Positions 1 to 64,000 of a stretch of 64,000 nt of DNA are shown one piece after another. Made by a program: the position numbers and the translations under genes. How positions within the stretch are numbered: position 1 is the first letter of the stretch; each line of letters starts with the position of its first letter. Under the pieces are notes generated by a model. The model was not told where the DNA came from, did not search any database, and worked only from the letters and a program-made list of their open reading frames with translations. The stretch is taken from contig JADQAV010000008.1 in the NCBI GenBank assembly GCA_019775845.1, positions 868,001 through 932,000 of the forward strand, given 5' to 3'. The stretch is from Myrmaecium sp. VS I D KN 1. Taxonomy: Eukaryota; Ascomycota; Dothideomycetes; Valsariales; Valsariaceae.

Positions 1-483
1 GGCTCATGAACTTGAGCGCCACCGGCCATGAATTGTCGTGAGTCATGCAGCGGTGAGGTTGGAGGGTGACATAGTCTCCAGACTTCACGTACTTTCCGGG
101 CGCGAGTCCGACGGAGTACTTCTGTACGATCTTCTCGGTCAACGTCTGCGGGACGGCCGCCGACTTCTGGAAGGTGGAGAGGAACGGTGCGGCGGAGGGA
201 TCCTCAAGTTGGGAGTGGAAGACATCATGTTGTTGCTCGCGAGCGCATGAGATCCTCGCGAACTGTCTCACGGCGTGCGTTCGGGGTATGGGGGAAGGAG
301 ACGGTCGGATCGCCAGACTTGTCCGGAGCTGCCGTGGGCGTAGAACATTAGCACGATGTCGGAGAGTCACGAGCGCAGACGGAGGAAGGAAGAAGAGTTG
401 GCGCCGCAGAATGTGAGCGGAAGAGAACTCACCAGGCCGGCGCGACGGGTCAGCAGCCTCGCTGCTCGTAGGGACATGGCCAT
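1..483 (-). CDS. LYS4: Homoaconitase, mitochondrial (N-terminal part)
   Basis: Homoaconitase hydrates homoaconitate to homoisocitrate in the fungal alpha-aminoadipate lysine pathway, in the mitochondrial matrix, using a 4Fe-4S cluster. Only the first about 120 residues are present; the gene runs off the left edge. Exon 1 is 483-433 and reads [17 protein letters not shown], a basic mitochondrial presequence. The favoured intron is 432-329 (GTGAGT donor, GCTAAT branch, GGCAG acceptor). A longer intron ending at 263 would also keep the frame. Exon 2 contains [19 protein letters not shown], then SGDYV and [15 protein letters not shown], the start of the aconitase fold. The TEKI and MTHDN pattern fits homoaconitase better than citrate-cycle aconitase. 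It is divergent from the serine-pathway gene at 1009. Confidence 0.85.
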
Positions 484-1008
484 TGACACGGTGGCATATG
501 CGCGCGAGAGCAGTGATTGTGTGGCGGAAGAAGAGGACAGTCGCCGCCCGCGGACGAAGATATCGGACTGCTACTATGGTACCCCGGATTGTACGATAAA
601 TTACTTGCGCTAAGCGGCCTCCCACATAAGCCGATTTCGGCCTCCGTCATTGGCTCGCGAGCCTCCCCGGCAGCCGCCCCGTGTTCCCCTCGAGCATCAG
701 AACGATATCCTACGGGATCGAATGCTTCGCCCGTTGCCTGCTGCTCCCTCCATCCGCCGCCGTAGCCATCGCCAGCCAAATCGTGGATTGGCAGCGCCGA
801 TGATCCCTGGGCGGAGCCTGCGGCGATTGTCCGAACTCGGGCGGGGCGGGACCGGTCCAGTCATCGCTCATTTCTACCGCGGCGGAAAATGACAGCGGCT
901 GGTACGAGACGGACCTGATCCTGTCTCTCCCTCACAATCGCAACTCACACCCGCATTTTCTTGGAATCCTCCCCTCTCCTCCTTCATACTCAGAGCCGAG
1001 CCGTCGAC
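484..1008. promoter_or_regulatory. Divergent promoter region, homoaconitase / phosphoserine aminotransferase
   Basis: These 525 bases separate the start codons of two divergent amino-acid biosynthesis genes, so both promoters must lie here. The right half is CT-rich just before the ATG at 1009. I found no convincing TATA box and no TGACTCA (Gcn4/CpcA-type) site. Confidence 0.55.
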
Positions 1009-2363
1009 ATGCCTTCTCGTTCGGAGATCCACTACTTCGGCGCTGGCCCCGCCCCGCTCCCCACCGCCGTCCTCGAGAGGGCTTCCCAGGCCCTGCTCAA
1101 CTACAACGACAAAGGCATTGGCCTCTGCGAAATTTCGCATCGCTCTCCGGAAGCCAACCAGATCCTCGCCGACGCCAAAGGTGCCCTCAGCACGCTCCTC
1201 GATATCCCGGATGACTACGAAATCCTGTTTTTGCAGGGAGGCGGCAGCGGCGAGTTCAGCGGCGTGGTGTACAACTTGGTCTCCCGATGGGTGGAGAAGC
1301 GGAGAGTGAGAGCGGATCAAGAGCTGAAGGCGTCCGGCCTCCAGGGTGAGGAGTTGGAATCCAAGGTGCTGGAGCGGCTCCGGAGGGAAGTACAAGAGGA
1401 GCTGAAGCTGGACTACCTTGTCACCGGTTCCTGGTCGCTGAAGGCATCGCAAGAAGCTGCTCGGCTTGTCGGTGCCCAGCACGTCAACGTGGCCGTGGAT
1501 GCTCGCAAATCCAACGACGGAAAGTTTGGCAAGATCCCGGCGGAATCGGAGTGGAAGCTCACCAAGGGCGGCAAAGGCTCGGCATTTGTGTACTTCTGTG
1601 ACAACGAAACAGTGGATGGTGTTGAGTTCCCGAGCTTCCCGAGCTGCTTGAACGACGCGGACACTCCCGACGGACCTCTGGTGGTGGCCGATATGTCCTC
1701 CAACTTCATCAGCAGAAAGGTGGACGTCAAGAAGTACTCGGTCATCTTTGGTGGCGCGCAGAAGAACATTGGAAATGCTGGTATCACCATCGTCATTGTG
1801 CGGAAATCACTCTTGACTGACACCGCATCCCCTGCTTTGCTCCGGGAGTTGGACCTGCCCGTCGGCCCTATCGTCTTTGACTGGCCGACCGCCGCCAAGA
1901 ACAACTCACTCTACAACACTCTGCCCATCTTCGACGTCTGGGTTGCTGGCCACGTCATGGCCGGCCTCGTTCAGACGTATGGCGCGAAGAAGATCGCCGG
2001 CCAAGAGGAGGTCTCGAACGAGAAGGCCAGGCTCATCTACGGAGCCCTTGACAAATACCCGGAGGTCTACCATGTCGTTCCCGACAAGAGCGTGCGCAGC
2101 CGAATGAACATCTGCTTCCGTCTGCAGGGTGGCGATGCGGAGAAGGAGAAGGCCTTCCTCAGCGGTGCAGAGAAGCTCGGTCTGACTGGGCTCAAGGGCC
2201 ACCGGAGCGTCGGCGGCATGCGCGCCAGTAATTGTGAGTATAGATCCACTTGTGTTTCGGCTCCGCGATACGCTGACTGACATCCCTTGCAGACAACGCT
2301 GTCACTCTTGAGGGCGTGAACAAACTCGTCGCATACTTGGAAGACTTTGCGAAGGGCGCGTAA
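1009..2363 (+). CDS. SER1: Phosphoserine aminotransferase
   Basis: This PLP-dependent enzyme (class V aminotransferase, SerC/Ser1) converts 3-phosphohydroxypyruvate and glutamate to phosphoserine, the second step of serine synthesis, in the cytosol. Exons are 1009-2233 and 2293-2363. The intron 2234-2292 has a GTGAGT donor and CTTGCAG acceptor, and splicing restores SNYNAVTLEGVNKLV before the stop. The product is 431 residues, close to the fungal norm. The N-terminus has YFGAGPAPLP. The PLP-binding lysine is about K252 in GGAQKNIGNAG, and SHRSPE near residue 45 is also typical. The start is the first ATG in frame (GACATGCC). Nothing is missing. Confidence 0.96.
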
Positions 2364-4007
2364 ACGACGGGGAGCGAGCGGCATCGGGGTATATGTATTA
2401 CATGGGGGCGTATAAGCGGTAAAAAGTGGTGGCATTGAGTATCTTCACGCTACTTAGGAAGAAAGACTTCAGGGACAACCGTCCTTGAATACGATGGAGC
2501 ACATGGTAGAATGCAGTGGGTCCGGGTCACAATGTCATGGGCCTCGACCTTTTTCTTGTTTATAGTCACAAGCCGAGGAAAGACGTTTGCTTTTCACAGA
2601 CTGGCCGGTTGGGATGGCTTACGGTGTGATTCGATCCGTCTTGCTATCGAAACCAGCTCGCCTTCCTCCGAACCCGACTTCCGTTCTACATCTTGCCGTG
2701 GAATGTGGAATGAGGGGTCCGAAGGGGGCCTCAAGATACTACCTCCGTACTACCGGTCCTTCTATCCTCGGAAGGGTTTTGGGAAGCGCTGCATCGCATC
2801 CGAACGACGTCCTCCTTTCCCCCACCATATCCATCCACCTACATCCTTCCCCTTAGCATCTTTGTCGCCTCACGTCCTCATTGTGATTACTCGCTGAGAG
2901 AGCAGTAAGCGGGATCTGGGATCAGTCCGCAAGTTTCGCTGCTACTTTTCCGCCTGCGCCTATCTGTCAGCTGCAACGAGCGGTGCTCATCCCACCAGTT
3001 CCAACCGCCTCTCCTCGTAACAGATCCCCCGCCACAAGTCAAACTATGCTTCTTTCACGCATATCTCATCATCGCTATTGTACCAGGATCTGCCGTGCCT
3101 TGGCTGCTTCATCTGCACATCTACGGGGTCTTGCCTGTTTCAGCCCCTGATCGCGCCCGACGATGGCACACACCCACATCATTCTAGGCTTCGACCTCGC
3201 TCCTCAACCACTCGTGGCAGCCTCGCTGCATTCAAGGCTCCAATCGATCTCTGCTGAATTGGAACTTCGTACCTTCAGCCCCTAGAAGTTGACGCCCGTT
3301 GTACAAGTCGTCCTTGGAGGGCAGGGCTTTACCAATAGCAGCTGCCGCCAAAGGAGTTCACTCCTCCCAGAGCTCATCTGGGAACGATCGCTTATCTCAA
3401 ACTAAAGCGTTACAGACGCCCTGATGAAGACCGTGGTTACTACTCCCTTGGTCATGAGAATGCCATTCCGTCAGAAAGGATCCGGATCGACGCCTGGAGA
3501 GGAGTCCAAGTTGCCTAGTTGGTCCGTCCCTCTCCTCAACACCGAGACGATTGAGTGCATGAGGTTGAAACCCTATCTGGAGTCGGCCGTTGCTCGGGTT
3601 GCAGACGAACATTACCGCACGCGGGCTGTGTCAGCGCCCTATCTGCTCGCAGACGGCCTGGCCAGCCCTCATAGGATCACGCTCCCGAAACCTTCCTGCT
3701 ACGGGGGGTTCGGGTCAAGCCGTTTCTTTGCCATAAACCTTCAGGTCTGTCTCATGGTCTCGTCGAGCAGTCGACCGCGTTGACTGCCATTCTCAATCAC
3801 ATTCTTTTCGGTTCCGCTGGACGGTCTTTTTGTACCAACTTCTCTTCGGGCTGAGTGGCGATCGAGCGGGCTGTGACTCTCGCCTTCTCACCTGCTGGTC
3901 TCCATGTTTCCTTAAACTTTTACTTTTTTTAATCTCGTATCCCGCTGCTGGCTCTCAGCGGATCATTCTTACTTTCCTCTCCTTTCCTTTCAAGAAAGGC
4001 GGCATAC
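2364..4007. other. Intergenic spacer, no gene supported
   Basis: These 1.6 kb hold no open frame with coding character or domain similarity. The longest, 3424-3783 on the plus strand, reads as unstructured sequence. The last about 200 bases are T- and CT-rich (poly-T near 3922-3930), which fits the promoter and leader of the gene at 4008. Confidence 0.5.
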
Positions 4008-6308
4008 ATGATGGAAGTATGGGACACCAACACGTTCATCGGCCGTAGGACGGCCTCCTCTACCTCGAACGATACGAGCGCTACCAACATGATGTCGATG
4101 ATGAATTCGGCTGCCGTACAGCAAGAAACTGCAGCTCAATGGGCTGAGACTAAAGCCCTGATCAACAGCTTGATGCTGGCGAAAGTTCAAGCGCAGCGGT
4201 CGGTGAATGTCGTACTCGGCGCCTTCAGCCTCGCGATGGCTGTCTTGATGGTCACCAGGATACTGAATGACGCCCGGAGGATAGGCAAATACGTTGTGCC
4301 TTTGAGACCGAAGTAAGTGCTCTTTCCTCCTGTCGCCATTGTTCCCGAACTGACTGGTTTAGGCGTTATGGCTGCCTGGCGTACGTACATCCAGCGGAAA
4401 TCTTTCCGCTCGTGCTTGGATTCGTCGTTATTATCCAGCAAATCATCTTTGTCGCCATTGGGGGCATTGGACTGCATACGGTGGTAGTGGCAGGATGCAG
4501 CGCTACGGCAGAAGTTGCATTTCCTGGTACGTCTTGAACCTGCTGCTATGTATGAGCTCATCCTAACCAAGCTTTTTAGCCATATTCTTCTTGGGGTACG
4601 CCCACCTGGTATTCGGGGCTGAATTGACAATACGATCGTTAAGACCCAAGCGGTTCCTGCCGCGCGGAAAGTGGGCGACGGTGATATGCCTCATGATAAT
4701 TGCGGTTCTGCTCATATTGACATGGATACCCACCGCTGTATGGAAAGCCCACAATCGATGTTACGCCAGCCTGGTGTGGTTTTCATCCAAGTTCACTATT
4801 ATTGCCATCTCCATCATAGGCTCCCTGCTTCTCATGTTCGTTATCATGGCCTGTACGATCACACTTCAACTCTTGAAGAGCATCAAAGTGGAAACGGACG
4901 AGAGGATAGCTGCTTCACGCATGGTCTATTATATTATCCTCTCAATAATTCTCTACGTAAGTAAGCGCTGTGCTGCTCCGTTGCGAACTATCTAACCATG
5001 CCACAGACCCTTACACTCCCCTTCTTCATCCAAGGCCATCTGAAAACGTTTGACGCGAGCTACACGACAGCACGTTTAGCTGAAATACCCCTTTACAGCT
5101 CTGGAATATTCATCTCTTTCGCGCACATGTTCTTCCGCGTTAATGCTAAGCGTCTGGCTATCGAACCCGTTGGTGTTCCCCGTGAGCAGAGACGGCGGAT
5201 GCGCTTCATGTCACTATGTGGACCAAGTGACCTGGAAATGGATATCAGTGCGCCGGTATACCTCAGTCACGATGACATGATCCTCCGGGAAAAAGAGCGG
5301 TCTGGCGAAGACTATCTGTATCGGCGTCAAGAGAAGGAGCAATACCGAGACGAAAAGAAGGATCAACGAGTTGAGGTCGAGAAGATGCCGAGTCCTCACT
5401 TCAAGCGACCGTCGACACCGGTTCCGAAAGCCTCCGTTGAACCCCCCAGATCATCTATCCCTCCGGTACCTCCCATTCAGCCCTTATCGCCTTCTGTTGC
5501 CAGCCGTGGACGATCCGGTTCATACTCCCTGTTCCCGAGCCAAGCAGAAGAGATGCCTCAACTGCCGTCTACTGTTTATACGCCGCCTTCACGAGAAGAA
5601 CTGATCCAACCAGACACGGCGAAGTCATTCCTCCCCTTTCGGCCCAGCTTTCTCCGCGTACCTTCGATCGCCACACCCACTGTTTCCATCACCGACGTCC
5701 ACGAAGCTTCAATGGCGTGGCTCAACCGCCCACGCCCGCTCTTCGCCAGCCAGCATCGGCGCAAGAGCAGCACCGGCAGCAGCGCAACCGTGCAAATCGG
5801 GCTGAGGCTTTCAATCACACCAGCCGCCATCGCCGCGGCCAACTTCAACAACCTGAACCGAGCCATCATGAGCCCCGCTCCGGCACCGCGCGTCCTTTCG
5901 TCGCGCGCAGAAATCCACGACGCCCGTACGCCGAACCACGATCAGGTCGCAGATTCGATCCCGCTCACGCCGGTCCCTTCCCGGAACAGCTTCGACCTCC
6001 TTTCCACCCCGAGCCTGGGATCGAGCCCGACGAGCCTCATGCCTCCTCCGCTGGATCCGGGGCGGTACTTGCGGGACGCGCGGGATAAGGTGCTCCCGCC
6101 CACACCGCGGGTGCCGAACAACCCCGCGCTCAGCGGGCTTCGGATGAACCCGGTCAGCCCCCCGCGACCGGCTCGACGGCCGACCAGTTCGGAGGCGGAG
6201 TGGCCAGGTCACAGGGGCCTTGTTGGAATCGCGCTGTCTTCCGGCACTGCGAGCAGGCTGCAAGAACCCGGAGTGGCGGCGGGGCAGGAAAATGGTGGGT
6301 GGATATAG
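4008..6308 (+). CDS. Seven-helix membrane protein with long disordered tail (GPCR-like)
   Basis: I do not recognise a named family. Exons are 4008-4312, 4363-4526, 4580-4956 and 5007-6308, with standard GTAAGT or GTACGT donors and in-frame joins, giving 715 residues. About seven hydrophobic helices lie between residues 63 and 330. Examples are SVNVVLGAFSLAMAVLMV, FPLVLGFVVIIQQIIFVAIG, WATVICLMIIAVLLILTW and FTIIAISIIGSLLLMFVIMA. A basic segment follows the last helix, then roughly 380 residues rich in Pro, Ser and Arg with no predicted fold (many PP and SP pairs). A short soluble N-terminus, seven helices and a long cytosolic tail resemble a fungal G-protein-coupled receptor or an orphan integral membrane protein. 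The ligand and coupling are unknown. ATG 4011 directly follows ATG 4008. Confidence 0.75.
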
Positions 6309-6901
6309 GGGAGTCGACTCGATTGCGTCCCTGGATCAAGGTGTGTGGTGGTTCCATCTTACTGCAGGGAATGAGAGGTGTTTATAAATATTGTGTGTTG
6401 CCTGTGGCGAGGATTCTCGTCAGGGTCTGGTATAGTTGGGGCTGGTGTAGAGAAAGAGAGAAGAAGAAAAAGAGAATGAAGGCCTTTTCCTTTTTGGGGT
6501 CATCCTGGCGTTCTGTGTGTGCTTTTCCTTTTTATTTCCTTTTCCTTTTGCTATACGAGGTTTTCGTGATGGCGTTCGTATTCTCGTGGTCTTTCGCCAT
6601 TGGGATTGGGTTGGCCTTTTGTCTGCTGTTGTTTCTCTTATATCCCTTCTCTCTCTCTTATGTATTGCGCTTTCTTCTGCTACTGCTCCTCGCCCTTCTT
6701 CACGAAAATCTCATGACCACCTGCTTTTCTCCCAAAGGTCTCTCGTTCATGTGGCTTCCATCCACGGTCTCTCCTTGCATATCCCCCTGACGCTCGTTAC
6801 GTCTTTTCATATCACCATCGCGTCACTCCTTTCCTTTCTTTCACCATCACATCAAAAATCGGACTTCAGACTCTCTTCCCCCCAACCAACCCAGCCTCCG
6901 C
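6309..6901. other. Convergent 3' spacer, pyrimidine-rich
   Basis: This spacer lies between the converging ends of the seven-helix gene and the methyltransferase gene. The plus strand is T/C-rich (6510-6560, 6630-6700). Open frames across it translate only these tracts. I see no gene. Confidence 0.5.
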
Positions 6902-8123
6902 CTACCGCCACGCAAAAACCCCCCTCCCCTCTCCACCCCCCAACATCCGCACCTCCACCCCCCCACCCAGCCCACACCTCCCCTCCCACCCATCCCACCC
7001 CACCCCATCCCTCCACACCTCCACCCCCGCCCACCCCGCCCTCCCATCCCTCACCATCCTCCCCGCCACCCGCGCCGCCTGCGCCTCATCGCCGACCTCG
7101 AACAGCACGACCCGCGCGCCGACTTGGTCGGCGAGCGCGAGCAAGATGGGGTAGAAGACGTCGGCTTGCTGGACGTCACTGTTGTCGTCGAGGCGCAGAC
7201 GTGGAGGCACGAGCGCGCGATGGGGCTCGTACGCGCGTACGCTGGCGGCGGTGCGGATGTGGAGTTGCGACGGGGAGATGTAGGGGGGGTTGGCGGTGAG
7301 GATGGAGAAGGGGGTGTTGGGTGGGGGCGTGAAGATGGGGGCGGGGTCTGAGTCTGCTTCTGGTTCCGAGTCATCGATGGATGAGGGCGGGAGGATGGAC
7401 GCCCGGATGAAGTTGGTATGCTGGATGAGCGTGCGGAGGGAGGCGGTGCTGTGCTGGTTGGTGGGTTCGGAGGTGTAGTGGTTTTGCAGCCGGACGAGGT
7501 TTTTATGCGCCAGCGCGATGGCGGCGCTGGAGATGTCGACGCCGGTGAGGGAGAGCTGGAGAGTGGGTTGGTGTTGGTGGAGTTCGTGTTGCAGGAGCAG
7601 GGGGATGCAACCGCTTCCTGTGCAGAGGTCGAGGATGGAGAGGTTTTGTGGGAGGGTGATGGGGAGGCTGGGGAGACGATGGGCGAGGTGTTGGATTAGG
7701 GCGGCGGTGTCTTCGCTGTGGGTGGAAGGAGAAGGGTGTGAGTGAGAAGAGCGATATAGATATGTAAATATATATATTGGTGATGTCGGGACTATGTGAC
7801 AGGGAAAGATTGAGGACATACCGAGGAATTAGCACCCCAGGCTCACATTGCAGCTCCAGATCGCCGAAGAAGGTGGTGCCCATGATGTACTGCAGCGGCT
7901 CCCCCCTCGCCCGTCGGGCGATCAAGTCACCAAACGAGGCGCCGTTTGCGTTCGCGTGCTCGCGCAACCATCGGCTCTCCCGTCTCGCGGATTCTTCGTC
8001 CTCGCAGACGGGGAGGAGAGCGCGCCATGATGACGCGGCGGAAGTGACTTGGGTGCGAACCTGATGAAGAGGTTGCCGGGAGCTTGTCGAGAGCACTCGG
8101 TGTAGAGAGATTCGAGAGAACAT
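6902..8123 (-). CDS. MTQ1: HemK/PrmC-type glutamine N5-methyltransferase (mitochondrial Mtq1)
   Basis: The HemK/Mtq1 family methylates the Gln of the GGQ motif in peptide-chain release factors with S-adenosylmethionine; the yeast Mtq1 target is the mitochondrial factor Mrf1. Exons are 8123-7822 and 7715-6902, giving 371 residues. Splicing joins GVLIPR to EDTAALIQHLA, matching the family pattern LIPRxET. The SAM site is ILDLCTGSGCIPLLL and the catalytic motif is NPPY in ILTANPPYISPSQL. The N-terminus (MFSRISLHRVLSTSSRQ) is a mitochondrial presequence. The last about 60 residues are encoded by a strikingly G-rich strand and are Gly/Trp/Val-rich, though the final VEVRMLGGGEGRGVFAWR still looks like a family end. 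It is divergent from the AIM32 gene. Confidence 0.9.
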
Positions 8124-8550
8124 GAATCGAACCTTGCTGAATTGGCGAAGAGATCTATGTCTAACCAGGCTTCATCAGCCGCAATTTGCCTCTCGTACGC
8201 CTCAGACTACCGATATGAACCTGAATCCTTGGAAAGTGAATACAGTGCAGTGCCTTGGGGAAGTATGTAGCTTAGTCAGAAAAAGATGTGAAAGTCGCGC
8301 CGGTCCGATGATCATCCGTGAGCTGGGCGAGGCTGAATAGTTGGTGCCTGAGGATCATGACCAAAGATGACGATCTATCTCCGTCGGATCTGATAAGCAA
8401 AACGCAGTTCTTCTCCTTGCAATTCCGTCATTCGGCCGACGACATCCTGCCGATTCGGATCTCCGTGGGGACTCGATAAGTACACAGCTTCCTCTTCTCC
8501 AAAGGCATCAATCCCCAGCATTTCTTTCCTGAACATGCTCGCCCGGTGAC
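8124..8550. promoter_or_regulatory. Divergent promoter region, MTQ1 / AIM32
   Basis: These 427 bases lie between two divergent start codons, so both promoters must be here. I see no distinct TATA box. Confidence 0.5.
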
Positions 8551-9675
8551 ATGTCGCTCTTCATCCGCCGCAGCACCCGACGGCTTCTCTCCTCCCCGCC
8601 GGCGCCGTCGCGATCCCCGCCCTGCCGTGCGTATTCCGCGAGACATGGCGGTCATCATCGCGCCCACAGCCGCGCCCCGCCGCCGCCGCCGCCGGTCGTC
8701 ACCATCGTGGACTCGTGTCCGGCGCCGACGTGCGGCTGTCGTCCGGCTCCGGAGGGGCTCGTGATCGACCGCGAGCACCCGCTCAACGGAACCATGGCGG
8801 CTTACTCCGAGCAGGTGCTCATATCGACCGGCAAGGACGACTGGAAGAGCCGGATCGATGAGGAGGAGGACGCGACGTTTCAGCGGGAGATGAAGGCGCT
8901 GCTCGGTCGGGGAGGCAAATACGCTGACGTTCGTTCGTTGTCCTTTCGCATCTTTCCCTCAGCCCAGGTGAAGCAGTTTTGACTAACTGGCCTTTTTTCC
9001 CGGTAGCCGTATCATAACGTCGCTGTGACCAATTCGTCTTTGCGACCAGCAACCTCCGCGTCGCCTGCCGAAGCCGTCTCCGCATATCTCCTCCCCAGCT
9101 TCCGCTATGTACCGCACATACCGACTTCGAGAGAAGCTGTCGAAGCATTCGTGAAGGGGTTCATCCTCCCCGAACGAGCACATCACTCGCACGACGTCCT
9201 CCCATCCGAACAGAGGGAGGCGCTCGAGCGTGACGCGGCATTCCAGCAGCAGTTCTCCGGCGTACGCGACGTCACCGAGATCCTCGTGCTCATCTGCGGC
9301 CACGGCGGCCGGGACCAGCGCTGCGGCATCTACGGGCCGCTTCTGCGCGCGGAGTTCGAAGAGAAGCTGCAGATGGTGGGCATCCCGGTGTCACGGGAGG
9401 CGGAGGTGCCGGACGAAGCGACCTCGTCCGGTCTGCCGCCGGCCAAGGTCGGGGTGATCAGCCACATTGGCGGACACAAGTACGCGGGCAACGTCATCAT
9501 CTACGTGCCGCCTTCGTTTACGCAGAGTCCCTTGGCCGGGACGGGGGTTTGGTATGGCCGCGTGGATCCGGAGCATGTGGAGGGGATCGTTAAGACAACG
9601 ATCCTGGGCGGCAAAATCATCAAGAGCTTGTTCAGAGGTGCCATCGATCGGGACAGGGATATCCTGCGGTTGTAG
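8551..9675 (+). CDS. AIM32: Aim32-like thioredoxin-fold ferredoxin (sucrase/ferredoxin family)
   Basis: Aim32 is a mitochondrial thioredoxin-like protein that binds a 2Fe-2S cluster and is linked in yeast to redox quality control in matrix and intermembrane space. Exons are 8551-8928 and 9007-9675, giving 348 residues. The intron uses an unusual GTTCGT donor, a GACTAAC branch and GGTAG acceptor, and joins GGKYAD to PYHNVAVTNSS. The N-terminus is Arg/Ser-rich and presequence-like. Family signatures are CPAPTCGC near residue 55, CGHGGRDQRCG in the middle and HIGGHKYAGNVIIY near the C-terminus. These Cys and His residues are the expected cluster ligands. It sits in a run of mitochondrial-protein genes. 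Confidence 0.88.
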
Positions 9676-10166
9676 AACACACAGTAGACGGGGAAGAAGA
9701 GTGTACGATGGAGAGAGATTATGGTAGCATCCAGATCTTGTTGTGTATATATGTACAGTATCATGCATGGCTCAATGTATTGAATGGCGACACCTCTCAG
9801 TATCTTGCAATCAGCATCATTGCTGGGCGAGCTTGTGGCCGCTCACAAATCCTCTCCCTTCCGTCCCATCCATCAGCCTTGGAGCTTCCTGGCCTCGTCT
9901 TGGCGTGTGTCGGGGACCCTGGGCGGAGAGAATGTGATTGATCTCCGCGGGTCAAAGCTCCAGCACTCAATGTGCTAGGAGGAACTGCACCCCGCATTCT
10001 CTCTTCTCCGCCATCATCCTCGACACTGCCATGGTCACGCCCATGCATTCACAATCGTAGCCACCTTGTGTCGTATCACGGCGTTGCTCCGCTTCAATCA
10101 AACCTCCACAGTCCAAACCCACCGACAAAATCCCATCCCGATCACACACAAGCAAATCCAGGCACG
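9676..10166. other. Spacer between AIM32 and the CYC2-like gene
   Basis: This 491-base spacer separates two genes on the same strand. The right half is C/A-rich, like a leader. The open frame continues upstream of the ATG at 10167 to 9972 but has no upstream ATG. No other gene is seen. Confidence 0.45.
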
Positions 10167-11369
10167 ATGGTCCTCCCATCCATCCTCCTCCGCCCGCACC
10201 CAGGCTACCTGCTCGTCCTCGGCGGCAGCACCCTCGGCGGACTCTACGCCTACACCAGCAAGGACAGCGACAGTGCCGCCGCCTCCTTGAACCCGCACAC
10301 CTTCACGCCCTACACGCTCGCCTACGCCCAGCCCGTCTCCAGCACATCGAGCATCTTCACCCTGCGCGGCCGAACACCACGACGACCGGACGCCGAGGAC
10401 GTCGCGGACAAGGAGCTCCGCGACGTGGAGCGCAACTGCATCTGGAGCGTGCAAGTCAAGCAACCGCAACTACAAATCGCACGAGCCTACACGCCGCTGC
10501 CGCCCTACTCAGCATCCGCCGCGCCAGCAGACGGCGCAAACAGCACAACACCAACAACAACCACACCAGAAATCCGCCTCCTCGTCCGCCGCGAGCGCGG
10601 CGGCGAGGTGAGCAACTACATCCACCGCCTGCCCGCGCAGAGCACGGTCGAGCTCCGGGGACCCAACGTCGAGGCCCGCATCCCGGATGACGTGCGCGAG
10701 GTGCTGTTTCTGGCCGGGGGCACGGGCATCGCGCCGGCGATGCAGGTCGCGCACGTGCTGGGCCGGCGCCAGGCGGGGCCGACGGCGATGCACGTCCTCT
10801 GGGCGAATCGGCGGAGGGAGGAGTGCGTGGGTGGGGTTAGTGAGGTGGGTGTGGAGGATGCTGCGGGGTCGGGATTGGGATGGGGATGGGGATCGGGGTG
10901 GTGGAGGAGGGCGGGGAGGTTGTCTGGGTGGCGGAGCTTGTTTGGGTTGGAGGAGAATACCGTTGTGGATGCGCCGACGGCGACGCCGACCACAGCATCG
11001 CAGGAGGACAAGGGCGTCATCGTCCAGGAACTCGAGCGCCTGAAGCACGCGCCGAATCACTCCCGTCTCACGGTCGAGTACTTCGTCGATGAGGAGCGGA
11101 CGTTCATTCGACCTGCTGATGTTGCAAAGCATCTTCATCTCTCATCCTCTTCCTCCGACACCGACTCCGACGACAGCAGCAAACTTGCGCTCGCCCCCGC
11201 TCCTCGTTCGACCCATGGCTCCCGTGTTATCTTCGTCTCTGGTCCGGATGGCTTTATTGCCCATTGGGCGGGACCTAAGGTCTGGGCTGATGGCCGTGAG
11301 ACGCAGGGCCCTCTCGGTGGTGTCTTGGGGCAGATGGATCTCCGGGGTTGGAAGGTGTTTAAGTTGTAG
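10167..11369 (+). CDS. CYC2: Cyc2-like FAD oxidoreductase (cytochrome b5 reductase fold), mitochondrial
   Basis: Cyc2 is a mitochondrial flavoprotein, related to NADH-cytochrome b5 reductase, that assists cytochrome c maturation. This is a single exon of 400 residues. A hydrophobic stretch near residues 9-26 (YLLVLGGSTLGGLYAY) is a likely anchor. The FAD part contains ARAYTPLP and VSNYIHRLP (substituting for the usual RxYT). The NAD(P) part has FLAGGTGIAPAMQVAHVL, and the end has VIFVSGPDGFIAHWAGPK and GGVLGQMDLRGWKVFKL, both typical of fungal Cyc2. A Gly/Trp-rich insert (about residues 235-255) separates the NAD-binding halves; I read it as coding, not intron. The start is the first in-frame ATG. 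Confidence 0.86.
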   Translation: MVLPSILLRPHPGYLLVLGGSTLGGLYAYTSKDSDSAAASLNPHTFTPYTLAYAQPVSSTSSIFTLRGRTPRRPDAEDVADKELRDVERNCIWSVQVKQPQLQIARAYTPLPPYSASAAPADGANSTTPTTTTPEIRLLVRRERGGEVSNYIHRLPAQSTVELRGPNVEARIPDDVREVLFLAGGTGIAPAMQVAHVLGRRQAGPTAMHVLWANRRREECVGGVSEVGVEDAAGSGLGWGWGSGWWRRAGRLSGWRSLFGLEENTVVDAPTATPTTASQEDKGVIVQELERLKHAPNHSRLTVEYFVDEERTFIRPADVAKHLHLSSSSSDTDSDDSSKLALAPAPRSTHGSRVIFVSGPDGFIAHWAGPKVWADGRETQGPLGGVLGQMDLRGWKVFKL

Positions 11370-11563
11370 GATTTGGATGATCGGGGGAGGAAGGGGAGTT
11401 CGGGTATATCTGGTGTGCGCGGGTGCGCATGCGATGGTAGGGAACATCACGTCGAATCGTATTTTACAGGAGTGTATATTTCTTCATCTATTGTACATAC
11501 ATGCATATTGGAACACTTGAGGAATTATTTTTTTCCAAATCCCCCCACCAGCACAACAACTCC

Positions 11564-14500
11564 TCACTTCTTCTCCTTCTTCACCCCTGCACCAGTGGCA
11601 GGAACAACAAAATTCACCGTCCGTCCCCCGCGCACCACAATCACCTTCCTCACCGCGCCCTCATCAATCCTGCCCTCCCCAAACCACACCGCACCCTCGG
11701 GGGTCTCCTTGACGCGTCGCAGGACCCATTGCTGCAGCACCTCCGCATCGCCCTCCAGCAGCTCCGGGCTCGGGACGGGGATCTGCGTCGCGAAGCGCAA
11801 CTTGCCGTTGACCTGGACGGCGCAGGGCTGCTTGCGGGAGGCGAGGCGGGCGAGGGCGTCCCGGTCGGGAGTGGGAAAGGGGTGGTCGAAGATGGAGGAT
11901 GGTGGATGGTGGTGGTAATGGAGGCGCTGGGTGAGGGCTTCCCAGCATTCTTCGGCGAAGGCGGGGGCGATGGGGGCGAGGAGGTGGAGGAGGGTGGAGA
12001 GGGAGCGGAGGTGGATGGTTGGGGAGATGGGGGGGGTGGAGGAAGAAGAAGAGGCGTCGTGGATGCCGTTGGTCAGCTTGATGAGGTCGGAGATGAGGGT
12101 GTTGAGGGAGTAGGTGGTGGCGAGGGCGTCGGTGGCGGAGGCGATGGTGCGGTGGGTCAGGAGCCAGAGGTCGGCTTCGGCGTCGGTGAGGTTGTCGAGG
12201 GGAATGGACTCGTTGTGGTCGGACAGAGATGAGCGAGCGTCGTCGCTAGTAATAGCAGATTCGGTCCCGACGACCAGCTTCCACACCTTGGCGAACCAGC
12301 GCTGCACCCCGACGATGCGCTCCTCCTCCCACTCCAAGACCTCCGTCACCGGGGCTTGGAACAGCATGTGCGCCCGCGTGACGTCCGCGCCGTACCGCGC
12401 GATCGTCGTCCCCGGATCCACCCCGTTGTACTTGCTCTTGCTCATCTTCTCGAAGCTCACGTTCGGCTTGTCGCCCGTGGCCTTGATGACGGGCCCGCCC
12501 TTCGCGTCCGCGTCGACTTCGTCGGGCTTCAGGAACCGGCCAGACCCGGGCTCCGTGAACGTCTTCCCGTGCACCATCCCTTGGCTGAGCAACTGGTGGA
12601 ACGGTTCCCCCTTGATTTGGGGATCTTGACCGCCGGGCCACACGCCAACGCTGGCCAGGAACTTGGCGACGAATCTCGCGTAAAGGAGATGCAGGATCGC
12701 ATGCTCGACGCCGCCGATGTAGAGGTCCACGGGAAGACCGGCGTCCGCGATCTTCGGATCCACGATGGCATTGGGGTTCTTCGGGTCCAGGAAACGCATG
12801 AAGTACCAGCTGCTGTCCATGAACGTGTCCATCGTATCCGTCTCCCGTCTCGCCGGCCCGTCGCATTTCGGACACGTCGTCTCGACAAACTCCGGGATGC
12901 TTTCAAGCGGGTTACCGCCTCTCCCTTTCAGCTGGCCGGGCTGCAGTTTCGGCAGGCGAACGGGGAGGTCCTTTTCAGGGACGGGAACCGCGCCGCAGCT
13001 GTCGCAGTGGATAATGGGGATTGGAGCACCCCAGTACCGCTGTCGTGAGATGAGCCAGTCACGAAGGCGCCAAGTAGATGTCATCCGAGCGTACTTTCCG
13101 TGATCTTGCAAGGCTTTTACGATGACCTGCGCAGCCACATCGGATGAGAGATGGCAGAACTGTCCCGCTGCGAGCGTGAGTTGACCCTTCTCCGTGAAGG
13201 GCGCATCATCAGGGCCGGGGATGAGGTATGAAGAAGCTGGGGAACTGCCGAGAGGTGCGACAACTGTCAAAATCGGTTCGTCACCGCGGTTCGCACGCCA
13301 GAAGGCATGATCTCTGCTGTCATGTCCCGGAACCCCCATCACTGCTCCAGACCCGTAGTCCTCTAGCACATAGGGAGCAGCATAGATCGGAAGTTTCTGG
13401 TCAGCCTTCGTGGTAGAACTACCGAGAGAGGCGACCGGGTTCTCGGCGTGGACGCCAGGTAAGAGAAAACCGGCCTTGCTGTCCGGCGGGAGGTCCTTGG
13501 CGGACTCGACGAAGGCCTGCAGCTCACGGTTCTCACGGGCCATGTCTACGACGATGGGATGGCTGAGGGACAAAGCAAGATACTGTACCCCAAACAGGGT
13601 GTCCGCTCTGGTCGTGAAGACATCCACGGAGGGCACATGCTTATCGCCCGACGCGGTTTGGATGTCAAACCGAATCTCCGCCCCTTTCGATTTCCCAAGC
13701 CAATTCCTCTGCATGGAGATCACGCGCTCAGGCCACCGGTTGTCTTTGGCGAGAAGGTCGAGGTCTTCCAACAGTGCGTCCTGCAACGCTTTGATTTTGA
13801 GGAACCATTGCTTCAGCCGCAGCTTCTCCACCTTGGCGCCGGATCGCCATGAGCAACCATTGGCATCCACCTGCTCGTTCGCAAGGACGGTGCCGTCGAC
13901 CGGATCGTAGTTGACCAGGGATTCCGCCTGGTAGGCCAGGCCGCGCTCGTGCATCAAGAGGAAGATGCGCTGGGTGTGCTTGTAGTAGTCCGGGTCGCAG
14001 GTCATGAATTCCTGGAGAGTTGAAGTAGATGTATTAGTCTATGTAGAATCGAAACATGGGCATGCCACGGTTGAACCCACATACCCGGTCCCAATCCCAC
14101 CGCCCTCCCATGGCGACCAGCTGCTTCTTCATCTTCTCAATGTTCGACAGCGTCCACTCGGCCGGATCCAGGCCGCGCTCGATGGCGGCGTTCTCGGCGG
14201 GCAATCCAAAAGCGTCCCACCCGATTGGATGGATCACTTCATGCCCTTGCATGTGCTTGAACCGGGCGAGGACGTCGGAGATGGTGTAGACGCGGAGGTG
14301 CCCAAGATGAAGGGTTCCGGACGGGTACGGGAACATGGGCAGGACGTAGGCCTTGCCCTTCGGTGAACCAGCACTTGCGCCAGCTTTTCCTTTCTCAGCG
14401 GCAGCCTCCGCCCACCGCTTCTGCCATTTCGCATCGATCGTCTGGAAGTCAAGCCGGGACGGCGCGGCGGCGGCGGCGAAGGTGGTGGCAGCTCGCCGAA

Positions 14501-14579
14501 GGTCGCGGCAGACCGCGGAGTGCGGGAGTGATGGGCGCGACCATATCCAGCTCCCGGGCGGTGTCGCAAGCAATCTCAT
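11564..14579 (-). CDS. NAM2: Leucyl-tRNA synthetase, mitochondrial
   Basis: This class I enzyme charges mitochondrial tRNA-Leu. Exons are 14579-14085 and 14011-11564, giving 980 residues. The intron (GTATGT donor, GACTAAT branch, CCAG acceptor) joins GGRWDWDR to [15 protein letters not shown]. The HIGH-type motif is HLGH at residues 91-94, and KMSKS is at about 686-690 in [14 protein letters not shown]. The editing domain includes TTRADTLFG, and a zinc-type CPKC is also present. The N-terminus ([17 protein letters not shown], then Ala-rich) is a mitochondrial presequence. The size and the bacterial-type HLGH context fit the organellar enzyme. In some fungi Nam2 also aids group I intron splicing; that role cannot be judged here. 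It converges with the CYC2-like gene 194 bases away. Confidence 0.95.
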
Positions 14580-15165
14580 TATCGCCGGACAGACATGCTT
14601 TTCGGAGCGGGCGGAACAAGGAGCGGGAGAGCAGAGCGGAGGTGGGGAGAAGTGGGAGCGGGTGGGAGCGGAAATCCGCCGGAGTTTGTCTGCTGGAGAG
14701 CTTCAATCCCGTATGCCTGAGGCAGAAATTTTATCGATCCAGCGGCCGCGGCCGGCGGTGGGAAATGGACCAATGGGAGGCCGGGAAATGGCCGCCTGGT
14801 GGGATTCATGGTTCGTTGTTCGACGGGTCCCAGGCAAGCCCCAGGCCAACACACGCACCAATCCCGTCCATCCAGCCATTCAAGAGAGAAGACGGAGAGT
14901 CAAAGGGGGCATAATAACAACATACGCAGTATAACATTACTACTCCGACACCCAACATTGCACAATCACTCACACCTGCCTTCGTCTGTCCCTCCACTGC
15001 TTTGCAACACCATCCACTACCACCACCACCCTCGTCACCGCCACCACCACCGTCTCCCCTTTCAGACCGTCCATACCCTTCGCGCGCTCTCTCAGACTAT
15101 GGCGGTTCACCGTCCTACTTCCTCCTAACTTCCTTGTCCTGCTTCCCTCCCCAATCAATCCCGCC
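14580..15165. promoter_or_regulatory. Divergent promoter region, NAM2 / amino-acid permease
   Basis: The right half (about 15000-15165) is CA- and CT-rich and probably the permease leader. It contains a short upstream open frame at 15099-15128, listed separately. Confidence 0.5.
15099..15128 (+). promoter_or_regulatory. Upstream ORF in permease leader (MAVHRPTSS)
   Basis: A complete nine-codon frame (ATG GCG ... TAA) ends 37 bases before the permease ATG at 15166. The context GACTATGG is fair. If the transcript starts upstream of it, ribosomes would meet this frame first. Whether it is translated is inference. Confidence 0.4.
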
Positions 15166-17126
15166 ATGTCTCGGCCGGGCTACTCCAACTTCCACTCCTC
15201 CGCACACCCTCCCCGGGACTCTCTCGAACTCGCCTCCCTCGCATCCTCCTCCCACAACTCCCACCGCTCCTCCGCGGAGTCCTCCGCCTCCGGCGCCCCC
15301 TCCTCCCGCCGCATCTCCTTCGAGAACGAAGATCCCTTGTCCGAGAACAACGCCGCGAACCTGAGCCGCCCCCGCGGCGGGCGCTCCTACTCCGTCTCCT
15401 CCGCCTTCGACTTCGCCTCCAACCTCTTCCCGCTCTCGTCCACGGCGGGAGGCTACACCGCGCTCGGCGCGCCGACCGACGCCGCCCTCGACCCCACGCA
15501 CACGCTGAACGGGGGCTCGTTGGAGAAGAACAAGACGCTCACCTACCTCAATGGCCTCTCCCTCGTCATCGGCCTCATCATCGGCTCCGGCATCTTCTCC
15601 TCGCCGAGCCAGGTCAATAAGAACGCGGGCTCGCCCGGTGCAGCGCTGGTCGTGTGGATCGTGGCGGGCGTGCTGGTATGGACGGGCGCGGCCAGTTACG
15701 CCGAGCTGGGAGGCGCGATCCCCCTGAACGGCGGCGCGCAGGTCTATCTGTCCAAGATCTTTGGCGAGTGGGCGGGTTTTCTGTTCACCTGGTGCGCGGT
15801 CATGGTGCTGAAGCCGGGCTCGGCGGCGATCATCGCCATCATCTTCGGGGAGTACGTTGTGCGGGCCGCCGTCGGCGCCGACGCGGTGGAGGTCAGCGTG
15901 TGGTTGAACAAGGGCGTCGCATTGGCCGGCCTGTTTCTGGTCACATTTTTGAACTGCCTCTCGACGAAGGTGGGCACGAGGAGCGCGGACGTGTTTATGT
16001 TCCTCAAATTTGTGGCCCTGCTCTTTGTCACCGTCACTGGAATTGCGGTCGCCATCACGGGGTTCAGTTGGAAGGGCAAGCCAAGCGAGGATTGGAAGGA
16101 GAAGGGCTGGTTTGAGGGGACGAATACCAATGTGTCCAGCTGGGCGGTGGCGCTCTACGCCGGTTTGTGGGCGTTCGATGGGTGGGACAATGTGAGCTAA
16201 ACCACCTCGTATTGGGATTTTCCTGACTGACAACGTGAACGCAGGTCAATTACGTGACGGGCGAATTCCGCAATCCTTCGCGAGACCTTCCCCGCGTCAT
16301 TCACACCTCTATCCCGCTCGTTATCTTCTTCTACGTACTAGCCAACATCTCCTACTTCCTCGTCCTCCCTTCTTCCATCCTGGAATCCACAAACACCGTC
16401 GCAGTCGCCTTTGGATCGCAAGTCTTCGGACCATTCGGATCGCTCGCTCTCGCCGTCCTGGTCTCATGCTCCTGCTTCGGCGCGCTCAACGCCACCATCT
16501 TCACCTCCGCGCGCCTCGTCTACGCCGCGGGGAAGGAAGGCTACCTGCCCGCGCAATTCGGCCAGCTGGGGCTCTCCTCCCGCCGACGCGCCATCCGCGT
16601 CGACCGGCAGCCGTCCTACGTGGGCGGGAGCCGAATCCAAAACTGGATCGCGGCGCACCTGGCCGACGCGGACGACGCGCACACCCTCTTCCACACGCCC
16701 ATCCCGGCCCTGCTGCTCAACACGGCGCTGACGAGCGTCTACGTGGTGCTGGGCGAGTTCGGCCCGCTGATCACCTTCTACGGCGTGGCCGGGTACACGT
16801 TCTACTTTTTGACGGTGCTGGGGCTCATCGTGCTGCGGGTCAAGGAGCCCGGTCTGGACCGGCCGTATCGCACCTGGATCTCTACCCCGATCATTTTCTG
16901 CTGCGTCAGCTTGTTCTTGCTCTCCCGCGCCGTGTTCGCGGAGCCGCTGCAGAGTCTGGGCGTGCTTGCGTTTGTGCTGGCGGGTGTGCCGGTGTGGTGG
17001 TGGATGGTGGGGCGACGGGAGCAGGAAAGGGGAACCCGCCGTGGCAGACGGTTTGGCGGGAGGGAGGGGGGGCTGGAGCAGGAGAAGAGGGGTGGTGGGT
17101 GGAGGTTTTGGCGACGGTGGCGGTGA
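15166..17126 (+). CDS. LAT-family amino-acid permease
   Basis: This is a plasma-membrane amino-acid transporter of the APC superfamily, L-type (LAT/b0,+-like) branch, which in fungi includes the methionine permease group. Exons are 15166-16191 and 16245-17126, giving 635 residues. The intron (GTGAGC donor, CTGACTGAC branch, CGCAG acceptor) joins AFDGWDN to VNYVTGEFRNPSRDLPR. A Ser-rich cytosolic N-terminus of about 120 residues precedes about twelve helices. Helix 1 has the diagnostic GLIIGSGIFSSP. The substrate contact segment WAFDGWDN and the late GVAGYTFYFLTVLGLIVLR agree with fungal LAT proteins. The tail is Gly/Arg-rich. The substrate is not decided by the sequence. A short upstream frame lies in its leader. 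Confidence 0.92.
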
Positions 17127-17659
17127 GGGTGGGGAGATAATGGGGAGTAGGAGTAGGTGGATGATGTCCGGTGGGAATATTTCTATTGCCGTGGTTGGCT
17201 TATGACGCTTGATTCGACTGAGGATCGGATCTTGTATATGATATTTTGGGGTTGATGGGCTATGGGCGTAGCCAGACATCGGGGTCTTTTCTTCTGGGGA
17301 CATAACTTGCTGGCGCTGCTGGCGCTGCTGGCTGGTAGATGCATTACAATATTGACTGTATGACTATTTGTAAATGAAATGAGTCCCGTATCATTATCCG
17401 GGTGTAACTCAGGATAGTAGACATGGCAGGGAATGGACGATGAACTCTCTTGATAATATGAAGTGCAAGCACACTTCAAGTCCCAAAGGCGGAGAGCCTT
17501 TCGGGATGTACAGTGAATGGATTTATCTCTCATTCCCGCGCGGAGTCCGGGCCGGAGGACCCTGATCTCGGCTCCGCGGGGGATCTGGGGAAAGCAAAGG
17601 CGATAGAAGCTTGGCCGGACTGACGTCGTGGGTATTAACCTCTCCTTCCCTCCCACACC
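17127..17659. other. Spacer between permease and HUS1
   Basis: This 533-base spacer lies between two plus-strand genes. A short GCTGCTGGC repeat lies near 17310-17335. I see no gene or clear core promoter element. Confidence 0.45.
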
Positions 17660-19101
17660 ATGCGCTTCAAAGCGTCTATCCAGAACATCACCACTTTCAC
17701 CAGTCAGTTCACACCTCTTGTCTTGGATTTTTTGATTCTTAAGGCCATTGGTTCACTAACCGACTTCCCATCCCCGCAGAGTTCACCGCTTCGCTCGCCT
17801 CCCTCGGGCCCATCGCGTGGGTCCGCTTCAGCGAGCATGATGTCCGCTTCACCATCATACCGGAGCAGGGCACGCAGGTCTGGGCGTAAGTGATGCGCTT
17901 CGAGTTTCCTTCCCTGAGACACATCACATTCCGCTATCGTAAGCTTATTCTAACCGCGCAACTCTCCTTCACTCAGCGTGCTTGCGATCGTGAGTGTCCC
18001 AATGGCGCGACTGTTCCCACCTCGGCTTCTTCCTTCGACCGCTAATCATATATCCCGGATCGGCGCGCATTTATAGGACACCATCTTCGACGCCTATTCG
18101 ATCCAATCCGCCGCCGGCAACGTGATCAACCTCGAAGTACCCCTAACCTCGCTTCACCGCGCGCTCAAATCGGCGCTCCAAGCCACCGCGGCCTCCATCC
18201 GACTCACCAAAAAGGACAACATCCCCCTCCTCGCCCTCACCATCGTCACCAGCACACTCAATCACGGCGGGAACGGCACCGGCTTCGGCGTCGCCACGCC
18301 GCGCGATCACAACAACCACAGCCAAGAGGGCAGCACATTCGAGTTCGCCCTGGGCGGCGGCGGCCGGGAACGCGAGACGACGGTGACGCAGGAGATCCCG
18401 GTGCGGGTGCTGAGCCCGGCGAACGTGGAAGGGATCCACGAGCCCCGCTGCCGAGAACCAGACGTGCACATCCTCCTCCCGCCCCTCCTGCAGCTCAAGA
18501 GCATCTCGGACCGCTTCACGAAGCTGGCCATGACGGCTAAGGCGGCGGCGGGGACGGGGACCACGACCGGGGTGGCGGCCCCCAAGCTCGAGATGGCGGC
18601 CAACATGCACGGCTGCTTGAGGCTGAGCATCCGTACGGACGCGATGCGCATCGCCAGCCTCTGGACGGGGCTGACGAACCCGGAACTCGATCCGGACGTC
18701 GTCGGCGGCGCGGACGCCGTCGCGAACCATCCCACCACCCGCATGAAGGAGCTCGGCGCGGCGGATGGCCGGAGCGAGGAAGGATGGGCGCAGGTCCGGA
18801 TCGATGGGCGGGATTGGTCGAAGGTGATGTCGGTGGGGAGGATGGGGGGGAAGGTGATTGCTTGTGAGTTTGGCTGTCGCTGTCATTGGGGAGTGTCGTT
18901 GGCTAATGGGGCGCGACTGGGGTAGGTTTTTGCCATGAGCACGCTCTTATTCTTTATGTTTACCTGCCGAATGACGATGAGGGGCGGGAGGACTCTGTTT
19001 TGACGGTGAGCTATTTGCTTTTCTTACTCTCCATCCACGGCTGTGAAGCAGCACTCCTCTGATGCCAGTAATAGTACTACGTGAGCTCGTACAGTGCGTG
19101 A
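17660..19101 (+). CDS. HUS1: HUS1 DNA-damage checkpoint clamp subunit
   Basis: Hus1 is the PCNA-like subunit of the 9-1-1 clamp (Rad9-Hus1-Rad1) loaded at damaged DNA to activate the checkpoint. Six exons: 17660-17702, 17780-17885, 17977-17989, 18077-18863, 18926-19005 and 19075-19101, giving 351 residues. Exon 3 is a 13-base microexon (codons for VLAI plus a split Ala). The N-terminus reads MRFKASIQNITTFTKFTASL across the first junction, followed by GPIAWVRFSEHDVRF. The C-terminus reads CFCHEHALILYVYLPNDDEG, then YYVSSYSA, a typical Hus1 end. The intron 1 donor is the uncommon GTCAGT. A Gly/Ala/Thr-rich insert interrupts the middle (about residues 205-220). Confidence 0.92.
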
Positions 19102-20538
19102 GGATACAGAAATCATCTACTCTCGCACGCAACATCTACAGATAATTCAGCACCGGGTAAGGTTTCCTCCGCCGACGGGTTCGAAACCGAGAAGCTCGAG
19201 TACTCGGGACGAGATCTCATCAAGAGGAAGCGGGAAGAAAGAGCAAGAAGAGTGTCTCGGCGTTCTTATGTGATAGGGAGTTCGGGTGGCTCGTTTTGTC
19301 GTTGCTTATGGGGTATATGAAGCGTCTTTTCTTTTCAACTTCCTTTTATTCTTTTATTTCTTAGCCTTCCGAACTAAGAGCCTCGCGGTGACAGAAGGAG
19401 GAGTATATATCACCACGACAAGGGACAGGTCAAAGATTCATTGCACACTGCAATAATCCAGCGTCATTTTCTTCCGGGTACGTCGAAAAGATGTGGGTGG
19501 CTCTTGCAATCACTCTGGCTTCCATGTCTGCTTCTCTCTTTTTCATTTTTCCCCCTTCCTTTTCGATTCTCTTTTTCTTTCACCCTTCTGCCGATCCGAT
19601 GCGCGTGGCTTTCAATGAGCAAGAGAAGAAGAAAAAAACAAGAACATCAGAAAAGTAAAGGCGGTCCAGAAACAAAAGGAAGAGAGATCAAGCAGCCAAG
19701 CTGCTGGGTCATGCTCTGCACAAGCGGGAGTGAGGCTAGATCGTTCAAGAAGAAGTCATAACGGAGACAGCATCTTCTGACATAAAAAGCGGAAGCAAGG
19801 AAGAAGAAAAGATAAAACAAAGAACGCCGGTACGCTATGCTATTTTTTATCATCTATCAATCCTTTTGAAACAAGGAGAAGAAACCAAAAACTTAACGCC
19901 AAAACATGGATGCAAACGATAGAAGCGGAAGAACGCGAAAGACGAAGGGAAAAAAAGCAAAACGCAAAATGTAGAGCCGTCTAATAAGGGAACACATAAG
20001 AGATGCGTGAGAAGAAGAGCGGAGAAGAACAAGAACGCAAGACCAGAAACGCCTCGATGCATGAAGAAAGGAAGGAAGACGCTGTGAAGAGAAGAGGAAG
20101 CAAAAGAAAAAGACAAAGCCGCGCCGTCCCAATGCTCACGCTCATGCTCATGCTCATGCAGATGCAGATGCTCGCACGCTCGCTGTGCCCGTGTCCGTGG
20201 AAATGCCAGATGCCCCATCGCTAAACGACATGAAGATTAAGAAGAAAAGAAGGACACCAACGCTATGCCAATGCCAATGATAATGATGATGATGAACGGA
20301 CGCTCAGAACGCAGATGTAGCGGCGAGAAAAGAAAAAGCCGAAGGAAGAAAAACGAGGGGAAAGACCAGGACCGGGAAGAAGGATGTCGATTTTCATTTC
20401 TTCGTGTGTTATTTTTGTTTTATCGTATGAGATGTGCGGTCGTTGCAGTTCATTTCGCGTTGCGCCAGAGAAAAAAGGCAGGAAAAGGGAGACGGAGCGA
20501 AGAGTCAGGTCGATAACGAAGCAACCCATCCGAACGGA
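19102..20538. other. Gene-free, purine-rich on plus strand
   Basis: This stretch covers the HUS1 3' side and the probable 3' untranslated region of the small minus-strand gene ending at 20539. The plus strand is rich in A and AAG/GAA runs from about 19610 to 20520, so a minus-strand transcript would be U/C-rich. Open frames here translate the low-complexity sequence and are not credible. Confidence 0.5.
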
Positions 20539-20667
20539 TTAGTTGTACCCGCCACGACCGAGACCCAGAGAGACGCCGACGACGACGCTGAGGATGCGGT
20601 GGAAGGTGCTTGTCGGCGCGCTGGCGGCCGAGGAGGCGGAGACGACGTTGTACCCGTCGCGGCCCAT
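20539..20667 (-). CDS. Small 42-residue protein, Gly-Arg-x-Gly-Tyr-Asn ends
   Basis: I do not recognise the family. The frame runs ATG 20667 to TAA 20539 without introns. The protein starts MGRDGYNVV and ends GLGRGGYN, so a GR(D/G)GYN motif stands at both ends. Between them are a Ser/Ala/Thr-rich stretch and a hydrophobic segment, ILSVVVGVSLGLG, long enough for a short membrane or fibril-like core. The ATG context ATCACAATGG is strong. Upstream on the same strand is a TATA box at 21404-21394, then a leader of about 690 bases with CAACAACAACAAG and CT-rich tracts. That leader contains no ATG at all before this one (20668-21382), while the opposite strand has many. This supports a real, probably well-expressed gene. 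Its function is unknown. Confidence 0.62.
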   Translation of the reverse strand: MGRDGYNVVSASSAASAPTSTFHRILSVVVGVSLGLGRGGYN

Positions 20668-21382
20668 TGTGATGATGTTTTGGTGGTTTGCGGAGTTGGA
20701 GATCAGGGTTGGACCTGTCACTGTGGAAGGAGATTTTGGTAGGTGTAGGCTGGATTGGATTGTGTCTCTCGCTGCAGTCCGTATGAGGTGGCAGTAGGTC
20801 TTGCTGGTTGGAATTGGGTGGATGTCTGAGAATGCTATGCCAGGTAACGGTAGCGGAGTCAAACGTCGATGGGATGAGAAGAGTGAGGAGGTGAGAGGTG
20901 TGTCAGTGTGGATTGACGGTCTTTTAACAATTCGAGGTGAGGAAGAGAGACAGAGAGAGAGAGAGAGAGGGAAAGACAGGGAAGCTGAAAGACTGATGAC
21001 CGCCGGTTTGACTCAGAGAAACGAGAACGGAAAGAGACGAGGCGCAGTGGACTTGGAGAAATAGGACGGGAAGAGAGAGAAATTAAAGGATTTGGCTGTG
21101 AAAATTGTGTGGGAAGAAAAAGGTTGACTGATGGTTGGCTGGAGACTCCGGGAGGAGATAGGGGGCACTGAAAATGTTGGAGCCTAACGTGCCAGAACGC
21201 GGGAGAGGAAGATGATGAAACAGTAACCGGAAAGAAAAAAAAAATGACGATGACGAGTAAAGAGGAAATTGATGCTGAGAAAGTGAAAACGCTGATACGA
21301 ACTGATGCTGGTGGATATTGCTGCTTCTTGTTGTTGTTGCTTGTGACTTGAGATGATGAGGGAGCCGAACTCGAGACCTGAA
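20668..21382 (-). promoter_or_regulatory. AUG-free pyrimidine-rich 5' leader of the small gene
   Basis: Reading the minus strand, there is no ATG in these 715 bases, against about eleven expected by chance. It includes a CT dinucleotide tract (20970-20943) and a CAACAAC-rich start near 21340. This is what a long leader scanned to its first AUG should look like. Leader introns cannot be excluded. Confidence 0.6.
20943..20970. repeat. GA/CT dinucleotide tract
   Basis: Nearly pure GA on the plus strand, CT on the transcribed strand of the small gene. Such tracts are common in fungal leaders and promoters. Confidence 0.8.
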
Positions 21383-21393
21383 CATGCCCGGGT

Positions 21394-21404
21394 CCTTATA
21401 TATC
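21394..21404 (-). promoter_or_regulatory. TATA box of the small gene
   Basis: The minus strand reads GATATATAAGG, a near-consensus TATA element. It would place transcription start at about 21375-21350, just inside the ATG-free leader. Confidence 0.6.
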
Positions 21405-21530
21405 TCTTCGACCGTCGGTTTTCCATTCTCACTGTACGACCAGTATGCGAGGTACAATGCCGTACCCTGCCCCCAGCAGGCCCCGAGTACCTGGTCAGAA
21501 CGACAGTCCCGGTCTCGATCGGTGTCCAGG

Positions 21531-21590
21531 GATGGATGGATGGATGGATGGACGGACGGACGAAGGTGAGGTGAGGTGAGGTAAGGCAAG
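21531..21590 (+). repeat. GGAT/GGAC repeat followed by GGTGA repeat
   Basis: About five GATG units and three GACG units (21531-21562) run into GGTGA units and degenerate GGCAA units (21566-21600). Confidence 0.85.
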
Positions 21591-21954
21591 GCAGGGCAAG
21601 GTCAGGGTCCAGGGTAAGGCTGAAGGACAACCGGTAGGTAGTACCTGAGAGTACATTAACATCACTTACCTGGTTTACGAGTCGGCGAAACGAGAGGATT
21701 GTAAGCTGGCAATGGGCCGGTCGGCCATCCAGGCCAGGCAGCTTACCCACCTACCTTTACTGCCTGCCTTACTTACCTGAGGTAGGCAAAAGGGAACCTG
21801 GCGCAGGCAGAACAGGCACCACAGGCACACACCAGATGCACGCCGATCGATGGCTTGGATGGATGGATGAGCTGCATGGTCATGGTTCTTCCGTCGCACG
21901 GGAAAAACAGTCATCGTTCGATTAACTGTGAACCGGGGATGGTCGAGATGGCCG

Positions 21955-21972
21955 GTGCGTGTGTGTGTGTGG
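21955..21972 (+). repeat. GT dinucleotide repeat
   Basis: A short run of alternating GT, followed by a GA-rich stretch at 21985-22003. Confidence 0.8.
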
Positions 21973-22855
21973 AGGAAACAAAGATAGAGTGAGAGAGAGA
22001 GAACAGGTGGTGGTGGGAGCCGCAGCGCTAAAGGTGGGAAAACGAAGCGAACGTGCTGACCTACTACCTACTCCCGTCGTTCCATTCCATTCAGCCCAGT
22101 CACCAGTGCAGCAGCCGAGAATAGGTAAGGCAGGTACAGTATAATAAGTAGTACCCAAGTAGGTAAGTCACAGCGAGGATCAGAATGAAAGGTAGTAAGG
22201 TAGTAGTAATGTAAGGTAAGATGATACACGGGAAACATACTGACATAGCCACGGGAACCGGACGTAATGAGGCGGATGAGGATCCGTTCCAGCATGTGTT
22301 TCGTGTTTTCCGTAGGTAATCCCGTCCTCTCGAGTCGGAGTCGGAGCCGGAGTCGGTCGGAGGAACACAGAAGGGCAGTCTGACGGAATGACCGATTACT
22401 CATCCCTTGACCAGGCACGTATCGACGGTGACTGGGTTAAGGTATGGGACAGGTGTGCTCTATTGTATGTCCGGTGGTTAAATCCGATGGGATATCTACC
22501 ATGTACCTATGTAGTTCACCTATCAGAAGCAAGATCTGCCTATTACTGTGACCAACCATGGTCTATCCTCACCAATCATCTCGTCGCATCGTAATTCCCC
22601 CGTCACTTTACCCCTCCAACAAGTTATTTTTATACAATCACAATGGAACCCTGCAACCCACCACCTCCGCCCTACAACCGTCCCGTCCGAACGGATGTCG
22701 GTACCTACATACATACCTGAAGATACACCACCACATTACAATTAACCGCCCCATTCGATCTTATCCTTCCATGCAGATGGCGGATGATGTCGTGCCCGCC
22801 GGTGTCCGTCCACGGGAAGGATGGAACCGCGTGGAAGCCAGCTGCAAGGTACGAT

Positions 22856-22938
22856 TCCTTCATCCCTTCATCCCTTCCTTCATTCCTTCATTCCTTCATT
22901 CCTTCATTCCTTCCATCCTCCATCCTTCATCCTTCATG
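22856..22938 (+). repeat. TTCATCCC / TTCATTCC tandem repeat
   Basis: About nine units of an 8-base repeat, changing gradually from CATCCCTT to CATTCCTT to CATCCTT. Confidence 0.85.
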
Positions 22939-23330
22939 ACATATCACTCGTTTCCGCGGAACTCGTATGTACCATATCAATATGCCCCCCCCACGCTCTT
23001 GCTCGTGGCGCATTCCCCAATGAAATGGCTAGATCCTATTCGAGAAGCCCCGTGGGGGAGGACAGGGCTGAGCGAATTAACTTACTACGCCAGCCGTCCC
23101 TCCATATAGGAAATGGTCAGTGAGTAAAGATAGCTGAGAGAGATGGAGGGAGGGAGAGGTTACGCGCGCACAAGGGAAGGGACCAACAGAATCGACGGAC
23201 GAGTGACGGCCATGTTCGACTCATCCATTCGATCACCTTGCCTGCTCGCGATCTTTCGCAATGGAACATCGCCAGCGGGATAATATGACAGACATCATCG
23301 AACGAGATCGTGCACTGGAGCACATACGCA

Positions 23331-23355
23331 GACAGGCAGGCAGGCAGGCAGGCAG
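23331..23355 (+). repeat. CAGG tetranucleotide repeat
   Basis: About six GCAG/CAGG units. The same unit recurs at 24189-24263. Confidence 0.85.
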
Positions 23356-24188
23356 CAAAGCCCACTGCCACCTTCTCGAGCACCTTTGCTTTCCTTCAAA
23401 ACTGTCCCCAGTGCTCGTGAACCTAAGATACCCGATCGATCGGTTCGGTTCTTGTGCTCCGCGTGTAGCCACTGACTAATTCAATCTCACCCCTCCCCCC
23501 TCCATCCCTTCATTAGCATTCTTGGAATTTGGCAGGGAGGGGAAGGAAAAAGGAGAAGGAAGGGATGAACCATGCACCCGAATTGTCATCAGAACATGCT
23601 CCAGGGGTGAGGAAGGGGTGCGGACGAAGCTAGTCCTGTCAGCAAGGCTGGGGGGTGTGGAGGGGTGGAGGGATGGAGGGGGAAAAAAGGCCCTAAATAA
23701 CCCTCTCAGCCGCGCACTAAAAAGACCCCAAATCAAGCAACGGAAGTGTAACCGAGCCGGGGTGGCGTAGAGGCATATACCAAATCCGGTTGATTTTGCG
23801 GCCTTTTTTTTGCTTTCTGGGTGAGATGGGTTGTAACGTGAGTCGCTCGGACCCTGCATACATGTATGCATGTACAGTATGCAAGTGAAGGTGAACGAGA
23901 TCAAGTCGGTACATAGTAGTTACCTGCACCTGGGCTCCTCAGTGAATGAATGACTGACTCATCTACGATCTGGATAAGTCATCCAGTCTGTCCTGAGGTG
24001 AGTCCTTCTTCTTCTTCGAGGGCGGCTGAGGCTGACTGACGAGGCTGACGCTTGTAGAACGTCCATCTCGTGCGTGACATGACGTTCGGCATCCTTCCCG
24101 CGCCGTGGCTTTTTTTCGTCGCGTCGTTTCTTATGATTCGTGCCGCTATCAATTTCAATCTCGACCTTCACGCTGCGAGATTGCTCCG

Positions 24189-24263
24189 CAGGCAGGCAGG
24201 CAGGCAGACAGGCAGACAGGCAGACAGGCAGGCAGACAGACAGACAGACAGGCAGACAGGCAG
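24189..24263 (+). repeat. CAGG / CAGA mixed tetranucleotide repeat
   Basis: About eighteen units alternating GGCA and GACA, the longest simple repeat in the window. Confidence 0.88.
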
Positions 24264-24473
24264 CCTAGTAGGCAGACCAACCACATCCATCCATCCATCG
24301 AAGGATTGCTCGCTGCAGATGGCACATAACCCATCCTTCCTTCTACCTTACATAACAAAACCGCAAATCGTGGGGTCCAAAAGCATGCAGAACGATAGAC
24401 GATGAATAAAGATGGCTCACGAACACTGCATGCAAGATGTCGTACGTCACACGTCGACAAGGCTGAGGCCTTG

Positions 24474-24515
24474 CGCCCTCCGCCCTCCGCCCTCCGCCCT
24501 ACGCCCTCCGCCCTA
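24474..24515 (+). repeat. GCCCTCC heptanucleotide repeat
   Basis: About six units of CGCCCTC, two of them with A in place of C. Confidence 0.85.
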
Positions 24516-24663
24516 CATATGCATTGAGATGCGCCCACATCCAAACCCATGCCCATGCCCATATCCCATGTCCACGGTCGCATCAATACCAATATCGGTG
24601 ACTCTAAACCCGTGCCGTCGCTTCCAACGTGCCGTCCTTGCAACCGTCGTCGTTCCCTGCATG

Positions 24664-24706
24664 GTACATCGTATATCGTACATCGTGCATCGTACATCAT
24701 ACATAC
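24664..24706 (+). repeat. TACATCG heptanucleotide repeat
   Basis: About six degenerate units of GTACATC. Confidence 0.75.
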
Positions 24707-24964
24707 TCAAGATCCCTCCGCATATGCTCGAGACCGTGACTCAACGAGAGGCTGTACCCGTCCCGCTCCTCTTTGCTCGCTTCCCAATCGCATGCATGAC
24801 GGAGAGTGACTGCCATCGGCCAGATTATCGTCTTTCTCTTCTTTCCCTACTCTTTCCCCCTGCTTTCTTTGAGAAACCAGAAAGGGTCGGTATAGAACCT
24901 CACGCGACCGCTCTTCGGCAAGGGACTCCACGATTGGAATGCCATCGAGTCGCGATGCCGTTGT

Positions 24965-27025
24965 TCACTTCCCCACGCAGAACCTAAAGTTCATCTAGTC
25001 AGTCCTTGTCCCCAGGCCTCGTCTGATTGCCTCGCAACCAGCGCTTCCTCACCAGAGCTTAGAGACCAAAGGGGTAGAATTGAACTTACTTCTCAAAAAC
25101 CACCCCCAAAACCTCCTCCACATCCCCGCCCTCCCCCCTCCCCGTGATCCGCGCCAAACACTCCGCCGCCCTCCGCAGCTCCTCCGCCGCCATCACAATA
25201 TCCACCTCCGCATCCTCCACCACCGCCTCTTCATCGAAAGTGCCATCCAGATGCCCCTCGCGCGGCCGATACACCTGTCCCACAAACGCATCCAAATGGC
25301 CCAGACAATCCGCGAGCAGCAAGCGCTGCCGCTCCGACGCGCCAAGGGACTCAGCAAAGAACGACGGGTCCGGCGCCTCCGCCCCGGCGACGCCCTCCGG
25401 GACCGTCGGCGCCGTCAGCCGCTCGAACGCGCGGATCACGCCGGCACGAAGCAGGTGCTGAACGCGCCCCGGATCGCCGCGCGTGGCCTGCCGGCCGGCC
25501 GGCCGGTCGGCGTCTTCGGCTCGCTTGCAGGAGATGAAGAACAGCTGCTCCCGGTCAAGCTGAGGCCATTGAGCGACGACGCGATCCTCAATCGCTTTCA
25601 GGGCTCTGGCGTCAAAGTCGTCCGGGAGGAGGTCGCTTTTGTTGATGGCGACCACCACCTGCACCTCGCGTTCTAGACACCGGGCCACTGTGTTCGCGAC
25701 ATCTGGGCTGATACTGACTCCGAACTGTTTGCGATCTTCCGTCGGGGCCAGCGGCAGCAACACGATCAGCACATGCGATTCCAGAGCGCGCTCTTTGGCG
25801 AGCTCGATACCCCGCTTCTCAATGGCCCCAAGCGAGCTGGCGGATGCATCGCTCGCACTGGCTGCGTCCGGGTTGCTCCTCAGGCCCGCCGTGTCGCCAA
25901 GTCTGCAGAACCAGCCGTCCAAATCCACACCGACTTCGACGACGTCTCTGGTCGTCCCCGCCTCCGTGCTCACGATGGCCGCCTCGCGACCGACGATGCG
26001 GTTCAGCAACGAACTCTTCCCGGCGTTCGGCTCTCCCAACAACGACACGGCCATGCCGTTCCGCAACAGCTCGCCCTTCATCGCGTTCCGCTCATGCGCC
26101 TCGATCTGCGCCATGAGCACCGACACCTTCTGCGCAACGCTGCTCGCCAGTTCCGCGGGCGATTCATCGAAATGTTGGTCCTCGGAGAAGTCGATAAGCG
26201 CCTCCAACTCGCCGCGTGCCTCCACCAACTCCTTCCGCCAATCCTCAAACCGCTTACCGAGCGCGCTGGTTACACCACGTACAGACAGCTTCCGCTGCTG
26301 CTCGGTCTGCGCCGAGAGGGTATCTCCCAAGGCCTCGATCTGCGTGAGGTCCATCCGGTCGTGCAGGAAGGCGCGCCGGGTGAACTCGCCGGCTTCGGCG
26401 TAGCGGATCCGTCCCGGCGTCCCGGCGCCGCATTGCGGGATCGCGGCCAGCACGGCCTTGACGATCGCCGGCCCGCCGTGGACGTGCAGCTCCAGGATGT
26501 CTTCGCCTGTTACCGTGCGCGGGCTGGGGAAGTAGAGCACCAGTGCGCCGGCGTCGAGGATGTTCTCGCGCGTGGGAGGGGCTGAGGGAGTGTAGAGGGT
26601 GCGGAGGGCGGCGAAGCGGGGTTTGGGCAGGGGCTTGTCGGGGCAGAGGCCGTGATAGATCTGTAGGGACCCGAAGTCAGAAAGGTATTGGTGCTTAATG
26701 ATAGTGGCAGACGTGATCCGCATACCTCCTTGCAGGCGCTACCGGACACTCGTATCACGGCAATCGCCGCTTTTCCCGGCGCGGTGGAAAGGGCGTAGAT
26801 GGTTGGCTCGTCGTAGACCGGCTCCGGAGGCCTCTGCTCCGTTACGTTGTGGTGGTGAAGAGTCCTGAAGGCATTGCTGCTGCGCGGAGGAAGAAGCCTG
26901 CTAGGACGGCCCAGGACCGGCCGCAGCCGGACGCTCGGCAATGCTCGTCCTGGTGCCGGACATGTCGGCGCAGGTTCCGGGAGTCGCAGACGTTTCGCGG
27001 AACGGAGTGCCGCTCTCATTCCCAA
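24965..27025 (-). CDS. MSS1: Mitochondrial tRNA-modifying GTPase (MnmE/TrmE family)
   Basis: Mss1/MnmE works with Mto1/MnmG to add the 5-carboxymethylaminomethyl-type group to wobble uridine of mitochondrial tRNAs. Exons are 27025-26726, 26660-25090 and 24983-24965, giving 629 residues. The last exon is only 19 bases. It completes the C-terminus as EKFCVGK, restoring the catalytic Cys and the invariant GK end of the family. Without it the frame would end at VFEK in a GTAAGT donor. The N-terminus is a presequence. TIYALSTAPGKAAIAVIRVSG is the start of the formyl-THF-binding domain, and the G domain has GEPNAGKSSLLN (about 307-318), GTTRD, DTAGLR and NKSD. It is divergent from MAK16. Confidence 0.95.
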
Positions 27026-27740
27026 TCAAAGTCAGTTGGCGGAATTGTTCAGGGCATGGCGGAGGTTTGGTAGGTCGACGGTGATGTCGACGGAAAGAAA
27101 GGCTCGGAGGTCGGAGGTGCGAGGGCACTAGCGGTCGGTGCCTGAGGCTGTCACTCAGGGCCACCATGAAACCCAAGCTTCTACCGCTAAGGGTCCGGAT
27201 TGTTTTTTTTTCTCTTGGCTATGCTTCTCCGATGTTTCTCCCTATTCAGTGATATGAGAAATTATCATAATCGAGACAATCATACAGACTGCGAAATACA
27301 GCTTTTAATTCCCTTGTATTTCTGCCGGGCGTGCGTATATAAGAGAGAGACTGGAGCTTGGGCCAGAGGAACGGCTCCACCAATGATGGCGATTGCTTAT
27401 CCGGGGAGGGCAGACCCTTTCCGACCAGTTTCTCCGGCGAAATCTTGGCGTCCCAAAAACTTCTGGAACGACCGCGTGAATTATTTGCCCGCCCGCCCTT
27501 CGAGCTTGGTTTCCCATCCCCTCGTTGTTCGTCGCTTGCAAAACCTCCCCAGTGACGCTTGAAGGTGATCGGACAGGAAAATCTCACAGGTCACAATCCT
27601 TATTCGGGAATTCCCAATACCTCGCTGCGAAGCAATTCTCCCCTCGCCGCCGCCACCGTTCACTATTACCGCCGAAGGAAAACTCGGCGACGTCCCATCT
27701 TCCTACTCAAACAGAGCTTCGCGCCTCAATAACATTCACC
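27026..27740. promoter_or_regulatory. Divergent promoter region, MSS1 / MAK16
   Basis: These 715 bases lie between two start codons. The part next to MAK16 (27600-27740) is C-rich like a leader. Several small frames cross it, none convincing. Confidence 0.5.
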
Positions 27741-28906
27741 ATGTCCGACGAGATTGTCTGGGGCGTCATCAACGGGCAGTTCTGCTCATACAAGCTCAAA
27801 GCGACGAGAGACCGCACCTTCTGCAGAGTACGCTTCCACCCAAAAAACCGGCTCCAACTCGACGACGGACGGGCGCTAACCATGACCTACCGCAGAATGA
27901 ATACAACCACAGCGGTCTCTGCAGCCGGATGTCCTGCCCGCTCGCCAACAGCCGGTACGCGACCGTGCGGGCCCACCCGGAGACGGGGCAGCTGTACCTG
28001 TACATCAAGGCGGTCGAGCGGGCGCACATGCCGGCTAAGTGGTGGGAGCGGATCAAGCTGTCGGGCAACTACGCCAAGGCGCTCGAGCAGATCGACGACA
28101 AGCTGCTCTACTTCCCCAAGTACATGATCCACCGGTGCAAGCAGCGCCTCACCCGCCTCACCCAGGTCGCCATCCGCACCAAGAAGTTGATGAAGGAGCA
28201 GGAGCGGCTCGGCGAGCGGCTGGTGCCTAAGCTGGCCCCCAAGGTCCGGAGGAGGGAGGAGACGAGGGAGCGGAAGGCTGAGGCGGCGGCTAAGGTCGAG
28301 AGGAGCATCGAGCGGGTCTTGATCGAACGGTTGAGGAGCGGTGCCTACGGTGACAGGTATGTCTTTCGAAATACGGCGGCGCGTTGTGTCCTGCTGCTAA
28401 CACATCGACCATCTAGACCTCTCAACGTCGAAGAAAACGTATGGAAGAAGGTGCTCCGTGGCCTGGAGCGTGGCGGCGAAGCCGAGCGCGACGAGGATCT
28501 CGACGAGGGCATCGAGGAAGAGGAGGAGCTCGAGGAAGAGCACGAGCGGGAACCCGGCGAGCTGGACGTGGAGTACGTCTCCGACGTCGAGGGCGAATCC
28601 GACGAGGACGAGGACGACATGGAGGACTTCGAGGACTGGGTCGGCGGCAGCAGCCCCGACGAGGCCTCCGGCGACGATGAGTCCGACGAAGACAGCATCG
28701 ATGGCAGCGACGAGGAGGAGGACGAGGATGAGGACGAGAGCGAGGAGGATGCGGAGGCGCTGAAGAAAGCCCTTAGCAGCATGAAGCGGAAGCGGCCTGC
28801 TGGACCGCCGCCCAAACCGAAGAAGAAGCCGTCCAAGGGCCCGAAGGTCAACATCGAGTACGAGATGGAGAGGGAGCCCGCTCCCCGACAGGCGGTTTAT
28901 GCTTGA
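27741..28906 (+). CDS. MAK16: Ribosome biogenesis protein Mak16
   Basis: Mak16 is an essential nucleolar factor in pre-60S ribosomal subunit assembly, working with Rpf1. Exons are 27741-27827, 27896-28356 and 28417-28906, giving 345 residues. The N-terminus has the family signature: INGQFCSYKLKA, then FCR joined across intron 1 to NEYNHSGLCSRMSCPLANSR (conserved Cys pattern). YATVRAHPETGQLYLYIKAV follows. The middle is basic and helical. Residues about 205-305 are an acidic Asp/Glu/Ser tract, and the C-terminus has a Lys-rich nuclear or nucleolar signal (KRKRPAGPPPKPKKKPSKG). It is complete and normal in length. Confidence 0.96.
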
Positions 28907-29345
28907 AGCAGCGGTTGAGCACATGGTTTGGCGTTTCGGTGTGTATTGTATGTGTGTATTCGTGGGGTTCTTGTTTTGGGAGTGAGGGATGGAAAAACAA
29001 AAAGTCTCATTCAGGGAGCTTGCGGCTTTGCGAAGTATAAAAAAGCGCCCATCATCACCTTCTGGTTCTCGTCTGGGATGTGCTTTTTAAAGTCACATTG
29101 CCTTTCCATATTTATTTTCTCACGTTATCAATTGTTGAGGGGCGAAGTACAGCTAACATCCGCCGCTGGTGGGTATCATCATTGTTTCTTTAGCTAGTCG
29201 TCTCATCTTAGCTAGCTTCTATCTTCCTGACTGCTTCATAACATAGTCGGTCATACCTATCTCCTTTTTAGCTCTGTATTGATCCGGGCGGAGTGTCATA
29301 TGTGTACGGATTCGCCATGCGCTCGAGACTGTGCACCTGAGTGCT
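28907..29345. other. Convergent 3' spacer, MAK16 / MMTAG2-like gene
   Basis: This 439-base AT-richer spacer must hold both 3' untranslated regions. No gene is seen. Confidence 0.5.
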
Positions 29346-30341
29346 TCAACGGTCCTCATCGCGACGCGACCGGCGGTGCCGATCCGGACTGCGGGACCTG
29401 TCATCGCGAACGTGACCCATCTCCCGCTCCCGTTCCCGCTCCCGTCGATGACGGCGTTCGGGCGTGCGCGACCGCTGCCTACGACGTTCGTATCCGTCGT
29501 CCTCCCGCCGACGATGGGAAGACCGCTCGGGCGTCCGTGACCGCTCGCGATGACTATGGCTATGCCGATGCCGACGCCTGTCTCCCGACCGGCTCCTCGT
29601 CCGGTGCCGTTCACGGTCGTCATCTCGGTGATGGTGGTGATGATCCCGCCGGTGACGGTGGCTGCGCTCCCGCTCCCTCTCCCTGTCCCTGTCCCGACTC
29701 CGATCCCGTCTCTTATGACGCGACTCATCCCTAGCGTGTCTCTCCGTCCTTTCCTCACGCTTCACCACCGGCGCAGCTCCACTTCCTTGCAGCACCTCAT
29801 CCTCCGTGTCGCGTCCCACTCCCGGCCCCGCGTAGCCACCATACCCCAATCCCTTCCCACCTTTCCCCTCCTCCTCACCATCATCCGCATTCGCCTCCCT
29901 CAACGCGCGTCCCACCTCCGCCTCGCTCGCCCTGCCTCCCGCAACCGGCAGCGCATTCGCCCCCGTCTGCCGCTTCGGCGGCAGCGGCAAGCCCAGCATC
30001 GCCGCCATGGCCTCCTCCTCCTGCTCCTTGATGCGGCGGATCTCCTCCTTCCGCGCCTCCTCCTCGGCGGCGCGCTGCTGCGCCGGCGTCGCGTCCCCCT
30101 TCGCGTACCAGTTTAGGTCCCGCCCTTTCGCCCACCGGCCCACTGGCGCCATCAGCGAGTGGCCTAGGTAGTTCTCCCGGTGCTGGTCCGTTGCCACGTC
30201 TGACCATTTGAAGTCGGCTCGGCCGCCGCTGGAGGGGTGACGTTAGCTTGATTTCGCGGAATGATAGAGGGTAGGAGGTATCTGTGGGGGTGCAAGGACG
30301 TACCGACTGCCTTCTTTACGGACGGTTTGCAGGAGATCCAT
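29346..30341 (-). CDS. MMTAG2-like nuclear protein with RS/RD-rich tail
   Basis: This is related to multiple-myeloma tumour-associated protein 2, whose N-terminal block is catalogued as a kinase phosphorylation domain. Its molecular role is poorly known, and the RS-rich tail suggests a link to splicing or chromatin. Exons are 30341-30304 (38 bases) and 30228-29346, giving 306 residues. The start MDLLQTVRKEGSR joins GGRADFKWSDV, then DQHRENYLGHSLMAPVGRW and KGRDLNWYAKG, the conserved block. A Glu-rich helix (about 60-90) follows. The second half is Arg/Ser/Asp/His-rich with RSRTPER repeats. The opposite strand is also open for 150 codons over this low-complexity part; I treat that as a shadow. 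Confidence 0.85.
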
Positions 30342-30711
30342 CTTTGCTTTGTGTTTGTGTGGGTGGAAGGAATGTGGGAGGTTGGATGATGATCTGGGAG
30401 GGTTGAGTTTGCTGTCTGTCTGAGGTTCCAATGATGGCCCCTGCCGTTCGTAGGGCTGAGGCGCGAGCAGGATCCGAGCGCTGCCGCTTGGCAGCGCCAG
30501 ATCGCGGGGATCGACCGCGGCTCCTGTGGCTGGCCGTAACCTTTCGAATATCTATCTACATTAAACTCCACTCGATTGCACCACCGTCTGACTCCTATCA
30601 CCGACATCCTCAACCTCCGCAAAGAGCTGCTCAACCGGAGTGACAAGGCTCCCTGAAGCTTCTGGCTCTTTTCGCAACAAGAAGATCTCGCCTTCGACAT
30701 CGGCGACCAGC
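30342..30711. promoter_or_regulatory. Divergent promoter region, MMTAG2-like / MED6
   Basis: A compact 370-base shared promoter interval. I found no clear TATA box. Confidence 0.5.
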
Positions 30712-31939
30712 ATGGCGCCAGCAGAGGAGCCGAAGATGGACGAGATCGCCTGGAGTGACCCCGGGTTGGTGCAATACTACCAAGGCATCCATACAGAATC
30801 AGGTAGGCGACAGACTCACTGCCACGCCTTCTGGAATTGCTCCGCTAATTTCACCCTCACGTAAAAGTCCACCTGTACTTCTACCATTCGCCCTTCTGCG
30901 ACAAGACCTCGAGCAACTGGACGCTCTTCGTCCAGTCGATGAACAACTACCAAACCAAAGGCGCGGTGCTGCACTCGCGGGAGCTGTTCGAGGCCGAGGT
31001 GCGCGACATCGGCGGGCTGGAGTACATGGTCGTCTCGGGCCCGCAGAAGCTGGCGAACGGGGAGGAGAGCGGGATCTGGGTGATTCGGAAGCAGCAGAGG
31101 AACAAACGAGGCCCCAACCGGGTGGACGAGGAGGTGGAGGTGCTAGGGACATACTTTATTATCGGCGACCGCATCTTCCAAGCACCGTCGGTGGAGGACA
31201 TTTTGCGATGCCGGCTGGTGAGTGCTGACATTCTCCTAGATTCACCCCACAGGCTTTGACTAACCCGCCTCTTTAGCTGTCCATCACCACGAACCTATCC
31301 AAGTTTACCTCCAAAGCCTCTTCGCTCCCTCACTTCACCCCTGGAACAGGCTACACCTACCTCCCGCCCGCCACAAAGACATCCTCCACCGCCGGCCCCG
31401 GCAGTCAAAGCCGCACTATCAGCCCGGTACTCGGCGAGAGCACCTCCCAAACCAACAGCACCACCGTCACCAAGTCACACAGCTCCACCACCCAGACCTC
31501 CTCCTCCTCTTCCCGCGGCGACGAGCGCCTCCTCTTCGAGTCCCTCACCCTCGCCATGCGCTTCACAGGCGAGTACATGGACGAGAACCCCATCATCGGC
31601 GAGCCGGGCTCCTTCGTCTTCAGCGCGACCAAGGAGCGCGTGCAGGCCCAAAAGGAACAAGAACGCATCCGAGCCGAGGCCGCCGCCGCCGCTGCCATTG
31701 CCGCCCGACAGAGCGCCGCGTCCAAGCCCCCCACCGGCGCCGCCGCCGCCACCGGAGCGTCGACGACGACCGCGACGCCCGTGGTCCGTCTTGATACGGC
31801 CAATTTGCCCTTGCGCAAGGGCACCAAGGCGAGCCCGCTGTCTGCCGGGCCGGGGAAGCTGAAGCGGAAGAGAAGTAAGGCGCCCACGGCGCCGGGAACG
31901 CCGGCGGATTCGAGTCCGGCGGCGGCGGCGGCTTCTTGA
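30712..31939 (+). CDS. MED6: Mediator complex subunit 6
   Basis: Med6 is a head-module subunit of Mediator, linking transcription factors to RNA polymerase II in the nucleus. Exons are 30712-30802, 30868-31217 and 31277-31939, giving 367 residues. The family block is WSDPGLVQYYQGIHTES joined to VHLYFYHSPFCDKTSSNW, then MNNYQTKGAVLHSRELFEA, GLEYMVVSGPQ and VLGTYFIIGDRIFQAPS. The C-terminal half is Ser/Thr/Ala-rich and ends in a basic KRKRSK segment. The intron 1 acceptor (GTAAAAG) is purine-rich, but the join is exact. A second ATG at codon 9 (MDEIAWSDP) could also serve as start. Confidence 0.94.
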
Positions 31940-32322
31940 GGAGGACCTTGTTAGGAGGTGGAAAGGGAGGGGGCTTAGTTTCGATCGGAGATGAAGCGTT
32001 GCGCTCTGTAATAGCCCATTTCCCTATTTTCTTTTCCACATTGATTTTACGAAGATACCCAGAAGTAGGAAGAGTAGGAGCGCTCTCAAGCACTCTATAT
32101 AGAACTAATTATGCATCGAATGACACGAACGTAGTAAGGCATGCAGCAAATTTCTTGAAGCGGGAGGGAGACAGGCGGAAACGATTGTACTTTTCACAAC
32201 AACGGATTCTACACACGTATGATCCAAACAAGAACAAAAAGGCCGCTGCGCCCACAATGCGCTCGCCAAGATTCATCCTACTATGCAAGAAAGAACAGAG
32301 TCTTATCGAGTTTTTTCCCCTC
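31940..32322. other. Convergent 3' spacer, MED6 / glucosidase I
   Basis: This 383-base AT-richer spacer must hold both transcript ends. No gene is seen. Confidence 0.5.
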
Positions 32323-35143
32323 TTACAGCTCATCATGCGCAGCCGCCTCCTTCTCCAGATCGGGCATCGCCATGATCTTGACGATCAAGCTGGTCCAGCC
32401 GGTGAAGTGCTGGGTCCGCTGGCCCTTGCCCGTCTCCGGGTTGTACTGTTCCCACGCGAAGCCGGTCTCCAGCCAGGACTGGTAGACGGTGTCCACGAGG
32501 TTCCGACGAAGCCGAATGTACAAATTCCGTGCACGGGACGCATGAGGTGAGGACGATTGCGAGAGTTCCTGGGGAAGAAAAGACAAGGTTAGCGAATGTA
32601 AATTTCTTCATTGTCGTCAAGAGGGGTAGAAGCTTACCAGCAACCGGGTCACGGCCAGGTAGTTCATGTTGATCCAGATCGGGCCCCTCCAATAGTTCTC
32701 GCCAGTGCCGTACAGCTCGTCACTCTTGCTCAAACTGCGAAGGCCATGCTCGCTCCAAAGTTGCTCGGGATCCTCGATGAGATCCAAGATGGGTCCGAGG
32801 CGAGGGCTGTCCGGTGATAGCAAGCCAGTCAAGAACGGGAACAAGGAGATGTAACCTTTGTGGCAGACATGGACATGCTCTTCATAGTCGTCAATAGTCG
32901 CGTCGCAGTACGCCTTTTCCTTCTCGCTCCAATGCAGGTCCTCGATGTTATGCAAGATGGCGGTTTCGTAGCGCTCAAACTCCGCCACGTCGTCTTCCTC
33001 ACCAAGCGTTCCAGCGATTTGTTTCAGGGATCGAGTCATCATGCCTACCCAGCTGATCAAGTCGACGTGGAGCTCACCCGGATGGGGGGGCTGAGCGCGA
33101 GGATAATCGTCAAGGCCAGAGGTAAGGATATGCTGCGGGGTGCGGCCGCGCCAGCGGTAAGCCTCCTTGGACGAGTAGGCCTCGCGGTCGTAAGACTTGA
33201 TATCACCAGCCTGGGTTTTTCGGAACCAGAAGTAATGCCGCTTGAGGCGGGGGTAGAGGTCACGGAGATACTGGAGAGCAGCGTCACGGTTCTCCAAATG
33301 CCGTGCATAGCCTCCTTCCAATGACCCAGTGTTGCGCTCCAGCTTGTTCAAGAAGGAGGAAAGCACAAAGAACAAGGTAGGGGGGTTAGCGTAGTGCGGA
33401 TACTGGACCTGAAACTCGGGAGGAACCTTGCTCCGGGCCTCCGGGCCTAGGATCTGCTCTCGAGCAATCCAGCCATCGTCGTCCATGAGGTTGAACCAGC
33501 TCTTGATGATGTCAAGACTAGAAGAAGTTAGTTCCAAAGTCCGTACTTTCGGGAATGGCAGCCCTTACGTTAGATCAACATCCCAATCGATAACGGGGAG
33601 AAGATGGAAGCCTTCATCCCAGAGGAAACCCCGGGGAAAGAATGGTCGCGAAGGGATGCTCGTAAAGAGTTCATAGGGTCCCTCAAGCTGATCCTGGTTT
33701 CTTGCTCTGGCCTCCGCGGCCTCCTCCCAGAAACCTTCGTTCTCTTCCTCATATTCCGGTGCATATGAACGGTCAACACGAGCATCGCCGTAAAAGTACC
33801 CGATGCCACCGAGTAGGTTCGAAAACAAAGACTTGGAGAATTCGTCGTAGCGCTCTTTCAAGAACGGACGCTGGGGCTTCAGGATTTCCTTATATTTGGT
33901 CGAAAACTTCGAGGTCGCGGATTCTATTTTCTCTGTGAGCACCTCAGCTGGTAGATAAAGGTTAGCAGCGGAGCGTTAGTTGGTTTGTAAGATCTTACAT
34001 GTTATCGGCTGCGGTGACGACTTCGAGGAATACAGGACATCGAACTGGAAGTGTTAATAAGATGTCTCTCTTCCGAAGGGCCATACATACCTCAAATGGA
34101 CCCTCGAAGACCTTTTGCACCATATGCAGATTCCCTTGGCCTGCTTCATTGGGAACTGTGAACAGATGCCAGGGCGGGGGAAGGTTCTCTTTTCCATATT
34201 TGGCCAGGGCCGCATCAACCTCCTTCTTCAGGTGAGCGAAGAATAGACCTTTGCAGAAACGTTAGCGTGAGTCTCCCATCCTCAGTGAAATCCTTCACCT
34301 TTGGTTTGCCAGAGGGCATCTCCCGGGTACGTGGAACTGTGGACCATCGTCTTGCGTAGATCTTTCCCTTCAGCTGCGGGATGCGGTGTATCCGGGTGCG
34401 CGTTCGTTTCCGGGCCCGCGGTGACAGCAATCTCGAAATCACCAAGCTCCCCCAGGAAGCCATCGAGTTTGACATCGCCGTCGTAACCTTCGTCCTGCTC
34501 GTCCGCGACCTTCAGAGTGCCCAGACCCTCCATAGCCACGTAGAAGAGCACCGTGGTCTTGATATCCGCAGGCGCATCCTTCCGCGGCGCGCCCTTGATC
34601 CGCACTCCCCAGTCGCCGCCATGCTCTCCGCCAGGGATCTTGACGAACTCCGTGGTCAGATCGATCATGTTGACGGGATCGTGGATGGTCTGGCGGCCAC
34701 CGGTTCGCACGTCGTATTCGTCCCAGCCATATCCGTCGAGTTCATGCTGCTCGCAAGTGTGCCGGAAATCTGAGGTGCAAATGATAAGCAATTGCTCCAC
34801 GCCATAGCATAGTTATGCTCTAAACAACGATGAGGCGACGTGGACAGGCGGGATTCCCGCTGCCAGTGAGGTGGTGCGACTTACGATGCTGTGCTTGATA
34901 GTCATCGACGCGTGCCCACATCAATCCCATGAGCAAGCTCTTGGGGATCCGCGGTCGGACGCCGAAGTACAAGTTCGGACGATAGGGGCCCCATACCAAG
35001 CTCTGGTTGGAAGCGCGCTGGATCTCGCGGACGGCCGAAGAAGCATCGGAGGCGCTCTCTGCATGTGCGCTGTAAATCAGCAAGCTCAGGAGGGCGATCA
35101 AAAGGCTCCAAAGTCCTCCTGAAAGGGGGTTGGAGCGCGCCAT
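32323..35143 (-). CDS. CWH41: Mannosyl-oligosaccharide glucosidase (ER glucosidase I, GH63)
   Basis: Glucosidase I removes the terminal alpha-1,2 glucose from N-glycans in the ER and is also needed for beta-1,6-glucan wall assembly in fungi. Seven exons: 35143-34885, 34769-34299, 34248-34091, 34044-33999, 33947-33569, 33517-32638 and 32568-32323, giving 812 residues, normal for the family. The start at 35143 gives a signal anchor (GGLWSLLIALLSLLIYSAHA); an in-frame ATG at 35254 would bury it. Conserved blocks are WGPYRPNLYFGVRPRIPKSL, FRHTCEQHELDGYGWDEYD, PFFPRGFLWDEGFHLLPV and YWRGPIWINMNYL. The C-terminus has FTGWTSLIVKIM. The glycosidase acidic residues are probably within the WDEGFH and late blocks; I assign these from family knowledge only. 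Confidence 0.95.
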
Positions 35144-35775
35144 GGTGGACAATGGGCTTCGTGGAAGCTCGAGTCGCGGTGTGTGACAGCTTGGAGGAGC
35201 TTCGGGAGCTTTAGCCCGGAGGTTTTGTGGGGAGCGGGGGGGTCGACGAAACATGGCACGTTGGCCGCGGGAGAGCTGACGAATCGAGGAGTTTCATCTA
35301 AACACCAGTGACTGTCTCTCCTTCAGTCTTCTGGAAATATGTGGGTAAGTTGGGGAGTTCATTGCCTCTACTACTTTCGCAGATAACCGGCATGAAGTTC
35401 GGCTGTACGACTGGGGCACCATGTTGCAAGGCTGAAATCGCGAGTCCGGCTGCAGACTCCGAGATCGAAACGTCACAATTAAGGAGGCTCGTAAGAATTA
35501 TATTATACGATTTGGCTTCTCTACACTAGTGTGAAACGGATTGCGGAAGCTAGCTTTTCCTTCCCCCTCAACCAAACCGAACGCCGCTGGTATGCCTTAT
35601 GCATGCTGATAGTAGAAGCTGTGGTTGAAGAAAGACTCCGACATGAAGGTCGACGTGTAAGGTAGATCTATGAAATACAAAGGCCGGAACAACTCTGCGT
35701 GGGCATGGGCCATGTGCCCTGCCGCTTGTGCGCAGTCCTCGCCCAGTGTGACGCTGAAGTAGATATCGATGTGCC
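35144..35775. other. Spacer between glucosidase I start and SNRNP27 end
   Basis: This 632-base spacer holds the glucosidase promoter and the 3' side of the SNRNP27 gene. In-frame open sequence continues upstream of the chosen glucosidase ATG to 35254. No further gene is supported. Confidence 0.45.
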
Positions 35776-36383
35776 TCAAGAAGGGCTGAGCGGGCGGTTG
35801 AAACCACCCGTACGATTCATGTACTGTCGGTACTGCGTCTTCTTCTCCTTGCTGACGCCGTAATTGCGGTCGTTGCCTTCCACCTTCGTGTTTTTGGTCG
35901 ACTTGAACGAGCTGAAATTCATAATCGCCCTCATCTGGGCGGCGACCTTCTCTTCCTCATCCAGGCCGTCCAGATCGAGTTGCGGTTGCGCCTGCGCGGC
36001 GCCGTTGGTGCGAGCATCCTTGGGCGCCTTCGCGCGTGAATCTCGATTCTCCGTCCGGCGGGAGCCTCTCGGCGGTGGGGAGCGCGTGCGAGTGCGCGCA
36101 CGTCCAGCGTGCGCATCGTCTCGACGGGGGGAGCGCGAGCGCGAGCGCGAGCGGCGCGCATCTATGCAAGTCAGCGTCCTGGTCTGCACTACGTGGCTGG
36201 GAAGGAGCTACCTCGTCGGCCGCCGCGCCTGTCTGGTGAACGGCTTCGCTCCCTCACTCGGCGGCTACCACGGCCATCTCTCTGGTCTCTCTCTCGATCC
36301 CTGTCGAAGCTTCTGTCTCTTCTCCGGTACCCGTCCTCGCGCTCTCTGGCCCTCCCGCCCTTATCTTCCTCCCGCCCCGCCAT
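35776..36383 (-). CDS. SNRNP27: U4/U6.U5 tri-snRNP 27 kDa protein homologue (SNRNP27)
   Basis: SNRNP27 is a small RS-rich tri-snRNP protein that influences 5' splice-site choice in the pre-catalytic spliceosome. Exons are 36383-36212 and 36161-35776, giving 185 residues. The intron is only 50 bases (GTAGCT donor, GCTGAC branch, GCATAG acceptor). The N-terminal two thirds are Arg/Asp/Ser-rich with DRDRERD and RSRSRSRSP runs. The C-terminal domain is the diagnostic part: MRAIMNFSSFKSTKNTKVEG, NDRNYGVSKEKKTQYRQYMN and RTGGFNRPLS, matching the animal and fungal family end. The length and architecture are normal. Confidence 0.93.
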
Positions 36384-37045
36384 CCAAGCAACAAGCTATC
36401 GTGAGCTTGTTGTAACAAGGCGAAGCGTCCGAGCGAATATAGGCCCCGGATTACTGAGGGAGTTTCTGCTGCTGTCGCTGTCCTCGTTAGATCTGATGTT
36501 TCGCTGTTTCCTGGCTGGGTTGTCGAGTAGGAAGAAGGCTGTAGCGACCAAGATCAATAGCACTAGATATTCAAGGCGCCGACTTCTATAGTAGAGTGAC
36601 TGTCCAACAAGAAGGCTTCGTATAGACCAATTGCGCGCGTCGTTGACTGTCTGAAGGAGCTTGGCGGGTTTGCATCAACCGAGAGCTCACGACCGGAGAC
36701 AACCGAAGTTGGGTTGCTTAGTAATCACGCAACGTCAGTCGGGTAGCCTCACCGCGACTGTCGAGACAATATCAAGCTCCAACAGTGCATGTTAGATAAG
36801 ACTACCTTGATGTATGAAGCCAGCCAGAAAGGGCCTCGCCTCTATCTTTACACTTTTACTCTTTTCTTTCAATTCGCTTTTTCGCTGCCGAAACTGGATA
36901 TCATGTACCTTAGCATACGTGGGCAATGGCATAATCGGCGCCATCGAGCTATGGCGCGCCCTTCAGAGTCCAATGAGCCTCATCCCGGCTTTTGCTGGAG
37001 AGAGCGCGATTCTTCCTCCTTAGAAGCGCTTCCATAGATTTTCAC
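36384..37045. other. Spacer between SNRNP27 start and ELP5 end
   Basis: This 662-base spacer must contain the SNRNP27 promoter and the ELP5 3' region. I see no gene in it. Confidence 0.45.
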
Positions 37046-38162
37046 TCATATCTCGTCTTCCTCTTCGTCAAAGTCATCTTCCTCGCCCATTTCATACAGA
37101 ATCCTCCCACCTTCTCCCGGGCCCTCCTCCCGCTGCGCATCGAAATATGGCAGCACCACGCCTTCCCTATCTCTTCTCTGCTTCTCCGTCAACCCCAGGT
37201 TGAACGTGGTGTCGTGTTGCTCTGCCTCCTCGGACGGCCCGCCGGCGGCCGGAACCGTCCGATACAACGGATGATCCTCCAGCAGGATGATGGACTCCTT
37301 CTGCCGCGCCCGGACCGGTCCCCCTTCCGGTTGGGGCGGCGCTGGCGGGGAGGCCGGCAAGAAGTATGTTTCCCGGACGCCACGGCCAGACTTCCTGCGA
37401 TGTTCCATTTCCAGAACGATCCCGCGGTGATCGTTGCTGCCCAGGCCGACGATGACACCTTCGCGCTCTTCCTGCAAGCCGAAGACCGGACTCGCGAGAC
37501 TTTTGTCGCGCGCAGCTTTTTCCGCCAGGACGTGCGACAAGGATCGCGTGGTTATGATGGTTGTGCTGAGGTATTTGAGGAGGGTCAGAGGATGCGGAGT
37601 GTAGGGTGAGAGTAGCGATGAGGGGAGAGGTATGTCGGCGTGATAGATCGCGAGGAGAGAGGTGTGAGGGTTCAGAAGGGAGGAGAGAAATCCGGGGAGT
37701 GAGGTGGTCGGATCCGAGCAGAGTGGATGTAGTGTGTCAATGACTAGGAGATTTCCTACAACGACAATTAATGACAGGAGCTTCAGGCTAGTTTTCGAAA
37801 CTCACTGCTTCCGGGAGCTGAGATCTGCTCTGTGACTTGCTTGTGCAGTGTGGCTAAGCCAACACGAGACGCTGGAATGAAGACGTCGACCCCTCGGGGC
37901 TTCTTCAACGTCTCAAAGGCAACAAAGACGACTTTTGTTTTCGCAACCTAAGTGCAATGGGTCAGTATCTCATGCGTGTACAGGGTGAAATCTTCGAACC
38001 TACATTCGCTCGTCTCACAACCTCCCGTGCAAGGCCCTTCGCGCTCTGCTCCAGGGAATCGATGACAAGCGTGAACGGAGAGGCATTCTCCCTTGTGCTC
38101 AGCAGCTTTGAGATCAGCAGCAGGTTATGCGTCCGCCGATGTTGGAGATGCGGAGGAGGCAT
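37046..38162 (-). CDS. ELP5: Elongator complex protein 5
   Basis: Elp5 (Iki1) is a RecA-fold subunit of the Elp4-Elp5-Elp6 ring of Elongator, which modifies wobble uridine of cytosolic tRNAs. Exons are 38162-38004, 37947-37806 and 37755-37046, giving 336 residues. The start MPPPHLQHRRTHNLLLISKL is followed by SPFTLVIDSLEQSAKGL. Exon 2 supplies KTKVVFVAFETLKKPRGVDV, and exon 3 gives NLLVIDTLHPLC and SLLAIYHADIPLP. A conserved block LGLTEKQRRDREGVVLPYFD precedes a strongly acidic C-terminal tail (DDFDEEEDEI), also typical. The first in-frame ATG was chosen. It is divergent from the SDR-like gene. Confidence 0.92.
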
Positions 38163-38584
38163 CGTTAGAGGTGGAATTGGTACAGGTCCTTGCAAAATCT
38201 CTGGCGGTCGTCCAACAAGGGTCTCCCGCAATCCTCCTGCCCCGCCGGCGTTAGGCAGATCTGCAAGCTCTTAACCCCGGCGCAAGCCTCGGTGTACGTC
38301 TGCTCTCCCGCGGAGGGGCCCCTCTGACATTCTTCCTACCAAACCTTTTTCAATTCTCAACTCTCGCTCAATCCCACACCATGACACGATCGACGCTTAT
38401 CCCTCGCTGAGCAGTCCCTCTCGACCGCGCCGCCTGTGTCATTAAGAGCGGCGCGCTGAAACCGTTCCCGGCCGAAACCACCACCGAAAAACCCTAAACC
38501 TACCACCACCTCGGAAACTCTGATCGTCACAATCAAGCGTTTCGATAAACCGGCCCCGCCTGCCTCACTCTCGCTATCCATACC
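38163..38584. promoter_or_regulatory. Divergent promoter region, ELP5 / SDR-like gene
   Basis: These 422 bases lie between start codons. A short complete frame at 38381-38410 may be an upstream ORF of the SDR-like gene. Confidence 0.5.
38381..38410 (+). promoter_or_regulatory. Possible upstream ORF (MTRSTLIPR)
   Basis: Nine codons plus TGA, with ATG context ACACCATGA, 174 bases before the SDR-like start. It matters only if the transcript begins upstream of it, which the sequence does not show. Confidence 0.3.
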
Positions 38585-40185
38585 ATGGCGCCAAGCGCCT
38601 CATCCCACGTTCGGCCCTCACCTTCCGCCCTGAGCAGCGGCGGCGGCGGCGGCACGACCGCAGCGACAGCCCCGGCGACCTCCTCGACGAACACCACCAC
38701 AACGAAGGAGCCCGCCGCCAAACCGAGCAGCTCAACGCGACCCCCGTCGCCGCACTTCCCCCCGCACAACGCGCCGCGGGTGTGGATCCTGACGAACGGG
38801 ACGGCGCCGATCACGATCGGGCTGGCGCAGCAGGTGCTCGAGCACGGCGACTACGTCCTGGCCGGGGTGCCGCCGCTGGAGTACGAGCGGGAGCCGAGCC
38901 GGAGCGCGGAGTTCCGCGCCTTCCTGGCCGAGGCGCAGCGGACGGAGCGGTGGCGGGAGCGTCTCCGCGTCGTCGGTTTGGACGGCCGTCACATTGGCCA
39001 GTGCCAGGCGGCCGTCGCTGAGGCGGTCGAGGCTTTTGGCCGCGTCGACGTGCTTCTCGCCAGCACCGCTGAGGGTAAGGTCGACCCGCTGTGAGGTGGA
39101 AGAGAGGGGTAGGATTTTCTGGGGGACAAACAGCGCTGATACATCTTTGTGGACACAGCTGTCGTCGGCACGATCGAGGAATTGGGTCAGTCCGAGCGCA
39201 CGAGGAGCGTCGCGCGGGACCAGTTCGAGACGAATTTCTTCGCCAACGTCAACATCATCAAGGCCGTGCTGCCGGTGATGCGGGCGGGCAAGAACGGGCA
39301 CATCATCATGCTCACAGGCATCAGTACGCGAAACATCCATCTTGCACAAAACAACCGCCACACGGCCATCAATTGCTGACTTGATATCTGACCGTCCCAC
39401 CAGCCGGCCACCTGGGCACCCCCGGCCTCGGGATCTACTGCGCCTCCCAGTGGGCGATCGAGGGCTACTGCGACAGCCTCGCGTACGAGATCGCCCCGTT
39501 CAACATCAAGGTGACGATCGTGCAGCCGAACATGGAGGTGGCCGTGCTCACCAACCGGATCACCGCCGTGCCCCCGCTGCCCGACTACGCCCCGGACGTC
39601 AACCCGGCCCCGCTCGCCCGCGAGATCCTCGCCGGCTTGCTGGACAAGCTCGCCGGCGTGGGCGGCGGCGGCGGCGGCACGCGGGCGGGTGGGGAGCGCG
39701 CCGGTGACCCGAGCGTCTCGCCGTCGGTGCCGGATGACCCAAACAACCACAACGGAAGCGGCACCGTCGCAACAGACGCCAACACACCCAGCAGCCGCAG
39801 CCGCAGCAGCAACAACAACCGCAACGTCGACCGTCCCGGCCCGACGCCGGGCGACCTGCTCTCGTCGCCGCGGGTGACGAGCGTGTACGCAACCCTGCCG
39901 ACGGCGGGGGTGCGCGCCGCGCTGGTGGCGGAGACGGTGCACGCGCTGACGGCGATCGGCGGGCACGACAACCCGCCCGCCCGGCACATCGTCGGCTTCG
40001 AGGCGGTCGCGAGCGTGAAGGAGAAGCTGAAGACGGTCAGCGAGGAGCTGGAGGACTTCCTCGAGGTCTCCGCCGCCGTCGACGTGGGCAAGGATGAGGA
40101 GTTGGAGAGGGATGAGGATGAGGAGGGGGACGCGGAGGAAGGGGTGGAGGGGAGGGAGGATGGGAGGGCGGGGTCGAGGGGTTAG
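38585..40185 (+). CDS. SDR-fold protein with substituted catalytic residues
   Basis: This is a short-chain dehydrogenase/reductase fold protein, substrate unknown. Exons are 38585-39074, 39159-39323 and 39404-40185, giving 478 residues. A Ser/Gly/Thr/Pro-rich N-terminus (about 60 residues) precedes the Rossmann start RVWILTNGTAPITIGLAQQ, where the usual TGxxxGxG loop is altered. FGRVDVLLAST and QFETNFFANVNIIKAVLPVM are typical SDR segments. At the active site the sequence is MLTGITGHLGTPGLGIYCAS, then Q. The Tyr is kept, but the Lys of YxxxK is Gln and the catalytic Ser position is Gly. A polyGly insert (about 275-285), an Asn/Ser-rich linker and an acidic C-terminal tail follow. It may be an inactive SDR with a binding role. 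Confidence 0.82.
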
Positions 40186-42499
40186 GATGAGGATGGGTGC
40201 AGGACGAAGCTACTGCGGGGATTGGATGTCGAATGCGCGGAGAATGAGGCGAAAGTATAACAACCACCGTTGTGAGCGGACACTGTACACTTCATCATCC
40301 AAAAGTTTAGTCGCCAGCAGCCGCTGTCACCGGTGCGCCAGCGCCAGCTTCCTTACTTTCTACCTTAGGCACTCACTGACACCAATCGATGACGGGTCAG
40401 GCACCTGTGCAGGGTAAAGTACAACCCCACCGTCAATTCTCCATCTCCTCATCCCACACCTACCGTACCGTGCCACGAGGGTCACTGTGTCCGTAGAGCC
40501 GTAAGTGCACTACGACATTGGAACCTATCTCCAGTGGCAAGGGCCGCAACGCTGTCCTCTTTTCTCCCTCCACTTCCCGTCGACCTCACCATCAAACGCT
40601 GAACCTCCTTTGTACGATATATACCGATGACCAGTCATCTCGGGAGCGCCGGGTTGTTAGCCTCAGCTTTCACTACGATAGAGAAGCGGTTGCGCTGGCC
40701 ATATCCCTTCTCGACCGTTCGTTGGCCTCTCGCGGAGTCGTCGTCGCCATGGGCGATTCTGCGAGTCTGACCGTGGTCATGCATTGCACCGCCGGACCGT
40801 CAACGAGCATGCGACAACGCGCCGGGACCGTGTGGCGAAGGGCTCGCGCGCATGCGCTGATGCGGATGTTAATGCGGATGCAGGCTAGGTGGCTACGACA
40901 AACCGTGGGTGATGGAAGTGCGGTGAAAGCAAGCTTCGTCAAGCTCCGCGGGCTCGTTGCCAAAGCTACCTCAAAGAGAGGAGCAAAGGGGCAAACGGGA
41001 GGCGAACGAACGAACGAGCGCAGGCGAACAGAGCTGGGAGTTAGCAATTCGAGTGCGAGAGAAGAATTGGAGGAGGAGAAAGGGGAATTGAAGTTCACAG
41101 CATTCAAGTGCAGCAAGACGGGCAGAGAGAGCTGCAGAGGGAGCTCCAAAGAGCTCACCCTTATCGACATCCCGTCCCATCCATCCGGGCTTATCGGCCC
41201 TGCCCCGCCCCGCCTCGCCTCCCGTCGCCTCCTCGGGGACATCAGATGCTCCCCGAGCCAGCGGTGGCCTTGGCTCCATTCCGCGGCGGATGGACTGGAG
41301 AAGACTCGGCCCTCCCTCCTCCCCTCCTTAACAACCTCCCCGAGAGTACGTCACCAGCTCCCCGAACATCATCGATGAATGCCACCTCGACATGAAGATT
41401 GAACGGGATGGATATGCGGTAAAAATCGAGGCGACATCGCTCTTTCGGATATGACTCGGGGGACGACGATGAAACCGCTCTCTCCCACTCTCTCCTGTGA
41501 GAGAAGTCCTGCCCAGGGCTCCCTGCTCCTTACATACGAACGGGGAGGAAAGACAGATATTCGGGGAAGAGGCTTGATGATTCCATCTAGTCTACATACA
41601 GAGAACAACGGGTGCCCCGGCCCGAGTTTCGGGGGGAGCGTTTTCCCATGCTTCTTTCCTCCCCTCCCCCCTCCCGTTGCCGAGAAAGGCTGAGGATTCC
41701 GGGTGTTCCCGTAAGGTTGTTGTACCCGCCCGACCTTTTGCTTTCGGCACGCCCGCTTGATCCGAAACATCTCCCTCAGCTGCCTGAGCTGCCTTTCCGA
41801 TGGCATGCTAGCCCGGTCCCCGCACTCCGTATAACGCATTTCTCGTTCGATGCTGGAGGAGAAGCAGTCCGAAAACAGCTTTTCGCTGGTCTTCCGGAAA
41901 GGACGCTAGGCTCCTGCGGTAGGTACAGTAACTACCGTATTTACCGCAATTCTATGTACGCTTGTAGGTACCTAGAGTATGGATTCAATATGAACCTACC
42001 GTATACTGGCGTGGAGGCCACGCGAGACACCCCTTGAGAAGAAAAGGTCCAGATCGCGCGGGTCTCGTCTGCCGGCATGCTGGAAATGGAGCAGGGTCTT
42101 GTGGTAGGGTTATTCCCGGAGCGGTGACAGCTTGCCTTCTGTACAACCTGTGAATTGATCGCGGTTCACACTCGGAGACGAGAAGGGTCGTCGATGCAAC
42201 CGTCATCCGGACCGGATGCGAGTGATCGATGATGACCCTTCTACTCTTCCTCCTCATCCTCATCCTCTTACTGATGCTGCTGTTGCTGGACAGCAACTCC
42301 ATTCACAGCTGCCAGGGGATCAATCCACGGCGACAGGGATGCAGCTGCACTCCCCTAGCAACCCCGCATCTCATCCCCAATAGCCGGCGGGGGTGAGGGG
42401 TGTGATCAGATTCGTATCAGCAGGGCGGCGGCGCCTGCAGCCATAATCTCTCACTAAAACTCAAACGTGAACGGGGGGTCTCGCTACTCGGTTTCCTTG

Positions 42500-42531
42500 G
42501 GGGGGAGAGAGACAGAGAGAGAGAGAGGGGT
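42500..42531 (+). repeat. G run followed by GA dinucleotide tract
   Basis: A GGGGGG run leads into GAGAGA and then GGGG. It resembles the GA tract at 20943-20970. Confidence 0.75.
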
Positions 42532-42730
42532 GGCCAGCAAGGTTGTGAGCTGTCGGGTAACTAGCAACTACCGCTGCCATGCCGCCGCGACGACCATTAC
42601 ATAACGTTAGTGAGGGGCAGGCCAGGTGCAAGTGGGGAAAAACTCCTCTTGGGCCACGCCCGACCTTTCTCCTGTCCACCCGCTTTGACCAAGCAACGTC
42701 CGCCTCGCGTGGTGGGGATGGACGGATATG

Positions 42731-42755
42731 GGATGGATGGATGGATGGATGGATG
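42731..42755 (+). repeat. GGAT tetranucleotide repeat
   Basis: Six GATG units, the same unit as at 21531-21551. Confidence 0.85.
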
Positions 42756-42799
42756 TATCTCGGCCATCACATCGAACCTAATGATGTACACGGAGTGCA

Positions 42800-42857
42800 G
42801 TACCTGACCTACCCGACCTTAGGTACCTCCTCCCTAGGTACCTACCTAGGTACCTGT
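42800..42857. repeat. Palindromic TACCT/AGGTA cluster
   Basis: Overlapping CCTAGGTACC and GGTACCTACC words create nested palindromes. Looser examples occur at 41915-41998 and 22100-22210. Confidence 0.6.
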
Positions 42858-43316
42858 TGCCTCCCAAGCTTTCCCCCAAAACAACACGGTGGAGCTGGAG
42901 ACTGATGACTGCCAGTCCGCCCTGAGCGTGTCCGCATCGCTACGTCAACTCACTTAGGTAACTGCCGTACATACTAGTGAATGACACTGTGTTAATTGCC
43001 GCTGGAGCGGAGCGTCGAAAACGCATATATATCGGCCCCATCCCTCTTCCTCCTGGACTGGAATACTTCATTCTGACAACATCTCCCCCATTCCTCCCTC
43101 CATCTTTCCTCCCTATCCTCCTTCAGATCGGCCGGTACGTTCCATCCCCATCCCCAACCCCACCCGTTTACGCACCATCACCCAAAGATAGCCCGGCATC
43201 ACATCCGACCGGGTCAACCGTGTCAACCGTGTCAACCTTGTCCATCCCCTTCCGCTTGCCGTCCATCCCGATCCAGCTAAATTAACTGACATCGATGACC
43301 CTCAGGCCCCCCAAGC

Positions 43317-43330
43317 CATATTTATTTAAA
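43317..43330 (+). promoter_or_regulatory. TATA-like element of formate dehydrogenase
   Basis: The sequence CATATTTATTTAAA lies 65-78 bases before the ATG, in an otherwise GC-rich region. The interval to the ATG has no upstream ATG. Confidence 0.55.
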
Positions 43331-43394
43331 CCCGTCCAATCTCCCGCCCTTTCTTCAACTCCCGTAGCACGGTCGACTTGCAACATCATTCACA

Positions 43395-44775
43395 ATGGTA
43401 TTTCTTCGCTCTGCTTCGCGGCTTGCCCGCCCCGTCTCTTCTACCCTTCTCTCTGCTGCGCGCACCTCTCCGCGGATGACATCATGCGGAGCTTCCCTGT
43501 TTCGCCAGCCGCCGTCCGCCATCAGAACACTGACAGCATCTTCCCGACAACAGGGCAAGGTTTTGATGGTCCTTTACGATGTGAGTACTCCCCCAATGCC
43601 CTCCCATCTCTGCCATTGGACCAATTGCTGACATCCTCTCTTCAGGGTGGCATCCATGCCCAGCAGGAGCCCAACCTTCTCGGTACCACCGAGAATGAGC
43701 TCGGTCTCCGCAAGTGGATCGAGGACCAGGGCCACACCCTCATCACCACCTCCGACAAGGACGGTGAGAACTCCGAATTCGACAAGCACCTTGTTGACGC
43801 CGAGGTCATCATCACCACTCCGTATGTCCCGGCCCATTCACCCCTTTGCAGCTCCCGATGATCAACTAACATCGATCCCATAGCTTCCACCCCGGTTACC
43901 TGACCGCTGAGCGTCTGGCCAAGGCCAAGAACCTCAAGCTCGCCGTCACCGCCGGTATCGGTTCCGACCACGTCGACCTCGACGCCGCCAACAAGACCAA
44001 CGGCGGTATCACCGTCGCCGAGGTCACCGGCTCCAACGTCGTCTCCGTCGCCGAGCACGTCGTCATGACCATCCTCACCCTCGTCCGCAACTTCGTCCCT
44101 GCCCACGAGCAGATCGAGAACGGCGAGTGGAACGTCGCCGCCGTCGCCAAGAACGAGTACGACCTCGAGAACAAGGTCGTCGGTACCGTCGCCGTCGGCC
44201 GTATCGGCGAGCGTGTCCTCCGCCGTCTCAAGCCCTTCGACTGCAAGGAGCTCCTCTACTTCGACTACCAGCCCCTCTCCCCTGAGAAGGAGAAGGAGAT
44301 CGGCTGCAGGCGTGTCGAGAGCCTCGAGGAGATGCTCGCCCAGTGTGACATCGTCACCATCAACTGCCCTCTCCACGAGAAGACCCGCGGTCTCTTCAAC
44401 AAGGACCTCATCTCCAAGATGAAGAAGGGCTCCTGGTTGGTCAACACCGCCCGTGGCGCCATCGTCGTCAAGGAGGACGTCGCCGAGGCCCTCAAGTCCG
44501 GCCACCTCCGCGGCTACGGCGGTGACGTCTGGTTCCCCCAGCCCGCCCCCAAGGACCACCCGCTCCGCTACGCCAAGAACCCCTGGGGCGGCGGGAACGC
44601 CATGGTCCCCCACATGTCCGGCACCTCCATCGACGCCCAGAAGCGCTACGCCGCCGGCACCAAGGCCATCCTCGACTCCTACTTCTCCGGCCGCTTCGAT
44701 TACCGGCCCGAGGACCTCATCGTCCACCAGGGCGACTACGCCACCAAGGCGTACGGCCAGCGCGAGAAGAAGTAA
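43395..44775 (+). CDS. FDH1: NAD-dependent formate dehydrogenase
   Basis: It oxidises formate to CO2 with NAD+, for detoxification and one-carbon balance. Exons are 43395-43580, 43646-43821 and 43884-44775, giving 417 residues. The core begins [19 protein letters not shown]. The NAD-binding loop is [20 protein letters not shown] (about 219). The catalytic Arg is in [14 protein letters not shown] (about 309), and His in MVPHMSGTS (about 361). The end AYGQREKK is the fungal FDH terminus. About 53 residues ahead of the core ([20 protein letters not shown] and onward, Arg/Ser-rich, no acids) look like a mitochondrial presequence, which yeast FDH lacks. Exon 3 has extreme C-ending codon bias, suggesting high expression. 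Confidence 0.96.
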
Positions 44776-45403
44776 ACGACGATGCTGCGTGGAAGCAGAT
44801 CTCTTGGCGATGTCTTGGATAGCGCCGACCCACTCCACGCTGCCACCACCGTTGCCACAGGCGTGGGTGAGCTAAGGGAGGTTGGAGGGAAGAGATAAGA
44901 GATACCAAAGGAATGGATGTTGCTAGTCTTTTTTGAATATGTATCGAGACGAAAATAGCGATTTCCTTTTCGAATTTCAGATACAAAAAAAAGATTTAAA
45001 AAATCCATGTTTTGCGCCTTTGTGTGTAATGTGATATGATTGATGTGAGACAGTACGGTAGGTAATGTTGAATGATGACTGCTTGCTGCTGTCGGAAGTA
45101 ATGATGCACAAAACTCTGGGTATGTATGCGAGGAAAACGAACTTGAAACGCTGGAGAAAAATGTAATACCAAAACGAACATGCATCCGCCATTCCAGGAG
45201 GGAAGGAGAAGTCGACCATTCGCGGAAGCAAGGTAGGTTGATTGAGGCGATTGGCTGCTAGGATTTGTGTTTGCGTGTGCACATAAACGGCGAGGCTGAA
45301 AACACGGGCATCCCATCAACCCTATCCGTCCCATCTTCCATCCGCCGACACACACCCAGGGGGCGGGGTAGGGAGCACCGCGCCACACTTCGCCGCACGC
45401 ACT
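44776..45403. other. Convergent 3' spacer, FDH1 / membrane-protein gene
   Basis: This AT-rich 628-base spacer must hold both transcript ends. Frames across it are not credible. Confidence 0.5.
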
Positions 45404-46113
45404 TCACACCCGTTCCCCTGCACCACCCCGACGCCCCACAAGCCTCGAGTCAATCCCATCATCATCATCACTCTCATCCCGAAACCCCTCTTCCAGCTCG
45501 CGGCTCAGACGACGGCGCTCATCGTCACGCTCGCGGACCGCCCACGCGCCCTCCCAGACGCCGCTGCGGCGCTCGAGGGCCTCGCGCCGGCGGTTGCTGC
45601 CGCTGCCGTCGTCGTCGCCGTCGGCGGTGGTGGTGGTGGTGGTGGTGGTGACGATGCTGGTGAGGGGTTCGCCGGGGTCGAAGGAGCAGGCACTGCCGGA
45701 GGAGGAAGAGGAGAAGGAGGACCTGGTGTGGTGGGTGGGATTGCGGAAGCGGGAGGGGAGGAGGATGAGGAGGTGGGAAGCGAGGCGGGTGAGGCGGTTT
45801 GTTGGGCCCTGGGTGGTGGGGAGGCCGTCTGTTCCTGGGCCGGCGGATGTGGAGGTTGGTTCGGCCCAGCTGATGCCTGGGTTCGGGCGCCGGCCGGGCA
45901 GGGGGAGGGGGAGGTAGTGGGCGTATCGGTGGCGGTGTCGGCGGTAGAGGGGGAGGAGGAGGTGGGTGCTGAGGAGGTAGAGGATGAGGGAGAGGAGGGC
46001 GGGGAGGAAGAGCGTCTGTTTGTATGTTAGGTCGCAGTTCTTTTTTCCACCCTCTTGGAAGGGATGCCTGGGTAGGCAGGGCGTCTTACCTTGAGGAATG
46101 AGAGGAGGGCCAT
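45404..46113 (-). CDS. Single-helix membrane protein, unknown function
   Basis: I do not recognise a named family. Exons are 46113-46090 (24 bases, MALLSFLK) and 46015-45404, giving 211 residues. The intron of 74 bases has a GTAAGA donor, CCTAAC branch and AACAG acceptor. Splicing produces one hydrophobic N-terminal helix, LFLPALLSLILYLLSTHLLL, followed by a basic patch (YRRHRHRY), so it is probably a membrane-anchored protein with a cytosolic tail. The middle is Ser/Pro-rich with a run of eight Thr from ACC codons. The C-terminal part is charged: RRREALERRSGVWEGAWAVR, then SRELEEGFRDESDDDDGI. Its uninterrupted frame and good splice sites support a real gene. The opposite strand is also partly open but lacks such structure. 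Confidence 0.7.
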
Positions 46114-47524
46114 TGTTGGCTGGCTGGCTGACTGGCTCCTTGCTTGCTTGCCACGAAGATTCGTGGGAAGGTTGGAGGATGGACGGTAGTGGTGGTGGCT
46201 GGTTGCCTACGGATGGGCGGTGACGTTTGGAAACCGGCGCTGAGGGAGGAGGGCAAGGAGAGGATCACGGCGTGGAGAGCCGCGCGGACGACGGGCGCAT
46301 GCGGAGAACGACCGGGAGGCTTCGTGGTGATCGGCTGGTGAGGTTGCTGAGGTTCTTTCTTCTGATCTCTCTATCTCTTTTGTCCGCGAGTTTATTGCGG
46401 CTTCGGCGGTGGTCGAAAAGGAGGAAGTCGGAGAGTGGAATGATTATAGGAGCGGTAGGTTGGGTGAGTCGTTCGAAGACTGCCGGAGAGGTAGGACGGA
46501 TGGGTGGAAGTCGGTGGAAGGATGTTGGTGTTCGTAGGTGTTGGATGTAACCGAGACGTGAAGTGCGGATAGACGAGAGGTTGTACACGGCCTCCGTCCG
46601 CGTCCGTGCCTATGCCCGCGGCTATCGGAGAGAGAGAAGTGCGTAAGGCCGACGGGTGCGTGCGTCCGTTGGGTGCCTTGGCCCAAACCCGGAGCTGTCA
46701 TGCAGGTGTGGGGGAAACCTGAGGTTACTATATTTACGGAGTTCAGTTGTTGTACTGTTGTACTGTACACCGACTTGGTGGTTTTATAGAGGTATAGCTA
46801 TCATGCCTCAAGTCGTTCTAGCTGCGGTACCGGACGGTTCCATCCTCGTAGGCGCTTTCCGCCCGGAGAGAGGACGGGACCCTGTCAGGGGCTCCGGCCT
46901 TCCTTCCCCACTCACTGCATGTCTTGTCTCGTCCCAAACACCATTTTGACAGGTTTTAGTAAAGGTTATGTAAGACGAAATCCACGAGGTTTTGGTATCA
47001 TTATCTTTACCACGTCGCTCAAATCAGAAGCCGAATCATATACTAGTCCTAAGTGGCCATTCGACCCTCCTGAAACCTGTAACGTTCGCCATCGGGCTTA
47101 ATACCACCCTGGCACTCCTGTCTGTACATTTTACGCGGAGGTCGGGTGTGTACTGTACTGCATGTGCTAAACGGGTGCCGTGTCGTGCGCTCGGACCGAC
47201 TCGTCCGGGTCCAGTCCCTCTCCCCCAAACCTGTCCCCCCAAAGTCCCAAGTCAGGCCTAAGGGGGAACTTCTTTGGCACGGACTCTCGTCCTCGACCCT
47301 CCAACAACAACGATCTTCGCCCTCGTCCCCTCCGTCCCCTCGTCCTCCTCTCTTGCTCGCCTCGACTTCGATCTCCCCAGACTTCTTCCCCGCCCGACCC
47401 GTCCCGGCGAAGCTGGAGCCGGACACTACTGCTGGGTGAGCAGTGCGGAGGGACGCGGCAACATCCCCTACTCGACCGACACCTCCTCCCTCTCCTCCCT
47501 CCAGGAGGTGCGCGCACATGCACC
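46114..47524. other. Spacer and promoter between membrane-protein gene and formin
   Basis: These 1.4 kb must contain both promoters, since the genes diverge. The last 345 bases (from 47180) stay open in the formin frame but have no in-frame ATG before 47525, and read as C-rich leader. No other gene is supported. Confidence 0.5.
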
Positions 47525-50500
47525 ATGGCCCCGACGAGCACGCAACAGGATGGCAAGACTCGCCAGTCCTCCGGTGGCAAGTCCTTCTTCGGCCGTCGGT
47601 TGCACAAGGACAAGTCGAGCGGCAACGAACTTATCCCTGACACTCCAAGCCTGCCGCCGAGCACGTCGGGCTCCACCTCCTCGCGCCATTCTCACAAGTC
47701 CTCGGTCGCCTCGATAGATAGGCCTCTGTCGCTGGGCCCCGAGCAAGGCTTGGCCATGCAGGCCGGCGTCCTCACCTCCATGCCCTACGACAGCATGATG
47801 ACGGACCCGAAATCCCCAATACCTGTCGACTATCTTCCCAAAGGCGACGGCTCCGCGCGCACCCGAGAGCCGCTTCCTCACCATCTGAACAGCAAAGGCG
47901 GCGATTTTCATCAGTACCCCGTCTTCACCCCTTCCGCCCCGCCCCCGCCGGGCAGTGCGGCACCTCGACCGCCTCCGCATCAGACAGGAGTGGCAATGTC
48001 AGCAAGCGCGCCTGGGGATAGGGGTGTGACAATCCAGCAGTGGGGTTCCGGGCGGCCGAATGCTGCCAATGGCGCCTACAGCAACAATTCACAGTATTAT
48101 AGTTCCTTTACCACCGACTCATCAAGCACGACTCGCGCCTCCTCCGACCAGGCGAGCGTGTACTCGAACCACTCGAACCCTCGCGGCTCGTCGAACACTA
48201 CTCCGCACCAATCTCAGAGCAGTTATTCTTCCTTCGGCATTGACCAGACGTCCTTACTGCCTACGCTTGCTCCCCCTCCAAGTCGTGATTCGCACAAGCA
48301 CAGCATCCTGTCCTCCCACCACTCCTCTGCCTTCAACTCGACCTCGTCCTTCGGGCCGGACAGCTTTCACCTTCAACAACCGAGCGATGACAGGGTTGTG
48401 GAGCAGGAATTCATGAGCTTGATGGTGAAGAGAGGATGGAACAGTCTGCCTGAACAGGCTCGCAGACAGATGCAGGCATATCCCATCACGAAGAAATGGA
48501 CGCTGGTGTATCAGGACAAGCTGGCGGAATGGCAAAACGAAACCAAAAAGAGGCAGAATGCGCGCAGCTCCCTGATCGGCCAAGATCAGCTGCTGGCCAA
48601 GTCGGATGAAGAGGGCAGTCCGGAATGGTACGTGCGACGGATCATGGAGTTACGAATCACTGCGAAGGAATTGCAAAGTTTAGCGGTCAGCTTGCGTACG
48701 CAGCCTATCGCCTGGGTCAAAGCGTTTGTGGAGGCACAGGGTCAGATTGCTCTGACAAACATCCTCGGGAAAATCAACCGACGGCAAGGCCAGGGGCCGA
48801 CGCCTCCCGTGGGAGGAGTCGGTAGCACGCAGGAGAAGGACCTTGAACGGGAGTACGACATCGTTAAATGTTTGAAAGCTTTGATGAATAACAAGTACGG
48901 CGCCGACAATGCGCTCGCTCACCAACAGATCATCCTCAACCTTACCGGATCCCTCGTCTCCCCCCGGCTGAACACGCGGAAGCTGGTCAGCGAGGTGTTG
49001 ACTTTCTTGTGCTTCTGGGGGGATGGGAAAGGCCACGAGAAAGTGCTGCAGGCGATGGATCATCATAAAGCCCAGCAATGTGAAAATGGACGCTTTGATG
49101 CTTGGATCCGCCTGGTGGAAGTCACGATTGATGGCAGAGGCAAGATGGGCAGTATGGTCGGCGCCAGTGATGAGATCCGCAGCGGTGGAATCGGGATGGA
49201 GAACCTCCTGATGGAGTATGCGGTAGCCACCCTGATCCTCATCAACGGGATTATCGATGCACCAGAGCAGGATCTTCATATGCGCGTGCATCTGCGAGCG
49301 CAGTTCACGGCATGCGGCATCCAACGCCTGCTCACGAAGATGGAGGGGTTCCAGTATGAGGTCATTGACAAGCAAATCGAGCGCTACCGGTCGAACGAGA
49401 TGATTGATTATGAGGATATGCTGGAGCGCGAAAACAATAGCGTCGACGGCGTGGAGGGCGAAGTGAGGGACCTTCGGGACCCGAATCAGATCACTGAAGC
49501 CATCATGAGCAAGCTCGAGGGAAGCAGGGCTCAAGATTACTTCGTCTCAGCCTTGCAACATCTATTGCTCATCCGAGACAATGAGGGCGAAGATCGCCTC
49601 AGGATGTTCCAGCTGGTGGACTCAATGCTTAGCTACGTGGCGATGGATCGCCGTCTGCCGGACATGGACCTCAAGCAGAGTCTCAATTTCACCGTGCAAA
49701 GCCTCCTCGACAAGCTATATACTGATTCCGAAGCTCGTCAAGCGCGGGATGAGGCCATCGAAGCTCGTCAAATCGCTGACTCGGCGATTGCCGAGCGTGA
49801 TGAGATGAGGGCACAGGTGGAGCTCGGCGCAGATGGCGTGGTCAAGAAGCTGCAGAAGCAACTGGAAGAGCAAGAAAAGATGATGGCTCTGAGAGCTCGA
49901 CAAGTCGAGTCACTGAAGGCGGAGCTGGCAGAGGCACAGCGTTTGAGGGCGCAGGAGTCACAGCGCAACGAGCTTGAGACTCGTGAGTTGTACCTCATGC
50001 TGCGTGATGCCCAGGATGTGGCTGCTGCTGCGGCCCGGAAAGGAGGAAAAGACACCACGGAGGGCTCAGGGGCGGTCCAGCAAGGCATCATTGATCGTAA
50101 CCGGATGCTCAAGCGCTTGGAGATCAACCTGCAGCGAGCCAAGACCCAGGCAACGCTGGAGGGCAGGATCTTCCAGTCCGTGGCACCCTCCGAGAAGCTG
50201 CGCGAGCTGAGAGAGCAGATGGACGGAGAAATTGGCAGGTATGAGGAGGGGGCGCAAGATTTCAGTCACTTCAACAACGGTTATCTTGGATCCGTCTCCC
50301 GTGTGAGGAGCAACACTTCCAAAGTCTCGCGGAAGCCACTTCCGGATGCGATGTTCGACAACGATGAGCAGGACGAGGAACTGGGCGATGATGCAGTCAT
50401 TGAGAAACCTCGTCTGGTCGAGATGAGACGGCCGAAGATGAGCGCCCAGCAATCCGCCGGCCTCCTTGGAGAGATTGCTTCCAAAGTTAAGAAGTATGAC

Positions 50501-53142
50501 GGCAGCGATGATGAAGACTTTGAGGGAGACGGTGTTACCACCGGCCCGTCCCACCCCAATATGGAGTCGGACGGCCCGAAGACGCCAGTCGAAGAAGGTT
50601 CCATTGAGCAACCGGCTGCTTCCGAGAAGGATGCCTCAACTGCCGGCGATGGGACGGCTGCTCAAAGTCCTGCACCGCCTGCTCCGCCGATGCCTGGCTT
50701 CTCCGGTGCTCCCCCGCCGCCGCCTCCGCCCATGCCTGGGTTTGCCAACAACGCTCCTCCTCCACCCCCTCCCCCGATGCCAGGCTTTGCCAGCAATGCC
50801 CCTCCTCCACCTCCTCCTCCCGCACCGCCCATGCCCGGCTTCTCCGGTGCACCACCGCCGCCACCGCCTCCTATGCCTGGGTTCGCTGGCGGTGCTCCAC
50901 CACCCCCTCCTCCCATGCCGGGCGCTGGTGGCCCTCCTCCACCCCCTCCGCCCCCTATGGCACCCGGTGCTCCACCCTTGCCCGGCGCGAAGAAGGGCGG
51001 TGGGTACTTGAACAGGCCTCAGTTCAGTGCTCCTTCTAGTGTTGGGCTTGCTGTAGTACGTCCTAAGAAGAAGCTCAAGGCTCTGCACTGGGAGAAGGTC
51101 GACACTCCCGAGGTTACGGTATGGGCAAACCATGCGCCCTCGCACGAAGATAAAGAGAAGAAGTACGAGGAAATGGCGAAGAAAGGTATCCTCGACGAGG
51201 TTGAGAAACTCTTCATGGCCAAGGAGATCAAGGACATCGGCAAGAAGGCAGCGAAGAAGAATGACAAGAAACAGATCATTTCGAACGATCTCATGCGCAA
51301 CTTCCATATCTCGCTTGCGAAATTCTCACAATATTCTGCTGAGGAAGTCAGTCGGATGATCATCCACTGCGAGAATGACGTCTTGGACAATGACGTCGTG
51401 ATGGAGTTCTTGCAGAAGCCGGACTTGTGTAACATCCCCGAAAATACTCAGAAGCTTATGGCGCCCTACAGCAAAGACTGGACTGGTCCAGGGGCTGCGA
51501 CTAGCACACGGGAGCAAGACCCCGCTGAGTTGACCCGCGAGGATCAGATCTACCTCTATACCGCGTATGAGTTGCACCACTACTGGAAATCGCGTATGCG
51601 GGCTCTGTCCTTGACAAGAACGTTCGAACAAGAGTATGAGGAGATCTCAAACAAATTACAAGAAGTTGTCCGTGTTTCCGAGTCCCTTCGTGACTCGACG
51701 TCGCTCATCAATGTTCTTGGGATCATCCTCGACATCGGAAACTTCATGAACGACACCAACAAACAAGCTCTCGGCTTCAAACTCTCCTCGCTCTCGCGTC
51801 TTGGTATGGTGAAGGATGCAACAAACGAAGGCACCTTTGCCGATGCTGTGGAGCGTATCGTGCGCCACCAATATCCTGCCTATGAATCTTTCCTGGAGGA
51901 CATCGGCGGTGTTCTTACAGCACAGAAGATCAATGTGGAGCAGCTTCAGTTGGATGCTAAAAAGTACATCGAGAACATCAAGAATGTTCAGGCGTCTTTG
52001 GATTCTGGCAACCTCTCCGACCCGAGTAAATTCCATCCCGAGGACCGGGTCAGCATTGTGGTGCAGCGCTCGATGAAAGAAGCTCGTCGGAAAGCTCAAC
52101 AGATGGAGCTCTACCTTGAGACGATGGTGAAGAGCTACGACGACATTCTGACCTTTTACGGCGAAGACCCAACTGATGACAACGCCCGGCGTGACTTCTT
52201 CTCGAAACTGGCGGTGTTCGTCACCGAGTGGAAGGTAAGAACAGCATGCTTGCAAACGGTGGATAACTGGCTAACGAAACTGCTACACAGAAATCTAGAG
52301 AAAAGAACATCGCCATGGAAGAGACTCGGCGACGCAACGAAGCCTCCATGCGACGCAAGCAGATCAACCCGGCTCTGGCCAATGGTTCTTCTGCCCTCAG
52401 CGACCAGGGCTCGCCTTCTTCTCCTGCCTCAACCGGGGCCATGGATACCCTGCTGGAAAAGCTGCGTGCCGCTGCTCCACAGGCTCGAGATCAACGAGAC
52501 CGCCGGCGTCGTGCTCGTCTTAAGGACCGCCACCAGGTGCGCGTTGCGAGCGGACAGAAGATCCCGGATGTGGTCCCCAAGTATCCCGAAGCTTCGGCGG
52601 CCAATGGAGGTTTGCTGTCACCTCGCTCCGAGGCGGATGCGGACTCCGCGGCCGACGAGGCAACACCTGTACCGTCAGCCGAAGAGAATGGCAAGGGAAA
52701 GGATGAAGGTGGCGACGTCGCCGACCGCGCCGCTGAGATGCTACAGGGCTTGCGGGGTGCTGAAGGTGGAGAAGAAGCGGGCGTGGAGAAGACGGAAAGC
52801 ATCCGCGTGCGGCGGCGGAGGGAGAACGCGGATGACGAACGGTCAAGAAGGCGAAGAAGACGCGCGGCCGCCTCGGGCAATATCGAGACGAGCGCCACTA
52901 GAGGACTGCCCACTCCGCCAATCGTCGCGGAGGGCGAGCAGGCGGAGAAGGAGGGCGAAGGACCTCCGGACGAGGAAGCAGGCAAAGCGAGGGAAAACGT
53001 TGCCTCGAGCGATTCGCGACCGTCGACGCGGGGCACGGAGGATGGTGCGAATGTCCCGGATGAATACCCCACGACGCCTGTCACCATCGTCTCTCCGCCG
53101 TCGCCGGCACGCAGTGATGGGAAAGAAGACGCTTTGGATTGA
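47525..53142 (+). CDS. BNI1: Formin (SepA/Bni1 type)
   Basis: Formins nucleate and elongate actin filaments at hyphal tips and septa, activated by Rho GTPases. Exons are 47525-52234 and 52291-53142, giving 1853 residues. Domains in order: Ser-rich N-terminus; GTPase-binding/FH3 region from about 290 (VVEQEFMSLMVKRGWNSLPE) to about 725; coiled coil about 730-890; FH1 about 1049-1158, made of MPGF-(S/A)-containing repeats with 6-8 Pro each; FH2 from about 1166 (VRPKKKLKALHWEKVD) to about 1570, including LGIILDIGNFMNDTNKQALG. Exon 2 starts KSREKNIAMEETRRRN and carries a basic DAD-like autoinhibitory segment (RRRRARLKDRHQVRV). The start is the first in-frame ATG. Length is close to Aspergillus SepA. 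Confidence 0.96.
50671..51000 (+). repeat. FH1 polyproline tandem repeat inside the formin
   Basis: Five to six repeats of about 50-60 bases encode MPGFxxxAPPPPPPP. Synonymous differences between units show that the array is not freshly duplicated. Confidence 0.8.
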
Positions 53143-55035
53143 AGATGCATGAGGGTGCCGTTTGTTTGTGATTCTTCTGGTGGCGGGGAGTTAACCCGCT
53201 TCCGTTTGTTATTACAACGGGATGGCCGTTGCAATGATACCCGCCGCTCACACTCTCCCTTGTTTCGGCTCCTTTTGTTTCCTTGCTCTTTTACTCCTTA
53301 CTCCTTCCTTTTCATACACCGTCCGTCTTACCGGGTTTACTATGTTTCTTTTCGGTTTTGGTCGTCAGGCCAAGGGAAGGAGGAAAAGAGGAGGGCTTGT
53401 TTTTTGAGCCCCCTTCTTTTCGAACTGCCATATGGGTATCTGTTTCTTTATTCTCCCGTTGGGGAGGCCCTCCGTCCATCGTTTCTTTCTTTCTAGTCTC
53501 ATCTTGTATGGCGTTTTTCGGCGTATCTGGTGGAGTGGACGGTATGGGAGGAGCTGTTTCCTTACTTTCCCTATTACTACTGACGCCCATCTTCATTATC
53601 TTCATCATTACCATCGTCATCGTCATCTTCTGCATCCCAGTCTGGGGTTTTGCTTGTTTCCTTTCTCTTGCGTGTTGGGCCGCAACCGGGATACTCACCC
53701 TTTCTCTTTTCTTTTTCCCCCTGTCTATCCGTTCTCTCTTTATAGAGATTCCCCCCTTAACTCTTCTTTCGTTTTCTATTTTCTTTGTTATTTTAGTGGT
53801 TTACTTGCTCGTTTCGGAAAGGAGCGGCATCATCGTTTTTCATTGTGATACTGGTGGAACGAGGTCTCTTGGTGGGGAGGAGGGGAGCTGGAGCGGTTCG
53901 AAACTATCAAGCGTTGCATTGGGGGATGGATGGAGGGATGGATCATAGGATCATAGGATGGAATGGGATGGAATAAGGACATTGGGGGAAGGGGATGGGG
54001 ATGGGATGGGAAGGGGAAGGGCCCGGCGCTCTTCTTCTTCTTCGATGTACGTCACTGGAACAAAATCGGTTTCCTTGTAATATTTCAACTTCGGCTTTTT
54101 TTCCCTCTTATGTTTGGCTTATATACTAGAGGGTTATACCTTGTTATATTCCAAACTTCTTGACTTGGTTCGTATACGGCAACTTTTCTACTGCTTTTAC
54201 TATTCTCTTTTTTTTCTCGCCCCTGGCTATGTTCGGGTCGGGATATATTAACGATTTGAACTCTCGCCCGCCTCTTTTTCTTTCCCTCTGATCTTTCCCA
54301 GGGGAAGATGTGGGAAGGGCCGTCGGCTTAGTCGTTAGTGGAATGGTGAAGAACGACGCCGTTCGTACATACATATCATAGATACATATAATAACGATAC
54401 GCAAACGCCTGATTCCGGAACTGATCTTTTTTGCCTTTCTCTCTTTCGTTTTACGTGTCTCCCTTTCTTGCTCCTTTCTTCCCTTTTTTTTCTTTTTCTG
54501 GAAAAAAAAAAAAAAAAAATCTGTTATCTTTTTTTTTTTTTCTAAAAACACCTTAAAAGAACCGTTGTCTTCCAGGTCCCACACATCCAATGGAGAGAAA
54601 TATCGAAGCAATATATCGTTGGTAACTCTCATCCTTATCCACCCAGCTGCAGTATATTTCCATGATGTGGCAGGAGACGGGAGATATTGCTATGTACATC
54701 TGTATCGAAACCCGCTTCGGTGTGAAGCAGGAGAAATAGAGCTGCAGAAATGTATTCCTATTGCGTCCCATACAATGGCTTCACGCCATGAGAGTTTTAA
54801 TTATATGTACATCATTAACAACGTTTTCGGTCGTTTCCTCATCTCCATTTACCCCTCAACCTCCCTTAAGCTTCATCCTGTTCATCCTATTCGACTTTTT
54901 CATACATCTCGTAGAGGAAAATACGTTGCCGAGAAACACAAGGGAGTGAAAAAAGGAAAGCAGGCAGGACAACCGCAGAGGGATTGCGAGTTGGATAAGA
55001 TGGCCGCAAGACAGGTAGACTTGCCCTTGCACTTC
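53143..55035. other. Convergent 3' spacer, formin / PTH11-like receptor
   Basis: These 1.9 kb are T/C-rich on the plus strand. Plus-strand frames such as 53283-53948 translate runs of Phe, Leu and Ser and look like membrane proteins only because of the T content. There are homopolymers near 54502-54540. No gene is supported. Confidence 0.5.
54485..54541. repeat. Poly-T, poly-A and poly-T homopolymer cluster
   Basis: T runs, an A run of about 18 (54502-54519) and a T run of about 13 follow one another and can form a weak A/T hairpin. The exact length is uncertain in any assembly. Confidence 0.75.
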
Positions 55036-56690
55036 CTACGAGATAGTCACTTCCGTCGTCCGGATAATACCGTCCGTGGGCGGGGGTCGGGAGAGAGGGA
55101 GAATGGAATCATCGCTCTCCCTTCCTCCATCCCCTTCGAGGTCATGCTCAGACCCGATCCCCTGCTCCCGATTAGAGAGTCGGTTATGATACAGGTGAGG
55201 ATGGTACGAAAGATGGTGCGACTGGGATCGCGAGAGATTGTTGTTGATGCTGCTATCCCCTGACCCGCCGCCGCCGCCACCACCGCCGGAGGTGATGTTA
55301 ACAGCATACGGACCTCTGGCTCCCGCTGCGGAACCAGAGCGCCCACGGGAGGCGGAGGAAGAGAGCTCGCTCAGGGCGATGAGGTCGTCGTGCTGTTTGA
55401 GGCCGTCACGGCCACGGCTGCGGCCGTTGCGGGCGCTGTTGCCGAAGTAGACGCGCCCGTTGCGGTGATGTTCGCCGCTGCCGCTTCCGCTTCCTGAGGT
55501 CATGGCGCGGGCGCTCTGGAGCACGTGGGTGAAGAGCGGTTTGAGAGTAGGCAGGTTGGCGGCCATGATGCCGATGTTCATCTCGACGATTTGCCAGATG
55601 TAGTATGCTGATCCTTTTCTTGTAGGGGCATTAGCGTGTTGGCGGGACAAGGCTGTTGGGGAGATATAGCATTTTTCTGGACACTTACCCGGTGCTATCG
55701 GTGTTTTCGAAGAAGTGATACTGCAGGGGGGTCTTGATGATGGCAGCTACGCTGGCGCTGGTGCAGGTCAGAGACGCCATACCGACTGTAATAACCATGT
55801 GTTTCAGGGGAAATATTCACTTACAAGAAACCGAGCCCTAAGATGACAACCAACGTAACTTTGGTCCGGCGATTGACCTGCAGGTTCCAGAGCAGTGGTA
55901 CGGGGAGGCTCGCGTACAGGAGATCGGTTGCGATGTTGATAGCTGCAACTGCTTATTAGCAGAAGGCCTGATCTGTACTTATATTATCAGAAAATACCGC
56001 TGTTGAAGACCCCAACTTTCTTAAACGTTTCGATTGAGTAGCACTTGGTTTTGGGATCTAGTCTGAGAACGAAGTTCCACGACGCCTGGACGGGAATACA
56101 CTGGAAGACGATGGCGAGTACGCATCCAATGGTGAAGAGTGTCATAAAGACTATCACAGTTAGCATGTCTACTTCAACCCAGGTTTTGAATGGCAAGACA
56201 GGACGCACTGATCGTTCCAATGATAAAGCGCTTAAAGGTCGTTCTGTCGGCCAATCTCAACAGGAAGAAGCCAATGGAGAGCTTGACGAAACTCACGGCC
56301 AAGACGACCATGATAGAATAGATGTAGAGCCACCTGAAGAGCTGGACGACTCCTGGCCCAGTCCAGTCCAGCGCAAGAGCGTGCCTTCCCAGCCCATACT
56401 TCACTTCTTGAGTCCAGCAGACGAGCACGGAGATAGCACATATCTATGACGATTCAGTCCAAGCGTTTCAACTGTTTATCAGTGATAAAGCCTATCCATA
56501 CCGTCGCAGCCACCATGAGACCGTCATCAAGGCCAAAAGCTTTCAGCATGAGCAACCGCACGTACATGCGTAGGAGAACGGTCAAGAGCGCGCAGCCGGT
56601 GAGCGTCCCCTCGATGCTCAAGAGCGTCGGCGCCATAGTCCATGATCGGTAGGCTGGCGATAGCGTCGAGGGATCGGGCGTAGCCGCCAT
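55036..56690 (-). CDS. PTH11/SAT4-type integral membrane receptor-like protein
   Basis: This belongs to the large fungal rhodopsin-like/SAT4 family, which includes PTH11-related surface-sensing receptors. Six exons: 56690-56502, 56443-56209, 56150-55998, 55942-55825, 55757-55689 and 55618-55036, giving 448 residues. About seven helices are visible, for example ICAISVLVCWTQEVKYGLGR (exon 2 start), VLAVSFVKLSIGFFLLRLAD, FMTLFTIGCVLAIVFQC and the family-typical INIATDLLYASLPVPLLWNL. Exon 4 ends in VVILGLGF and joins exon 5 as FASVAAIIKT. KGSAYYIWQIVEMNIGIMAA follows. The 150-residue tail is Ser/Gly/His-rich with nine Gly in a row. The N-terminus is short, with no CFEM domain. The ligand is unknown. 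It is divergent from the tyrosinase gene. Confidence 0.85.
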
Positions 56691-59131
56691 GATGGATACG
56701 CTCCTATCCACACCAGTGGAAACGCATCCACTTGAGGTTCGCAGCTACAGAATCTGAAGGTTGCACAGCTGCGGGGGCCAAGAGGAGCAGCAGAAGCAGG
56801 ATAGTGGATGGAAGGCAATGGTTGCTGCGCGGTGTCCTATCCCTTTTACAGAAGGGAATCTGAACCGTTACTCGGAGGCTCTGCTACGCAGCTTTCCCAT
56901 GGCGACGGAGGTCATCTAATCATGGATACCTCCCGTGTTACCAGCAGCAAGAAGCGCTCAACTGCCTTGCTTGCCCGGTCAATAGAGGTGAGTGAGTTTA
57001 TTCGAGTGTTGTGAACGTACGGAGGCGAACGTGCAGGCGTCTAGTCCAATCTTGTCCGTTGCACGATATTCTCCTTCAGGGCCACGCGACGTGTGTCGCA
57101 TGAGAATTTGCGATATCCAGGTGCTCATGTATGTGTGAGGGTGTCACTGCCTAAGGAAACACGAGGGAGAGAGGCTCCCGAATGTCCCAATACGAGGGAT
57201 AATATATATTAACTTCAGACATGCATATTGCAGGTGGCGTTTTCTGTGTCGTTGGAAGATTCGCTTTCAAAAAAGTACCTCCCTCCACAGTTGCCACATG
57301 CTCCTTTTCTTTCTGGCATCATAGGAGCTCGGAACGTCCGGTATTCTCGATGCTGGCCAGACGACTGTAAAGGCAGAAAGATCGCGATTAGACAGCGTGA
57401 CAGCATTCTCTTCCTGCGGATTCGGCAGGCTGAGCAGCACGTGGAAGGCTGAAGCAGGCTGGCTGCAGGATCGAAGCCACAGGCTGGGGCTCAAGGTGCG
57501 GACAAGGGTTTACGGAGGAGATATAAGAGTGAGCATATGCTGTATTATGGGCTCTGGACTAGGATGGGATGGCTGGAGAGTCGTTGGTCGGTTTTGCCTC
57601 AGGTTCCAGGTTGACTGCAAGGCCACAGTCGCTCTTTAGGTAATTAGGGAGGTTGGTCGGGGAGGTCAGTTGCGAACTGTGAACGTGGCCTGCCTGGTAA
57701 GAGCATCCGGTTGAAACCAGGTCGATGGACAGGCTGGAGGACGGCAAGCTTCATCCATTGGCAGCGTCCGGCTTATGTAGCACATACATACAGTGCCTAG
57801 ATACCTGATCCCTGCCTTACACCGGATCGAATGAACGACTCGGAGATATTCAACCGGATTCCGGCGGGATTCACACTTGTAGATTACATAAGTCATCGCC
57901 TTACTGCCTTGATATTTCCGACTCCGCGGACTTCTCAGGCCAGAAAGTCCGCCTGCCTTCCTTACCTTAATCCAACCTCCATCCAGGCCCATCTCTCATT
58001 CCTCAATCCCAAAACTTCCAGTTGTTCACAAATCTCGGCCGGCTGCAGTCCGCTCCTTCCACCGAACAGAGCACTGCACCCGACTGCCGTGTTTGCCGAT
58101 GAGACCGGACCGAACGTCGACCTTGCTGTCTGTGGGACAGATTGAATCTAAGTCCTGCTTCGTGCCGGCTATTCAGCTTAGTACTCCTGCTCATGCTCCT
58201 GCTCCTGCGCTTCATGGCTAACCTGGCTGAGGACATCCAATGAACCCCTGCCACGGATTGTTGCAGGTAAGAAGGATTAGGGGCAAGAGGGAAGGTATAT
58301 GGTTCCATGGTGTCTTGGAAGACTTACACAGCAGCATTAGGCGATTTAATCATTTGCCACCGACACCGACATCTGGCCCTCTCTCATCCTGACTGGCTGG
58401 AAGATAAGCCCTCTTTCACCATGTAAAAAGTCCCGACAGTGCACATCTCTCGACGTGAATACTTCTCTACCTATCTCGATGCCTCGAGCCCTTCAATCCT
58501 GCTGCTGGACGACACCTGTGAAGAAGATCCCCAGAGGCCCTGTTCCCTGCAGGCGTAGACTCTTTCTCGATCCACTCAATGTACGCTCCTGATTGCAGTA
58601 TGTCCAGAGTTACACACGATCTCCGCGTGGCAAGCGTGTCTCGCCCAGAAGCCGCTGCGGCATCCCCTTGCAGCGTCAAATCCGAGCCGCTCCAGCTTCG
58701 GTTCAGGCTTGCACTGCAAGTAAATACCTGTAACCAACTGACTTTCTACAGCAGAGTGAATGCCCGTAATGGGAAGTCTCTGAGATCTACGCCTTCAAAA
58801 GACTTTCCCATTTCGTCAAACCACAGCACGCGAATCTGCAGCACGTGTTGAACATACGACCTTGCAGCTATGGCTTCAGGCTTTGCCACGAAGTACAACC
58901 GTACGAACTGCCGGCAGATGAAAGTCGGCCAACGTGCGCTCCAGGGTGGGTTAACCGTCGCAACGGCCATCAAACTTCGTACTTATCACGATGGTCGCCC
59001 GCCGAAAATGATGTCCATCCGTCAAAACGCCTTCGTCTCGCTTGAGGAGCAAAAGTGTTGTGTTCGGTTTATATCGACAATCGACTTTAATAAGCACCTG
59101 TTCCGTTGGACGAGCCTCCAACAACGGAAAC
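56691..59131. other. 2.4 kb divergent spacer, PTH11-like receptor / tyrosinase
   Basis: This spacer must hold both promoters. It is AT-richer than the genes and has no frame with protein character, no transposon ends and no tRNA. A copy-like run of CTCCTGCTCATG near 58185-58210 is minor. Confidence 0.5.
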
Positions 59132-60466
59132 ATGCGGTTTACTAGAGTCCTGCTCCTGGTGGCCATCTTTGTGCCCATGGCTGCAGCAGCTCCCATTGAC
59201 ACGGCTATCACGCAGTCATCGTCTTTGCTGCACAATGACGTGCTTGCACAGCTCGCATGGAAGAACCAGCGGAAATACCAAAAAAAGAGGAAGAATATTC
59301 GATGTACCAATCCCGGTGTGAGGAAGGAGTGGTGAGCAGACCTCACCCAAAGCGCTGTTGACGAGAACGTTGCTAACCCTTATTCAGGTCTCAACTAACG
59401 AAGGCTGAGAGGACTGAATACATCCAAGCAGTCAAATGCCTTGCCAGCAAGTCGCCGCTCACCCCTTCTGAGAAAGCTCCAGGAGTGAGAAGTCGATACG
59501 ATGACTTCGTAGCGACCCACATCAATCAAACGTTCACCATCCATGCCACTGTTGGTCACCGCGGTTGACCGAGACCTCAGATGGATTATGTGCTAACTAA
59601 CGTACCCGCAGGGTAATTTCATCGGTTGGCACCGCTACTTCACGTGGGCTTACGAGAAAGCACTTCGTGAGGAGTGTGGCTATCGTGGATACCAGCCTTA
59701 TTACAATTGGGGGAAGTGGGCTTCCAATCCTCTTGCCTCTCCTATCTTTGATGGGAGCGACACCAGCATGAGTGGCAATGGTGTGTATGGCTGCGGCAAC
59801 CAGTCCACTTACGGCATACCGACCAACTCCGAGCCATTAATCAAGATACCGCATGGTGCTGGCGGTGGCTGCATCGACTCAGGCCCGTTCAAGGACTTCA
59901 TGGTGAATCTGGGTCCGGTGTTTCCAGATCTCACATGCACACCTCTAAATCCCATCAACAACTACTCCGACCCAGATCAAGCTGCGCTCGTTGGCCTAGG
60001 ATATAACCCACGATGCCTGAAGCGCGACATCTCGAACTGGACCTCGTCGCGGTGGACCAAGGACTCCGACATCACCAGCCTGATTCTCAACTCGAAGGAT
60101 ATCTACGCCTTCTGGGCCGAGATGCAAGGCGGCGTGCCTGCATTTGAGAACAACTTCATGGGCGTGCACACCGCGGGCCACTTCACCCTCGGAGGTGACC
60201 CGGGCGGCGACTTCTCCGCATCCCCCGGCGATCCATGGTTTTTCCTCCACCACGCCATGATTGATCGCACCTGGTGGACGTGGCAGAACCTTGACCCAAT
60301 TGTCCGCACCGAGGCCGTTGCCGGTACTCTAACCATCTCGGACGACCCGCCCAGCCGGAATGCGACGCTGGACGACAACATGGACCTTGGATATAACGTG
60401 GGAGCCATCAGCCTACGTGAATCGATGAGTACCATGGATGGCCTCTTCTGTTACCGGTACGAGTAG
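59132..60466 (+). CDS. Secreted short tyrosinase / catechol oxidase
   Basis: Tyrosinases are type 3 dicopper enzymes that oxidise phenols to quinones. Exons are 59132-59331, 59388-59550 and 59612-60466, giving 405 residues. The start gives a signal peptide (MRFTRVLLLVAIFVPMAAAA). Copper A ligands are H111, H119 and H128 in THINQTFTIHATGNFIGWHR, with the correct 7 and 8 residue spacings. Copper B is in GVHTAGHFTLGG and DPWFFLHHAMIDRTWWTWQ. Potential N-glycosylation sites (NQT, NQS, NWT, NAT) fit secretion. It lacks the C-terminal lid domain of long tyrosinases, so it is the short type. The intron 2 donor GTTGGT is uncommon. The neighbouring genes do not form a pigment cluster. Confidence 0.93.
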
Positions 60467-61448
60467 GGTGGAGGGAGTATTCAGAGCAGTCCCGTTTCAG
60501 CTCCTTCCTTTTCTACGCCTTTAATGGAGGCGGAGTCCGCGTATCCCATTTTCCTATTTTCTTCATCGTCAGGGGGTTTCGTCCGGCATCTGCTACGCTT
60601 CAGCAACATTCGAGAGAGTTCTAATCCTCTGTTTCTCAGAGGGGAAGAGTGTTAGAGAAACAATGACACACGTACACGCATCCGTACATATACCTTCACA
60701 TATAAATCACACCGTTTTCCATCCTTCGTGGCCAAAGGCCATCGGTTGCATCTCTACTGAATCTTCAGGGTACACCCAGGAGGGAGAAGGAGAGGACAGT
60801 AAGGTTCAGCTCGCGCCGGACTCGATTTTCAGCTTTTCGTTGGGTGTTGTCGTGTGTTGCACCGCATATGCGCATGCAGCACTTGAGACTCGAGGAACGC
60901 AACGCGACGCCTCCACCCTTCGAGCGAGCATCGAACGTGACTTTTCTTGGACGGACAAAGGGTCATACGAGGAAAAGGAAAGCCCCTTCTCCTCCCCTTC
61001 CCCCGTCAGCCACGTTCGACGCAGGCGAGACTCACGATACAGGTTCCCCACCCTCTTCTTAAGGATATGTCTCGTCCAGGCGTGGTCTGGTCCGAAAAAC
61101 ATGCTCAGAGGTTGCTATGTATTTATTCACCGGAGGCCGACAACGTCGATCGATCTGCATGGTGCGTTATGTATAATTGCCGTCCCCCGTCAAACGCCTA
61201 TTCGTGTTGAACCTCGAACCTCTCTATCCCTTCCTCTATCCCTATGCGCGGATGAAAGACATAAGGAAACGGAACGATCGGGAGATGCCATGACTAAAAC
61301 GCTTCTCCCAGCTTCTAAATCCACCCAAAAAGGGGCCTTTCTGTTGAAAGAACACCGGTCCAAAATCTACCAACGCGTACAGACAGACAGATCCCAGAAC
61401 AAGCCGCCCTTCTATACAACTAACGAAAAAGAAAGAAACCCCCAATGA
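60467..61448. other. Convergent 3' spacer, tyrosinase / ADC synthase
   Basis: These 982 bases contain both transcript ends. A long plus-strand frame (60663-61448) has no family features. Confidence 0.5.
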
Positions 61449-64000
61449 TCAATCAATGAGACCTCTTCTGGTCTCAAAGTTAAATTGCAAATAAACGTCC
61501 CCGCCAGCCTGATCCTGCATGAGGAGCGCCCACCGCGGCGTCGGGCCCTTCGCCGCGAGCGACGACGACGCCTCCGGCGGCTTGCCCACCTCCACTGGCT
61601 CAAACATGCGCATCACGCTCTCCCGCTTAGCGCACATCTCCTGCCACTCGGCCGCCGGTTCGCTCTGGGCGGTCACCGCGCCGCCAGCACCAACGCGCCA
61701 GACCTCGTACCGGCGCCCGTCGGGCTTCTCCACCACCTCATCCTGCCAGCGGACGGCGGTGCGGATGGCGACGGAGAAGTCGCCGCCGCCGCCGACGTCC
61801 AGGTAGCCGATGCATCCGGCGTAAATGCCCCGCCGGCCCGGCTCCAGCTCCCGCAGCAGCTCGCAGCTCCGCTTCTTGGGCGCGCCCGTCATGCTGCCTG
61901 CCGGCAGGCTGGCTTTCAGCACGTCCACCCCATGGATCCGGGGCACCGGCCGAGGTCCCAGCCCGCTGTCCTCAGCATTCGCATCCACCGGCGGCGCCGG
62001 GGTCACCGCTTCGAACGGGTCCGTCCACTCCTCCGGCGGGGTGGCGGGGCCCACGCTCGCCGGCCGGGCCTCCACCACCGACACCAGCTGCCACACCGTC
62101 TCGTACTCCTCGATCTGCATCAGCTTCGGCACCGTCACGTTGCCGCCGTACACGCCGGCGAGCTGGTGACGGGTGAGGTCGACGATCATGAGGTTCTCGG
62201 CGCGCTCCTTGGAGGAGTTTAGGATCAGCTCGGCGTGCTCGCGTGTCACCCCGGCCGCCTTCTTGACCGTGCCCTTGATCGGTCGACAGGAGGCGACCGA
62301 GGACCGGGTCCAGGAGATGAAGCGCTCCGGGGAGGAGGAGAGGATGGTCGCCCCGCCAAGCCGGACGTAGGCGGAGAACGGAGCCGGGTTGAGCGACTGC
62401 AGGTGTCGGTACAGCGCCCAGGGCAGGTAGTGCTCTTCGCTGGACAGAGGGAGGAGCGTCGTCGTCTGGGCCGTCAGACAGAGTTCGTACGACAGACCGG
62501 CGCGGATGTGGGACTGGCACTGCGCGATCGCATCGAGATACGCGGATTCCTCCGGACCGGTGGTTTCGGCCGAGGCGAGGTAGTGAGAGAGCAATTTGGA
62601 TACGGCCCATTTCCAGATGCGCTTGTCAGCCAGGCTGGATTGGGCGAGGGTATATTCAAGGTCGGCGCATTCCGCGGGAGGAGTGAACCTCCACACCCGG
62701 TGATCTTCCGAGATCACCGCGGAAGAAATCCGGTCAGCGGTTTGGTTCACCCATTGGGAGTCGTCGGCGCGGATGCTCTGGACGTATATCTTCTTGACCG
62801 TGTGGTCGATGACGACGCTGCGATCGACGTACGCAAAGCAGATGTCCGGTCGGTTTTCCTCACCAGGTCCCACTAGTGTGGGATCGACATCAATGGTCTC
62901 GAGACCGGCTTCATAGGAAATGTACCCCATGAGACCTCCCCAGAAGGGGGCGGACGCACCTTTCGGCATGTTTTGCGGCCGAAGGTGGCTCATGAGGTCT
63001 CGAATGTAATCCCAGGCGTCATCCACCCTCCACTCAAACACTTCCTTTCCGGCCCAGTAGTCTAGTTGAAGCTTGTCTCTCCCGGTGTAGTAGCACAGCT
63101 TATTAGACTTTCCCGGTTCCAACAGGCCGATGATGCTGTAGCGGCCGGTCTCCTCGTTGACAGGTTTCAGCTCGAAGTCGCTCTTGAGCCCGGATTCCAG
63201 CAACACCGCCTCGCCTTCGGGCACTTGCAAGAGGGTGCAGATGTCCGAAACATTGAGGCGACCGCTTCCACATGTTGCCACATGCACTGCTTGAATAGGC
63301 TGGTCTACAATCTCAGCATCCGCGCATCCAGCCAGGTAGTTCGCCAGCTTCCTTGGTGACTTGAACTCATGCTCCTTCCGATCGGACGAGTCCGAAGGCG
63401 ACCCTGTTTCCCTCTTGCGTTTCTTCGTGATTTGATCTCCTCCAAAGTGCGACATTCTCTCACGATCACTCGAGCGCCATCTCTTGTTGCTTTTCAACCA
63501 TGCCTGGGCGCATGCCCACCAGTTCTTGACGATTTTCGCACCTTCCTCATTCGTGCATATGGACTCGGGATGATACTGCACGCCATAGAACGGTTTGCTT
63601 TTATGTCGGACCGCCATCAAGATCGCGCCGTTCTCGAGGCTGGAGCAATCCCACGCGATCGGAAGCAGATTTGGACAAGACTCGCTCGGCTTCCACAGTT
63701 GCCGCGGGTGGGTCACCGATCGCTTCGTCTGGATGGAATGGCCGATGTTGGCGCACAACGAGTGGTACTGCGTCGCCTGGATCTGTTCGAGTTCTTGGAA
63801 GATGGAGTCACCGTTGTGGAGAACCTCCGTCACGATCCCGTGTCGTGGCTCCTTGAGCCGGTCGATCGTGGCACCGAAGGCAAGGGCCAGGCTTTGGAAT
63901 CCCAGACAGACGCCCAGGACCGGCACGACATGCTCATCGTCGAGCGTCCAGAGGTCTTGGATGAGGCCGACATCGGCCAGGTTGTCTGCTGTGCCGGGGC
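61449..64000 (-). CDS. ABZ1: Aminodeoxychorismate synthase (PabA-PabB fusion), partial
   Basis: This bifunctional enzyme makes 4-amino-4-deoxychorismate from chorismate and glutamine for p-aminobenzoate and folate. The frame is open from the right edge to TGA at 61449 (850 codons), so the N-terminus is missing. Glutamine amidotransferase part: GPGTADN at the edge, nucleophile Cys in VPVLGVCLGFQSLALAFG, and the His-Glu pair in GVQYHPES. A Lys/Arg-rich linker follows (KKRKRETGSPSDSSDRK). Chorismate-binding part: WGGLMGYISYEAGLE, SSSPERFISW, PIKGTVKKAAG and the C-terminal GSMTGAPKKRSCELLREL with GIYAGCIGYLDVGG. PIKGT and the fusion order favour ADC synthase over anthranilate synthase. Confidence 0.94.
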   Translation of the reverse strand, partial: PGTADNLADVGLIQDLWTLDDEHVVPVLGVCLGFQSLALAFGATIDRLKEPRHGIVTEVLHNGDSIFQELEQIQATQYHSLCANIGHSIQTKRSVTHPRQLWKPSESCPNLLPIAWDCSSLENGAILMAVRHKSKPFYGVQYHPESICTNEEGAKIVKNWWACAQAWLKSNKRWRSSDRERMSHFGGDQITKKRKRETGSPSDSSDRKEHEFKSPRKLANYLAGCADAEIVDQPIQAVHVATCGSGRLNVSDICTLLQVPEGEAVLLESGLKSDFELKPVNEETGRYSIIGLLEPGKSNKLCYYTGRDKLQLDYWAGKEVFEWRVDDAWDYIRDLMSHLRPQNMPKGASAPFWGGLMGYISYEAGLETIDVDPTLVGPGEENRPDICFAYVDRSVVIDHTVKKIYVQSIRADDSQWVNQTADRISSAVISEDHRVWRFTPPAECADLEYTLAQSSLADKRIWKWAVSKLLSHYLASAETTGPEESAYLDAIAQCQSHIRAGLSYELCLTAQTTTLLPLSSEEHYLPWALYRHLQSLNPAPFSAYVRLGGATILSSSPERFISWTRSSVASCRPIKGTVKKAAGVTREHAELILNSSKERAENLMIVDLTRHQLAGVYGGNVTVPKLMQIEEYETVWQLVSVVEARPASVGPATPPEEWTDPFEAVTPAPPVDANAEDSGLGPRPVPRIHGVDVLKASLPAGSMTGAPKKRSCELLRELEPGRRGIYAGCIGYLDVGGGGDFSVAIRTAVRWQDEVVEKPDGRRYEVWRVGAGGAVTAQSEPAAEWQEMCAKRESVMRMFEPVEVGKPPEASSSLAAKGPTPRWALLMQDQAGGDVYLQFNFETRRGLID

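Follow-up and report, generated by a model that had tools for sequence, protein, structure and literature searches.

A probable small-protein gene behind a long ATG-free leader in the fungus Myrmaecium sp. VS I D KN 1

The question raised by this locus is whether a minus-strand open reading frame (ORF) of only 42 codons, preceded by a long run of DNA with no ATG, is a gene. The ORF lies in a 64,000-nucleotide stretch (the window, C64:868001-932000) of a genome of 25.66 Mb in 66 contigs. As originally predicted, the minus strand carried a 42-codon frame ending in TAA (Table 1); its product runs MGRDGYN...GRGGYN from the ATG at 20667 to the TAA at 20539, and the start context, CACAATGGG, was strong as claimed, with A at -3 and G at +4. 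When the genome was searched with the DNA of 20539-21404, the single match was the query itself. No paralogue was found in a protein search of the same genome with residues 2-42, which returned only the ORF itself at E <= 10. The locus probably contains an intact gene, likely unannotated, that has a single exon, would be transcribed by RNA polymerase II and encodes a protein of 42 residues. The comparison set of 264 kb combined the window with 20 stretches of its contig.

Table 1. Features at and around the 42-codon ORF (positions in the window)
Feature	Position	Strand	Basis
Open frame with Hus1 domain (HUS1), convergent with the ORF	18077..18925	+	Pfam PF04005, E 1.3e-59
A-rich stretch GATAAAACAAAAATAAC..., possible 3'-end signal	20404..20424	-	Sequence
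42-codon ORF, MGRDGYNVVSASSAASAPTSTFHRILSVVVGVSLGLGRGGYN, probable complete coding sequence	20667..20539	-	Sequence, ORF list, codon scores
Putative 5' leader, ATG-free, pyrimidine-rich	20668..21382	-	Sequence, ATG counts
ATG that, if transcribed, would open another frame of 100 codons (21083-21385)	21383..21385	-	ORF list, ATG count
Candidate TATA box TATATAAGG	21402..21394	-	Sequence
MSS1/TrmE (MnmE) GTPase gene, upstream neighbour, same strand	25086..26738	-	Pfam PF12631, PF10396, PF01926

Codon usage of the ORF

The codon usage of the ORF resembled that of the genome's genes in one frame only. With a codon model built on 4881 codons from ten clear open frames in the window (the 42-codon ORF excluded), the log-likelihood over the 42 codons was 20.1 bits, and 18.5 bits when only synonymous choices were scored; the five other frames over the same bases reached at most 7.6 (full) and 8.4 (synonymous) bits. 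From this codon signal, the ORF is likely to be a translated gene. A different explanation is that a chance frame lies within a non-coding transcript or in intergenic DNA that is not transcribed, and that its codon bias is a GC-rich accident; we regard this as unlikely. The GC content of the ORF did exceed that of its flanks, as such an accident would have it. However, the bias was specific to codon position and frame, with GC at positions 1, 2 and 3 of 0.62, 0.57 and 0.88, indicating that the signal was more than a GC-rich patch. When the ORF body was shuffled with dinucleotides preserved, the synonymous score was reached in 1 of 5000 shuffles and the full score in none of 5000; GC at the third position was reached in 16 of 5000.

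The in-frame score was also followed in blocks of ten codons. Upstream of the ATG, 11 of 13 blocks were negative (one of them holding a penalised stop), the positive ones being +1.2 at 21057-21028 and +2.9 directly before ATG 20667. All four blocks inside the ORF were positive. The 3' edge was blurred: the block with the TAA was negative only via the stop penalty (synonymous +1.5), the first block past it scored +3.1 and two further blocks were negative. The codon signal rises at ATG 20667, which argues against a chance frame, and its fall at the TAA is less sharp, which argues for one.

The top ranks among real and simulated ORFs likewise speak against chance. The 264 kb contained 776 ORFs of 35-60 codons, of which the target was first by full and third by synonymous score under the first model. 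Retraining on mostly Pfam-supported stretches (3691 codons, HUS1 left out of the background) raised its scores to 22.9 full and 21.6 synonymous, third by both among the 776; among the 421 ORFs overlapping no open frame of at least 180 codons, it was then second by full and first by synonymous score. Nineteen ORFs, the target included, had at least 300 ATG-free bases upstream, and none of the others matched its synonymous score. Non-coding sequence simulated over 4 Mb contained 8654 ORFs, none of which reached either score; this simulation held no GC patches, so the ranks in real sequence and the ORF-body shuffles were the fairer controls. The leading synonymous rank among the 421, the empty simulation and the rise at the ATG support the hidden small gene of the original prediction, whose main argument, the leader, was weaker than stated. 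One 56-codon ORF on the minus strand of another stretch (L019, from 8553) had a full score of 23.5 under the retrained model, compared with 22.9 for the target, and may be an exon belonging to an ordinary gene.

Leader, candidate promoter and neighbouring genes

The minus strand was free of ATG for 715 bases. The claim that no ATG follows the TATA box held for this long run, and failed for an ATG at 21385, nine positions past the TATA end. Within 21404-20539, the minus strand had two ATGs (21385 and 20667) and the plus strand 21, agreeing with the more than fifteen predicted for the opposite strand. The bases of 21380-20668 were rich in C and T, as had been described, with G at 85 of 713. The earlier estimate of about eleven ATGs by chance was too high, having assumed equal base frequencies; 5.5 were expected by base composition and 2.5 by dinucleotide-preserving shuffles. 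ATG-free leaders arose in 6.3% of 5000 such shuffles, showing that the leader by itself is weak evidence; the same figure counts in favour of a chance frame. Nevertheless, on neither strand did the window contain another gap as long, and in the 264 kb this one ranked 5th of 8116; all four that exceeded it lay in one stretch of 25-27% GC. Composition-matched windows (700 bases, stepped by 350) were a control of little use: 15 of 17 had at least three ATGs and the other two overlapped the leader itself, the 350-base steps leaving no control window wholly inside the ATG-free gap. The ATG-free leader is out of the ordinary, yet not convincing alone. A leader of 700 bases is long for a 42-residue product, which counts against the small-gene reading.

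The stretch with the four longer gaps (L009, C64:200001-210000) was AT-rich, with gaps of 25-27% GC and ATG-free runs of up to 3541 bases, the window overall having 57% GC; it is perhaps RIP-mutated or centromeric. A (TCCG/TCCA)n simple repeat occupied 21531-21560 of the window, slightly upstream of the candidate promoter. Another simple repeat, at 24155-24405, gave open frames on both strands, RQTDRQTD-like on one and CLPVCLPACLP-like on the other.

The minus-strand TATA box predicted at 21404-21394 was present as TATATAAGG. The match was weak on its own because the 8-mer TATATAAG occurred 31 times on both strands of the 264 kb (16 times without the AT-rich stretch). An ATG nine positions past TATATAAGG would normally fall upstream of a TATA-positioned start; ATG 21385 thus probably sits upstream of the transcript start, which probably lies somewhere in 21375-21340. 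Provided that the start is downstream of 21385, ATG 20667 would be the first AUG of the putative mRNA, in good context. In the small-gene reading, a TATA-driven minus-strand mRNA would begin some tens of bases beyond 21394, and ribosomes would scan along a pyrimidine-rich leader of roughly 690 bases that lacks AUG. Translation would then start at AUG 20667 and stop at TAA 20539, giving a protein that is presumed stable.

Coding potential was scanned in 120-base windows across 17100-25200, a length at which very short exons can escape. The windows above threshold started at 17760, at 18090-18720 (HUS1) and at 20490-20610 (the ORF and its edge, the window at 20490 passing on a plus-strand frame), so that the ORF was the sole coding-like segment seen by the scan in about 6 kb. 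An amino-acid permease gene lay on the plus strand, further left than HUS1. A scan of 16500-26800 against Rfam at E <= 1 gave one match only, whose 19.5 bits compare with a gathering score of 160, and no tRNA was found in a tRNA scan of the window.

That the scan found no main ORF after it on its own strand disfavours two further readings, an upstream ORF and a longer spliced gene. As an upstream ORF, the 42 codons would encode a leader peptide that controls a larger product encoded by the same transcript, as the fungal cpc-1 leaders do. Long leaders with upstream ORFs are indeed known in Pezizomycotina, cpc-1 among them (PMC5487733). At this locus, however, no minus-strand window of 120 bases between 20490 and 18950 passed the coding threshold, and hence no main coding sequence was seen downstream on the same strand in that scan. 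The open frame that follows, at 20263-20529 (88 codons), had no Pfam match at E <= 1. With the convergent HUS1 next in its path, the ORF is probably not a leader ORF, and we consider that role very improbable. A programmed frameshift into 20263-20529 was rejected, as Pfam gave no family for that frame at E <= 1 and the coding scan showed no window above threshold on the minus strand there.

If the ORF were instead an exon of a spliced gene for a longer protein, the other exons of that gene would have been missed, and the 120-base scan can miss very short ones. The frame is open upstream to 21012, and donor-like GTAAGT sites occur at 21669 and 21776. An intron from 21669 joined in frame would, however, need more than 650 bases, which is large for a fungus. 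No window was above threshold on either strand from 20667 upstream to 25080, the in-frame score was mostly negative across the open upstream part, and ATG 20667 coincided with the rise of the signal, making this exon reading quite unlikely. No donor-like GTANGY or GTGAGT site was present within the leader (20668-21382), and no AG usable as a splice acceptor occurred for about 138 bases past the stop.

The predicted protein and its end motifs

The predicted protein of the small gene is basic, with a mass of 4.2 kDa and a pI of about 10. The hydrophobic core of the original prediction was present as ILSVVVGVSLG, with an 11-residue Kyte-Doolittle mean of 2.4, but it was short: the best 19-residue mean was 1.2, and the roughly 19 or more consecutive hydrophobic residues of a single-pass membrane segment were not found. 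The hydrophobic moment reached 0.56 at STFHRILSVVV. AlphaFold2 run on the single sequence gave helices at 4-16 and 21-37, with a mean pLDDT of 73.7 and a pTM of 0.43, which is weak evidence without an alignment. The FHRILSVVVGVSLGLG segment may form a short hydrophobic, partly amphipathic helix, and this helix might attach to a membrane surface or to a partner protein. An alpha- or a-type pheromone precursor was rejected because no CAAX end and no dibasic repeats were seen by eye under the usual motif definitions. N-myristoylation was rejected because an arginine following the N-terminal glycine disfavours it.

With residues 2-42 as query, no family was found in Pfam at E <= 1 or in NCBIfam at E <= 10, and the best PDB match was at the level of chance (E 1.6), in agreement with the earlier statement that no described family was known. 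The exact two-ended degenerate pattern had no match in prokaryote and viral contigs, a result with no bearing on fungi. The protein was not named in the available parts of the small-ORF literature. It appears to be undescribed as far as Pfam, NCBIfam, PDB and that literature tell, fungal proteomes lying outside these. That no homologue or paralogue turned up in its own genome, Pfam, NCBIfam or PDB is also what a chance frame would give.

Both ends read GR(D/G)GYN, GRDGYN at the start and GRGGYN at the end, as originally noted. This end-to-end hexapeptide repeat was unusual to a moderate degree: shuffled proteins did as well in 22 of 3000 cases, and a repeat as long as the underlying one of 10 bases arose in 3.7% of 3000 DNA shuffles. 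Degenerate DNA for GR(D/E/G)GYN matched the genome 14 times, compared with 3 times for the reversed control. Eight of these matches were in one calpain-like gene on contig C57, two in the ORF and one (GRGGYN) in a 56-codon glycine-rich frame that looked RNA-binding-like by eye; the other three (contigs C10, C28 and C34) were chance-like. With 8 of 14 matches in one gene and 3 of 14 chance-like, the hexapeptide was rejected as the mark of a gene family. Exact GRDGYN was limited, among the 14 matches, to the C57 array and the ORF start; copies split by an intron would escape.

The C57 array (C57:435881-436099, L028-L035) consisted of two GRGGYN and six tandem GRDGYN and formed the C-terminal tail of the calpain-like protein. 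Three pieces of the part upstream of it matched PF00648, the calpain catalytic family (E 2.7e-24, 3.4e-12 and 1.6e-6); the first contains two in-frame TAG that presumably lie within an intron. The tail frame alone gave E 0.092 for PF00648. The closest C57 copy differed from the GRDGYN codons of the ORF at 2 of 18 bases by eye. Since GRDGYN occurs in this tail and GRGGYN in the glycine-rich RNA-binding-like frame, the ends resemble RG-type motifs, and each end motif looks like an RG-type element. By eye, the ORF had one unit at each end, not the several units and disordered glycine-rich tract of an RG/RGG-rich protein. Both ends could serve as short RG-type contact motifs. A functional tie of the ORF to the calpain-like tail is possible; its basis is a match over six residues, and that match was specifically looked for. 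That the ORF represents an undescribed fungal microprotein family whose ends mimic the tandem GRDGYN tail, competing for or bridging its partner, is a highly speculative idea to which we give little credence. The common hexapeptide is one concrete link.

Comparison with known systems

An unannotated small-protein gene is a known kind of gene, of which this appears to be an undescribed member. If translated, the protein is one that normal annotation cut-offs would discard and that codon bias in a single genome brought out, and genes this small are easily under-counted in fungi. Leaders of the cpc-1/GCN4 type are alike in length and in carrying a short ORF, the cpc-1 leader having more than 700 nt and two upstream ORFs (PMC5487733), compared with about 700 bases here. 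They differ in what follows, no main ORF being found after the 42 codons on the minus strand and HUS1 being convergent with them.

In RG/RGG-rich tails, GRGGYN does occur in print, inside the PY-NLS RSGGNHRRNGRGGRGGYNRRNNGYHPY of yeast Hrp1 (PMC8140498, PMC9311884), and it recurs in the glycine-rich RNA-binding-like frame of this genome; GRDGYN was not found in the literature searched. Unlike such tails, the ORF has one motif per end, no PY and a predicted hydrophobic helix between. The C57 calpain-like protein shares the hexapeptides through its tail, whereas it is large and by eye has no similarity to the ORF outside them. With unannotated small-ORF (microprotein) genes, the ORF shares a short, intergenic, codon-biased frame with its own putative promoter and leader; it differs in the unusual length of its AUG-free leader and in that its translation is predicted from sequence.
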